The notes beneath the pieces were generated by a model that had not been told where the DNA came from, did not search any database, and worked only from the letters and a program-made list of their open reading frames with translations. Below are positions 1 to 64,000 of a stretch of DNA of 64,000 nt, in pieces; the first letter of the stretch is position 1, and the number at the start of each line of letters is the position of its first letter. The DNA lies in NCBI RefSeq assembly GCF_963678975.1, contig NC_089272.1, forward strand, positions 41,421,391 to 41,485,390, in the 5' to 3' direction. The stretch is from Dysidea avara. Taxonomy: Eukaryota > Porifera > Demospongiae > Dictyoceratida > Dysideidae. A program made the translations under genes and the position numbers.

Positions 1-1655
1 ATGCTAGTGAGAACACCGTCAATAATAAAAAATATAAACTCCATGATCATTTTAGCCCTAATGTACAGTACCTTAAGTGTTATTTGTGACCCACTAAGCA
101 AAAACCAGCCATTTTTGCAAAATTCTATTTGCAATAAAAATATATTGAAATAAACAGGATAATAAGTATGTATGCTACACAAAACATTTACTCACATTTT
201 AATCACTTCGATTGAGACAAACTCAAATCAAGAAAACCTATACACCATCAGATTAGCCTTTTCATGGGGAGTAAGAAAATCTTTGTTTTATGTTTGTACA
301 GTGTAAGGCACAAGAGATAGGCCAGGCAAACTTGATTAGTTGTTTCTCATCCCCGCCTGCATCCCTTTTTACCCCACCACCTCTAATTTCATTATTGCTG
401 TTATCAATCACGTGCACACAGATTTTGATGCTAAGAAGGCTGGCTATCATTTTACAGCACAGCAAATGTCACTTGCACCTCAGAAATGCTGGTAAAACAT
501 AAGCACTACGTAGTTCTTAAAACGCTTTAGTTCACTTTTATAGTAACAGACAGCTTGATTTGGACAAGGCCGGAGCCCGTGGTCCGGTTGGTCCGGCATT
601 TTCTGGACCACTTTTCAGCTACTTGAATTTGTAAAAAGATCGAGATACTCTAATAGAGCAGTAATCATAATATACTCTGATAGAACAGTCATCGTATTAC
701 TCTAATAGAGCATTTGGTATACCACTGTTCTACTTAGTCTAAGCCATTACATGTATGTTAATTGTCTTCAAATCACTCAGAAGTTCCAGTGAGCCATCTG
801 CAGGCATTGCATTGAGCTAATAAATCATCATGTCATGCATGCATTAGCAATTTCAATCTCAATGGCTTCTGTATCTCAAAGAACTAAGCTTTCACTTAAA
901 CTGTGAAGTAAAATTTTAGATATGAAATTGAATTAATTGGTATTGTAGTACAAAATTACCAGGATATATCATTGATGTTAACAATAGGAGTAAGAGGCTT
1001 TGCAAGTAAAATAGCTTCCAGATACCATTTCAGAGCATCTATTTTCAAAACTTTCCCTGGGGGAGCATGCCCCCAGATCCCCCTAGCTTGACATGCTGTG
1101 TGTACTTAGTAGATGCACTTGAATTGAGTATCACATGAAAAGCAGATAATCTATAAATCACATCCGATCAATAAAAAAGTAGTGTACATTACTATGACCT
1201 CCATTGCAGTCCATGGTGGCCGGACCACTCAAAATCTCTGGGATCTGGCCCTGTTGGAGTATTTTCTTTAATACTGAAAAATGATAAATGACCTCCCACC
1301 CACATGGAAATCCAAATTTATACCTTTAATTAACACTATTAAATTAAATATACACTATACCTTGATTGATTTGCCAGTTCATGGTGAACAGACTAAGCCA
1401 AACCCTGTGTTCATAACTTGTTTCAATCATGAGTTATGATCAATTAAATAAATGCATATAATTTATTTGCTGTGTTGTTGCAATACAAATCAATTTTATT
1501 CCTGTTCCAAATGTCCAGCACTATAACTCCAAGACAAAATGTTGAAACTTTAGCTGTCCACTCCTTTGTTACTATAGATAATAGGTAAGCAATAAAATAG
1601 AATTCAAGGAATGTATGAAAACAACTGGTTTTTGCTCAACCGGTCACATTTAATG
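1..1655. other. Gene-free stretch with dispersed motif copies
   Basis: I see no convincing coding exon. Three copies of a dispersed motif with core CTCTAATAGAG (or one-base variants) lie near 638-662, 672-690 and 695-712. GC-rich pieces containing GGTCCGG or GGCCGGACC occur near 575-600 and 1215-1230 in opposite orientation and may be remnants of one inverted-repeat element. Short open frames near 262-502 lie on both strands and have no recognisable content. Confidence 0.5.
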
Positions 1656-1661
1656 AAACAA

Positions 1662-2170
1662 GTACACAAAAAAATTTGGAATTTTCAACTAGAGTAGGGA
1701 CCAAAGCACTTCAATAAAAAGTACTAAAACAAGCTGGAGTACTGCACGATATTAAATCACAGTAAAACAATAAGAAATGTTATATCCCTACTGTGCATTT
1801 CCATTATGGTATCTTGAGCACAGTAGGGATATAACACTTCTTCTTGTTTTACTATGATTTAATATCATGGACTACTCCAACTTGTTTCAGTACTTTTTAT
1901 CAATGTGCTATGGTCCCTACTCTAGTTGAAAATTTTTCTGTGTAATTGTTTGTTTACTTTTTTTGTAAATATTATTATTATTATGACTGGTGAACCCATG
2001 CATACCGCATCTGAAATGACGCTGCGCACCCCAGCTATATCAATTATAGTCTGAAAAGTGAAGTTTCCATTACGCTTTGTTGTCAGCTGTATTCAACTCG
2101 TTGCACAGCAGTATGAATTGAGAACTTTTCGAAAAGCACCTCTGCAATCAAAAGTGGCTCAGCCACTTTG
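1662..2170 (+). repeat. Composite dispersed repeat: palindromic head plus conserved body
   Basis: Bases 1662-1946 form a long imperfect palindrome centred near 1800; the arms share ATATCCCTACTGTGC, AAAGTACT and AACTAGAGTAGGGACC. It is followed by a body beginning near TTGTTTACTTTTT, then GACTGGTGAACCC and a GCATC-rich segment. The body recurs near 4780-4960, 30190-30690 and 49420-49900, each time behind a different or similar palindromic head, so I treat it as one non-autonomous family. Half of this head also occurs alone at 23778-23905. No target duplication was resolved. Confidence 0.6.
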
Positions 2171-2238
2171 AAAAATACAGACAATTTATCGTACTGTATA
2201 ATTCATTATAAACTACGTATGCATTGTATTTTATACAG

Positions 2239-2476
2239 GCACCATCAATATTGAACCTTTGTACCACATCCTTGATCAGTAGTTATGAAGTACAGATTGA
2301 CTACACCAACAATGATGGCCACTCTACTTACAGTAGAAGTGTTCCTAGTAATATTACATCAGTGTTAATGTCAGATTTGTTTGTTGGACATCCACTACCT
2401 GGCACCACTTATAACATTGTAGTTGTTGCAGTAAATGAAGGTGGTCATGGTGTTGCTACATGCAATACTCCAACAT
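2239..2476 (+). CDS. Fibronectin type III exon of a membrane receptor gene (partial gene)
   Basis: This open exon reads as most of an FN3 domain. SSYEVQIDYTNNDG looks like the C strand, and LPGTTYNIVVVAVNEGG is the typical FN3 'L.PgT.Y.v.V.A.N..G' signature. A splice acceptor (TTTATACAG) precedes it, though a later acceptor near 2278 is also possible. The donor ACAT|GTATGT leaves phase 1, which joins in frame to the TM exon at 3933. FN3 domains are extracellular adhesion or ligand-binding modules. Upstream exons are not in the window or were not recognised, so the gene's N-terminal architecture is unknown. Confidence 0.7.
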
Positions 2477-2479
2477 GTA

Positions 2480-3930
2480 TGTACATACATATGTATTTAC
2501 TACTGGCATTGTGTGTACTGTGTATAGTTTGAACAAACATACTGAAAATGCAACAAATCCTGCAGAAAATGGCACAAACTACATCCCACCACATCTGCAT
2601 TCTGTAAATTGTATTATAAAGAGAACAAAATGACATGGCCATATGAAACAAAGTCACATGTGAAAGTTTGAGAAAAAACACATACTTCTATATTGTACTT
2701 TGTTTTTGTACTTATGTACATGTATTATGTATAAATGTACAGTCAATGCATTCATCCATCCATACTAGCTTCTAGTCAGAGATAGAGTAGTAATTACTCA
2801 TTACTTTTATCCCATGTAACTTACTCATAGGTGGTAGAGATGAGGTGGGGGGGAAGGGGGGGGGGGGGGGGGGGCAAAGGGGCCATGCCCCCCTCTCCCA
2901 CTTTTATGGGACAATATTAGCAAGAAAAGATCAAGATACTCTAATAGAACAGTCAGGATCTAGATACTCTAATAGAGCAGTCACAGTCTTCAGAGAGGCA
3001 GTGTAGCAAGCTACTTAGCTATGTATGTGTAGCAATAAGGAGATGTATTTGGCAGAGGGCAGCTATTGTCAGCAGATAATTACCTTTTTTTTGGGTCTTC
3101 AGCTTACAGCTGGCCTGGCCGCCTCACTCTTTGGCCTTCTCCACTGCCCCTGAACTTACTCACAGTTACTTTTGTAAAAGTAACTAGTGGTTACTTGCTA
3201 GTTACTTTCATATGCTTGTTTGTTAACTTTTGAAACATGTTTGCATAATTATTCCATGCAGATATACCTTACCAAGGAAGAACAGAACTATACATATAAT
3301 ATGTGCTTCCCCAAGTATTAGTTATGTACAAGGGAAGTGGCCAATTTCAACTAAACAATAGTACAAATTATCCAGGGACGTAATTTTTGCAAATTTCGTG
3401 GTTGCTTGACTGTCTGCAAAAGTTACATCCTCGAAAATTAATGATTATCAGGTTTGGCTTTATGCTATACTGAGTCAAATATTGGGTGATCCTTGAAAAC
3501 CATGAAAATCCTTAATCCACAAAAATTACGTACCTTAAAAATTACAGTAGCTGTTATACAGCCTGAATCATTTAATACAGTACACAAAATGTATCTACTG
3601 TGACATGTATGGTGTAAAAAATTGCAGAGGTTTGGTTTTAAAGCATTGTTGCTAGCAACTATGTAACTAGTTACTGTTGTAACTTAGTTACAACTTATGA
3701 GGGATGTACGTACCTATAGTTATATTAATAATATTTTGTAACTTAGGTTCAAATAAAAAAATTATTTACTTCAACTCTGTTTCTAGTGAAATGTGTATTA
3801 GACGAGGAGAGAAAAAATACAAATTTGTAGTGGTTAAGTAGGGTCTGAATGATGCTACAGCCATACAACATGTTATATGAAATATGTACTTTGTGTACAT
3901 GTGGTTATATAATATACACATGTACTATAC
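2480..3930 (+). other. Intron with repeats
   Basis: This is presumably the intron between the FN3 and TM exons. It holds a G-homopolymer near 2849-2874, two tandem copies of the CTCTAATAGAG motif at 2929-2982, and a small inverted repeat near 3372-3535 with ends ACGTAATTTTTG and CAAAAATTACGT. I found no additional exon. Confidence 0.5.
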
Positions 3931-3932
3931 AG

Positions 3933-4234
3933 GTGATTGTGGATCAGATGATTACTGCTTAACAGAAGTAGTTGCTCTTGGTATAGTGGTCACATTTATT
4001 ATCACACTTGTTGTTACTACATTGATCAGTGTCATCATTACCAGAATGTGTTACAAACGTCAACTCAAGAAAATTGTTAGGACAAATAACAATAATAACA
4101 GTGCTACTCAAGATAACAGTCGGTTTGTTCTAATGGGTCGAGATGTCAAAATGGATACTAATCCATCTTATGCTATTATGAACAAAGATGCTATCAAAAT
4201 GGATACTAACCCAGCTTATGCTGTTGCTAAGTGA
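3933..4234 (+). CDS. Terminal exon: transmembrane helix and cytoplasmic tail with two NPxY motifs
   Basis: The exon begins after CTATACAG in phase 1 and continues the FN3 exon frame, so the joined sequence reads ...NTPTC-DCGSDDYC.... A hydrophobic helix of about 25 residues (VVALGIVVTFIITLVVTT...) is followed by basic residues (MCYKRQLKK), which fits a single-pass type I protein. The cytoplasmic tail has an Asn-rich stretch and two near-copies of KMDTNPxYA, giving NPSY and NPAY. In other receptors NPxY binds PTB domains or acts as a clathrin internalisation signal; that role is inferred here. The TGA stop is at 4232-4234. Exons between 2476 and 3933 cannot be excluded. Confidence 0.75.
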
Positions 4235-4567
4235 CTAAAGTATACATACATCATTTTGATGATGCTGGTGTCCTGAGAGACATATGTTTTGTATCCCTTA
4301 TTATTTTTGTCTTGCATTGTGTTTTCTTTAGATGTATTATGCATGTATGTGTGTATGTGTGTAGATTGTGATTCAGAAGCTTCCATGCAGTTGTATATAC
4401 ACACATACATAAATAATATATTATAAAGTTTGATATGGTGTAGTCTTCATATTGTAGTAAAGTTTTGCATTCAAATTGAGAGCAATGGGTGATTTTTTGT
4501 ATAAATTAAATGATAACCTAATGGAGAATATCATGATACAGTATTAGTGTGTTGTATGCTTTTACAT

Positions 4568-4960
4568 GAAAGCTAACAATAGTCTATCTGCCACTGCCAT
4601 CATAATATTACATCATTCCAATGGATGTTCAGAATCCCTAATTCAGTCTACCTACCATGACTGAATTAGGGGTTAAATATCCAATAGTATATCTGCAGGC
4701 TTAGGTGACCTCACTACTTTTTATAGCTATATATACCTACTTTCTATGATCCCTAATCAAACTTAAAATTCCTAATTTTCCTTATACTAGTTTGCTTACC
4801 TTTTTGTAACATTATTATGACTGGTGAACCCGCACATACTGCATTAAAAGAAAGGATGATGCCAGAGTTAATGTTTTCATCTGAATGTATGCCCCAACTA
4901 TCAATTACTGACTCGTTTTCTTCAGCAGTTTGTGACCTAAATGAAAAAATTAGCATGGAA
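4568..4960 (+). repeat. Composite dispersed repeat, second copy
   Basis: A partly palindromic head (CCCTAATTCAGTC near 4636 and GACTGAATTAGGGG near 4659) is followed by the conserved body with ACTGGTGAACCC and a GCATTAAAAGAAAG-like segment. It matches the longer copy at 29998-30690. The left arm is degraded. Confidence 0.55.
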
Positions 4961-5624
4961 GCAAAAAAATCCTGTATACATAAACATGTACTATGAGAGC
5001 ACTGTATGATACAAACAAAGCCACTTCAGTAGCTGAATTTGATTATTGAGTGTGCCAAAAATTAATATAAAATTTTAATGGTAGGATTAAAAAACATTTA
5101 CATAAAACTAGTAAAAAAAAATTACCAAAGCTTCACTTGTGGTGGTCTATATAAAAAGGAGGTAATAAATTTTGCTAATGTAAACAGTGTATAATAAGTA
5201 CATTGTTTGGAACTTTTGTTTGAGTGAGTAGCAAGCAGTCCAATCCATTTACACATTGCTAATTGTTACTTTATAAAACCACTACACCTGTATGCAATTT
5301 ACAACTGATATATACAGAGGTATACGTTATAGTTATAAATGTCACTGTAGCTTAATAATATACCACACTTTCACAAAGTTTGCAACTAAACACTAATAGT
5401 GGACAAGAGATGATGGGGAAATTGTGATATGGCCTCTTAATGTCCAGTACAAGAGATAGATTAACTGGACTGCTAAAATAGTGTTGAATCCACCAATGTC
5501 CCCATAAATGTTATGGAAGTCTTCATCCCGATCTGGCAAGTTGACAAAAGTTTATCAGAATAAAAGTGGCTACTCTATTAGAGTAACTTGATCTAAGAGG
5601 TAAGGACATTCTGAAATAAGCACC

Positions 5625-6235
5625 AGGCTTGTTGTAATTATCCACCGAAAGTAATCAGTACAATTACAATTACCTTTTGAAGCCAATCTAATGATTACAA
5701 TTACTTCAGTATGTAAATAATGATTAATAATTACAGCTACTTTTCAATTACTACTGTACATTGAACATTGGTGTACATTGAACATTGGTGTACAACAATA
5801 ACTTACAATTCTCCAGCATTAATCTTAAGGTATATTAACTGTTCAAACTTTTTTGGTAATAGTCTACATCTATTAATTTTGGTCTGAGAACTTTGCCACT
5901 ATGGCTGAATACACACTGAATTGGTGCAGATGTTGCTGAAACCCTCAGCATATTCTTTGCTATTGTACTTAAAACTATATGGTCAACAACTACATGCCAA
6001 TAACTTCAATAGGCCACATGTCATACACATGGGATTCTGTACATAGTCACTAGTCAAGTTGTGGGGTAGTACTTTTTTATAGCATAACTTTGATTCCTTG
6101 AATTTATATACATAATGATTATTTACTGAACAGCTAATTACCATTACTTTTATGCTCAGTGAGCAATTGCAATTACTTGAAAATTGCTAATGATTAGTAA
6201 TTAATTACAATTATGATTACAATTACAACAAGCCT
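5625..6235. mobile_element. Mutator-like MITE with about 10-bp target duplication
   Basis: The termini are inverted: AGGCTTGTTGTAATTA at the left and AATTACAACAAGCCT at the right. They are flanked by AATAAGCACC (5615-5624) and AATAAGCACA (6236-6245), identical in 9 of 10 bases. The interior is rich in AATTAC/GTAATT repeats. A 9-10 bp duplication is typical of the Mutator superfamily, but there is no coding sequence to confirm the assignment. Confidence 0.65.
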
Positions 6236-6239
6236 AATA

Positions 6240-7740
6240 AGCACATTAAATTTCTCTCCCCACTGCTACTACACTTTGCACAAAAATATTTAGGAATCTA
6301 CATTCATATCAGCACTGTCTATAACAAATGGCTTTATTGACTTGCAACGGAGTACCATGCTATTCGAGGTGTTCAAAGTTAATTGTACAGTGCTCCCTCA
6401 ATCATCTGGTCCCTTTGGGACCAAGACATGTACAAAAAAGTCAAAGCCCGTTCATTTATATACACTCATTATTATACAGATCCGGTTGCTAGCAGACCCT
6501 CAGTGCAATATAAGTAACTTGTAATAATCCTTGAAATTGTACATACTCTGCACTGTAAAACTATTATTACTATTACTAGATCCCTTCTCAAATACTCTAG
6601 TAGAACATACATCTTAGACAAAATACTCTAATAAAGCAGTCGTTTCTATTGTTCGGATAAGGCCTTCAACTATGCAGGTTGCAGGCAATCATTAAATAGT
6701 TTTGATGTTTTATCACAGTTTCTCACAGCTTTACATTTAGCTAGTGATAGTGAGTGCTTCCCTCCCATTCACCCAGTTGATGTGCACACAATGACAGTCA
6801 CTGTCAAGTAAGATACTCAGAGCACACAACTAACCAACAATTGCAGTTTAAATTGTACCATATAATACCTGTAGCCAATAGGAAACTGAGGAAGGAATTC
6901 AAAAAATGAAAGAAAAAAAGATGGGGAGCAGAACTTGGTTATCAGGAAAGGAAAAATTGTTCTAAGGAAAGTTACTGTGGTTGACAGCCTGAATGACAGA
7001 ACAAAGAATGCATCACACTCAAGTTGAGTATATAACTGATCAAGTCATTATTTCTTGTCTTCAGACTAGCTAGTTTGTTTTTATTGTAAAAAGGCTGGCA
7101 GAAGTAATTTCTACCAGACCCTCAGCACATTTACTTTTGTACATACTGTACTGTGTGTGCATGACTTACTTCTTAGTCACTTGTATGTTGTACTGGAATT
7201 TAATGCCCGAGTCAAATATGCTCAAACTTTTGCCCAAATGCTTTCACGAATTTCCCAAAATTTTCACCTATTATGCTCTTCAGTGTACATTCCTATTATG
7301 CTTGCATTGTGCTCCTAGGTTAGCAACATTTCTCTTACAATTATCTCGGAATATTAGAGAGAAAGAGACGTCTTGTTTTGCTAAGACAATATACAACTTA
7401 AGTACAGGGGACTAGACTCAGGGGTACTATGCACTGGATGGACAGTACAAGAGCCCTAGAAAGACTTACACTATTAAATTACAATACAAAAATAATAATT
7501 ATAGCATGCAGAAAAGTTCAGTTTAGGCAAACTGGTAGATCCCAGCTCTATAGAATTAAAAATCCTGTATATATGAGCAGGGGACAGCAATGGGAGCAGC
7601 CTGTTCAAACAGGGATCTTATAATCTTCTTTGTCAAGCATTGGCAACTTGGGCAATTGTTTCTGGTATAAAATGGCCTAAACAATCAATCTTGATGGAAA
7701 TGAGATTAACAGATAATCCAGAAAGCTGAAGGTCATGTTG
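6240..7740. other. Gene-free stretch
   Basis: Two degraded copies of the CTCTAATAGAG motif lie near 6586-6642. The open frame 7137-7415 has no recognisable domain. I see nothing else of note. Confidence 0.4.
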
Positions 7741-7747
7741 TAAACAG

Positions 7748-8221
7748 CTATACCAGTTTTCCTTCTGAGCTCAAGATGTTGCTGGGAATCGTTAGTTCGA
7801 ACAAACAGATGGAATTATTGGAAACTAACACCGAGTCAGGTCTGCTATGGGTAGAGGAAAGATTGGTTGGAATGGTGCTAGGAGGGCAGACACTAGCAAG
7901 ATATCCTGGAAGGTCAGCATACAGTTTAAAACCGTCAGGTAAGTGCTGTTGGAGTCCATGAATGAGAACCAGTAGGACTGAATTATGTCTCCGGGTATAC
8001 CTGCCTTGATTAAGAGCAACCGGTCAAGATATGGTTTGTTGTGGGCTGGGAAGCTTGACAAAGGGCACATTTAGGTCTAGTAATGATGTTCTATACCTGG
8101 CTAGCTGCAGGTTCATAGGAGTTGGTAGAGTATCACAACCAGCATGTACCAAGGACAGCTGTTTCTCAGGGAGGCCATACATCAATCTCTTCCATAAAGG
8201 AAAAGCTTGCTCCAGTGTCAA
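7748..8221 (-). pseudogene. LINE fragment: C-terminal region with restriction-like endonuclease motif
   Basis: Read on the minus strand, the frame is open except for one in-frame TGA (8024-8026). It contains GLPEKQLSLVHAGCDTLPTP, a segment I recognise from LINE C-terminal regions. Downstream are GRYTRRHNSVLLVL, then ADLPGYL and RPDSVL...LFELTIP. The RPD...ELT spacing resembles the PD-(D/E)xK nuclease of R2/NeSL/Hero-type LINEs; this assignment is from memory of the family and is tentative. The reverse transcriptase itself is missing, so this is a 5'-truncated dead copy. Confidence 0.55.
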
Positions 8222-8230
8222 TGTCTAAAA

Positions 8231-8350
8231 ATTTTGCTCTATTAGAGTATTTCACTACAAAGTGACTGTTCTATTAGAGAGTATCAATCTAAGGAGCTAC
8301 AATGCATTTGAGCGCTCTATTTCAATTTTCACTGACTACTCTATTAGGAA
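8231..8350. repeat. Cluster of three CTCTATTAGAG motif copies
   Basis: Reverse-orientation copies of the dispersed motif appear at about 8234-8250, 8260-8284 and 8338-8350 (the last degraded). They lie directly beside the LINE fragment. Confidence 0.6.
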
Positions 8351-8687
8351 GTGTTTCATGGAATTAGTTCCATAGTTTGAAATACCCTCCCAATATTCTA
8401 GAATTACGCTGGCATAGTACTTCGGCCTACTATGGTTTTCAGTGTTATGCTGGCATATTTGATGCAAGCTTAGACTCTAATTATACTCAGTAACATGCCC
8501 TTTAATACTAGTAGTATAGCCTTCGTTATTATTATATTAATTATTGTGCAGCAATCAATACAAATTATAATGCACAGGTGTGTTACATTATATATGTAGC
8601 TAGCTATCTAAATAACTGAAATGATAGGGAGTTAGTTACAAAGGGGGATAGAAGTATTCCAAATTTTAATTAGCATGAAAACTTTAG

Positions 8688-9405
8688 TCAATTCTTGTGG
8701 GTAAAATATCCTCTTCGCAATGAATGGCAGCTGGGTATATCAATAAGGTTATTTAGTATTTGTACATCATTGTGCTTTGAAATCTTCTTTCCTTGAGTGG
8801 AAATAAGTATATAATTAGCAACACTTTCTTGTTCAAGAATACAAAATCTTGCTGGGGATCTCTGTATACTCTGTGGCTCTAGTCTATTTGTATTTAAAAT
8901 TGTGTAGGGGCCCCAAACAGGTGATGCAAATTTAATAATAAGGTGGACCATAGATTTGTACAGGTTGCATGAGAAAGACACTGATAAAAGTTTTGATGTA
9001 AGAAGGCATTGACTTGTCTAGCTTTGTTAGTAACTAATGGCAAGGATATGTTCATTCCATATCAGCCTTTCATCAATAGTCACTACTAGGTACTTACTGT
9101 GAGTTACCTGTCAGCTTAGTGCGGTAGTTGTAGTAAACAGGGTTCACAATTCACACTTGACAGGCTGGCATGTGTCAGATTTAAATCAGATCTTCGTAGA
9201 ACACAGTCTGCTACAGACTGGATAACTGAATACAATAGGACATCGTCAGCATATATTTTAGCTATCACAGTCAGGGAGATCATTCACATAGTAAAAACAG
9301 TAAAGGTGCTAAGACAGTGTCTTGTGGAACACCAGATAGTTGGAATATAGCTCTATAATCCCGTTGTGATCGATTTGTTAGAAATCCAATTCTTCACTCC
9401 CAGCA
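8688..9405 (-). pseudogene. Degraded LINE reverse transcriptase fragment (Jockey/CR1-like)
   Basis: On the minus strand, from right to left, I can read SGVPQDTVLAPLLFLL (about 9340-9295), a match to the RT 'SGVPQGSVLGPLLF' motif. Next is YADDV near 9240-9256, the catalytic box, in a shifted frame. Then comes an open segment 8688-8981 with LYKSMVHLIIKFASPVWGPY and LEPQSIQRSPARF, the standard RT thumb region of non-LTR elements. Several frameshifts and stops break it. It is a different LINE family from the fragment at 7748-8221. Confidence 0.65.
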
Positions 9406-9409
9406 GCTT

Positions 9410-10210
9410 CACTCAATCATTCCAAGCTCAGTTGCCTCAGTCAACCGTAAGGAGAAGACGTGCCTTGTCGAGGAAGTTCACCTCCCTGCAACATATCGCA
9501 TGAGGAACCTCGCGAGCTCACGAGCAATGTGATTAATTCTCCGTAAAACAAACAAAAACGCTTAGTTCACAAGTGATAAAAAAAAATTTAAGTCACTTGA
9601 TCTTGGCCTCGATAAGAGCATGGGTCTGCGACTGTGTACTAGAGAAAAATTCAGTTATCGATCTCTCGATCGATACGATACGATGACGTAGATACATGAT
9701 GTTACCATGGTGGTGCAAGTCTACTCGGATACTCGAGGTGATTGAACGAAGTTGGTTCCACGATTTTCCCTACTAGGAGATTCCAGTGCCCAAAACTACC
9801 AAGGTATGTCTACTTGTGTGTCTTTTCTGGATTGTAACTACTGGGGTCATGATCAGTAGTTGGGAATAGACAAACCAATTTATTGTTTATTAAAAAAATA
9901 TATTAATTACGCAGAAAACTGTGAATCAGATTCACTGGAGACTTTATGACATTGTCTTGTGAAGACTGAGCTCCTCTAATACAAGGGGGTGTAGGTCAAT
10001 TTGCGGCCGCAGTCAGTCTTGGCTGTGCAAAATTTCACCTTTTGATCTGTGACTTGAACCATCTATCAGTCCTTAATTTAATTCTTAAGGTGCCAGGGAC
10101 ATAATCAATGTCATTAACAATTGTGAGAACATGTAGGGTCACATTGTACTGACATGAGCTAGGGAAGTAATGGGAATTTCTGTTGTGCTGCCTTAATGTG
10201 TGAAAGTTAT
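9410..10210. other. Gene-free stretch
   Basis: No coding signal was recognised. A CGAT-rich patch (9655-9690) and a NotI-like GCGGCCGC near 10001 are the only notable sequences. Confidence 0.4.
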
Positions 10211-10215
10211 GAGGC

Positions 10216-10632
10216 TAATGCACCTATCAATGTAATCCCTGACTACCACTAATACAGGCTGAGGTGGGGGTTTGCATCACTGAAATTTACAATTCCCCAC
10301 CTACTGGGGTAATACTGGTGATGCAAACCCCGACCAAGTCTCGACCTGCGAACCCCGGGAATACTGGGGCTAGGGGGGGATTTGTACAGTTGTGTGGTGT
10401 TGGTCTAGTGATGTATGAACGTAATAGCTAGTACCCGAGCACTCCTTCCTAAACTGAAAGCACACACCTTTGCTGTCCAAGTGAATTTCTTTAGTGAAGA
10501 CAAATCCCCACTATGTTGGGGAAATTTAGCAATCAATTCCCCCACCATCCCCAACCTTTCCCCACCCTCAGCCCGTATTAGTGGTATAGTAGTCCTATAG
10601 TAGTTGGGCATTACATTGATAGGTGCATAATG
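10216..10632. repeat. Fold-back repeat, 417 bp
   Basis: The left arm (10216-10266) and right arm (10559-10632) are inverted copies sharing CCTATCAATGTAAT, CCACTAATAC and CAGGCTGAGGTGGGG-type segments. The centre is rich in CCCCAC/GGGGT. No target duplication was identified. Confidence 0.55.
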
Positions 10633-10639
10633 CAACCAC

Positions 10640-11630
10640 ACATAGCTCCAACACATCACCAGGTTGTGGTCATTACAGTTGCTGGTGATAGTACACAAAG
10701 GGGAGGTGGCATTGGTAAATTCTTGGGATGGGAAATGTAGTATCTCCTAGCAACCAGGTGACAGTTTACAAGCAATCATGTATGTACACATCAGCCTTTG
10801 TGGTTTCTTTGTGGTCTCCACCCAAAATTTATTGTGGTCAGACATCATGCCATTTGTGACTGACCCTTAATTTAACACCTGCTTACTGTAAGGTGCATGT
10901 TAGCAACAAAGATCTTTGGAATCACAATGAAATGGCTGCTGAAGCTTTGTAGCATATTATTGGAGATTCTTTAGTCTTGTGAGCAGTGTATACTTGGTTT
11001 TATAGTTTTTGATTTGTGGGTTACCTTTGAGTTTGACTAGTCGCTGATCTACCTACAGCAAGAGCCTGTGTGATACCCTGTTATATTGCCTTGTATAGCA
11101 GAATGAAGCAAACAAAAAGAAAGCCAGATACCTTATCCAGCCCAGTACAGCAGCATAATTATGTTTTTTCTAGGGCTGAGTGAATGATCATTTTATTATC
11201 GTAAACTATTCGCAATAGTGAACATTTCATACAAGGACAGATCCAGGGGGGATCTCAAGACTCCCCTTTAGGTGAGAACCTCAAACAGGAAATCTAAGAG
11301 AGAGAGAGAGTACGAGAAGGGAGTGAAAGATCGATATACTCTAATAGAGCAGTCGCAAACTATTCATATGTTGATAACGCATGTTTAAAGTTCAGCAAAT
11401 AGTGGAAGACATGTGCTTATTGTGAGTTGAAGAGCTAGCAACTGCAAGGAAGCAAATGGCATTTGTGGTCACTGATATTGTTGTATAGGTACGCCTGACT
11501 TGAAGGATACATTTTACGTATGAATGCTACAACTATAGGCTGGAATGTGCTGAGTTGCATTTTGTGGACTTTAGGGGTGTTACCCTCCACACCCCCTCTT
11601 GGATCTACCCCTGTCACGATACATAGTACT
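10640..11630. other. Gene-free stretch
   Basis: This stretch contains one clean copy of the dispersed motif (GATCGATATACTCTAATAG, from about 11328) and a short GA repeat near 11299. No gene was recognised. Confidence 0.4.
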
Positions 11631-11639
11631 TGCTCATAC

Positions 11640-11785
11640 CAAGAGTTCTTAATAATTTGTATGGGGAAGAGTGTCTAACTGGAGTACATTCAGCAAACAC
11701 ACGCAAGTGACACCTCAGGCTTCTCTTAGAACAAAGGCTTGATCTTATCAACACCAATCCCCCATACAAATATTATGAACTCTTG
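11640..11785. mobile_element. MITE with CAAGAGTTC termini
   Basis: The inverted ends of about 27 bp (CAAGAGTTCTTAATAATTTG at left, with the reverse complement ending GAACTCTTG at right) enclose about 90 bp. The same terminal sequence forms the ultra-short hairpins at 21631-21677 and 45556-45583. The target duplication is unclear for this copy. Confidence 0.5.
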
Positions 11786-12327
11786 CTTGTACTTAAATAT
11801 CATGTTGTTCAGTATTCCTACAGGAAGCCTATATAGGTGCTACATTACTGCCATTGTCATTCTTGTTTACAGCAAGGTCCATTGTAACACTTGCTTTGAG
11901 GTTATGTAATGATGTTCACACCTCTCTACAGGGGTTAACCAAGTAGGTGGACTTACAAGCTGTTACAAGGATTATCTGTGAGGTATAGTACACAAACTAC
12001 CAAAACCCTGTTGAAAATGTATTTTTTTACTTGGAGTAGCTCTTCATACGGCAGTCATATGAATATACAGCAGTCATATCGTACTGTATAGTAGGGACCA
12101 CAAAGGAGTAGGCGTGGCCCACAACATAACACCCAAAAACCAGCCTCAATTTTCCCTGACGACGATGAGGCAGTATTGGTTTGGCCCAAACAAGCTTTCA
12201 GATTGACCCGAAATGCCTTCAACAAGTTGCTACAGAATTTTTGTTTTAAATTTATTTAGGAATTCTAGCTCTTTTAGTTAAGACCTCATTTGTACTAATA
12301 ATAACTTTGAAGTGGGAAAAGTTAGGA

Positions 12328-12735
12328 TTACTGGTGATTCTCCTTCCGTAGATAAGATGTGAAGCCAGAAGGTGATAATGTGTACCCAACACCCCCTGTG
12401 TCATCCTCAACATAAATAAACGGTCTGGAGTTTAAGATACCTTCAATTTCAATCAGCAAGGTGTTAAGTTGATCAAAGTTTAAAATAGTTCGACCCAGTG
12501 TCTTCTTCAGGCAACGCTTAACACTCTGAACTAGGCGTTCATAGAACCCACCCCACCAAGGGGCCCTTTCTACAACAAATTTCCATGAGATACGATTTCC
12601 CGCCCAAAATTTCTGGACTTCAGTAGAACGTATAATTTTGGTTACCTGTTTACTGGAAGACTTACATGTCTTGGCATTGTCAGAAACAATGGTAGCTGGG
12701 AGCCCTCTGCGACTAGCAAATCGACGTAGGGCCAA
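12328..12735 (-). pseudogene. BEL integrase, C-terminal half of core
   Basis: This frame carries the second and third catalytic positions of the retroviral-type integrase core: VSDNAKTC (D) and PWWGGFYERLVQSVK (E). The following LIEIEGILNSRP is the usual end of the core. It is separated from the first half at 12826-14064 by a frameshift next to a 15-bp tandem repeat. It ends at a stop at 12328. Confidence 0.75.
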
Positions 12736-12825
12736 TAGAAAGGTGTCTACTCTAATGTCTCTGGTTAACTCTAAACGTACTGTACGGGTCGCAGTGCAAG
12801 TAAATAAGCAAACATAGACCTTTTC

Positions 12826-14064
12826 TTACCTTTCATCAGACTGCCCTTCATTAGACTGCCCTTCATTAGACTGCCCTTCATTAGACTGCCCTTCATTAGA
12901 CTGCCCTTCATTAACCACATTAATATACAGGGGCCCTGCAAAATCCACACCAGTATGTGAAAACGGTGGGTCTTCAAGTACTCTTTCTGTAGGTAGATCT
13001 GGTGGGAGAACTGAACCATAGGAATGACCCAGTCTTCTGCAAGTCACACATGATCTAACTACCTTGCGAGTAGTCTGACGCCCCTTCAATACCCAAAATC
13101 TCTCTCTCATGAAGGTAAGGGTTTGATTCACTCCATTGTGTTTTACTGACTCATGTGCCTTAAGTATCAATAATGCAACAATAGGGTGGTTTGATGGTAA
13201 AAGAGCTGGTTGCTTGCCAGATAAAGGCAACTGAGAGAGATTGATCCTACCCCGGCATCTCAACACTTGTTTATCATCAAGAAACAAACCAAATTGGTCT
13301 ATGAGAGGGGGGCATGGGCCAAGTGGCTTGAGCAAATAACAGAATTCACAATCAAATGACAGTTTCTGGATGGTACGAATCCATAGAGCTTCAGCATCAG
13401 TAATCTCCTTACCATTCAAGGAGGATCCACAATCGGTCCGGTCTACAGTTCCTCTTAATCGATTAATGAATCTAAGTACATAGGCCGTCACCCTTAACAA
13501 TTTTCCAATATCACTATAATGAGAACTATTCATCAAATTACTCATACAGGCTACAGGACACTCCTTTGTCTGGTCTTGGCTGGTTAATACCTGAGTGAAT
13601 GTGGCAGGGTTCCTTAACAATTCAACCTCAGCTTCCTCATTACAATCATCACCCAATTCAGGGGTGTTAATCACAGCACGAGCAATAAACGAGGGTCCAT
13701 CCCACCACAACCTGCTCTTCAACAGTTCCTTAGCAGATAAACCTTGGGAAGGGAGATCTGTGGGATTCTGTGTACCTGGGCAATGGTTCCAAACACTAGG
13801 GTTCGTCAACTTCCTAATTTCCTCCACCCTATGCTGAACATATTGTTTCCATCCCTTTCTATTACAAATCCAGTACAGGACTGTCATGGAGTCGGTCCAG
13901 AGATAAGTGCCATGCAGGACTGGCAATGACAATGACACAGAATGTACTAGTCTAGCTAATATCAAGGCACCCGAGAGCTCTAGCCGTGGAATGGTTTGCT
14001 TCCTTGTAGGGGTAACCCGAGTCTTGGAGCAAAGCAATCTAAACTTCAGTGTGATCATCCGCAT
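12826..14064 (-). pseudogene. BEL RNase H and integrase N-terminal half
   Basis: The frame starts in the RNase H region (PRLELSGALILARLV, then WTDSMTVLYWI). It continues through the integrase zinc-binding HHCC region (HESVKHNGVNQTL...RSCVTCRRL) to the first catalytic aspartate in TGVDFAGPLY. It ends in the NEGQS repeat array. Within itself this is the longest intact open segment of the element (412 codons). Upstream and downstream parts are in other frames. Confidence 0.75.
12833..12912 (-). repeat. 15-bp tandem repeat inside integrase
   Basis: About five copies of the plus-strand unit ATTAGACTGCCCTTC lie in tandem. On the minus strand they encode NEGQS repeats placed just after the first catalytic Asp region (HTGVDFAGPLYI) of integrase. 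The integrase frame shifts immediately after the array. Confidence 0.85.
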
Positions 14065-14209
14065 AAGTTGAACTGATGTATAAAACTACTGCATACGCTT
14101 GTTCGGATTCATCATAGAACCCATGGAGACCAATAGAGGTAGGGTATTGGTCAACAAGGATACAACATCTAGGCACTCTTAATTCAGCAAAATTCTCCAG
14201 ATTGCTCAC

Positions 14210-15497
14210 TCATCCTTTCCTCAGTTCTTCAGGTAAGGGCTCGTCCCAATTCACGCGGTCATTACATAGGTCTTGAAACATCACCTTTAGTGTGATCACG
14301 AATGGACTCAATAGCCCCAAGAGGTCGAACAAACTTGTAGTCACCTTAAGGACAGATCTCTTAGTTTTAGACAGTTTGCTGGCATGTTGCAACAACTCAC
14401 TAAAATCAAATGCAAACTCATCACTGAAACTGTTCCAATCGATGCCAAGCAGCTTGCACACACTATTTTCAACACATGTTACTTCAGAAGACCCTTTCGA
14501 TTCGTCTTCCCCCCCCCCCCCCTTTGGGATGGTAGACAACACTCAGATTGCTGTATTAATTTCAGGAGGTCAATAGAATTTGAATCCCATTTTCTGAGAT
14601 TAAACCCTCCTCGATACATGAAGTGCTTAGATACCCTATATAGCTCAAAGGCTTCTGGAACATTTGCACCTCAGGTCATCAACGTAAAGAGATTGATCAA
14701 TCAGGTCAACTATTCGAGGATATTCAGAACCATACTTTTCTACATGTAGTGCAATGACAGCCCCTAATACTGCAAGTGATGGCCTTAACCCAAACACTAG
14801 TCTTGTAAATCTGTACGAAACTATTTCGCTGTCTGCCTTAAAGGGTTCTTTCAGCCAGAGGAATCGAAGCATGTCTCTATCTTCCTTTGCTATGCCGACC
14901 ATAAGAAAGGCCTTTTCTATATCAGCAACAAGAGCGACTTCAGAATCGAATCATTACGTTAAACAGCTTGGGAATAAGATTCGGCCCAACTTGCAAGCAA
15001 TAATTAAGTGAGAGATTATCAGGAGAAGAAGCAGAGCCGTCATAGACAATTCGCACATTTGTGGTGCTTCTATTCTGTTTCACTACAGGATGATGCAGCA
15101 TGTAATGGACACAAGTGTCATGGGCCATTGGATTACCATTCACTACAGGTTCAATAATACCAAGACTCAGCTGCTCTGTTATTAGGGATTGGTATTCTCT
15201 CAGAATGTCAGGTTCTTTGTTCAACCTTCTCTGTAAGTACTTCAGTCGATTGAAACATAAATTGTAATGATCTGGAACTTCACACCTTTCCCGAAGCCAT
15301 GGCAGGCCTACTTCATACCGTCCCTGTGTGAACTTGACATTGGTAAGAAAGAGCTCATTGTTACATAAATCAGTGTCACTTGAATCTTCACCAATCCCTA
15401 TAGATTCAACCTCCCAAAACAATCTCAGAACATCTGTAAGTCCATCTCCATTACAGTCAGATAGCCCCAGTGTGCCGGTTAGCTTACACAAAGACAA
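14210..15497 (-). pseudogene. BEL reverse transcriptase, broken in three frames
   Basis: Segment 14940-15497 carries the RT N-terminal part (YDGSASSPDNLSLNYCLQVGP). Segment 14645-14902 carries the palm with LVFGLRPSLAVL and the catalytic YVDD box. Segment 14210-14542 carries the RT connection region (LLGLLSPFVITLKVMFQDL). Frame changes occur near 14920 and 14600, and a C-homopolymer near 14510-14522 lies next to one break. Confidence 0.75.
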
Positions 15498-16470
15498 ATG
15501 TGTTGGACAGACTGGACATTGCTAAAGATCCAGATAGCAACCAATCCAACTTACTCCGGACTGCTGTAGGGCCTCCTTCAATTTGAACTACTTCCTCCCC
15601 CACGATACTCCAATAATAGTCCGATCCTATAAGCACGTCAATCCCTTCAGGGGAATCAGAGGGTGGGTCTGCCAAATCCAGTTTAAGCAAACTAGGAAAC
15701 CGCTCCAAATTGACGACCAGGTTTGGTTGGGAGGAACAGATGGTTGGGAACCATAAGGCTTGTAGTTGCAAACTATCACTGCCATTAAGTTTCTTTAGAC
15801 GAATCTGAACCAGGTCACAACTCTTCCCCTTGAATCCTGGTTCACCAAATGTATTCAACTGCAGTCTTTCCCTTTTAAGAGGTTTCAGGTTAAGATGCCT
15901 CACAAGTGTATCAATGACATACGATCTTTGGCTGCCAGTGTCAAAGAGAATTCGGACATTACCAGACCTACCACTAGTGCCATCAGAAGCTAGTGCACAA
16001 GCTGTTTGCAGTAAAACCAATTTATCTCCACTTGCAGCAGAGTTACTGGAAGTGTTTGAAGTGTTGGAAGTGGTTTCTATAGCCTCAGTGGGAGGAGTTG
16101 GTTGTTCAGTAACAGGTGTGTCCTTGTTACAAATGGATTGATGGTGCCTTTTATGACAATGCCTGCATTTCTTGGTAGATTCACATTGCTTTGCATGATG
16201 TTGTGGCTTCAAACAATTAAAACATCTCCCTGTTCGAATCAAAAAGGCACGCCTGTCCTTCACATCCTTAACACTAGAACAATCAGAAGGATAGTGATCT
16301 CCTGTACAGTAAACACACCTATGTGTTTGCCCTCCAGCATAGAGGGAACTAGCAGTGGAATTAGTTTTTGTTGTGTGAGTTGTCTTAATTGACATTCCCT
16401 CAAGCACATTAGTAGTTTCTCTGGCCTCTACTTCAGTTTTGATCGTCTCCAACAGATCCTGTGATTCCAA
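15484..16470 (-). pseudogene. BEL gag zinc knuckles and aspartic protease
   Basis: Near the N-terminus are Cys-His knuckles: CVYCTGDHYPSDC (CX2CX3HX4C), CFNCLKPQHHAKQC (CX2CX4HX4C) and a third Cys/His cluster, CRHCHKRHHQSIC. These are followed by a Thr/Ser-rich linker and the protease active site ILFDTGSQRSYV (the DTG motif). The later segment EGIDVLIGSDYYWSIV is typical of Pao-type peptidases. The knuckles would package RNA and the protease would cleave the polyprotein. The segment overlaps the RT frame and cannot be translated as one polyprotein. Confidence 0.8.
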
Positions 16471-16590
16471 ACCTCTCCAGGGTGTGCTCTGGCCATTCTC
16501 AGTCGAACTTCATTAGGGAGCTTGGGCATAATCAAAGGAATAAGCATGATATCATAATGGTCCTGATTTATACCCAAGGATTCCAGTCCT

Positions 16591-17301
16591 CTAGTGTGGA
16601 CAATGATCTTCACTTCTTAATGATGAAGGTCTGTCTAAAGTACCATTAGGAAGTTTCGTCAGCTCGTCCATGTGGGCTGCTATAATGGTCTGCTTTTGTC
16701 CAAATCTCTCTGTTAAAAGGGCCACTGCTGCGTCATAATTGTCATCAGTTAAAGTCAGACCTTGTACCACCTTGCTAGCTGTCCCTTCTAGTAGTGAGCA
16801 AAGATAGTTAAACTTGTCAACCTTAGAAATATCAGGATTATCATGGACAGCTGACTTAAACGAGTCCCAGAAGCTCATCCAAGTTATGACATTTCCTCTG
16901 AACTTCAGCAACTCCAACTTGGGCAAACGTGTTCTAGCAGAGGGCATCAAGGCAGGAGTCCCAGCAGTGGGCGGTGTTACCCCAGCTGCTGTAGTAGAGG
17001 TCGCAACCGTTGGCTTAAGAAAGACTTCGATTCACCTCCAATAATCGAGAATCCTAGCGGTAATCACTTCAGATTCATCTATCTCACGTTCTATATCATC
17101 AACTCCACAGAGCGCTAAAACTTTGTTGTTGATTTTTTGTAACACATTTAATTTATTCTGCAATTGTTCAAAAACAACATTTAAATGGCTGACCTTTTCT
17201 CCTGTTGCTGGGCTTGTCAGTGCTTCGCCGAGCTCACGTGTAAGCTTCGTAATCACTCCCTGGTGACCAGCTCTCACAGCCTTCAGTCTCTCCAAGTCCA
17301 T
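16591..17301 (-). pseudogene. BEL gag N-terminal part
   Basis: The most likely start is the ATG at 17299-17301, giving MDLERLKAVRAGHQGVITKL, a typical helical start of BEL gag. An ATG at 17358 further upstream is also possible. After a break near 17000, gag continues as LPKLELLKFRGNVITWMSFW and TLTDDNYDAAVALLTERFGQ, the conserved DUF1759-like part of Pao gag. A second break near 16600 separates it from the zinc-knuckle segment. Confidence 0.7.
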
Positions 17302-17440
17302 CCTCTCAAACGACAGTCCGGCTAAAAACAAGTAGACAAAGCGAGAGATAACTTTCACAAAATCGGAAGTATACCTCTACGGGTGCCTGTAAACCCGGTA
17401 CCAAGGAATTAGCGTTTCAGGTTCTTCTGTAGAGGTCCTG

Positions 17441-17575
17441 CCCCACATTGGGCGCTACTTGTCATAAATCTTAAGCCGGTCTTCTCCGCCAAACTTGAAC
17501 AACAGTGTCTCCCTCACATCTGACCGGCTCACACGTGTCAGTGCTCTTTTATTCTTATTAACACACACAAAAATT
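17441..17575 (-). promoter_or_regulatory. Primer-binding-like site and LTR remnant of the BEL element
   Basis: On the minus strand TAGCGCCCAATGTGGGG (17441-17457) resembles the TGGCGCCCAACGTGGGG primer site common in LTR elements. The LTR boundary is probably at 17460, where the plus strand begins TGTCATAAATC. A run TTTTATTCTTATT may hold the polyadenylation region. The outer LTR end is not resolved, because DIRS-like sequence begins within about 50 bp. Confidence 0.5.
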
Positions 17576-17618
17576 CACGTGATACAGCAAAAATGTGCAT
17601 GTAATATTACAAAACCTA

Positions 17619-18600
17619 TTACACATGCTTCTTAAACAGCCTATTTGGGACTCCTGCATTGGCAGCAGTGGTAGCTCCTCCCGATCTCAAACTGTGGAGT
17701 CCAAATTCTGCTGCTGAGAATCCTAGCTTCTTGTTGTACAGGTCACTCATGCAAGTATAACTTATCTTACCAGATTGTCTGAGTACCTTACCATTTTTTT
17801 GTGCTTTGAATTGCACAGAATAGGAAGCATTAGTCATTACATCTTATGCCTGTCCTCTCCATATAGCGCTCCAGCATAGCTACAGGGCATGTACTGGATC
17901 CAGTCCTGGCTATCAGCACTTCATCCCCTTGACGAAGATGGTCATTCTTGCTTGAGGCAATGTAGACCTTTAACATCTCACCTTCATTTGTGCAGTCACA
18001 TGCCCTTAAATCCACTATCTCCTAAAAGCGAAAGAAACCCACAAACCCGAGTAAGCAAGCAGTTGCCAGCCTTAGATCTGAGAAGGTGCCAGAGCCATTC
18101 ACATCTGCAACTATTGCCTCCAACATATCCACCGTTATTGGCTCCTTCTTTACAGCAGGCTTTGCCAACTTGCGTTGAAGCCCTCCTAGTGTATCTCTTA
18201 CTCAGGGGTGGGATGAGGGAGTAATCAAACCCATACATGAGTGCACCCACGACAGTACATTGCAAGCCTCCTCCACAGCAGACTTAGATTTGGTCTCCTC
18301 TCCCAGGTATTGGAGATATAAAACGAACTCATGCGGTCTAGCCAGGATTGGTGAGAGTTTGTAAGAAGCCGCCCATCTCTTCCACCTCCTGAAGGCACCA
18401 AGGTACTTCTTGACTGTGCTGTCTGCCCTGCTATGGAGGATGGTGTTAGGCAGCTGGCCAGGTCCTTCAAATAGGGATGTGTCAGCTCGTCTAGTAGCTT
18501 CCAACTTCCTTGCTAAAAGACATCTGTAACAGTATAGCAGTAAACAATGAGGGAATTTAAAAAAAAAATCTCTTATGTAGCTATGAGGCACTGAACACAC
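17619..18600 (-). pseudogene. Tyrosine recombinase of the DIRS-like element, truncated
   Basis: The N-terminal SAM-like part is recognisable in 18202-18600 (ADSTVKKYLGAFRRWKRWA, HEFVLYLQYLG). Further down are SSKNDHLRQGDEVLIART, then HSLRSGGATTAANAG, which is the HxxR box of the catalytic domain. The final His/Tyr nucleophile region is missing because the frame ends at 17619. There are frameshifts near 18230 and 18010. The enzyme would circularise and integrate cDNA; this copy cannot. Confidence 0.75.
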
Positions 18601-18639
18601 TTAGGTTAGGACATACAACATAGCACATATTGGCCTCCA

Positions 18640-19855
18640 GCTGTGACCGACAATCATAATAGAACCCTTACAGGTCATACCGACTAGCCTCTTTGCTGTG
18701 GCCAAGGATAATGGAGTGTCATTATTGGTCATACCTAATAGGCTAATTATTTTGCCGAATGAGAAAGTCATACCCAGTACCAATTATGGGTTGTGGTGTC
18801 CTCTCGCTGTGACCATCAGATGGTGGGAGGTAAGGGGTTTTACATCTTTGGGTCATACTCCAGCTTCTTGCTGGTAACATTAAAGTGACTGGTGTACTTA
18901 TGGGTCATACATACCAGCTTCTTGCTGTGACCCTAGTTAAATTGGGAACCTGCATCCATCTTAAACACAGGACATAACTAGTAGCCGGTCAGGATAAGTA
19001 GGACTAGGTGGTCATACATACCAACTTCAGCTGTGACCAAAAAGGGAAGTGCTAAAAGCCGGAACGGAATGGAACGGAACGGGGCGCGCGCCAAGTGAAT
19101 AAATCGTTTTTTGCAGATTGTACACTGTTTCTTACCATTACATAGTGACTAGAATTGTGCTGGAGTTAGTTTTCTTCTACTTGTAGGCATGCTAGAAATC
19201 GCTCGCTCGAAGTTTCTATTTAATGCCCACTTCACGAAAGCGTTTTGCAATTACCTACGCTGAAAAACTATTATTTAACCTGCTAAACTATTATTTTGTA
19301 AGCACTGTAAGCATATGATTCACAGCCACTAACATACACTGTGGTTAACTGTCGTAAATTATTGCCCATGCTGGCAGACTTCAGAAAACCATCCTCGCTG
19401 TTTCTGAAGAGTTGGACACGACTATAACATGAAAATACGACAGTAGTTTACCTTTTAGAATGTTAAGGAAGCAATTCTACATCAGGATTAAACAGAATTT
19501 GATGGATTGGTAAGAGCACAACATGCTACATGGCGGGCATTAAATAGAAACTTCGAGAGTGCGATTTCTAGCTTGCATATAAGTGGAAGGAAATGAACTC
19601 TAGCACAATTCTAGTCACTATATGGCAGTTGAAAACGATGCAACATCTGTCTCAAATGATTCTTCTACTTGGCGAGCGCCCCAATTGGTTCCGTTCCATT
19701 CCGTTCCGGCTTTTAGCACTACCCGACCAAAAATCTTTCCACACTAGGACTTAGCAACCATATAATTACTTTAGGTTAGACAATATCTGACATAGCAAAC
19801 CTCATCAGGGCATGTTGGTCATATATACCAGCCTCATGCTGTGACCATTTACTTT
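18640..19855 (-). repeat. Degenerate repeats with GGTCA...TGACC ends between RH and YR
   Basis: At least eight copies of a roughly 30-bp unit occur: GGTCATACATACCAGCTTC followed by TTGCTGTGACC. They lie near 18645, 18675, 18727, 18770, 18851, 18901, 19010 and 19822. The ends GGTCA and TGACC are mutually inverted, so each unit could form a short hairpin. They sit in the non-coding part of the DIRS-like element. Confidence 0.65.
19044..19724. mobile_element. Mutator-like MITE, 681 bp, 9-bp target duplication
   Basis: The terminal inverted repeats begin GGG(A/T)AGTGCTAAAAGCC and continue through GGAACGGAATGGAACGGAAC. They are flanked by GACCAAAAA at 19035-19043 and 19725-19733, a perfect 9-bp duplication. 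The interior is also largely palindromic. It split one of the GGTCATAC...TGACC repeats of the DIRS-like element, so it is younger than that element. Confidence 0.8.
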
Positions 19856-19879
19856 TACCATTTACCCATTCTGTGTTTT

Positions 19880-20593
19880 CTAGTCACTTTTGTGGAACTC
19901 TAACCTAAGGGCTAATACTGGTGTATTTGGAAGATCTTTAAATAGGCTAGTACCTACACAGCCTGTTAAAATTAAGTCTGGAATATTAGGCAACATCAAG
20001 TGCTCCGCCACAAACTCTGCTGAGTCCACCCCATTAGATAAGATTAAAGGCCAGAATGGAGATGACATCCACTGAGGAACTAACAAGGTACCCTTTGCAT
20101 TGCAGTTTTGGGCATGTCTGATAACTCGGGGGATTAGCTAGATAGGTGGAAACCACCAGTTGTCCTCAGCCACGTCACAAGTGAACGTGACCCAGAACCT
20201 TGAGTTAAGTCTTTCTAACTGCATTTACATGATTAGCAGACCTATCCACTGTGTGGGGGTGTCTAACCACTGAAAAACTGAAGAGTTTAACATGTAGTCA
20301 TAATAGTCTATTATACGACTGTAGTAATCGGCCAGCTCGTTCTCCCTCCTTGGAATCCACTCTGACTCAATTCTGATTTTGTTTCTTAAACAGGTTACAA
20401 ATATACTTAGGGCTTCTGATTGGAGAGCAGCCTGCCTACTTCCATATTGGACTATTCTTACTACGTTCTGGTTATCAGAAAACCAGCGAATCCGTTCGTT
20501 CATTAACTTTTTCTGAAAGGCATTTAACATCTCACAATTCCTGCCATGTTGAACTCTTATCTGCAACCCCTGGGGACCACTGGCTATTAGCAA
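19880..20593 (-). pseudogene. RNase H of the DIRS-like element
   Basis: Segment 20225-20593 contains IRWFSDNQNVVRIVQYGS and WIPRRENELADYYSRI, the conserved RNase H motifs of DIRS/Ngaro pol. Segment 19880-20086 continues with VPQWMSSPFWPLIL and LPNTPVLALRLEF, which follow RNase H in this family. A frameshift lies between them near 20090-20220. Confidence 0.75.
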
Positions 20594-20772
20594 CTAAATT
20601 TCCATGCTCCACCATAACCTGTCGAACTTGCATCTGAGTATAAAATCCTGACTGCTGATGGTTTGGGCCAAATGTGTTGCCCATTAAAGTTTGAAATTTC
20701 AGTGAGCCAAAATTCTATCTCTTGTAAGCTTCATCTGTTAAATTTACTCGGTGACACCAAACGACTTTGCTG

Positions 20773-21204
20773 TAGTGATGTGCAATATACCGAAAAATTA
20801 TTGACATTGCAATATTTTTTTCAATACCGATATTGTATCGAATCTCAATATTTTTATAACTGTTATCAATATTTATCGTATAGTCAATATTTTGCTAAAA
20901 TTTTCAATTATTATATTGAGTAATATTCTGGTAATTTACAACTTTTGGTGTGTGATTGTGCAATCACGGTAGAAATGAAGCTCAGTTCTGTACAGTTTAG
21001 CCATTTTAAAAGTGTCTATCAGTTTCCAAGGCTTGTTATTACCTTCATCACAAATTCTATAAAGCATAGCCGCTAATTATAAACATTTGCCCCACGCAAT
21101 TAATCAAAAGAAAAAATACCGAAAAAGTATCGAAATTTCAATATTTTACCAATTATCATATCAATATCATACCGAAGCCAAAATCCTAATATCGCACATC
21201 ACTA
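20773..21204. mobile_element. hAT-type MITE, 432 bp, copy 1
   Basis: The ends are TAGTGATGTGC and GCACATCACTA. Perfect 8-bp duplications CTTTGCTG flank it at 20765-20772 and 21205-21212, the hallmark of hAT insertion. The subterminal regions are rich in ATACCGATATTG-like repeats. It interrupts the RT-RNase H region of the DIRS-like element. A second copy in opposite orientation is at 28985-29402. Confidence 0.85.
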
Positions 21205-21258
21205 CTTTGCTGTTTAAGGCAGCATACAAGCTTCGGGTCATCAGTCTGGTAACCGAAC

Positions 21259-22068
21259 CTAAGGCAAGGGACATTGAAGTGATTTTCCAATTACACTGGC
21301 CAATTGCTTTGCTGGGAGGAGTCTCTTTTGTTTGGCTTCAGACAGCTTAGCTTTAAGAGTGGAGATCTTTTCAGCTGGTACCGAAAACTCACCAAGGGCC
21401 AAATCAATGTAAAACCCAAGCCATTGATAGTTCCCAAACACACTTCTCTATGTTAACAATAGGCCCAGCTGATTCTAGGTCCTGTTTAACTTTTACACTT
21501 TCGACTGTTGCCTTGGCTTTTCCTTTTACTACTACAATTCCATCATCCATCAAAGTAAATAATAGCTTTTAAGCCTCTGCCATGCCAGTACCTCACTAAT
21601 GGTCTCATTAATTTTGTATTTGGGTAACAGCAAGAGTTCATAATATAGTAATGGGTACTATATATTATGAACTCTTGGTAACAGACAATGGACAACCCAA
21701 AGGGAAGGACTTTAAAGGCATACTAATTCTCCATGCCATCCACATCCCAATGGAACCCCAGATATTTGTAGTGTTTGTGCCAAATATCAACATGGTAGTA
21801 CCCAGATTTGATTTTAAATAGGTACTCACCTTGTTCAAACATCAGTGCTGCTTTGGACATGCAAAAACTGATTCAGGTGCCTCAGGTTAAGCACCAGGCG
21901 TAGTTTAACTTCTGGATTGCTCACAACTGACAATGGGCTACACACCTCAGGCTTACTCTGTACTTTCATCACACAGCGGTTTAAAATCAAACTCTTTACT
22001 GCCTCATTTACAAACTCACAGTGTAACTGTGAAGAATGGTGGTTATGTTGGGAAAAGGAGGGGAACAA
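21259..22068 (-). pseudogene. Reverse transcriptase of the DIRS-like element
   Basis: Segment 21835-22068 shows SKPEVCSPLSVVSNPEVKLR and LVLNLRHLNQFL, the fingers of DIRS RT. Near 21553 the minus strand reads LMDDGIVVVKGKA, the (F/L)xDDG catalytic box typical of DIRS rather than the YxDD of LTR elements. Segment 21259-21441 has NYQWLGFYIDLALGEFSVP, the thumb. A 47-bp hairpin element (21631-21677) sits inside it. Confidence 0.75.
21631..21677. mobile_element. 47-bp hairpin MITE with 7-bp target duplication
   Basis: It is a nearly perfect hairpin with CAAGAGTTCATAATATAGTA at one end and ...GAACTCTTG at the other. GTAACAG flanks it at 21624-21630 and 21678-21684. It shares termini with the elements at 11640-11785 and 45556-45583. 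Confidence 0.7.
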
Positions 22069-22371
22069 ACTTTAACGGCAAGCGGTAACCATTCTCTATA
22101 CAGTCCAGGATGGGAGGGGGGAGCATGCAGGACATTCTTGCCAAAACTGTATTTTTTGTTTGGGCCTTCCTTGGACATCTCAATGTTGGAGGCACTTCAA
22201 CCTCCCAAATTCTTGTCATGTCAACTAACAGGCCCTCAGAGGGGTAGGTGTCAACTACTTCAGAGGTATACCAAACATCAACCATGCTTTGAGAATCATT
22301 TACACATTATAATGGCACACATGATTCAGCAGTATCATTATCAACACATTCACTAGACTCAGATATGACAC

Positions 22372-23165
22372 CTATGATTCAGCAATGCTTACCACAGGCT
22401 GACCAAAAGAATACTGTTTTCCCTTAAGAGGGTAGCTTGCTGCTAGGTGCCCAAATGCCCCACATGTAAAACAGGGCTCCAGGACTTTTGACCAGTTTTG
22501 TCTCTGAGGTGTGAGGGACATCAATGACTGAGGTGGTGTAGGTGATGTGCCTGTTCTTGAGCTGGGCCCAGAAGTATCCCACTGGGGATCCCGGAACGAA
22601 TATGGGTAAGGCTGCTGTCTCCAGCCTCCTCTTCCACCACCTCGCTGTCGTTTGCTGGCCTCTTCAAACTCTTTGAATTCATTCATGCTCAGCCTCCTTT
22701 TCTGAGCGGCAAAGGTGCTTCTCATCATCCTCATTGTCCCTGAGGGGATCGCTGTGATAATGGCGAACGGTATCCCAGCCAAATCTGGAGTGGTCCGCCA
22801 CTTTTATGTGCTTCTGCCGCTTTTTCAGAGAAGACGCACCTTCCTCTAAAAACTGTGTTACCCTTGACAGTGAGGCCTTCTCTCTGGGGTCAGAGGGCGC
22901 AATCTTCTCCAACTCCTTCTTCAAGGACACGGTGGATTCTTCAACCTCCAGGTTGAATTATAAACTGCATCTCATTTCCTTTTTTCCGGAACTGGTAAGA
23001 TGGCCCTGAGATCTTTCGCGATATCTCCTGTGCTGTTCTTTCTTGTGCAAGTTGTGTAGATGTCACCTCTCCCTTTACTTTGGCGATAACTGAGGTTAGC
23101 TTCATGTCCATCTCTCGCTGGTTTTGACTGAGCTTCTCCATAAGATCAATCTTTTCTTTCACCAT
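22372..23165 (-). pseudogene. gag-like region of the DIRS-like element
   Basis: Three overlapping broken frames (22941-23165, 22679-22930, 22372-22782) form one region rich in charged residues. It ends in a single CCHC-like knuckle, CFTCGAFGHLAASY, in which the last Cys is replaced by Tyr. A Gly/Arg-rich segment (RQRGGGRGGWRQQPYPY) precedes it. The position at the 5' end of the element supports the gag call. Confidence 0.6.
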
Positions 23166-23235
23166 CTTGGATCGTGATGATAAATAACACAGCCAACCTG
23201 TTCACACACATGGCCTAGAGTGAATTGCCGTATAG

Positions 23236-23760
23236 CTGGTAATTTTCGAAAGGTTTTTATTTTCGGATATTTTGAAGAGGCCCTTCTCTTCGAAAATAAA
23301 TTCCCACGTCTGGTTGTTCTTCGAAAATAAATTCCCATAAGTGAAAGCAGCGATCCAACTTTTGGTGATTCATTTGCGAGTTTTTGTTTAGTATTACTGA
23401 TGATAATGGGTAAACTGTATCATTACTGTGCCAATAACCTGAAAAAAGGTGATCCAGAATGAGAATTGATGCCATCTGCTCTAGAATCAGTATGGTAGAT
23501 AGCTAGCTAGCTACGATTGAGCCAGTGAATTTACTCCACTCGAGACTCCCTCAGTCTTCTCTCCAGTGCACAGGGATGAGGATTATTCCATCGGTAAGTC
23601 AGATTTTGACAAACATTTGCGCATCTTCATACTTTGTGACATGAATTTCAATTTATTTGAAATCCATCCGGACTTCGAAATATGCACTCTTCGAAATTAA
23701 AATCCTTCGAAATTCAGATTTTGCTTCTTGTGCACATGGGAGCTTATTTTCTTGCTAATT
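23236..23760. other. Non-coding stretch with TTCGAAAATAAATTCCCA repeats
   Basis: Two direct copies of TTCGAAAATAAATTCCCA lie near 23298 and 23319. CTTCGAAAT-type segments lie in the opposite sense near 23675-23720, suggesting the remnant of an inverted-repeat element. No gene was seen. Confidence 0.4.
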
Positions 23761-23777
23761 CACTGCATTCAAACACT

Positions 23778-23905
23778 AGAAAATACACTTCTTATTGTTT
23801 TACTATAATTTAATATCGTGCACTACTGTAGCTTGATTCAGTACTTTTTATCAATGTGCTATAGTCCCTACTCTAGTTGAAAATTCCAAATATTTTGTGT
23901 ATTTA
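23778..23905 (+). repeat. Half copy of the 1662-1946 palindrome
   Basis: The right arm of the palindrome at 1662-1946 is repeated here with few changes (TTTTACTATAATTTAATATC, ATCAATGTGCTATAGTCCCT, ACTCTAGTTGAAAATT). The left arm is absent. Confidence 0.65.
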
Positions 23906-23909
23906 TACT

Positions 23910-26900
23910 ATCAAGAGATTATACGAGAGGGGTAATTGTATTAAGAGATTATATGATTATCCCAACTGCCAGTTAGTCCTCTACAAACCCACCACAACAA
24001 TTACAGTGACTGTGTATAGTAAAGAAATGTTGTTGGTACTTAATAATAGGGATCACAAGGTTTGTATTTTCAAAAAAAATGTTTGCCACAATATAGCACC
24101 ATGTTCCTTCATAAATGAAGAAGCACTGGTGTTTGTTGGATACAGTTAAATTAAGTGATCAAAGGGCTTCTGATAAGTTTCTACAAAATTTAAGGAATTT
24201 TCTAATGAGTGTTACAGGCTTAATTTTTTTTCCAGGACATAACATTTTACACACTGCTGGAGATAACTTGTACTATGAGCTTGCTTCCTTCTTTGTACGT
24301 AGTGGCTATTGGCACTGACCAAACAACTCAAGCATCAAAAACACTAGTTGTATGAAGGTAAGTGTTTGGTGGGTTCAAGGTGAGCTAGGGTTGGAGGGAG
24401 CAAACACGTACAGACACGAACACACGTGGACAGACATACACAAGTACACTTGGATTTTGCCAAACCAGGCTTGCATGCGACCAGCTATGAATACGTGCCA
24501 CCTGGTTTATTAGCTGTCGTCCATATGCAAAAACCATGACATTTATACTGCGATACTAAATTTCAATACTGCACCAAATTTAGCAAAACAGTCTCACCTC
24601 ACAAGAATTTGTACTGGCAGGGTAGTGGTGGCTTATTCCATGTTGTATCTATAGATACATGTAAGTGAAAAGAGCTGTGCCGTGGCTTGTACATAACTGT
24701 ATGACTGATCCATTTGTAGACATGTAGATAATATTTTTACCATTTAGCTGAAAATTATACAGTACCTACCTATAGTGTTCATCTCAGTTTGCAAATTATT
24801 ATTAACATCATCCGGTAAGGAACACACAGTAGAGGTGTGCACTTGCCATACAATTTACTGTATACTGTACATATCATAAACAAGTTCATCTTGTACTACG
24901 TCTAAAAACCAGGTGCCCATATGGTTAATACTACCTAAATAGCGACAATGTGTATAATTTAGTTTGGATTTGTAAATATTGTCATTTTACTCTATTTCTT
25001 AATTCATGAATTGTTTTGTAATGTAAGTACAGGACATTTCCCTCCCCCTCCCCCCTTCACCTCGAAGAATTCGTTATTTCTGGTAGCCTATACGAAGCTA
25101 GATATACCATTTTTGGTTGCTTACACCCATAAAGCCCATAGTCAAATAGGTATTCATTATGTGTTGAGAAACTCACTTATGTGTTGAGAAACTCACTTCA
25201 GTTTTTCAAGAATAACTATATCAAAGTGATAGTTTACCTACCGGGAAGGTTTATACTGGCACTGTACAGCCTTCATTTCTTACAAAATGGGTGTACACAT
25301 TTTTGGGAAACAACATAAGTAAACATAATCGACTAATTAAATAAATCAAATATCTATATGTGTATTTGAGTATGTAAGCGTATTGTATACTTTTAGTCAA
25401 AAAGGGGAAAAAATTGTCAGTAAATGGCACTAATTTAGACACACCCACTTGTTACTTTAATGTAATGTCAGTGTGTGCCATGCGATATTACTTGGAGTTA
25501 ACCCATTCACTTCCAAATTCCCAGGTATCACTTGCCAAATTGCCAAACCACATCATACTAACTGTCCAATACACAGAACTGCTTAGTAACCATATGTCTA
25601 AATACTCGCTAAAAACTAAGTATGTTGATTTTGTTTACAACAGTAATACACAATGAAAAACCAGCTCAAACAAACAATGGAATCCCAACTAACTATTTAC
25701 AAAGGTGTATTACACTCCAAAGAACTATTCTATATACGTAGTTTACTTACATTCCACAGTTGGTTTCTTTGTGTTTTGTTCCATTTTGCTGTTGTGCATG
25801 TGTCGTGTCCACCATGCCACGTCTGAGATAAAGCAGTCGACTATTGACTTTACCTGTCTCCATCAGTGTTTAACACTTTCTTTGTTTTAAACTCGAAGAA
25901 CGATTTAATTTGCTTACGTATTATAAAAGGTTACACTTTACGCTACTACATAACAAACGTGCACTAGTCCTGGAGGGATCCAGTTATCCCAGAAATGGGA
26001 CCTCTATAGGTATGTCCATTTCAGTACTAGCACAGTTATAGTGAGGCTAAAGTTTATTCTGTGAGTGAGTTATGATGCCATGCCACCATATGGCAGCAGC
26101 GCTATTAATGGTTGACTTTTTTTTTGTTGTTGTTTTTTAAAATCTTTAACAGTTTAATAGAATTCATTAACATTGTGTAATCTAGGTGATTAATAGCATC
26201 TTTAAATGTTTAGTTGATTTCACATGTTCATTCAATTTTGTACCTTCACTGTATGGTGATAGACATTACAGTACTTCTATTATGACTGAGGATAACTTTT
26301 CATAACCACCCCTCAATTGCACCTTAGTTCTGACATACAGTAGCTACTAGTTGTGCACAGTTGTGTGTGCAGATGTTTATTGACATAATTAAAGCAAGTA
26401 TACAATGAAACATTCACTATGTTGTGTAAGCTATCATACTCTTGTACACATTTTAGTATTCTATTAGTGATGGATCTAAGTTCCACTGCTGTGATAAAGG
26501 TGAGAAAAGGTGGGTATTTGAACCATTTGAATCTTCGTTGACTGGGTTGTATTACTAACTTCTAATCTCTCAGTGAAAGATTACCAAAATTAAAGCTTGA
26601 CAGGATTTTAACATCCCCACTACTTTGGAAAGGTAGTTGATTCCACCATTAATGTTTTATCTATCCACAACTCTTACCTCACCCTTCAAGTTACAATTAA
26701 TATTGTCCAGAACTTGTGTAAGAAGGTTACAGTCTAATGGATTTTGTGTATGCTAAAAGTTAGCCATCCAATGGATCATGTGATACAAATAGGTAATCAA
26801 CAATTTTATGTGTTTTGTTTGTAGCTATACATCTACTGTACACATGTAGTGTGTGTGTGCGTGTGCGTGTGCGTGTGCGTGTGCGTGTGTGTGGAGAGAG

Positions 26901-28110
26901 CTGTGAATGGATGAATGTGTACTGTGCTAGCACAAGTGTTATATATGTGACTTGACAGAGCAGATGTGAAATATTATAGTTGTATGATTTTATCAGTGAA
27001 TTGGTTGACCATAAGAATTTCATTGAGCAGCCATTGATAGCTTATATTGCACATTCCATGATCATGTTGCCATTAAAAAGATTCATACCAATGGTTTAAT
27101 TTAATTAGTTGAAAGGTTAATAGAATAGATATCTGTCTCAGCTTACTGCTAAACTCTAGTTGTAGCAAGAATCATGTAGGTATGCCTCCTACAATATGAT
27201 AGAAGATAAATTATGTTCAGTTCTAAATGTGGTTCCTGAAGGACATGACTAAAACACGGAATGGACTACCAAACAGACTAGCAAACAGTCTGGGAAGATC
27301 TTGCCTGAAAACATTTTTTGGCCATAGAAGTTCACTGTATAGGTGCTAGGAAGAATACATGCAACAATGACCTGAAACAAACCTCTGAACATGATGTCGA
27401 AGTGTGCTCAAGCTGATATTAAGCCCTGCGCTTTAAAATAGTCTGAAATTAAGTTCAGTCTGAAAAATAGTCGGAAATTAAGTTGAAATTAAGTTCACTT
27501 TCAGCTTAAGCCTGTTAAGACACTATGTTACTTGGATTTCGTGGTCTGGTGAATTGCTATAATTAGTTTGACTGGCTAATCTTTAGCTCATGGCGGGACC
27601 ACATTGTATTTAACCAGCTGGTAAGTCACTGGCTACTACAAATTAATATAGTTTGTGTTATTTTGTTTACAACACTAACCACTGTCACAGGTGCTCACAC
27701 TGGCAGACTTACACTTTGTAATTATCCCAGGCTAAGGCAGTAGCAGCGATATGGTGAGTTTCCATGGCAAAAATGTTTTCAGGGAAGTACCTTCTAGTCC
27801 ATTTGCAATTCTGTTACAACCAAACAGCTTTTTGAAGATTGGTTGCTAAGGAAATACAGTAACTATTGTTTAAGTATAGATGACACTACTGCTGCTGTAT
27901 GATGTTAGTACATGTATTGTGGATAATGATTTTAATATTATTTACAGTATGGTGGTACTGTAAAGGATCATGGAGGTTTGTGCTTTTTTACAGACCAGAA
28001 ACAGTACTTTATGGTACATTGGCAGTGTTGGTTAGGCCCAAAAATGCCTTCAGTGTGACTTAAAACATTTCCAATAGGTTGCTACATTTAAAAATATTTT
28101 GTTTAGTGGA
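23910..28110. other. Long gene-free stretch
   Basis: I recognise no coding exon. Notable items are a TTATGTGTTGAGAAACTCAC direct duplication near 25158-25200, a (GTGTGC)n run at 26850-26893, and a possible minimal exon pair (ATG|GTGAGT near 27758; TTTACAG| then YGGTVKDHGG near 27948), too short to call. The remainder is AT-rich unique-looking sequence. Confidence 0.4.
26850..26893. repeat. GT-rich microsatellite
   Basis: Alternating GTGTGC/GTGTGT units of purine-pyrimidine alternation, a potential Z-DNA-forming tract. Confidence 0.9.
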
Positions 28111-28116
28111 ATATCT

Positions 28117-28210
28117 ACTCACTCACTCACTCACTCACTCACTCACTCACTCACTCACTCACTCACTCACTCACTCACTCACTCACTCACTCACTCACTC
28201 CCTCCCTCGC
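28117..28210. repeat. (ACTC)n microsatellite
   Basis: About 21 uninterrupted ACTC units grade into CTCC/CTTG units. The apparent open frame through it (Thr-His-Ser-Leu repeats) is an artefact of the repeat. Confidence 0.95.
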
Positions 28211-28639
28211 TTGCTTGCTCGCTTGCTTCTTTACTACTTACAGATGAGCATAACTGAGGCGATAGGCTTTATTGTTTCACTATTAGACATCTACAGGTGT
28301 CTTGACATACCACAGTGTATACAATACACACATTATGGCAATTTCTTTTTGCTGACAGTACGAGATGGTGGGTGTGTCCTGTACATATGCAAACAAAAAT
28401 GAAGGGCAGCCTTGAGGCTTTCTCTAAACAATTCAGTGAGTAGACACACTATAAAACAGTTGAGAAAATACTTCTGTGTGTAGTTTGCAGTTTAAAGTGG
28501 TTTGTTCGAGTTACGCTTCCCTGAACGCTTCCATAGCAGTGCATAGCAATGTAATTATTGAATTACAAATTAATCCATAAACTATGAAATAACTAAAATT
28601 ACAATCTAATTATCTAGTTAAATTAATAGTAGCAAAGCA

Positions 28640-29565
28640 GTAGCACAACATCACTGGGATTATCCCAGATTCACTGCTAGATTGTTATAGCCTATATATT
28701 CTAACAAGCCATAGTGAGCACTGATAGTGATAGCCTAAACTATAGCTCGTCATAATGATACCAAAGTTGATGATTAAATATGTGAGCAATTCTGAGTGAG
28801 ATTAATGCTGTGTTTTGGCATGGATTCCGTCTGGTTTGGTCTGACAAGTCATGCACAGCGAAACTTTAACCATAAATAACTCCCCAGAATTATTCCAGAG
28901 CTTTAAGATCCTGTATGTGTACAAAAGTTCAATGCTCAATACAACTGTCACAAGTTACTACCACGCAGCATAGCCAGTCTGTAGTAGTGATGTGCGATAT
29001 TAGGATTTTGGTTTCAGTATGATATTGATATGATAATTGGTAAAATATTGAAATTTCGATACTTTTTCGGTATTTTTTCTTTTGATGAATTGTGTGGGGC
29101 AAATGTTTATAATTAGCGGCTATGCTTTATAGAATTTGTGTTGAAGGTAATAACAAGCCTTGGAAACTGGTAGACACTTTTAAAATGGCTAAACTGTACA
29201 GAACTGAGCTTCATTTCTACCGTGATTGCACAATCACACACCAAAAGTTGTAAATTACCAGAATATTACTCAATATATTGAAAATTTTAGCAAAATATTG
29301 ACTATACGATAAATATTGATATCAGTTATAAAAATATTACAATATCGGTATTGAAAAAAATATTGCAATATCGACAATTTTTCGGTATATTGCACATCAC
29401 TAGTCTGTAGGTCCTTCATTTTATCAGAAATGTCCCAAAATCTACAAAAACAAAAAATCAGCAATGTAAAGTTGAAATATTACTAATTTGCAGCTGCTTG
29501 ATTGCTTTGATCTTAATTGGACAAATCACCTAATTTGTCCATCAATTTTTTTTTTGAGCCAGTGG
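28640..29565. repeat. Duplicated segment, copy with MITE insertion
   Basis: Sequence on both sides of the MITE at 28985-29402 matches 35880-36330. Shared pieces include CTAACAAGCCATA, ATATGTG(A/G)GCAATTCTGAG, GTCCTTCATTTTATCAGAA and GATCTTAATTGGACAAATCA. The other copy lacks the MITE and shows the empty site. Confidence 0.75.
28985..29402. mobile_element. hAT-type MITE, 418 bp, copy 2
   Basis: Same family as 20773-21204 in inverse orientation, with ends TAGTGATGTGC and GCACATCACTA. The perfect 8-bp duplication GTCTGTAG lies at 28977-28984 and 29403-29410. The internal core (GCCCCACGCAATTAATC in the other copy) is conserved between the two. Confidence 0.85.
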
Positions 29566-29997
29566 ACAAACTTTAAAATTTATACTCATATACATTTTGA
29601 AGACCTGAGAATTGATGCATACCTTGAGAAACTAATATGGCTTCAAGATCCTTTGCTTTGCACTTGCACCATATCTGTAGTAGCTGGCAGTAATCACAGT
29701 TGCTTTATGGAGCAGGATGTACCTGACCTCCTGTTCCTTTCTGGTCTATACAGAATATGAAATTATAATAAAAGGCATAACAGGCTAATGTACTACTATT
29801 AGGTGGATATTAGATATTGTGGATTCAAATTCTTTGAAAATTCATCTTGTTAGCTATGGAGTTTTTCTCAATGCATTTAACTTGTTGCATATTACACTCT
29901 AATAGAACATTCATAAATTGAAAGTTTATGATAAGCAATAATATGTATATAATGGGGACACTGAAGAACATAATACATAGGTGAAGAATGGAGTCTG

Positions 29998-30690
29998 ATT
30001 AGGGATAATAGCCATAGAAAGTAGTAAAACAAGGGAGGTCGCCTACACCTGCTGATATACTAGTGGACATTTAATCCCTAATTCAGTCACTGAATCTAGG
30101 GATTAAATATCGACTAATATGTTTTCAGGTGTAGGCGACCTTCCTTGCTTTACTACTTTTTATATCTATGATTCTTAATCGAACTTAAAATTCTTGATTT
30201 TTCTTATACTTGTTTACTTGCTTTGTAACATAATTATTACTGGTGAACCCACACGTACTGCAAGAAAGGTAGAATGACGCCAGACATACCATTAAATTAA
30301 TTTTGCATCTGAATGTGCTCCCCAATTATATCAGTTAATATGGAAAAGCAAAGCACCATTACGCTTCATTTTCAACCCAATACACGGCTTTAAGAACACT
30401 GCATGAAGGATGTTTGCAATCAATCTAATCACAACAGAAAACTCAGACAATTCCTGTTACGTAGAGAAGCCATCATGCTACGCTACAGCAAATTAACACC
30501 TTTTGCTATCAGTAAAGTTAAATGGGAGGATATAGGAGGTAAGTCCATGAAGCATGCATTGTATGTACTGAGTGGGGTATGCCAAAAGGCACCAGCTGGG
30601 CTGAAGTAATGTCTAACAGTGAAAAACTTGAGCACGTAGCCTTAACAGTTGTTGAGTTGCACATGTCTGATGGCATCAGGTAGGCAGTCA
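29998..30690 (+). repeat. Composite dispersed repeat, longest copy
   Basis: A palindromic head at 29998-30180 has arms of about 85 bp, with GGTGTAGGCGACCT and its complement near 30038 and 30130. It is followed by the conserved body ACTGGTGAACCCACAC and a segment containing AAATGGGAGGATATAGGAGG|TAAGT. The same body is at 1950-2170, 4780-4960 and 49420-49900. An open frame at 30403-30609 lies inside it and is not supported as a gene by the other copies. Confidence 0.6.
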
Positions 30691-30737
30691 GTCTGTCAGT
30701 TAGTTAGTCAGTAGAAAATTCTGCTAAATAAGAGAAA

Positions 30738-31414
30738 TAGAGCTGTACCGATAATCGGATCGGCCAAAATATCGGCCACCGATATAGCATTTTAAACCAA
30801 TATTGGTATCGGTACAGAACAGTAGGAGAACCGATATCGCTACCGATATTTATACAGCAATAGTTTGTACATAAACGGATTATATAATGGTTTTCTACGT
30901 TATCCATGTGGCTGTTTAGTGGCAGTGGCTTATTGTTCACTGTACAGTAAGCGCTACGCTACGAGAAGCCATACAAATATACGTGATTCTAGTGTTTGTT
31001 GCTGGAAAGCTTACAAGTCTTAACAAATGAAGCAGTTACGTAGTACCTTTGTAATATAAAAGAACAGTCACAGGATAACCAAGGAAACCTACTGTATCAG
31101 CCTTCACACAAACCAATAAAATGCGGACCAATGCAGAAATATCCATTTAAGGCTTCATGGGAGTATGCATAAAAATGTTTGTGGGTGCCTAATTGTCTGG
31201 ATTGCACAATAGAAACCCAAGCCACTATCACCACAGGCATAGAGTGTATATCCACGTGTTGTTGTAGAGTAGGTAAATGTACACTTTTGCACAGATTATC
31301 TATGACTTTTATTTGTAATGCAAATATCGGATCGACTATCGGTTATCGGCTTCTTTTGGTGGTATCCATATCGGATATCGGTACATGCCAAAAACCCATA
31401 TCGGTACAGCTCTA
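30738..31414. mobile_element. hAT-like MITE, family 2, copy 1 (677 bp)
   Basis: The ends TAGAGCTGTACCGATAATCG and CGGTACAGCTCTA are inverted. The flanks (AAGAGAAA / AAGATATT) match at 5 of 8 positions only. The interior has CGATATCGG-type repeats and matches the copy at 33382-34002. Confidence 0.65.
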
Positions 31415-31419
31415 AAGAT

Positions 31420-32660
31420 ATTCCATAGCAAGTTATCAGAAGCGTTTTTGGCTGCTCTCTAGACACTTGTATTTGCTTATATGTGAGGCTGGTTTTAAGG
31501 TGATATTTTTGGCTAGAAAATCCCAAACTTTCATGATCCCTAGTACTATATGATTTGAAAGCATTTTAGACACAGTTTTAAGCATATTTAAACATGCCAA
31601 AACTAACATAGCTTTTCGTACATGCCATGATTTTAGAATCAGCGTCATCTTTGTTAGCACAGATAGGGATACATGTGCTGTCATCGATTGGCAAAAAAAA
31701 TAATATTAATAAACTTTACTGACAGACTGTTATTAATAATAATTAAATTGAATAATATGACAATGAAAACACTGTTGTATTACATTGAAAAACTATATTG
31801 ATGGTCCAATTCATAGCTCGATTAACAATGTACTGTCACAAGTATATAAGATATTTTAGTAATTGTGTTGTAGAGAATGTGATAACAATTGTTATATCCA
31901 AAAACTCAACTTACCAATGATATGCAATGCTGACCATCTGAGATACAAGCCCTCCATCTTATAGAGTTTTGTTTAGATTTGAATGCTACATTTGATGATA
32001 CAGTAGATACGCTGAGACTATTCCATTAAAGTATTTAAGATATTTCTAGAGTAGCTGTTAGAGGCAGTATTTTGGCAGGCACCATTCATTATTGAGACAA
32101 TTCCTACTAAACAATATTACCATACTGTGTGATACATACAGTATATATTAGAATTGTGTATGTTATGTATTGCATTGATGTGATAGTTCATAGAAAATAC
32201 AAGTATTAAAAAATGTGATGTTGAAGTCTGGTGAGCTTAATAGGTATGCTGAAATTAAAATCAGATATTTGATAAACACATCATTCAGTACTAATAGCAC
32301 GTACCTGTATTCTGTGTGTGAGTGAAAGCAATTATGAGTTGCTGTATTGATGCTTTGAAAAATAAAATAATCATGAATAGGTTCATGTGTATATGAATAG
32401 CAGATATATGTATTGATGTTCCAACATAAAATTACGAATATTCCCAAAAGAGACATGTTATTACCAGAGCTGGGGTCGTTACTCTAAAAGTGTAACATTA
32501 TATTGTACTTTACGTGGGAGGATCAAAGCAATGTCGCATATTGTATTGTCCATACAGTACTAATCATCTGCATAACTAACTGTATGAGTCATACAGTACA
32601 GTTATGCGCTTAATTGGGCAAATACAGTACAGTTATGCGGAGAATTTATTTGTGGAATGT
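31420..32660. other. Gene-free stretch
   Basis: No recognisable coding or RNA gene. A small repeated element with CATACAGTACAGTTATGCG occurs near 32590-32640. Confidence 0.4.
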
Positions 32661-32680
32661 TACGTAAACAACACACTGTA

Positions 32681-32909
32681 AATCACTAAAACCAACCAAA
32701 CTAATCCTACGAGTTCATTATACGGCTAGGAATAGATTGTATAACACTTACTGATCATCTGATCACGAAGCTTTTTAAACACGACTCCACCCGGACAGCA
32801 CGATTGATCACGTGTGTGACATTGTAAATCGCTAAAACTAGCTAAACTAATCCTATAAATTAGTTCTACGACTAGAAATAGATTAGTTAAACACTTACTG
32901 ATATCCTTA
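32681..32909. repeat. Direct duplication of about 85 bp
   Basis: Segments 32681-32763 and 32826-32909 are similar: AAATC(A/G)CTAAAAC, CTAATCCTA, TAGATTGT/TAGATTAGTT and AACACTTACTGAT. They appear to be an old tandem duplication next to a palindrome. Confidence 0.55.
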
Positions 32910-32987
32910 TCACCGAAAATCGTAGCGGTTTGAGTACTAGAGAAAATCGTTCCGAACCAGACGTGACCAGGAAGTACAATATAACAC

Positions 32988-33141
32988 TTAAAGCACCGCC
33001 TTGCTTGTGTGTATGAAAAATACAGTACTCGGGGGGTGTCTCGAGGCAAATACAGCACTCGGCTTCGCCTCGTGCTGTATTGGCCTCTCGACGCACCCCC
33101 TCGTACTGTATTTTCCATACACACGTGCGGTGGTGCTTTAA
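32988..33141. repeat. Near-perfect palindrome, about 75-bp arms
   Basis: The arms contain TTAAAGCACCGCC...GTGTATG, AATACAGTACTCG and GGGGTG...CGAGGC with their complements on the other side. Only three bases (TTC) separate them near 33063. It is probably a fold-back MITE; no target duplication was resolved. Confidence 0.7.
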
Positions 33142-33381
33142 CTCTAACATATAGTACTCGTTATGCCATGTAATGCACTTCAGTTACATATTACAGAAAA
33201 AATGACAAGTTACATATTACTCAAAGGTTGTAACTAGTAATATTTTACATTTATTCATTACTAGATATAAAGTAAGTCCAACGTTCTAAATACAAGTTAC
33301 CAGCTTACAACTATAAGTGGTATGAGCAAGACACTGGTTACTATGGTATAATTCAACTACAAAAACATACGTACGTTGTTG

Positions 33382-34002
33382 TAGAGGTGTACCAATAATC
33401 GGATTGGCTAAAAATATCAGCCACCAATGTGATAATTTTTACCAATATCAGTATTGATACAGAACAGTAGGAGGACTGATATCGCTATCAATATTTGTAC
33501 AATAGCAATAGTTTGTACATAAACGGATTATGCATTGGTTTTCTATGTTACCCATGTGGCTCTTTAGTACCAGTGGCTTATTGTTCACTCTGCAACATGC
33601 TATGCTACGAGAAGCCATACAAATAATGTGATTCTAGTGTTTATTGCTGGAAAGCTTATCACAGTCTATACAAATGAAGCAATCATAGAGTACCTTGTAA
33701 TAAAAAGAAGGGTCACAGGATAACCAAGGAAACTTGCTTTCTTACGAGCCATTAGAATGCAGAGTAATGCAGAAATATCTGTTTAAGACTTCATAGAAGT
33801 ATGCATAAAAATGTTTGTGGGTATCTAATTATCTGAATTGCCAAGCTGTATATCACCACTGGCAGAGTATAGCAATGAATACATGCATGTGTTGTTGTAG
33901 GGTAGGTATTGGCTTCTTTTGGTGGCATCAATATCGGATATCGGTACAAGCCAAAAAACCCATATTGGTACAAGCCAAAAAGCCCATATCAGTACACCTC
34001 TA
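33382..34002. mobile_element. hAT-like MITE, family 2, copy 2 (621 bp)
   Basis: The ends are TAGAGGTGTACCAATAATCG and AGTACACCTCTA. The flanking 8-mers CGTTGTTG and CTTTGTTG differ at one base. Interior similarity to 30738-31414 runs along the whole length (ATAAACGGATTAT, GCTGGAAAGCTTA, CACAGGATAACCAAGGAAAC). Confidence 0.75.
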
Positions 34003-34009
34003 CTTTGTT

Positions 34010-35870
34010 GTAGTGTCTTGGCCTCAAAGACACTATTCCCATGCACTACCACTCACCACTCTTTGTTCATGCCTGCAACTCTTGTCATCTCCAGTGCTGT
34101 CTGGTAGTGTTACCCCTAACTTGGGGTATTATCTCCACTTCATTTGCATTCACAATTTAGAGTTGACAAAACCAGGAGGTGTGTGTACTTGTGTATTGTG
34201 TCTGCATGTGGTTCATCAGTGTATTGATTATAGACAATATCTTATGCAAGGTTTCCTGTGTTGGTACACATTGTGTTAATAATTAATTTGAGAGTGAAAT
34301 TTTTATTAATGAGAACCAGTGAAGTGCTTTGACCTGTGCAGTCTACACATGTGGTCTCAGTACTCCATACTGGGGTAATGTTGGCTAAATTTAGGCCGTG
34401 TGATACTGTACATGTTTGGGTTGTGTATCATGACATACAGTAGATTTGGTATCACATTAATGCTGGTTACTGGTTGCTCTAAATGTACATTGTGTGGTGA
34501 ATGTATACAGGTTGTTGGCAAGCCATTTTCTAGGATAGTTACAATAGGTCTAATGCTAGAAACACAAGATTTGGGTTTCTCATACATGAATAGTTTCACC
34601 TTGCTGAGGGTCTCAACACAATAGTGCCTTTTCTGCTGTCCTTGTGAAATACCACCAATAACTGATAACAAGTCATTAGTAATGTGATATGATTTTGAAA
34701 CGTATTTAAGTTCTGATGTGAATCAATTTGGAATGGAACTCTGTCAAAATTGTTTAGTTTTGGTGCAACCAGCATACGAATGCATTAAAATTGCATTTTT
34801 CTGGTTCCTGTATAATACACACATGTTTGTTTGTGCACCTACAAAGACTTCCCTTGGCCGTATTACATATTTTTTGTGTATCATGATGTTTTTAAATATT
34901 GTTATTTAGGCCAAATCAATTTAATCATGTGTTTCACAGATTGTTTGCCCTCTCGTAATGACCCGGCAGGTCAAAAAATACATTAAAATGTAAATCATTT
35001 TAGGTACAACTGACTGTTTTGTTAGAGTTTATGTGACTGCTCTATTAGAGTATCTTGATCTTCACCGTACAAAAGCTATAGTCCTTCTGAAGTGAAGCGA
35101 TGGAACTCCATTTCCTTCTTTCCCTTTGCTACTACACCTGTTGCTGCTTGCAGAATATTGAAGTGTCTACAGCCTTATTAGCACTCTTGAAGAGATCATG
35201 TGATTTACATTTATTTTTGGATTTGCCAAAACATTGACCCACTGTGTCCGTGAAGCTTAATTAAAGATTAATTTGTCATGGCCTTACTAAGAACATAACT
35301 GAGTCAGAAGCTACTGTTTTGGTGATATTAAAAGCATCATACTAATACTACGTCCATACAGTACCTATCTACTTGTTCCCATGAACAAAGTTATATATTA
35401 TTATTATTACTGATGCAGTCAATTTTATAATCAGTGGCTTTCCATCCAGGTATGGACAGGTACCATTGAAACATGAAATCGACTAGTAAGAGTTTATATA
35501 TGACATTGAGGGAGAGTGTCAAGCTGAAGCACATTTAGCAAACATAAACTGTGTACAGTTGAATATTAACACCCATAATATTGAGAAGTTTGTGGGACTT
35601 TGCTCCAGGTGCACTGGTTTGTTCACTATAAAATTGAATAGTTTCTATTGTATTGACAATTTATACTCACATATCTTTTCATTCAAAATATGTATTACAG
35701 ATTTGAAAGTACGTTGAGAAAGAGCAATATTTGGCAAACAGCATGATACCAAATGAAGGTTGGCACGCTAAAACTCTGCTTATCATTTTGGACCCATTCA
35801 ACTGTAGTATATTTTCTATAGAGCATTCTAACGATTCTTATATATTCATTCATATATCATGACGTGTTAG
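34010..35870. other. Gene-free stretch
   Basis: I found no coding exon. Two reverse copies of the CTCTATTAGAG motif (one degraded) lie near 35020-35065. Confidence 0.4.
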
Positions 35871-35879
35871 TACTATCCT

Positions 35880-36330
35880 GGATTGCTGCTAGAGTAGCCT
35901 ATTCTTAAGCAATTCTAACAAGCCATATTGAGCAAACTATAGCTCATCAAAATGAGGTGGTTAAATATGTGGGCAATTCTGAGCAAGATTAATGGCATGA
36001 ATTCCATCTGGCTTGGTCTGATAGCAATGCTTTCACCATAAGTAACTCTCCAGAGCTTTATCAAGATTTTATTTAAATTTCTGTATGTGTACAAAAGTTC
36101 AATGCTCCATTGCAGCTGTCATGAGTTGCTAATACACAGCATAGCTAGTCTGCACGTGGGTCCTTCATTTTATCAGAATGTCCCAAAACTTACAAAAACA
36201 AAAATCAGCAAAATAAAGCCTTTATCACTGAAATATTACTAATTTGCAGCTGCTCGATTGCTTTGATCTTAATTGGACAAATCACCTAATTTGTCACTCA
36301 AATTTCTGTTTTTGAGCTAAACTTCTGTTT
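35880..36330. repeat. Duplicated segment, empty-site copy
   Basis: This is the paralogue of 28640-29565 without the hAT MITE. Where the other copy has GTCTGTAG-MITE-GTCTGTAG, this one reads GTCTGCACGTGGGTCC. Confidence 0.75.
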
Positions 36331-36369
36331 TGTAGTATGAATGATTCTCTGACACTGGTAGAAGATCTG

Positions 36370-36480
36370 AACTGTATACATTGTATTTGTACAGGCTACA
36401 TTGGAAATTTGATATCTGCTGTAGTAATTAACACCTTAGAAATTTGACACCTGCCTTAGTAATTAACACCATTAGAATTT
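36370..36480. repeat. Tandem pair of about 40 bp
   Basis: GAAATTTGA(T/C)A(T/C)CTGC followed by TAGTAATTAACACC occurs twice in tandem. Confidence 0.6.
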
Positions 36481-36762
36481 AATATTACATGCTCTTGCTA
36501 CCAATCAGTTTTATATTCATTTTGTGTGGCCAACATAATTGTGTACAAGAGAACATGTTTGGCCTCTTTTCCCAGAATTAATTTATATGATGACATGTCA
36601 TGTGTGAAGCCTTTTAAGGGTGCTCTGTACAGTCCGCCCACGTAACACGTTTCCACTGTATCTCACAATTGGATTTAGCAATCAAATGGAACTTCTCTCC
36701 TAGAAATAAACTACCACCAGCGAACAGTTTGATCTCAGCTCCACTACTAAATTCACTGTAAA

Positions 36763-36833
36763 ACCCGAGTTTCAGTTTTTCACTGCAAATTAAAACCCGA
36801 GTTTCAGTTTTTCACTGCAAATTAAAACTAGTT
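36763..36833. repeat. 35-bp tandem duplication inside the transposon
   Basis: AAACCCGAGTTTCAGTTTTT followed by CACTGCAAATTA occurs twice in tandem, in the region 3' of the gene. Confidence 0.8.
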
Positions 36834-37455
36834 CTACAGTTTACGCCCTAGAGACTTGGTTCTTTCGTTGTACACTAATCAACACTATACAAACTAACGA
36901 GCGTTTCTAATTTAGTCCTCTTGCTTCTCCATCTTCAAATACTTTCCCTCAACCTTGGCGTAGCAATTAACCTTCCTTCTTCACCTGTCTTCACCACTAC
37001 GCCATAGGTGCTATCAAAAAATGACAAACGCTCTTTTGTAGCAAATATACTTGGGTAACTCGTCATAAATTTTCATGTCTGTCACGTACAAAATGACAGA
37101 GGAGTTCTAATTGTAGTGAAATGGTATAAATAATGGGGCGTGCGCACTTGCACACAAACCACATCCTATTGTTTCCTTAATTGCATGACCGGAATAATAA
37201 TCGGCCAATTGTGGAAAACACGGATATGGACCATGAGGAGCATAAAGAACAAAGCCAATAAGGAAACGGTACGTGTCTTATCATTGGTGAACATTTGATG
37301 CAGTGTAGTGGCTTTTTAAAAAGCCATTGAAATTAGGCAAGGATGGCGGAAATCATTCCGTTGCCCCACCAGAGAAATGTTGCCACAACATGCGACGCCA
37401 TCGCTCCATTATCCGAGGAACAACTTTGAGAAGCTTGTCGAACTCTTCATAATTA

Positions 37456-40400
37456 CTACAACGTGGACTGAAGATTACTGTAAGTGAGACGCGCCTCCTT
37501 CAAGCGTCTGGCCATCGCCGGCATACAGTTTCCCATCCTGGATGTGTACTCTTTTGAAGAAGCCCAGTCTTCATGCATCCTCTTCCAAGATGACACTACT
37601 TCTCCTTTGCTACAAATGGTCAGCTGGGATAGCACTGACTGGAGTGTGGTGGCAGTGAAAAGCCTTACTGTAGCTCTTACATCGTCCATGGTGCGATGAG
37701 CTATGAAAGTACATATTTATATAAGTGTTTCTGACACGTTTACTTTACCATTATATGTTTCACCAGGAAAAAATTTGGCATAAAGCTTCTCCAGCTTGAA
37801 GTACCTGCGTTCTTGTGCAGTCCATCCCTCAAAAATTGTGCTGCCATCTTTGCTGGGCTGGGAAGAGCAGAGACAAGCTAATTAAGACGTTTATTGACAA
37901 CTCACCCGTTTGCAGTCATGAAGTGTGTCAGCAAATTGCCAATTGATAGAATTGAAAATGTTCATTTGCTCCTGCCGGTAGACTTCAGCCACCAAAATGA
38001 CAAAGTCAAATACAAATCCGTTGTGAGCCACCAGGACTAGACAGCAAAATTAATAGTGATGGATATTATGATATTGCATATCTTACCAGGACGATATGAT
38101 TCACCATGCTGCTCAGCTTCCTGTGCACAGTCCCGTATCCAGTTGACAAACCTTGGAAGCACTTCAGATAAAGGCTTTTGATTGTGGAGTGTGCTGGTAT
38201 ATATGCCACATAAATCTGAAACTATTGAGAGAAGGGTACCAAGTTATGTCGATACATTCAGATAATTTACCTTGCTTAGGGATGCGTCTAGCAGTATAGC
38301 ACAAACTAGAGAACTCATTGGTACTGACTGACACACCTTCTGGTACCACTACCTGTGCTGCCAACTCCACAATATGATCCTTATAAATGTGAAGTCCTGT
38401 TGTCTCACAGTCGAAAACAAATAGCAATGGCAGGCAGTTGGGATCACTGTTACAGTCAGCTCCATCAGAAACTGGATCATCATCATGAACAAATAAACCA
38501 TCATCATCTAAGTCATCACCGGAGCCATTGTTGTTCTCATCACCAGACTCATCATTGCCATTATCCAGTAAACTGTCACCCTTATAGCTGGAAGTGCTAA
38601 CACCTGTAGTCTTCAGAGTATCCATCCGCGCCTTCTCCATTTCATGGCGCTGATTAGCCTTAGTCTTCAAGGAGCTCCTATAAGGTACAATATGAATTCT
38701 TTGTATGAATTCTTTGTAAAATAAATATATATATTTTAACTTGTACTTCCGGTACTCAGGTGTGCCTCTGCGTGTGTGCAGTCTCTGCCAGTTGACATGC
38801 TCCTTGAAGATAGCCGCGACTCCAGGAAAAGGTACATCCACCTCCATCATCCACAAACACAGCACTTTCCACAAGGGACCAAGATTCTGAAGAAAAAGCA
38901 GGTGCAGTATTTATTGTGTACACAATTCAATATAATTATACCATTACCTTATGACAGATTGCCATATTTGTCTTGCATATGTAGTGTGAATGATGAAGGT
39001 CCACCTTCTTTCCACGATACTTGAGGGCAAGTCCATGGAACCCCTCGATGCTATTAGTGGTCATCCTTCCTTGTGGAGTGATGTACTCCTGGGGTCGCTT
39101 GGCCATTTCTTGAAGGAGATGTAAAAAGGCATCCGACTGCTCCACACATTTCAGAGGCTTCTGAGTACTGTAAGGAGTGCCGTCCTCTGCTTCCTGAAAC
39201 AACAAAGAAAAAATGGGAGTTTCTCATGTCGTACTGATATCTACCTTAGGATGGTATTTACACCACTCTGAGGAATGCTGATCCAGGCAGTAGTGACAGT
39301 GGAAGTTCAGCAGAGCCTCAGAAAATGCCTTGAGGGGATCATCTGATGTGAGTACATCAGGGCAAGCCATTATGTTCCGCAGGGACTTCTTTGCTCTGGT
39401 GATAAGCTGTTCTGTTATCCGGGCCTTACACTTCGGTACGCACTACATATATTTGACCATGTATGTGAATCAAGAGTAGTGAGGCTCTACAGTGGAACCT
39501 GTAATGAGGACATCTGAATGCTTGGTAATGTTCCCAAATAATTTGCTAACATGTAAAACTGACCTGAAAAATCAGGACACTTTTGGTTGGCCCCAAGGTG
39601 TACCTAATATACATGTTCCACTGTACTACTGGTACTTATGGGTCCTACATGTAATTTACACTTTACACGGAATTATTTGCAAGCTAAATTAATTTCATGT
39701 TTAGAGAAGCGTGTTTGCCTCTGTACTTTCCAATACTTGGTTTGCTGACCTTGCATTGAATAGCCTTTATTTTTACTAGGTCCCGTTGGAAGGTTTTGGC
39801 AGTGTGATTGCCACAATAAGTGATCCTTATTTCTGGGAACACATCCGTCACTATATTACAAGCCGAGGTATCATGGTCCATGACAATCTGGATTATTTTA
39901 AATTCCTTCTCCTTAACTTCTTCCAGGATACATCGCAGCATATCTCCCTCAGCTCCAGCAGATGTCCCAGCCCAGTTTGCTCCTGAACCTCGTTTAGTCC
40001 GGTGGGCGTACCAAGCGATCTTATCACTGACAGTATCGTGAAGTGTTGCCGAAGAATTGTTTGAATGATGGCCTCGAGTGAGATAAAAGCCATCAAATGA
40101 GGCTATCCACTTAAATTTATCTCCACGATCTGAAACCATTTCACGAACTTGTGCACAAGAAGAGTTGGCAAGCTCCTCAACATGCCCTCCCAGCCAACTG
40201 ACAACTTTCATCCACTGCCTTTCAGACATTACTGGTAAGCCCATCATTCCTAAGGTGCCCTTGTATTCAGCATAATATTGTCCGTTCATCAGAAATGTCA
40301 GGACAGGGTAGTTCAAATCCCATGAAGGAGCAGGACCATGGTGACCACCAGCTGGGTGGATTGTGGGTGTGTGCATACCATCCATGGCAAAAACTGTGAT

Positions 40401-41150
40401 GCTCTTCCCCTCTAGCAATGATTCAAAGTTCCACCCAGCTTTCTCTAGCTGAGTGACAACTTCGTCAATCAAACTCTCAGGAGAGTACTCAAGTGAATTG
40501 TCATCAATGGTAGCACCATCATCGTCACTAAATACAACAGGTAGCAGATTTGAAGTAGCAATATTGATTTACCTTCCAGCTTGGTCATCTGTATCTGTGC
40601 TGTCAGTGGCATCAGGAGATCTCAGAGTGGCTACAACAGAGCTAGTGCTGTTATCCCAAAAATCATCACTAGTAATATTTATGAGGTAAATATTGTGCCA
40701 TGTCATAGTATTTTACCTGTCTGATAATTCACTATCTTCAGTCCTGGATATACTAGGAGAAGGCCATTCATTAGCTTCTTGACCAGACCCACTTGAATTG
40801 CTGCTTGTTCTCACTAGTGATATTTGGAGAGACTCCTTGTCAACACTGGATTCAGTAGGTGGTCTAGTCGAGACAGTGCTAGATGCTTGGCTGTAAGGTG
40901 AGTGTTAGTGGCAGTAGAATTAATATATAATGCTGCTTACTTTGTAGGTGTACCATCATGTTCAATGACCGAGTTGCCTACTCCAGCAGTTGTTACTTTT
41001 TTTTTAAAAATATTGTATAAAATGTTTTTACTATGAACCAGTTATGCTGTATTGCTTACCATTACTGTTTTTACTGTTGTATGGCTTTGGCTTCTTCCTG
41101 TGTGGTAAGCTGTTTGCCCACGAACGACACCGTTTCTTTGGCAATGGCAT
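37456..41150 (-). CDS. DDE transposase fused to a DEDDh 3'-5' exonuclease (934 aa, 13 exons)
   Basis: Exons in gene order: 41150-41060, 40995-40941, 40890-40717, 40668-40573, 40527-39750, 39442-39245, 39193-38948, 38886-38741, 38677-38271, 38215-38087, 38036-37906, 37857-37749, 37700-37456. All introns are GT-AG and the phases agree; the sum is 2,805 nt. The start gives MPLPKKRCRSW, with basic NLS-like patches; residues 31-140 are Ser/Asp-rich. Transposase core: D284 in ASFDGFYLTRGHHS, D356 in IVMDHDTS, CGNH 377-380, a Cys/His cluster at 447-462, E514 in TTNSIEGFHG. An acidic linker follows (about 634-672). The exonuclease has ExoI VFDCETTG (D684, E686), ExoII HNGFVFD (D784) and ExoIII HRTMDD (H855, D860). 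Roles: cut-and-paste transposition plus DNA or RNA 3' trimming; the latter is inferred. The intron between exons 8 and 9 is 63 nt and in frame, so retention is possible. Confidence 0.85.
39490..39623. mobile_element. Pogo/Tigger-like MITE in intron 5 of the transposase gene
   Basis: The ends CAGTGGAACCTG and ...TGTTCCACTG are inverted and flanked by TA on both sides (39488-39489, 39624-39625). CAGTGGAACC termini with TA duplication resemble pogo/Tigger elements. The larger element at 43005-43932 has the same termini. Confidence 0.75.
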
Positions 41151-41506
41151 GTTGAAATACGCCCTGAAACCAAACTAACAGCTGCTATGAAGCCACAGAC
41201 AAATTAAGTAATTAATGGTAGCCATAACAATCTCATTAGCGCAAGCTGTATGACAGCTAGCTGTGACTACGCCAACTGTACAGAGCACCCTTAAAAATAT
41301 TATCAGCCCAGGTGCTACTATATATCCTAGCGTAGCTTAGTGGGTTGTCAGTATAGTGTTAATGCTGTGATATTGTGCTGTGTGAGTTTGTTGCTAGTAC
41401 TGTAAGTGTGATTTCAAATATTGCTTACTTGTATGTGTGTGTATTACCATGTGTGTGTTTTTATATATGTGCATTGGGTGTATCATAATTTAGTACAGTA
41501 GCTAGG

Positions 41507-41565
41507 AAAGCTGTACTGAAAATAAGAAAGCTGTACTGAAAATAAGAAAGCTGTACTGAAAATAA
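41507..41565. repeat. 20-bp unit, three tandem copies
   Basis: AAAGCTGTACTGAAAATAAG is repeated three times (the last copy truncated). Confidence 0.9.
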
Positions 41566-41799
41566 CAGTATTACAAGTACTGTTATTATGTAGACATTTT
41601 TATGTTTGTAAGTTTTACTGAATGAAGGTTAGGACTAGCTAGGAGACTTGATTACTACTTTTGAAGCTTAAATGCTGAACTAATACAGTACTGTATTATA
41701 CAGATCATGAAAGTATGCATCGATTTTATAAAGCAATTAATCCTTGCCTTTCTTTAATGACTTCTTTTGCGGTATTGGTTAGGTCCAAACATGACCATG

Positions 41800-42312
41800 A
41801 TTTTCTTACCACACTCTACATTTTACGTTTGAAGTAGAATGTAGACGGATTGATTGTATAGGAGTTTATCGTACTGTTCTTTGTATGTATGTAACACAAT
41901 GCTTTTTATGAGTTTGTACAGAATGTCATTTTTTAATAATATTTGCTGACTAACCAGCTAACAGATGCTTTCAGTCAAGCATGACTGAACTACATGTGTA
42001 ATGGTAAGCTAGGGCGGCTTCTTTACTGTTCAATGTCACTTAGGCCCAAGGCGTGCCTTTTTGTCTGTTGCAGAATCATGGACTATCCTTTGTCCTCCTT
42101 TGTGTCCCATTTCTTTCGCCATTGGTGTGTACAGTAGGGTGTTGATTTGTGGATAGTGCATCAATGGATTCTTGTGTTGGCTATCACTTTTATTATGGGA
42201 ATTGTTTATGATTTTCTTACCGCACTCTACATTTTACATTTGAAGTAGAACGTAGACGGATTGATCGCAGAAGAGCCTGTCGTACTGTTCTTTGTATGTA
42301 TGTAACACTGTG
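41800..42312. repeat. Direct repeat pair of about 105 bp
   Basis: Segments 41800-41905 and 42209-42312 share GATTTTCTTACC(A/G)CACTC, TTTGAAGTAGAA, GTAGACGGATTGAT and CGTACTGTTCTTTGTATG. They are in the same orientation, about 300 bp apart; long terminal repeats of a very short element or a simple duplication are possible. Confidence 0.6.
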
Positions 42313-42319
42313 TAAAGAG

Positions 42320-43000
42320 TGAATATGGAGCAAATTAGTCACAATGATTGACAATAATTGATAGTTGGGGAGACATGCAATTAATTTTTAACATGATTAA
42401 CATATTGATGCAGTATGCATGGACTCGCTGATCATCATGAACCATTGTAGCGGGTTGATAATATAGGTAGCCCATGTTTTTGCAAAAACCCTAATAGAAT
42501 GCATCCCAAAAAGCACCTTGGAAAGTATCCTTCACCTCAAAACAAGTGGTTCTTTGTAAAGAGTATAGGTCTACTAGTGAGGATCAAGTGATAAGGTTTA
42601 TAAAATTATTTTATTTCACAGGCATAGGAAGGGTTACAAAGATAATCTCTGGTGAAAAAGCAGCATGTATTGAATGGATAATTGTGTGTATCCATGATTT
42701 ATTTATGTTTTTGATTGAAAACAAGCCATTATTACATATGCAAAGCCATTTGCACTTAATGTTGGATTTGCTATTTGTTTGCTTTTGAGTTTAGACCAGG
42801 AAGCTGTGCTGATGACTATATTCAAGGTTGAAATACTCTAATAGAACAGTCATGTACCGTAGGGCAAGAAATTTTTGTGTGTATTAAATTAGCGAAAACC
42901 TTTATAATATGTGACTTTCGTGGTAATAAATTTTTGTGTCTATTCATCACGTAATTTTGTCACATTACATAGCTCAGCTAGCTACCGCGTGGTTTAGCTT
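42320..43000. other. Gene-free stretch
   Basis: The open frame 42546-42788 has no recognisable domain. One clean dispersed-motif copy (ATACTCTAATAGAACAGTCA) lies near 42832-42853. Confidence 0.4.
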
Positions 43001-43004
43001 GTTA

Positions 43005-43932
43005 CAGTGGAACCTGTGTTACGGTCACCTGGATTAAGCGGTCACCTGTGCATAAGGCCACTCCAAATGAGACTGTAGTTTCCTGTCCTGGTGTTTTCCT
43101 TATTCGATGCGGGCGGGAGGCTTATTATCATTATTCATTATAGAGATGTGACTGCTCTATTAGAGTATCTCGATCTTGAGAGGATTTCAAGGTCATGAAA
43201 ATGGCTTCTTTGCAAGTGAGCAACCACCAGAAACGTTCATTTTTAGGTTTCACTGTGCTTTTTAGCAATGCAAAATAAAAGGCTCCATGAGAAGTTTCCA
43301 GAAAGCAGCACAGGAAGTGGTTTTGGAAAATAATGACAATATTGACATGCAATGCGGGTGCCTAGACGTGATGCGGGCGGAGGACGGGAAACTACAGTCT
43401 CATTTGGAGTGGCCTAACGGCCATGGACACGAGGTTCCAAATATTTTCCCATACAAATGTATGCATTGTTGTCTGCATTAAGCGGTCACCTGTCTAACGC
43501 GTATAACGGCCAACCAAGAATTCGCCTATGAATCACTGTATACATAACTTTCTCCTTCATATAGCGGTCGCTACCTTTTATGGTGGGTTGTTAAGCCAAC
43601 TGTCTGGCACTACGGCACCGTTTCAATTAATGCACAATTATCACACTTCCTGCCTTTCAATGAATACTATATAATCTATCAGGCTTCATTGCTTAAACGT
43701 ATTCAATAGCTATAACCAACATTCATAACAAGCTCACCTTGTCCTTTCTGTACTAAAGTATTACTGCATTGCGGTTGGCGCGAGCCTCTTAATAATAATC
43801 ACTCATTTATAACGGCCATAGCCACTAAAATGCTGCTGACCACCTTATATAGGTTTTCTCTATAACAGCCACCTGTATATAAAGGCCAGATATATCTGGT
43901 CCCAAGGTGACCATTATAGACAGGTTCCACTG
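43005..43932. mobile_element. Pogo/Tigger-like non-autonomous element, 928 bp
   Basis: The termini CAGTGGAACCTGT and ACAGGTTCCACTG are inverted, with TA at 43003-43004 and 43933-43934. Repeated phrases such as GCGGTCACCTGT, TAACGGCCA and GGTGACCATTATA fill the subterminal parts. An internal inverted repeat (GGCCACTCCAAATGAGACTG near 43057 and its complement near 43390) flanks a segment that carries a copy of the CTCTATTAGAG motif (43144-43178). Confidence 0.75.
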
Positions 43933-44175
43933 TAGTTGCTTAGCAGTTTTTAGTGATCGTCAGCTGCAGCGATGTTCTTTTCTTTTCAAACAGTTGTGCA
44001 TGGCTACCATATTTACAAAGACTTCTGGCTTGCAAATTTTAGAGAAGTGCTGCCATGCGTCAGGTAAACAACCAATCCATACAATCCATTTGTGTTGGCT
44101 GTGCTATATGGAGAAAGCATTGTAGGCCATCTGCTTAGCAAGATATCTGCACTTTGCACCCTATTTATTCAATGA

Positions 44176-45022
44176 GGTGGGAGAATAACCTGCCAAATGA
44201 ATGGAAGAAGGCAGTATTTGAGAGATCTACCCCAGGGTGGACTAGAACTACCAAATGTTTTGACATTTAGTGGAGAGGATAAAGAAGTGCAGAAAGCAAA
44301 AGGACTAATTGAAGACATCAATGCTATAACTGTTGTGAAATGTCATCCTGGTAGTTACATTACAAAGTTGTACATTGCTGAAAAGGAGTCTAAGAACAAG
44401 AAACAGAGGATGAGCAATGGTCAAGATTCCGACCCAGACTTCAATCATGAAGGAGGTAGCAGCAGTAAAGATGTTGACATGAGGTGTGGTGGTAGAAGAT
44501 GCAGAATTGATGGCTACTGATGAATTAGAATGGATTTGTGTTTTCAACATTTCCCTAAAAGAATCAGACCACGAAGCAATCTGTAATGGTTGCAGGCTCA
44601 CTGACATGCATATTAACGCTGCGCAAAAAATTTTTTTTGGAATCAGTTTCCTTTATTTGTTGGGTTTGATTCAACTCTGAGACAGCGACATATTGTGAAA
44701 TGGGTTAATAATTACATCCAAATATTTTTCTATCGTGGCTGTCATTGGATTACTGCAAGTACAGTAGGATGGAGATAACATATTTGATTCACTGTTCGAT
44801 GATGTTGATGATACACTGAAGAGAGGTATATCAGAAATATTTTCTGATAACAGGTTAAGTTTCAAGATAGCAGCAGTGCCTCTACAATCTGGTGGAAATG
44901 ATCACACCACGGCACTGGCATTTACCCAAGATCCTTTACATGCTATGTGCTTCAAGCAGGATAAAATGCATGCACACCTGATTGATTGTTTGCAGGGCAA
45001 GTATTTTGTTGACTTTCCATAA
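44176..45022 (+). pseudogene. Degenerate Ulp1/C48-like peptidase ORF remnant
   Basis: Segment 44197-44520 reads GGLELPNVLTFSGEDKEV. A frameshifted continuation at 44486-44660 reads CNGCRLTDMHINAAQKIF, a phrase recurring ahead of Ulp1-like domains in mobile-element ORFs of invertebrates. Further on, near 44850-45022, are VPLQSGGNDHTTALAFTQD and MHAHLIDCLQGKYFVDFP. These match the end of the family, where 'QxGGxDCGLFAIAFA' carries the catalytic Cys; here that Cys is lost (NDHTTALAF). The family match is from memory. Confidence 0.5.
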
Positions 45023-45045
45023 TTATGATGTAACTGTTATAACTA

Positions 45046-45375
45046 TCTAATCAAAAACAGCCAAGCTGTAAAAAAAGGAGTGCGGCCCTTGAAAAGGCTA
45101 TGGTGAAAAAAGATGTGAAATCCAAGGTGGCGGCCAAGAAATGGCTGTGATGGTAGGTTAATGGTAAAAATTTTAATAACGACAATTCAGGTGAATTTGG
45201 TGCCGCTTGGTCAATTGGCACAAAATTCACCTGAATTGTCATTATTAAAATTTTTACCATTAACCTACCATCACAGCCATTTCTTGGCCGCCACCTTGGA
45301 TTTCACATCTTTTTTCACCATAGCCTTTTCAAGGGCCGCACTCCTTTTTTTACAGCTTGGCTGTTTTTGATTAGA
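45046..45375. repeat. Near-perfect palindrome, about 150-bp arms
   Basis: It runs from TCTAATCAAAAACAGCC to GGCTGTTTTTGATTAGA, centred near 45210. Because the arms are so alike, the two strands encode almost identical 69-residue open frames (45051-45260 and 45161-45370), which I regard as chance. A homologous copy, split by a hAT element, lies at 51263-53956. A hairpin CCCCAAAGC...GCTTTGGGG follows both copies. Confidence 0.85.
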
Positions 45376-45555
45376 TTTCACTTCTTTTTGTATTTGTATA
45401 CCCCAAAGCCGGCCTATGACCAGCTTTGGGGCTTTTTAACCTATATAATTTTCTTTACCACAGGAAATAGAAAAAGATGAAGCAGATTTTATAAATACTT
45501 TAACTCATTCTGATTTTATCAGTAAATGTACAAATTATATATATAATGCAAGTAT

Positions 45556-45583
45556 CAAGAGTTCATTATATTATGAACTCTTG
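45556..45583. mobile_element. 28-bp CAAGAGTTC hairpin
   Basis: CAAGAGTTCATTATATTATG followed by AACTCTTG forms a near-perfect hairpin. It is the smallest member of the family seen at 11640-11785 and 21631-21677. No target duplication was evident. Confidence 0.5.
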
Positions 45584-45617
45584 CATATATTTATTACATG
45601 TCAATTAATCCCCACAG

Positions 45618-48475
45618 GATAATTTGCAGCTGATCTCTCTACTGGGTGACTTGAAATGTAGCTGAACTCTCTACAGGGTGATCTGCTTGTACGTAGATGA
45701 ACTCTTTACAGGATTCTCTCTACAGGGTGACTTGTTTCTAGCTGGTCTCTCTACAGGGAGATTTGTTTGTAGCTGAATTCTCTACAGGGTGATTTGTTTG
45801 CAGCTGAACTCTCTACATGGTGGTTGCTTTGTAGCTGAACTCTCTAAAAGGTGACTTCTTATAGCTGAACTCTCTACAGGGTGATCTTTTCATAGCTGAA
45901 CTCTCTACAGGATGATTTGTTTGCAGCTGAACTCTCTACATGATGATTTCTTTGTAGCTGAGCTCTCTACTGGTGATTTGTTTGTAGCTGAACTCTCTAC
46001 AAGGTGATACTTCTAGGTGATCTCTCTACAGGATGACTTGTTTCTAACTAAACTCTCAACAGGGTGATCCGTTCATAGCTGAACTTTCTACTGGGTGATT
46101 TGTTTGCAGCTGAACTCTCTACATGGTGGTGTCTTTGTAGCTGAACTCTCTACAAGGTAACTTCTTCTAGCTGAACTCTCTACAGGGTGACTTGTTTCTA
46201 GCTGATCTCTCTACAGGGTGATCTGTTCATAGCTGAACTTTCTACAGGGTGATTTGTTTGCAGCTGAACTCTCTGCATGGTAGTTTCTTTGTATCTGAAC
46301 TCTCTACAAGGTAACTTCTTCTAGCTGATATTTTTACAGGGCATATTTGTTTGTAGCTGAGTTCTCTACAGGGTGATTTGTTTGCCGCTGAACTCTCTAC
46401 ATGGGAGTTTCATTGTAGCTGAACTCTCTACAATGTGACTTCTTCTAGCTGAACTCTCTACAGGGTGACTTGTTTCTAGCTGATCTCTCTACAGGGGGAC
46501 TTGTTTCTAGCTGAACTCTCTACAGGTGATTTGTTTTCAGCTGAACTCTCTACATGATGGTTTCTTTGTAGCTGAACTCTCTACAAGGTAACTTCTTCTA
46601 GCTGATCTTTCTACAGGGTGATTTGTTTGTAGCTGGATTCTCTACAGGGTGATTTATTTGCAGCTGAACACTCTACAAGGTGACTTCTTCTAGCTGAACT
46701 CTCTACAGAGTGATTGATTTTTTTTGCAGCTGAACTCTCTACATGGTGGTTGCTTTGTAGCTGAACTCTCTAAAAGGTGACTTCTTCTAGCTGAACTCTC
46801 TACAGGGTGATCTTTTCATAGCTGAATTCTCTACAGGATGATTTGTTTGCAGCTGAACTCTCTACATGATGATTTCTTTGTAGCTGAACTCTCTACAGGG
46901 TGATTTCTTTGTAGCTGAACTCTCTACAAGGTAACTTCTTCTAGCTAATCTTTCTACAGGCGATTTGTTTGTAGCTGAGTTCTCTACAGGGTGTTTGTTT
47001 GCAGCTGAACTCTCTACATGGTAGTTTCTTTGTAGCTGAACTCTCTACAGGGTGACTTGTTTCTAGCAGATCTCTCTACAGGGTGACTTGTTTCTAGCTG
47101 AACTCTCTACAGGTGATTTGTTTGCAGCTGAACTCTCTACAAGGTAACTTCTTCTAGCTGATCTTTCTACAGGGTGATTTGTTTGTAGCTGAATTCTCTA
47201 CAAGGTGATTTATTTACAGCTGAACTCTCTACAAGGTGATTTCTTCTAGCTGAACTCTCTACAGAGTGATTGATTTTTTTGCAGCTGAACTCTCTACATG
47301 GTGGTTTCTTTGTAACTGAACTCTCTACAGGGTGATTTGTTTGTAGCTGAACTCTCTACAGGGTGATCTGTTCGTAGCTGAACTCCCTACAAGGTAACTT
47401 CTTCTAGCTGATCTCTCTACAGGGCATATTTGTTTGTAGCTGAGTTCTCTACAGGGTGTTTGTTTGCAGCTGAACTCTCTACATGGTAGTTTCTTTGTAG
47501 CTGAGCTCTCTCCGATGTGACTTCTTCTAGCTGAACTCTCTACAGGGTGACTTGTTTCTAGCTGATCTCTCTACAGGGTGACTTGTTTCTAGCTGAACTC
47601 TCTACAGATAATTTGTTTGCAGCTGAACTCTCTACATGGTGGTTTCTTTGTAGCTGAACTCTCTACAAGGTAACTTCTTCTAGCTGATCTTTCTCCAGGG
47701 TGATTTGTTTGTAGCTGAATTCTCTACAAGGTGATTTATTTGCAGCTGAACTCTCTACAAGGTGACTTCTTCTAGCTGAACTCTATACAAAGTGATTGAT
47801 TTTTTTGCAGCTGAACTCTCTACATGGTGATTTGTTTGTAGCTGAACTCTCTACAGGGTGATCTGTTCGTAGCTGAACTCCCTACAAGGCAACTCTTCTA
47901 GCTGATCTTTCTACAGGGAATATTTGTTTGTAGCTGAGTTCTCTACAGGGTGATTTGTTTGCAGCTGAACTCTCTACATGGTAGTTTCTTTGTAGCTGAA
48001 CTCTCTACAATGTGACTTCTTCTAGCTGATCTCTCTACAAGATGACTTGTTTCTAACTGAACTCTCTACAGTGTGATTTGTTTGTAGCTGAACTCTCTAC
48101 AGGGTGATTTGTTTGTAGCTGAACTCTCTACAGGGTGATCTGTTCATAGCTGAACTCCCTACAAATTAACTTCTTCTAGCTGATCTCTCTACAAGATGAC
48201 TTGTTTCTAACTGAACTCTCTACAGTGTGATCTGTTCATAGCAGAACTTTCTACTGGGTGATTTGTTTGCAGCTGAACTCTTTGCATGATTGTTTCTTTG
48301 TAACTGAACTCTCTACAAGGTAACTTCTTCTAGCTGATCTCTCTACAGGGCAATTTGTTTGAGCTGAACTCTCTACATGATGGTTTCTTTGTAGCTGAAC
48401 TCTCTATTAGGTACCTTCTTCTGGCTGATCTGACTGCAGGGTGACTTGTTTGTAGCTGAATTCCCTACAGAATAA
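45618..48475. repeat. 31-bp minisatellite array, about 90 units
   Basis: The unit begins GCTGAACTCTCTACAGGG and continues TGATTTGTTTGTA. Variants with TTCTTCTA or GGTTTCTTTG tails alternate. A distinctive unit with GAGTGATTGATTTTTTT recurs near 46707, 47260 and 47787, implying a higher-order period of about 530-550 bp. 31 bp is not a multiple of 3 and stops abound, so the array is not coding. A smaller related array is at 54290-55620. Confidence 0.9.
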
Positions 48476-48527
48476 CTTGCAATGTAATATAATTGAGTAA
48501 ATTATAACTGCAGCTGAATGCTTTATT

Positions 48528-48562
48528 AGGGTGACTGTTCTATTAGAGTATCTCGATCTTGC
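48528..48562. repeat. Dispersed motif copy (reverse)
   Basis: GTGACTGTTCTATTAGAG followed by TATCTCGATCTTG, a full-length copy of the dispersed CTCTAATAGAG motif. Confidence 0.75.
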
Positions 48563-48589
48563 ATTTGTTACATGTAGTTATCTTTCGAA

Positions 48590-49340
48590 TCATAACTCAG
48601 TGGTTTGTAATCCGATTCTTCTGTACTACTGCAAGGACTTTCTATGATGAGTATTCCAGCTACATACTGATTTTCAGCTCATTGCTCTAAGCGGTTTGCC
48701 TGGTAGACACGAAAACTAATAGTTTTTTTATTCATAAAAATCGATCCAGTAATTTTGACACAGGACGGGTTTTGTGTCATATCTCCATGGTCTTTATCCC
48801 GATTCCTTTCAAACCACAAAACGGCACTCCTACGATGGTTGTTCCATCTACATATCAATTTTCAACTGATTCTTCAAAGGAGTTTACCCTGTAGGCGTGA
48901 CAGACCTTCGACCTTATTTTACGCAAATAATCGGTCATAACTCCGTGAATGTTCATCGCATTCCTACCAAAGTTGGTACAGAGATCCGCCTTAATGAGCC
49001 CTTTAAGTGTGCCAAATTTCAGCCCGATCCAAGCATGCATTCGTGTTTTATGGCGGATTTTGCGAAGTGTGCGAAATGAAGAAGTAGAAGAAGAAAACGA
49101 AGAAATTAAAACGAAATTTTGTTCGCTCGTATCTCGGAAATGGCTGGAGCGATTTTCTTCAAATTTGGTGTGTAGACTCCCCTAGCTGGCCGGCACGTCT
49201 GTAGCAAATTTGGTTCCAATCGGATAAGGGATCACAGAGCTACATAGGTGTGAAAATTGCGTTTTCTTTCTTCCTGTTAATATACTCACGGGTGGCACGC
49301 GGCTTCTTGGGCCGCACGACACACTACCGTGTGTCTTGAT
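48590..49340 (+). repeat. Dispersed tail repeat with terminal hairpin
   Basis: The first 160 bp recur at 57960-58140 (GATTCTTCT(G/A)TACTA, TGCAAGGAC, CATACTG, GGTTTGCCTGGTAG). The right end closes with a perfect 7-bp hairpin GACACAC-TACC-GTGTGTC at 49318-49335. It is non-coding; weak open frames here have no recognised domain. It could be the 3' part of a rolling-circle-like or other element, but the base after the hairpin does not fit the Helitron CTRR rule. Confidence 0.5.
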
Positions 49341-49369
49341 TATCCAAAAGTTGTAACTAATAGCTAACC

Positions 49370-49900
49370 ATATCTAGCAATATCATTTATAGCCACATCG
49401 AGACATCTGTATTAGTTACATGCATACTTATTTGTTTACTTTTTGCAACATTATATATTACTGGTGCACATACTGCATCAAAAGAAAGAATGATGCCACA
49501 CTTAATGTTTTTGTCTAAAACAATGATCAATTACAGAAAAGTGAAGTAGCCGTTATGCTTCATTTTCAGTTATATTTGGCCGATTACAATGCTTCATTTT
49601 CAGTTATATTTGGCCGATTACACAGCATTAAAAACAAAGAATGTTATGAGAAATGCCTCTGCAATCAATCCAATCACTATTGAAAATACGGGCAATTCCA
49701 TTACAAATGTATAAACACCTTGTGCTGTTAGTAAAAAAAAAATGGGACACAAAGGTAAGTCCATGATGTGTACATTGTACATACTGCAGTATGCTGATAT
49801 GCACCTGTTGGGCTGAAGTGACATCTAACAGTGAAAAAGTCAAGCCTGTAGCCTTAGCTTACGCTCTGAAGGAATCAGACGGGTGGGTGGGCAGGTTTCT
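49370..49900 (+). repeat. Composite dispersed repeat, fourth copy
   Basis: The body matches 30190-30690: ATTACTGGTG, CACATACTGCATC, AAAGGTAAGTCCATGA, GGGCTGAAGTGACATCTAAC. It contains a 33-bp internal tandem duplication (GCTTCATTTTCAGTTATATT...) at 49557-49622. Confidence 0.6.
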
Positions 49901-49998
49901 GTTTAATTTTTTTTTTTTGAGAAGTGCAAACCTTCATGATCCCTACCTAGTATACTACTACTACCTCAACTTATTGTATGTATGTTGCAGACAACAAG

Positions 49999-51089
49999 AT
50001 GCTTGCAGTGGTTGGATTACTATTACTAGCAAAGTGTACCTTGCAACAAAACTTTAGTAAGTAGAGTGTGTGTATTAGAGATGCAACAATATATCGATGT
50101 ATCGTGTATAGTATCATTTTAAGACAATATCGCTGTATCGATACAAAGTCAAACCGTATCGATATATCGCGTATCGTGATATATCAACATATTGTGGCTT
50201 GTTAACATGGCTGACAATCAAATTATTGTACATTGTGGTTAAACTGAATAATACATAATGCTTCTCAAAGAAAAATTAGCTCACTTGTTTCTCTTTAAAA
50301 AACAAAGAAAACAACAACATAGACTATTACTTAGGCTCCACTTGTATCACACAGTATATCGCTGTATCGTGATACATCAGAGGCAATATACTGATACATC
50401 TGCACACTGTATCATTGCAACTCTAGTGTGTATACAGTGCACTCCTGAAAATGTGCTTTTACTGCATGCATATGTCACTCTCTAGAGTTCGTATCGATAC
50501 AAATACATGAAATTAACATCCTGACTGCCTGGCAGACTCCTGTAAGCGTTTGAGCGTAAATCAGATGCCTACAGAATCAATGCCTGCAGGATCAAGTCTG
50601 CCGAGGTCCAGTCATGGATTTTTTCTCCTTTCTTCAACTTTTCAAACAAATTTAATGTAACATCTTTAACCAGGCTATAGGACCAGGTGTCCTACATATC
50701 TTCAGCACCTGTGCTGTAAAGTCTTAATAAACTATGTAGCTGAAAATGAAATCATGTGCACATGTTTGAGTGATAATCAACTGCATGATTGTTTATTGCA
50801 GCACTCAGTCAACCAGCTACTGGTCCCAGTATAACATGTCAAGGAAGTGATGTAACTCTACAATGTGTGATATTACGTAATGGAGTAGCAGTGGATCTAA
50901 TTTGGTGGAGAAATGGAACATTTGTTAATTCTAATATTCTTACTAATCATCAGAATGTGTTCAACCCTACTTACAATGCTAATACTGATCTTGTGATCAC
51001 TAATGTTGGACTGGAGGATGATAACACTGAGTATAACTGTACTACTGCTACTAATGACATCACTAGTTCCATAGTGTTAAACGTGACAG
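49999..51089 (+). CDS. Signal peptide and Ig-domain exons of a secreted or membrane receptor (5' end of gene)
   Basis: Exon 49991-50056 starts after TATGTTGCAG, so a 5' UTR intron is likely. Its ATG at 49999 gives MLAVVGLLLLAKCTLQQNF, a good signal peptide. The donor TTTA|GTAAGT is phase 1. The next exon, 50802-51089 (after TTTATTGCAG), continues in frame. It encodes an Ig V/I-like domain: Cys in VTLQCVIL, WWRNGTF, and DDNTEYNCTTAT with the second Cys in the canonical Y-x-C. NGT and NCT are potential glycosylation sites. It ends ACAG|GTCAGT in phase 1, so more exons must follow. Downstream exons were not recognised; transposons fill 51.3-55.6 kb. A relationship to the FN3 gene at 2-4 kb is unproven. 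Confidence 0.75.
50076..50425. mobile_element. hAT-like MITE, family 3, 350 bp
   Basis: The ends TAGAGATGCAA and TTGCAACTCTA are inverted. The perfect 8-bp duplication GTGTGTAT lies at 50068-50075 and 50426-50433. The interior is full of TATCGATA/CGTATCG repeats. It lies in the intron between the signal peptide and Ig exons, 20 bp from the donor. Confidence 0.85.
50580..50731 (+). mobile_element. SINE-like repeat, copy 1
   Basis: About 150 bp match 60766-60934 (CAGTCATGGATT, TTTTCTCCTTTCT, GGACCAGGTGTCCTACA, TTCAGCAC, GTGCTGTAAAG). The tRNA-like B-box region is degraded here. It lies in the intron before the Ig exon. Confidence 0.6.
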
Positions 51090-51555
51090 GTCAGTAAATT
51101 AAACTTGTTTATAAGTAATTTGTCAAATTCCGTAGCTACACTACACTGTAGGTATTTGCCAATCACGTCAGGCTGAAAAAGGATTTTCTGTACTCTCTGC
51201 ATTGAGTATCATGCCAGCATTCAGGCACAGTTTTCGTTCTGTTAATTTAATGTAATCCAAAACAGCCAAAGCTGTAAAAAAAGGTGCACCCCCCCTTTAA
51301 AAAAAAAGACATGGTGAAAAAAAGATGTGAAATCCAAGTTGACAGCCAAGAAATGTCTATGATAGTGCTGAGTGGTATGACAGTATTTTAACTAAACTGC
51401 GGTGCAAAATAATAAAACCGTCCCATCTGTCAATACCGCCAACACTGCTGCAACAGGCACAGCTAACACCACAACAATAATGATTAGCATCTGCTTTAAC
51501 ATGGGAGTGATACCACCCAAGTGACAAAGAACAATGCATCCAGGTGACAACCAAC

Positions 51556-52103
51556 AATGCATCTAGTCTCGTGCCCAGCTGGGCTCGCGCTAATGCGCAA
51601 ACACCGTCTGGTGACAATGCTCGAGTTTCTTGGGCCCGGAAGTGCAATCCAGCCAAAATATTGGCTGGCCAATCAGAATCGATGAGTTGCACAATCGCAT
51701 GAATGTATTGGAAGTAGACGAAAAAGCAGACTATTTAAAGCCTTTCATTAGAAGGTTTTGATCTAGTTCGTTCAAGAGGTTTGTTGTCACGTTGTGTTTT
51801 TCGATCTCACCTTATAAGACCGAAGAATCGTGACTCAACATTTAACTGAAAATGAAACGCTACCCTATACTAATATTGGTACAAGAAGAGATCACATCTG
51901 GTAAATGCCCTATTCTAAGTTTTATTTTATTCCTAGCCAGTTTTTCACTGTTTTTTAAACGATTATGCAACTCCTCGATTCTGATTGGCCAGCCAATATT
52001 TTGGCTGGATCGCACTTCCGGGCCCAAGAAACTCGAGCATTGTCACCAGACGGTGTTTGCGCATTAGCGCGAGCCCGGCTGGGCACGAGACTACAATGCA
52101 TCC
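51556..52103. repeat. Inverted repeat with 137-bp arms inside the hAT element
   Basis: The arms share TCGTGCCCAGC(T/C)GGGCTCG, CGCAAACACCGTCTGGTGAC, TTCTTGGGCCCGGAAGTGC and CCAGCCAAAATATTGGCTGG, nearly identical in inverse orientation. The loop is about 270 bp and contains a small open frame (51852-52067) of unknown meaning. Confidence 0.8.
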
Positions 52104-52249
52104 AGGTGACAATGAACATCGGAAAAAACAAGTTTAAGCAGCTGTCATACAATAGCACTAAACATGGCGTTCCAAATGTAAACCCCATTTAGTGCACACT
52201 GTAAATTTTTTTTCTACCGTATTTATCTAATTACAGCATGGCATGAAAC

Positions 52250-53535
52250 ATGACAAGCGAAACCTTAGATGTTGAAACGGATCAGGCTGAGACTGAGAGT
52301 TTAACGGAAAGCCAGCCCTCATCATCAGGTACTGATACTATTGATGGTACTAGTGTACAGTTAATTTCTAAGCGGAATACTACCTCTAAAGTATGGGACT
52401 ATTTCGGATTTGTTCCAGGCAACCCAACTAACTTTGACACTCCTACCAGTAAGTTATGCTTTAAGAAAGTAACAGCAAAGTGGTCTAATACGAGTAATTT
52501 AACCAGTCATTTATGAATGCATCACCCTGTACAGTTCAGTGAACTGCAAACACTGTCAGGTCCGGCGAAGCAATCAAAATCTAGAGAATCCAAGTCTGCA
52601 GCGGCTGGTACACCAACTATCACTGGTTGTTTTGAGAAAGACAGAAAGTACGGAAAGGGTTCAAGGGAACACCAATCTCTTACTGATGCTGTAACTCGCT
52701 GCATTGTAACTGATATGTTGCCAATGCTCAAGATCGTAAAACATTGCATTTGGTTCCTAGTTGGCAAGATAGGTTCCTACAGTCTGTTGTTGCAGCTATC
52801 AAACCTTTTCAAAAGATAACTGATTTGCTATCCGGTGAAAAGAGGGTTACTTGCTCAGCAATAAAACCAATGATACAGTTAATCCAAGAGACAATGGTGA
52901 ACTACCAAGATGATGACACTGCCTTAACCTGTGAAATTAAAGATCGCATCAACAGTGATCTAGAGCATTGTTATGCTGGTACAGAAGTCAGCATGCTCTT
53001 GGATAAATGTTCTTTCCTTGATCCAAGATTTAAGGACAAGTACAAATTAACTGATGAGCCAGTACAAGTTTTACTACAAGAAGCATCCATGTTGGAGTCT
53101 GAATCTGCTGACAGGGTTGTGTCCAACTCTCAAACAGGGCAGAATGAAACAGAAAGTAGCGAGCCCCTCACTAAGAAAAGAAAAGGAAAATTCAGCTCAA
53201 TATTTGGTAAGACTGCTACTTTTACTACTAACTCGCACTCACTTACTGTATCAGAAAGAATTCAACGCGAAGCTGAGATGTATTTGCAATATCCCATCTT
53301 AGATGTTGATGAATCACCACTACAATGGTGGAGCTTAGAAGCAAGCCGCATGCCACTACTATCTTCTGCAGCCCACAAGTATTTATCTGTGTGTGCTACA
53401 AGTGTGCCATCTGAAAGAGTATTTAGTATTGGTGGCAATGTAGTACGAAGTAAGCGAAATTCCATCAAGCCACACAAAGTGAACCAATTAATCTTTCTTG
53501 CCAGCAGCTTAAGCAAACACATATCAGACACTTAA
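52250..53535 (+). pseudogene. hAT transposase (BED finger to hATC domain), inactivated
   Basis: The N-terminus has VWDYFGFVPGNP and KLCFKKVTAKWSNTSNLTSHL, a BED zinc finger in which the first Cys of the usual CxxC is replaced (TSKLC). A TGA at 52514-52516 interrupts it just before the final HHP. The frame continues to DAVTRCIVTDMLPMLKIV. It then shifts near 52740, where the middle of the catalytic RNase H-like fold appears deleted. The C-terminal 263 codons are open: FLDPRFKDKY, then WWSLEASRMPLLSSAAHKYL and SVPSERVFSIGGNVV, the full hAT dimerisation domain. The nonsense codon, frameshift and internal loss rule out function. Confidence 0.85.
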
Positions 53536-54289
53536 TTCTGTTCACTCTGTGGTGTTGGTATTATTTTATTCATTTATACCACTTTCTTTTGATGTAAACA
53601 TACAGTACACAGTTACTTATACATGTTGTTTAAATTAATTGTCTTTACCGCCTAATACCGTGAAACCGCCATATATTAAGTCAATATCGTACCGCCTATT
53701 AAAATCCAATGCCGCTCAGCACTAGTCTATGATAGTAGGTAAATGGCAAAAATTTTATAACAACAATTCTGGTAAATTTGTAATGCCTCCAAGTTTCACT
53801 AGCACTCAGCAACAAATTCACCTGAAATGTTATTAAATTTTTTGCTATTTTCCTACATACCATCATAGTCATTTCTTGACCGCAAACTTGGGATTTCACA
53901 TCTTTTTTTTTCACCATGACTTTTTGGGGGCCGCACCTTTTTTTACAGCTTGGCTGTTGTGGATTAGATAGCACTTCTTTTTGTATTCGTGTACTCCAAA
54001 TCAGACCATAGGCCTGTTTTGGGGCTTCTTTTTTTAACCGTCTTTTTCTTTACTACAGGAAAGAGATGGCATGTACATCGGTTGTGGATTTTAAGCATAC
54101 ATTTTTATAATTGTACAAATTTTTATGTAAATGAATTTTTCTCAACAAGCCAACAGTATAATATAACTAACCAACTTGTTACAATTTTGGACAGTTAATC
54201 CTCGTTACAAATTACATACTATATGTAACTAGTTATAATATATATTACTATATTTACTTTAATCTACTACGTAACTTAGTTACAATAGT

Positions 54290-55620
54290 AGCTACAGGTG
54301 AGTTGTTTGTAGCTGAATTCTCTACTAGGTGACTAGCTTATAGGTGAACTTTCTATAGGTTGTAGCTGAACTCTTCACAGGGTGATTGGTTTGCAGTTGA
54401 AATCTCTATGGGATTATTAGCTTGTAGCTGAACTCTCTACAGGTAACTTGTTTGTGGTTGAATTTAGTGTTGCACCGATATGCATTTTTTCACATTTACC
54501 GATACCGATAATTTGCCTATTCCTGTAACCGATATGCCGATATTTACCAATATTCTTCTATTCTTCAGAACAGGGGAGGAGGAGCAGAAAATCACCTTAA
54601 GTTTATGTGTATAAACTGCCTTTGTAGTGATATATATAATCAATGTAATTAATTGCGTGGGCGACCTACTTTTACAATGTTTTCTACACTTTTGCCACTA
54701 ACCCTTTTCATGGAAAAGGAAGCCAAGAAGTAAGCCAGCTTATCAAACAGTGTTTTTAGTGGGACTCCAGACCCTTTGTGAAGAGCAATCAACTAATTGC
54801 ATGGGCGGCCGATAAATATACATAGCCTACTACAGCCTTACAAGCATACTTGTACAAACACACAAGCCAAAACAGTTCCAGCAAACTGCTTACTACTACA
54901 TTCACCACCTTCTTTACTTACACCTGTTCATTGCCGTCATTAACGATTCATGTGGGTTTCGGTTAATCGGCAAATTATTTCCGCTTCGTAGCCGATACCG
55001 ATACTTGTAAAATTAACTAATATCGGCTGTTACCGATACTTCAACCGATTATCGGTGCAACACTAGTTGAAATCTCTACTGGGTGACTCCTTACTTGTAG
55101 CTGAACTTTCCACAGGATGATTGGTTTGTAGCTGAACTCACTACAGAGTGGCTTTTTTGTAGATGAATTCTCTACAATGGGACTTTTTGTAGCCAAACTC
55201 TCTACTGGGTGACTTGTTTGTAGCTGAACTCTCTATAGAGGGTGATTTGCTTGTATCTCTCTACAGGATGATTGTTTGTAGCTGAACTCCGTAAGCTGAA
55301 TTCTCTACAAGATGTGCTAAACTCTCTACAGGGTGGCCTATTTGTAGCGGAACTCTAGCAGTATGGCTTTTTATAATTTTCTCTGGGTAATTTTTTGTAG
55401 CTGAACTGTCTTCAGGGTGACCGGTTTGTAATTAAACTGTACTGGTGACTTGTGTCTAGTTGATCTCTCTACGGGGCGATTTGTTTGTAGCTGAACGCTC
55501 TCTAATAGTTATTATATCTCTTACCAGATAACTTTTTTGTAGCTGAACTCTCTACTGGGTTACTTATATTATGTAGTTGAACTTTGAGAGTGTGACTTGT
55601 TTGTAGCTGAACTCTTGCAT
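54290..55620. repeat. 31-bp minisatellite array, second locus, interrupted by a MITE
   Basis: The same GCTGAACTCTCTACAGGG-type units as 45618-48475, more diverged. They total about 730 bp once the MITE at 54465-55065 is removed. It lies about 330 bp downstream of the second palindrome copy, mirroring the first locus. Confidence 0.8.
54465..55065. mobile_element. hAT-like MITE, family 4, 601 bp
   Basis: The ends TAGTGTTGCACCGATA and ATCGGTGCAACACTA are inverted. The flanks GTTGAATT and GTTGAAAT match at 7 of 8. Subterminal TACCGATACCGATA repeats are present. It sits inside the minisatellite array. Confidence 0.8.
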
Positions 55621-55639
55621 CCATGCAGTTTTAATTATC

Positions 55640-56800
55640 TACAGTGTATTTTGCTGGTAGCTATAAATATCACTTTTTCCTGTGCTTTTTTCTTCAATAA
55701 CAGAAACGGCATCAAATGGATGAAAACCATAATTATTGTAATATATTGTAATAATAAAACACAATGAACTATTTAAATTATGTAAGTAATCAAACAGTAC
55801 GGTAGTACTGTTTAAGTAGGTAGTACTGTTTAAGTAGGGATTCTCCCGAAAATGACACGTGCCGCCTAAAATGTTGCTTTAAAAATCATCCTAGAGACAC
55901 AAAATCACCTTACGAAATAATATTGGTCCATCTAACATGAAATACAGCATTAAAAACAAGAAAACACATACTGTTGACCGGATATAGAATTTTTTTTAAA
56001 TCTCAAAACTTGAATTTCATCTCACTCAATCACTCGCTCACTCACTCACTCACTGACCACAGTTGCAAGCCTAAAGCCCAAATGAAGCAGCACACGGTCA
56101 CTTTTTTATGCCACAACAACAAACTCACTGGTGGGATGTGCCTTTTGGGGTTCTGACGAGTGTACGCCCTGTGCGCCTTGTCTTTCCTTTTATCTTCAAT
56201 CGAGTCGGTTGTCTTCTTCTTCAAGCATCAAAACTATACCGAGGTGTTAATTTTCCGTATCAACACTTTTCTGTAGATACCACAAAATTATTTCAGAAAG
56301 TGCTTATGCTGCTGAAAGAGCGGGGCGCTTATAGTTTCAAGTGTTGCATGTAAAATGTTAAAGCTGCTGAGTTGTTACTTCGACTTTTACCAATGCCTGG
56401 ACCGCAATCGATCAAGAGATTTATTACTTAATAGACAGACTGATACTTGACGGCTTGTTCCTCTGAACACACTGACTCAGCCACTCAGTGCTGGACAGCG
56501 AGATCAGCGAGTGATAGGATAGTACTCGAGTAGAAATTGTACTGCTTCATCCTGTTAGTCGAGACTAAACTCCAGACAACTGAAAGGGCCTGTTCATTCA
56601 AACAACTTCTGGCCAGGGTGAATAGAACATGGACCATCGTACTGAGACAGGTCATAGATCAAACATAAGCTATGCACACTACTACGGGCCTATGTGCTTC
56701 CAATTTTGGCACAGTACGTACTTTAATAATCTGTACAGAAACTTAATAGCTAGCTCACAAGTTATACTGTAACTAGCTGTGCTACAACAAAAAACTAAAC
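55640..56800. other. Gene-free stretch
   Basis: I recognised no exon. It contains a short ACTC microsatellite (56033-56053) and a TAGGTAGTACTGTTTAAG duplication near 55803-55835. Confidence 0.4.
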
Positions 56801-56817
56801 AAACTAGTATTTTTTTT

Positions 56818-57062
56818 AAATTGTTAATTTTAAAATGAAGGAGGGATTTATGCAATAAAAAGTAGTGAAACAAGAGGTGAATGATGGTATTACAGCATAG
56901 CTCGGAGGGAAGTCCCTACTTTGGAATTGAACAAAACTGTAGTTAATGTTCCAAAGTAAGGACTTTCCCATCGATTTATGCTGTAATACTATCATTCACC
57001 TCTTGTTTCACTACTTTATATTGCATAGATCCCTACTTCATTTTTAAATTAACAATTTAAAA
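56818..57062. repeat. Long palindrome, about 110-bp arms
   Basis: The arms include TTAAATTGTTAATTTTAAAA, AGTAGTGAAACAAGAGGTGA and AAGTCCCTACTTTGG with inverse counterparts (TCACCTCTTGTTTCACTACT). The centre is near 56940. It is similar in layout, though not in sequence, to the heads at 1662-1946 and 29998-30180. Confidence 0.75.
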
Positions 57063-57143
57063 AAAAAACATCTGCATACTAACTGATGTTCTATTAGGGT
57101 GACTGTATTATTAGAGTATCTCGACCACACACTTGCTACGCGT

Positions 57144-57938
57144 TAGTGTTCTGCGATACAGTGCATTTTGTGTATCGTGTATCACCATCAATATACTGTT
57201 CAATACGATACTGTATCACGATACTATAATGAAGTGGTCATGGCTAGTTATGACTGGCGTACTAGCTAATAGTTGTAACAATATCCAATTTATCTGTACC
57301 TTAAAGAACCAACACTGATTCTACATTCATTGTGTATACAATTTCTTTATTCAGTGAATGCTGCTAAACTACAGTAATAATTATACTGATCATGATGTGA
57401 CAAATAGGCTGAAATAGCTAGTGTGTTCCTGGTATGATTTTTAGTATGGAAAACAGAGTTGCTGTTAAAAGTACATCTCTACCTGGATACCTGCCTCTAT
57501 TACACCACCCAGACAATTAGCTACCACAAACATTTTATTTTAATACATGCTCCCACAAAGGCTTGTCCGGATTTCTCCGCATTTTGGTGAATTGTCAAGA
57601 TGGCTAGTATATACAGCAGATGTTTACTGCTAGTTCTTTATACTCAAAGTGTAACAGCTACTGTTTTTAGAAGACCTGGGTAAGAATATTTTAGCCATAA
57701 CACAGTAACAGCAGCACTTATAAATGCGTATTTGTATGGCTTCTTGTAACGTTGCATTTTATAACACAGGTAGGCATTCTGTTCGAGTATTTAGATCACT
57801 GTTGCAGTAATAGAGCAATCACTACCTGTTCTACTAGAAAACTTTGATATATCGATATTTCCTAAGTACAGTATCATATCGTGATACTTATTTGCTGTAT
57901 CGATATATTGCCGTATCGATATGTATTGCAGATCCCTA
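57144..57938. mobile_element. hAT-like MITE, related to family 3, 795 bp
   Basis: The ends TAGTGTTCTGCGATACA and TGTATTGCAGATCCCTA are imperfectly inverted (13 of 17). The flanking 8-mers CTACGCGT and CTACACGT differ at one base. ATCGATAT repeats fill both subterminal regions. The centre is not repetitive and contains a possible signal-peptide exon. Confidence 0.65.
57600..57679 (+). CDS. Possible signal-peptide exon inside a MITE
   Basis: The ATG at 57600 opens MASIYSRCLLLVLYTQSVTA, which resembles a signal peptide. The frame ends at a good donor, CCTGG|GTAAGA. No partner exon is recognised, so this could be a captured fragment or chance. Confidence 0.25.
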
Positions 57939-57959
57939 CTACACGTAGTTGGATTTCAC

Positions 57960-58140
57960 ATTATACCTCAGTGACTTTAACTCTGATTCTTCTATACTAT
58001 TGCAAGGACATTCTATGATGATTATTCCATCTACATACTGGTTTTCAGCTCACTCTTCTCAGTGGTTTGCCTGGTAGGGGAGAAAAGTAATAGTTTTTTA
58101 TTCATGAAACTCAATCACATAATTGTGACACAGGTTGGGT
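57960..58140 (+). repeat. Second copy of the 48590-49340 repeat (5' part)
   Basis: Shares GATTCTTCTATACTATTGCA, AGGACATTCTATGATGA, CATACTGGTTTTCAGCTCA and GTGGTTTGCCTGGTAG with the first copy. Confidence 0.7.
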
Positions 58141-58983
58141 TCACTAGTTTGTTGGGGATATGGAAGAAGGCCTAAGTTGACAGTTGGGATCATCACTTGG
58201 GTTGATGAGATAGATAACAACAGTCCTCCAGCTTGTGCATTGCTGAATGTTGGGATAGAAGGATCAGCCAGTAGTATTAGATCAATCTAAAAGGAAGGGG
58301 GGTTCAACATTAAATGCATATAGTGATGTTGAAGATCTGAGTTGAGGGTTTACCTGAGCCTGAGGTGAGCTTAGCATAAAATGAGCAAAATCAGGTTAAC
58401 ATAAAATGATCATGTGTCAAAAAATAGGCAGATAAGCGTAGTATGAATGACCTTCACATTAAATGAGCGAATAAGAATAAGCTTAGCGTTTATATGGGCA
58501 AGTGGACTTAGCATAACATGACAAGTGAGGGTTGCATAGCTAATTGAATGTAGACTACTGGGCTGTTGTTTCTGCCACTTGCATGACTACTAATAGTGAG
58601 GTAGCTTAGCAAAATTATGTTTACGGGGTGGATAAAAGTGCCATTTTTGGTACACTGCTTCTTTAGAGTGTACTGATCAATATTAGAAGGGGTGCCCACG
58701 AAAACTAATTAGGGATGGCGGGAAAACAAAATGGCCGACACGATAGTAAGAAATAATCGTTTTAGTATGTTTTCTATGCATACTACCTAAAGCACATGCT
58801 AAAACATGAATTCTAGCAATAGTCAACCTTGGCCTCTTTTCTTTTTTATCATTATTAATTTTTATATTATTTAAGCAGTAATAATAAATATTTGCCATTT
58901 TATTGGCCTAAGATGCCTATATATATTGAATAAATGCAATTGTAATTACTGTATACCAAAGAGATTATAAAAATGTTGTATCA

Positions 58984-61252
58984 TCAGTTATTACAAAGTG
59001 TTGAACAAGCAATCCCAGCTTTAGCACATGTACAATTTGTATTTCCTTTACAGCAGCACCTGATAAGTTCATGACATGCTTTCGAAACTTCGGGCATACT
59101 CATCCAAACTGGCATCCATGTGCCCGATGTCTTAGTCCAAGAAAAATCCTCAGGTGAAGGAACAGCTTGCTGTGTACTTGTACTAGTAGTCCACACCCCT
59201 GCTTGATGCATGACATGTTGCAGTAAAGCATCTTGATCGATTTTTTTACAGAACAATTCTTCCTTAACAGAAATAAGTGGGCTAGTTCTGTCATACAGAA
59301 CAACAATGAATCTTTCAATGGATGCAAAATGAATAGAGTCAACATGCACATTCTCAAAAGGATTTAGGGAAAGCTTTTACCAACACCAAACGCAATCCAT
59401 ATGTCTGCCAATGGCAGAATAGCACACAATTCATAAAACACACCTGCTAGGATAACTATGACATCTGTATCCATAGTCCCGACTCTGTATCTCAATAGTC
59501 TGCGTACCATGTTGTAATGCATGCTGGACATGCACTACAATCCTAGTATCGACTTCCTCATGATTACAGTTTGACATACTATTATTTGTAAAACAGATTG
59601 TCCAGATGTGACGTAAACTATTTTGCTACGTGGAAATGTAAACTTAGAAATTTGGTCTGTTAGGAAAGTTTTGTTCTTTGAATCACAAAGGAAATCCATC
59701 CACTTTCCAGGACGTTTTGCTTGACCCGATACTTTTCTCCGTAACCCTTTACCTCTCTTTTCTCAAGTTGACTCTTTCAAGCTGTCTGGATGGTATGTGT
59801 CCCATACAACATCTATTCTTTTTTTGTTCTGCAGTTGCATTGAAAGATAAGGAATAAAGATGTTTTCTGCATAGTCATTAAAAGTAACAGCCTCTGTAAT
59901 TGGGAGAAAATGAGCAACTGCATGCAGCACCATCCAAAACTCGACAATCGTAAAACTGTGTAATTGGTGGAATACATTTCAGCAACTCAGACTTGGTGCT
60001 GGGTAAGTGAAGCTTTCCATAGTCAGACAATGAAGGTGGAAAAGACTGTATCTCATGGGAAAAGAATTCTTTTAAATCACCATCACGGCTTTGCATAGAA
60101 ATATATAGTTGACCAAAAAGTGCTACATTGTTTTGCAGCATCTTAACCTATTTACCCTGTTTTGATATTATTTTATACTGAAAATAAACATAGAATTCTT
60201 CTTTATTGGATCATGGGTTGATATACTACATTCTTCCAGTACATTTTTTACGAACAGAATTCCTGATATTGCTTTGTACCTGTGTCTTCAAGTGTGCACA
60301 GTGTGCCGTGCACTACCAAATCATCCATTCAATTGCGACTGTCAAGAGTAACAAGTTCAGCAAAATCATCTAAAAAGGGGTTTCCCATATTCGTAATTGC
60401 CGAATGTAGGCTGCAAACTTGCTTGTGAAACAGCTTCTGAGTTGCAAATCCATTTTCATGGTTCTGCAAATATTTAGGGTCATCTGATTCACTAAATGGG
60501 AGGTATTCAGCTTCAAACTGACTTTGTAACCTAGCTAATTCAGGTCCTTACAGAATCCAGTGTTTCAATGTAATAGGGCTTTCTGTTAGGCCAATAAAAC
60601 CACTGGAACCCTTCACACTGGCATTCTCCTGCTCATGAGCTTGATCAATGGGGATTGCAGAAAACAATTTGTTAGTCTTTGACAGTACCCAATGCGCTTG
60701 CTTTTCAAACTCCTCTTTGATTGACTCTGGGAAACACTTCGTATCTCTAATGTGAACTGGCATCGGATGGCTGCAGGTTCGAGGCTGCCCAGGTTCAGTC
60801 ATGGATTATTTTCTCCTTTCTGCACCTTTTCAACACAACTTATAACATCTTTAAACAGGCTGTAGGACCAGGTGTCCTACAGACCTTCAGCACTTGTGCT
60901 GTAAAGCCTTAATAAATAAATAAATAAATAAAAATCCACCGCGCATAGTTCACATGGTCTATTGCAAAAAACAGTGGATTAAGCTTCTCCGAACTTCCAA
61001 AATAAAGCATTCTTGTTAGCCTAGAGCCATGCACTGTACTTTAAATGACAGGATTTGTGCCAAAAAGCATGGTGGCTGATTAAATCTTCAACATGCAAGT
61101 CTTTCCCAAAACAAATAGCTATTGGTTGGATGTGCATCGATGCTGCGAAATCCTTTCACATTTGTGAAAAAAGATGAATAACATTCTTCACTGCCACCTC
61201 CAAGACTGTCTAATGGGGATTTTAAAGGCTCAGATTTGTCCTGCTGACAAAT
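58984..61252 (-). pseudogene. Decayed Cys-rich ORF of a dispersed invertebrate family
   Basis: Fragments in order on the minus strand: WNKCIICQQDKSEPLKSP (about 61250); NPLFFAIDHVNYARW, broken by a SINE, then PVHIRDTKCFPESIKEEFEK and IDQAHEQENASVKGSSGF (60548-60760). These are followed by YGKLHLPSTKSELLKC and RVLDGAACSCSF (59878-60141), then NDYAENIFIPYL and RIDVVWDTYHPDSLKE with an in-frame stop (about 59760-59873). At the end is ELIRCCCKGNTNCTCAKAG (58984-59349). I recognise this set from unnamed, multi-copy proteins of cnidarians, echinoderms and sponges, with no firm function. Multiple stops and frameshifts make it dead. Confidence 0.55.
60766..60934 (+). mobile_element. SINE with tRNA-like B box, copy 2
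   Basis: GGTTCGAGGCT at 60776-60786 fits a Pol III B box. The body matches 50580-50731, and the tail is AATAAATAAATAAATAAATA. It is inserted between NYARW and PVHIRD coding segments of the Cys-rich pseudogene. The flanking duplication is too decayed to define. Confidence 0.7.
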
Positions 61253-62210
61253 AATGCATTTGTTCCAATTTATATGTCCATATTTTAAAAGCAGCAGTCT
61301 GAAATATACTAGCTATAGCTTAATACTGATTTACAAACCTTAATTAAGTCCCTTTTCCAATACGATTCATTCATGAAACCTTGTCAAAACTGTTTACACA
61401 ATTGACCACATGGTCATGCATGGTCTTTTAATGCCACCCAAACTAACTAGTGATTGTTTGTGCAACATTAAAAGTGAAAACTGAAGAAGCTTATTATTAA
61501 AATCGAAAACAATGGTCTCACTGGGTTATAAAGTTTTAATAAATGGAGGGTGTGGCTAATAGTGATGGGCGTGGCTAATAGTGATGGGCGTGGCTTTTAC
61601 ATTAGCATAGGAACAGATATAACAGCATATGCAGGTAGCTGCACCTCAAAAAATTTAGTTGATGAGTAGTAATACACCCTGTATTGCATGGAATTTTTAT
61701 AACATCTAATTAAGTACTTAACGACAGCTGGAAAACCACAAAATAAATTTTTGGTCTGGGCACCCCTTCTGAAATTAGTTAATATTTTCCAAGGAAGCCT
61801 CAGAAAAAAATTGGCACTTTTATCCGCTTCGTAAACATTATCTCAAAAATTGATGCTAAGCTACCCTACTATAACAATCTTCACAGCTATTAGACAGGTG
61901 TTTACAATGTTTGAGGTTTTGTCATGGTGTTCACACTTGTCAGGGGCAGTTTATGGTTAGGTAGATGGGTGGGCTAGGATGGTAGTAATTGAGCAGGTTT
62001 GGCGTGGATGAACTAAGCACTAAAGTAGCAAACAAGTTTAGCATCAGTGAGCAAGTCAGCATTGCCAAACTTGGTATGGAATGGGTAAATAAACATAGGA
62101 TGTTGGGCAGAAGAGTTAGCTGGCTGTGTCACCTTGGTGCTAGTAGGAATGTAAAGGGGATGGATAAAATCCAGAATGGACCAGACCGGACCAAAGGTCA
62201 TTTCTTCAAC

Positions 62211-62845
62211 TAAGCCAATTCACACAATAAACTACAATGTACACTCCTCACCTTGTAGCAATTCTACTGAGGACACAATCAATGGCTTAGACAGCAACAG
62301 CGAGGCTTAATAGAATGCACATGAAACTATATTCACTCTAAAAACATCACAACTAAGCTAAACTACTCTCCAACTACACGATTGCTACAAAATTATAATA
62401 CTGTAGTCAACCACTATACACGAGTAATTTATTAGAATCGAATTGTATAAGGTGAAAAAGTAAGTCTGAACTTATTAACTTATTTTTTGACGTCGGGTTA
62501 AAATGTTAAGGACTTACTCTTCAATTCCTTAGCTTCGTCATCTGTAGCCATACATTTTAAAGTAAGTTCGAAGTTATCTTTAACTTCTGTCACAACTTGA
62601 TTCTAATAAATTCGGGCAGTTACTCGTGTATGGTGGCTGACTACAGTATTGTAGCAATTGTTTAGTGAAATGTATTGGAAAGCAATTTACAGTAGCTTAG
62701 TTGGGCTGTTTTTAGAATGAATATAGTTTCATGTGCATCCTATTAAGCCTCACTGTTGCTGTCTGAGTCATTACAATTGTGTCCTTGGCAGAGTTGCTAC
62801 AAGGTCAGGAGTGTACGTTGTAGTTTATTGAGTGAATTAGCTTAC
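62211..62845. repeat. Fold-back repeat, 635 bp
   Basis: The arms of about 270 bp share TAAGCCAATTCAC(A)CAATAAACTAC at the outside, then GTACACTCCT, AGGACACAAT, CAACAG(C/T)GAGGCTTAATAG, and ACTACTCTCC or TACTCGTGTAT further in. The centre near 62500 has AAGTAAGTCTGAACTTATTA and inverse pieces. Confidence 0.7.
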
Positions 62846-62849
62846 AAGA

Positions 62850-63690
62850 ATTGACTGGTCTGTTCCCTTTTATCCATCCCCAAATGTAAATGTACAATAC
62901 CAGTAAATCATGATGTGAGTAAGCAAACTTTATCATCTACACCCAACCCAGCAAGGTTTTGCTCGATCAACATACAATGTGCTTGTAACCATTAACATTT
63001 ATATGATAACAGGGCACTAAACAGCTACTCTATACTCACCTACATTTCTACCAGAAGTTAGCAGAGGTAACGTGACAATCTGCTGTTCACTGGTGTTTGA
63101 TGGGGACTGAACTTGGGCTGTCACAAGTTGTCTTATCCAGAACCCTAAGTTGGTGACAGATGAAATGTCCATTTGATAGGGATGCTTCACCTGAATCAAC
63201 AACTTCACCGTGTGCTGTACTATGTACAAATGTATCGGTATTAAGGTGGCAGTCAAATAGGCACCCATGATTGTAATCAATTTTTTAGAAATGCTGTATC
63301 TCCCCCCAACAGAGTTCAAAGGAAGGCATGGAAGAAAAGTATCTTTTTCAGTGCTATATTGTAAGATAGCTTCATAATATCAAGTTTATAAACAAACGCA
63401 AATGATAATCATCCTTCCTTTTGTAACTAGTCATTCTTAACAGTGTTCGTGTTCCTACATATGCACTACAGATTACACAAAACTGACACTAAGCTCTGAA
63501 AAAGCATCTCTACTATTGAACATAGCTCTACTGCTGAACACCTAACCGCAGTGTAATGGTTATGCAAGGAAATATTCCTTAACCTGTCCATGATTAGTAT
63601 TGTACATTTTGGCCTGTTACAATGAGTTGTTGCAGAAAAACGTGCCCAGCAAGTGTAGTGGTAGAAGACTTGCTGAATTGCACAAGTGGG
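62850..63690. other. Gene-free stretch
   Basis: The open frame 63017-63319 on the minus strand has no recognised domain. Nothing else was supported. Confidence 0.4.
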
Positions 63691-63699
63691 GCATGTTCT

Positions 63700-63868
63700 A
63701 CAGGGTTTTGCAATTGAATTTGGCGACGTTGCAATTGAATTCGTCCCGTTTGCAATTGAATTTGTCGGTTTTGCAACTGAATTCGTCCCGTTTGCAATTG
63801 AATTCGTCCCGTTTGCAATTGAATTCATCGGTTTTGCAATAGAATTTGTCGCTTTTGCAGTTAAATTC
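63700..63868. repeat. 21-bp minisatellite
   Basis: About eight units of TTGCAATTGAATTCGTCCCG with variants (TTTGTCGG, TTCATCGG). The period is a multiple of 3, so all frames are open on both strands and give heptapeptide-like open frames, which are not supported as genes. Confidence 0.85.
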
Positions 63869-64000
63869 ATCGGTAACAAGAATGGCAGCTGGAGCAAACA
63901 CGAAAACATGATGTAGCAGCTGCTACAAGAACTTGTTCAAGTACAACAGTGGTAAACAACTCTTTATAAGGCAATGATTCTTCCTCTACAGCCTATCCAG

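Follow-up and report, generated by a model that had tools for sequence, protein, structure and literature searches.

A Kolobok-superfamily transposon encoding a transposase-exonuclease fusion in the sponge Dysidea avara, probably outside the KolobokD lineage

A transposon whose transposase is continuous with a DEDDh exonuclease raises the question of which lineage it belongs to and of what task the nuclease would have. Such an element is found in Dysidea avara, in a 64,000-nucleotide stretch of contig NC_089272.1 analysed here as a whole and termed the window. It is a DNA transposon (36618-41290) with 16-bp terminal inverted repeats (TIRs), TTAA on each side and a single minus-strand gene. The best explanation as a whole, to which we assign a probability of about 0.7, is a cut-and-paste transposon of the Kolobok superfamily that produces one protein, a transposase with a tethered exonuclease, and that stands outside KolobokD. 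Its features are listed below (window coordinates, strand, feature; exons are defined by splicing, any other basis is given in brackets).

36614..36617, no strand, left TTAA target-site duplication (sequence, inverted repeat)
36618..36633, plus, 16-bp TIR, left end, GGGTGCTCTGTACAGT (sequence, inverted-repeat search)
37356..37466, minus, probably the rest of the C-terminal tail, read in a different frame and weakly similar to relatives' tails (5.5 bits, 0/300 shuffles)
37456..37700, minus, exon 13: ExoIII (HRTMDD), then the first part of the tail and the stop codon
37749..37857, minus, exon 12: exonuclease
37906..38036, minus, exon 11: ExoII (HNGFVFD)
38087..38221, minus, exon 10: exonuclease
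38271..38677, minus, exon 9: acidic linker, ExoI (DCETTG)
38747..38886, minus, exon 8: end of the transposase region, 2 more residues here in the NCBI protein (also NCBI comparison)
38948..39193, minus, exon 7: E514, the third catalytic residue, within TTNSIEGFHG
39245..39442, minus, exon 6: zinc finger that follows CxxH and precedes E, CLDQHSSEWCKYH (also comparison with relatives)
39750..40527, minus, exon 5: D284, D356, CGNH
40573..40668, minus, exon 4
40717..40890, minus, exon 3
40941..40995, minus, exon 2
41060..41150, minus, exon 1: start codon, basic N-terminus
41275..41290, minus, 16-bp TIR, right end (sequence, inverted-repeat search)
41291..41294, no strand, right TTAA target-site duplication (sequence)

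The two TIR copies are identical; with the TTAA and 2 further matching bases per side they make up a perfect inverted repeat of 22 nt, which exceeds in length all others listed for 36300-41600. The window is repeat-rich and therefore holds 335 perfect 16-mer inverted pairs spaced by 0.5-10 kb; TTAA is present at both outer sides of one of them, this TIR, which rules out a chance inverted repeat. The TIR and flanking TTAA proposed by an earlier sequence-only reading of the locus are thus upheld. An Rfam scan of the window returned zero matches. Splicing of the 13 GT-AG exons leads to a 934-aa product in which every motif named by that reading falls at the residue it gave: D284, D356, CGNH (377) and E514, followed by ExoI (682), ExoII (778) and ExoIII (855). 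The Pfam check that it had called for recovered both domains above cut-off, Mutator (PF20700, residues 206-451, E 6.2e-13) and the exonuclease RNase_T (PF00929, residues 680-868, E 2.6e-16). The NCBI Dysidea avara protein P0001 (750 aa, isoform X2) starts at residue 187 of this product and is then identical to its end, the sole mismatch being 2 additional residues of P0001 at the exon 8/9 junction. P0001 and its relatives are designated here as sponge-type, a label coined for the family in which a host (D. avara) is named only for P0001. The zinc finger coded by exon 6 is present in 13/13 sponge-type proteins checked.

The features of the element are those of Kolobok. It is flanked by a TTAA target-site duplication and its ends are GG...CC, that is, of the 5'-RR...YY-3' form that distinguishes Kolobok from piggyBac in the available text of PMC9587614. 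The DDD/E triad carries a C/DxxH motif between the second D and E, aligned across relatives, and a zinc finger lies between C/DxxH and E as in almost all Kolobok groups except Kolobok1. The DDE domain of piggyBac is DDE_Tnp_1_7. With Pfam scanned as far as E 10, the matching models were RNase_T, Mutator, MULE and DUF659; none was a piggyBac model, and a piggyBac identity was ruled out. Assignment to Kolobok rather than piggyBac is based on the RR/YY ends, CxxH, the zinc finger and this lack of a piggyBac Pfam match.

The fusion is not a novelty, contrary to the suggestion in the sequence-only reading that it had not been described in a transposon, because Kojima & Bao (2022; PMC9587614) named KolobokD those Kolobok transposons that carry a DEDDh exonuclease, the same architecture, and a published family of that kind was one of the grounds on which the reading said it would fall. 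The available text of that article reports KolobokD hosts among molluscs, arthropods and cnidarians, with sponges not listed there, and credits KolobokD with a second zinc finger, of CCHC type and located past the first D. It also describes KolobokE, in which a Kolobok transposase is likewise followed by a nuclease domain. In the literature search KolobokD, and Kolobok in combination with DEDDh, were met in PMC9587614 only, and no paper on transposable elements in the Dysidea avara genome was retrieved. The D. avara element resembles KolobokD in coding its own DEDDh exonuclease, whose module is homologous to that of KolobokD (less strongly so for the core alone). It differs in having no CCHC finger after the first D.

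This difference was assessed against KolobokD-type proteins, namely the mussel protein P0014 and its relatives, taken for KolobokD from their hosts, CCHC finger and exonuclease. Among the matches listed, the CCHC finger is found in 41 of the 47 KolobokD-type proteins with a readable first D and is absent in 6/47, after 19 of 66 proteins whose first D was unreadable were set aside. Among the matches listed it is found in 0/56 sponge-type proteins that have the first D, of which 52 surely span the site and 4 do not. The alignment displays a 17-residue gap in sponge-type proteins where the KolobokD-type CCHC sits. The transposases of the two types are homologous yet distant (hhalign 98.8%, 23% identity), and the Pfam Mutator model scores E 6e-13 with the window product versus 7e-86 with KolobokD-type. 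In the exonuclease tree the sponge-type rows lie to one side of a 100/100 branch; the tree was built without rows P0036, P0063, P0077, P0024, P0035, P0038, P0033 and the sponge-type P0007, its rows P0048 and P0056 have no recognisable ExoIII, and rooting it on the sponge-type rows is an assumption. The lack of the CCHC finger together with homologous but distant transposases led to filing the element in Kolobok and not in KolobokD; judged from sequence, it is a Kolobok outside KolobokD, forming a separate or a sister Kolobok lineage. We hold this identity and placement to be very probable. That the element is a KolobokD proper whose CCHC finger was lost in the sponge line is rather unlikely: its order of transposase, exonuclease and tail within one protein, as in P0014 and kin, and the exonuclease-plus-tail module common to both types would fit such a loss, while the absence of the finger from all 52 sponge-type proteins spanning the site, the distance between the transposases and the 100/100 branch argue against it.

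The origin of the nuclease was approached by comparing its core and the tail that follows it. A search with the KolobokD-type profile detects the nuclease of the window at E 2.7e-19. Taken alone, the exonuclease core does not in every case lie nearer to KolobokD than to PolC (window protein 64.4 bits, the other eight sequences 41.1-50.6). Tail profiles built from 27 KolobokD-type and 7 sponge-type tails match each other, the control segment that overlaps the tail scoring 32.3 and the other 15 control segments at most 18.6. When two smaller tail alignments were compared, the match was weaker (80.2%, score 33.3), and plain HMMER with the tail profile found none of the KolobokD-type proteins significant (best 15.2 bits). 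Pfam PML_C (PF25244) matched one of 14 members, P0014, and Pfam left the sponge-type tails unmatched. Sponge-type tails match KolobokD-type tails by profile-profile comparison, and KolobokD-type tails match PML_C. The structure comparison gave no match that covers the tail; its VIA-align rows stop before the tail for the sponge-type model and at, or barely into, the tail for the KolobokD-type model. Note that the name SAM-like used here for the tail is based on PML_C in KolobokD-type proteins, on the profile comparison and on the description of PML-1 in the available text of the preprint PMC12934764.

Searched against PDB chains, the sponge-type profile matches best to PolC over the ExoI part, to 9l8a, which bears the name exodeoxyribonuclease III, and to TREX2 over the ExoII/III part; in the structure comparison TREX1, TREX2 and Exuperantia (Exu) are tied. 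TREX1 and TREX2, which are 3'-5' DNA exonucleases, share the fold and the DEDDh residues and differ in that their solved chains stand alone with no transposase fused. For the KolobokD-type nuclease of molluscs the closest relative is vertebrate Plex9, whereas the sponge-type nuclease is not Plex9-like. PML-like exonucleases are reportedly a subject treated by Mathavarajah in 2023. Zebrafish Plex9.1 (PDB 9mrc, 9mrd) was counted among the closest known systems. Exu (PDB 5l80) and the PXL domain of PML-1 have more helices after the exonuclease fold, according to the available text of PMC12934764, in which both are termed pseudo-nucleases, whereas the motifs in the window are intact; the fold alignment to Exu ends before the tail. 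Independent capture of a TREX- or DnaQ-like exonuclease by the sponge-type lineage, apart from KolobokD, agrees with these best PDB chains and with the TREX1/TREX2/Exu tie, set against Plex9 for the KolobokD-type nuclease. It is nonetheless unlikely, given the post-exonuclease tail common to both types by profile comparison, the detection of the window's nuclease by the KolobokD-type profile and the statement in the available text of PMC12934764 that Exu and PML-1 are the only known cases of such a fold followed by a SAM-like subdomain.

The proposed mechanism for this Kolobok outside KolobokD starts from direct observations, namely the anatomy, the intact catalytic motifs, the fusion with its conservation and the module homology. 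The protein runs from a DDE transposase, with CxxH and one zinc finger, through an acidic linker to a DEDDh 3'-5' exonuclease and the start of a helical tail. The transposase would cut the paired ends at TTAA and join them to a new TTAA, a step drawn from this anatomy and from what is established for DDE transposases. The tethered exonuclease would digest 3' DNA ends from excision or integration (flaps, donor-site ends, aborted intermediates), and the tail may help to hold nucleic acid. Assignment of the exonuclease to 3' DNA ends made in excision and integration is tentative; the same functional guess is already present for KolobokD in the available text of PMC9587614, and in the Kolobok literature as available no biochemical evidence was found for any Kolobok exonuclease. 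Action on RNA or on host-defence intermediates (small RNAs, competing cDNA) instead of transposition ends appears doubtful. It would accord with the similarity to ERI1 and exuperantia reported for KolobokD (available text of PMC9587614) and with the RNA binding of Exu and PML-1 (available text of PMC12934764). The latter two are however those termed pseudo-nucleases, whereas the window's motifs are intact, the relatives termed catalytically active in the same source are TREX1 and Plex9.1, and a nuclease fused to a transposase would be expected to act at the transposition complex.

Relatives were sought by scoring the ~8000 candidates that share most words, which caps the lists of matches. P0002-P0013, some of which are fragments, have 48-56% identity to P0001. 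Among the matches listed, 18 sponge-type proteins carry the linker motif; 16 of them extend at least 90 residues past it and all 16, including the window's gene and its own NCBI entry, have ExoI, while the 2 without nuclease stop 23 and 35 residues beyond the motif. Some nuclease motifs are degraded (Y for H in ExoIII of P0005, K for E in ExoI of P0091). A pattern search of viral contigs with P0002 yielded 11 stretches that match the pattern, none of which (0/11) encodes a relative. On long contigs, several relatives are each listed as one protein of ~800 aa, so their genes may not have the introns of the D. avara copy. The D. avara product ends after LTYSNLQSTL and relatives continue for ~40 residues; the stretch 37356-37466, in another frame, weakly resembles the missing part of the tail, at a score reached by 0/300 residue shuffles. 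The tail of this copy may thus have been truncated by a frame change, and because of this apparent shortening its activity may be incomplete. Domestication as a host gene with old transposon ends retained would suit the truncated tail and the presence within the window of one copy with these ends, and is very unlikely in view of the perfect ends, the perfect TTAA duplication and the 8 member sequences of the P0001 cluster, which are possibly isoforms. The transposase-exonuclease fusion claimed by the sequence-only reading is real, since the NCBI model covers both domains and the nuclease is present in 16/16 relatives that run past the linker. Two neighbouring genes merged by the gene model are hardly credible despite the 12 introns, one of 307 nt, as both domains are joined in the NCBI model and occur in one listed protein in P0002 (862 aa), P0003 (831 aa) and P0005 (793 aa).

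What is new here is the sponge host, a phylum not listed for KolobokD in the available text of PMC9587614, and an exonuclease-plus-tail module in the absence of the CCHC finger. The nuclease partner would accordingly be a deep Kolobok trait that extends beyond the phyla first reported, and the sponge element decouples the CCHC finger from the exonuclease, two features that come together in the published lineage. The family also makes it testable whether PML, Plex9 and Exuperantia obtained their exonuclease part from a transposon; a transposon source of PML exon 9 is suggested by the proximity of the mollusc KolobokD-type nuclease to Plex9 and by the match of its tail to PML_C. It is quite possible, though at less than even odds, that a catalytic exonuclease with a SAM-like module has been present in Kolobok since before the split between sponges and other animals, that its capture predates the CCHC finger, since the module is present in the CCHC-less sponge lineage, and that Plex9 and PML exon 9 (perhaps Exuperantia) are host genes derived from such transposons, the direction of transfer being one that we infer. 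If true, the arm of the PML family that restricts retroelements would itself have been taken from a transposon.

Besides the Kolobok transposon, the window carries other repeats and coding remains:
12829-14085, minus strand: Peptidase_A17 and Integrase_H2C2 (Pfam matches)
19048-19080 / 19688-19720: perfect inverted repeat
20773-20822 / 29353-29402: perfect inverted repeat
45716-48470: large minisatellite, built of about 89 copies of a 31-bp unit
52714-53532, plus strand: C-terminal dimerisation region of a hAT transposase (PF05699, E 8.4e-20)

The minus-strand region 12829-16509 is a remnant of a BEL/Pao-type LTR retrotransposon. The ORFs 14943-15521 and 15487-16509 that adjoin the Pfam-matched segment match nothing in Pfam, and only on visual inspection do they resemble retrotransposon sequence. 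The two inverted repeats, which are among the first 40 of 335 pairs listed, are possibly the ends of additional elements. Two sites differ from the 16-bp terminal inverted repeat of the Kolobok element by 3 mismatches (6382-6397, minus strand; 10375-10390, plus strand) and are possibly decayed ends, since 0.47 matches are expected by chance.

Among relatives of the window's protein (sponge-type, without CCHC finger), P0098, P0099, P0105, P0122 and P0127-P0129 stop at the C-terminus just past the second D/CxxH stretch. This point is close to the end of D. avara exon 5, which codes D284, D356 and CGNH, and hints at a shared intron at this position. P0002-P0005, in contrast, continue through it; there seems to be a mix of intron-bearing and intron-poor copies.

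The nucleases of mollusc KolobokD-type proteins (mussel P0014 and relatives, with CCHC finger and exonuclease) resemble vertebrate Plex9 (E about 1e-56, 39% identity) much more closely than they do TREX. Pfam PML_C is matched by 31 of 40 of these proteins. Together, these similarities make a transposon origin of PML exon 9 possible.
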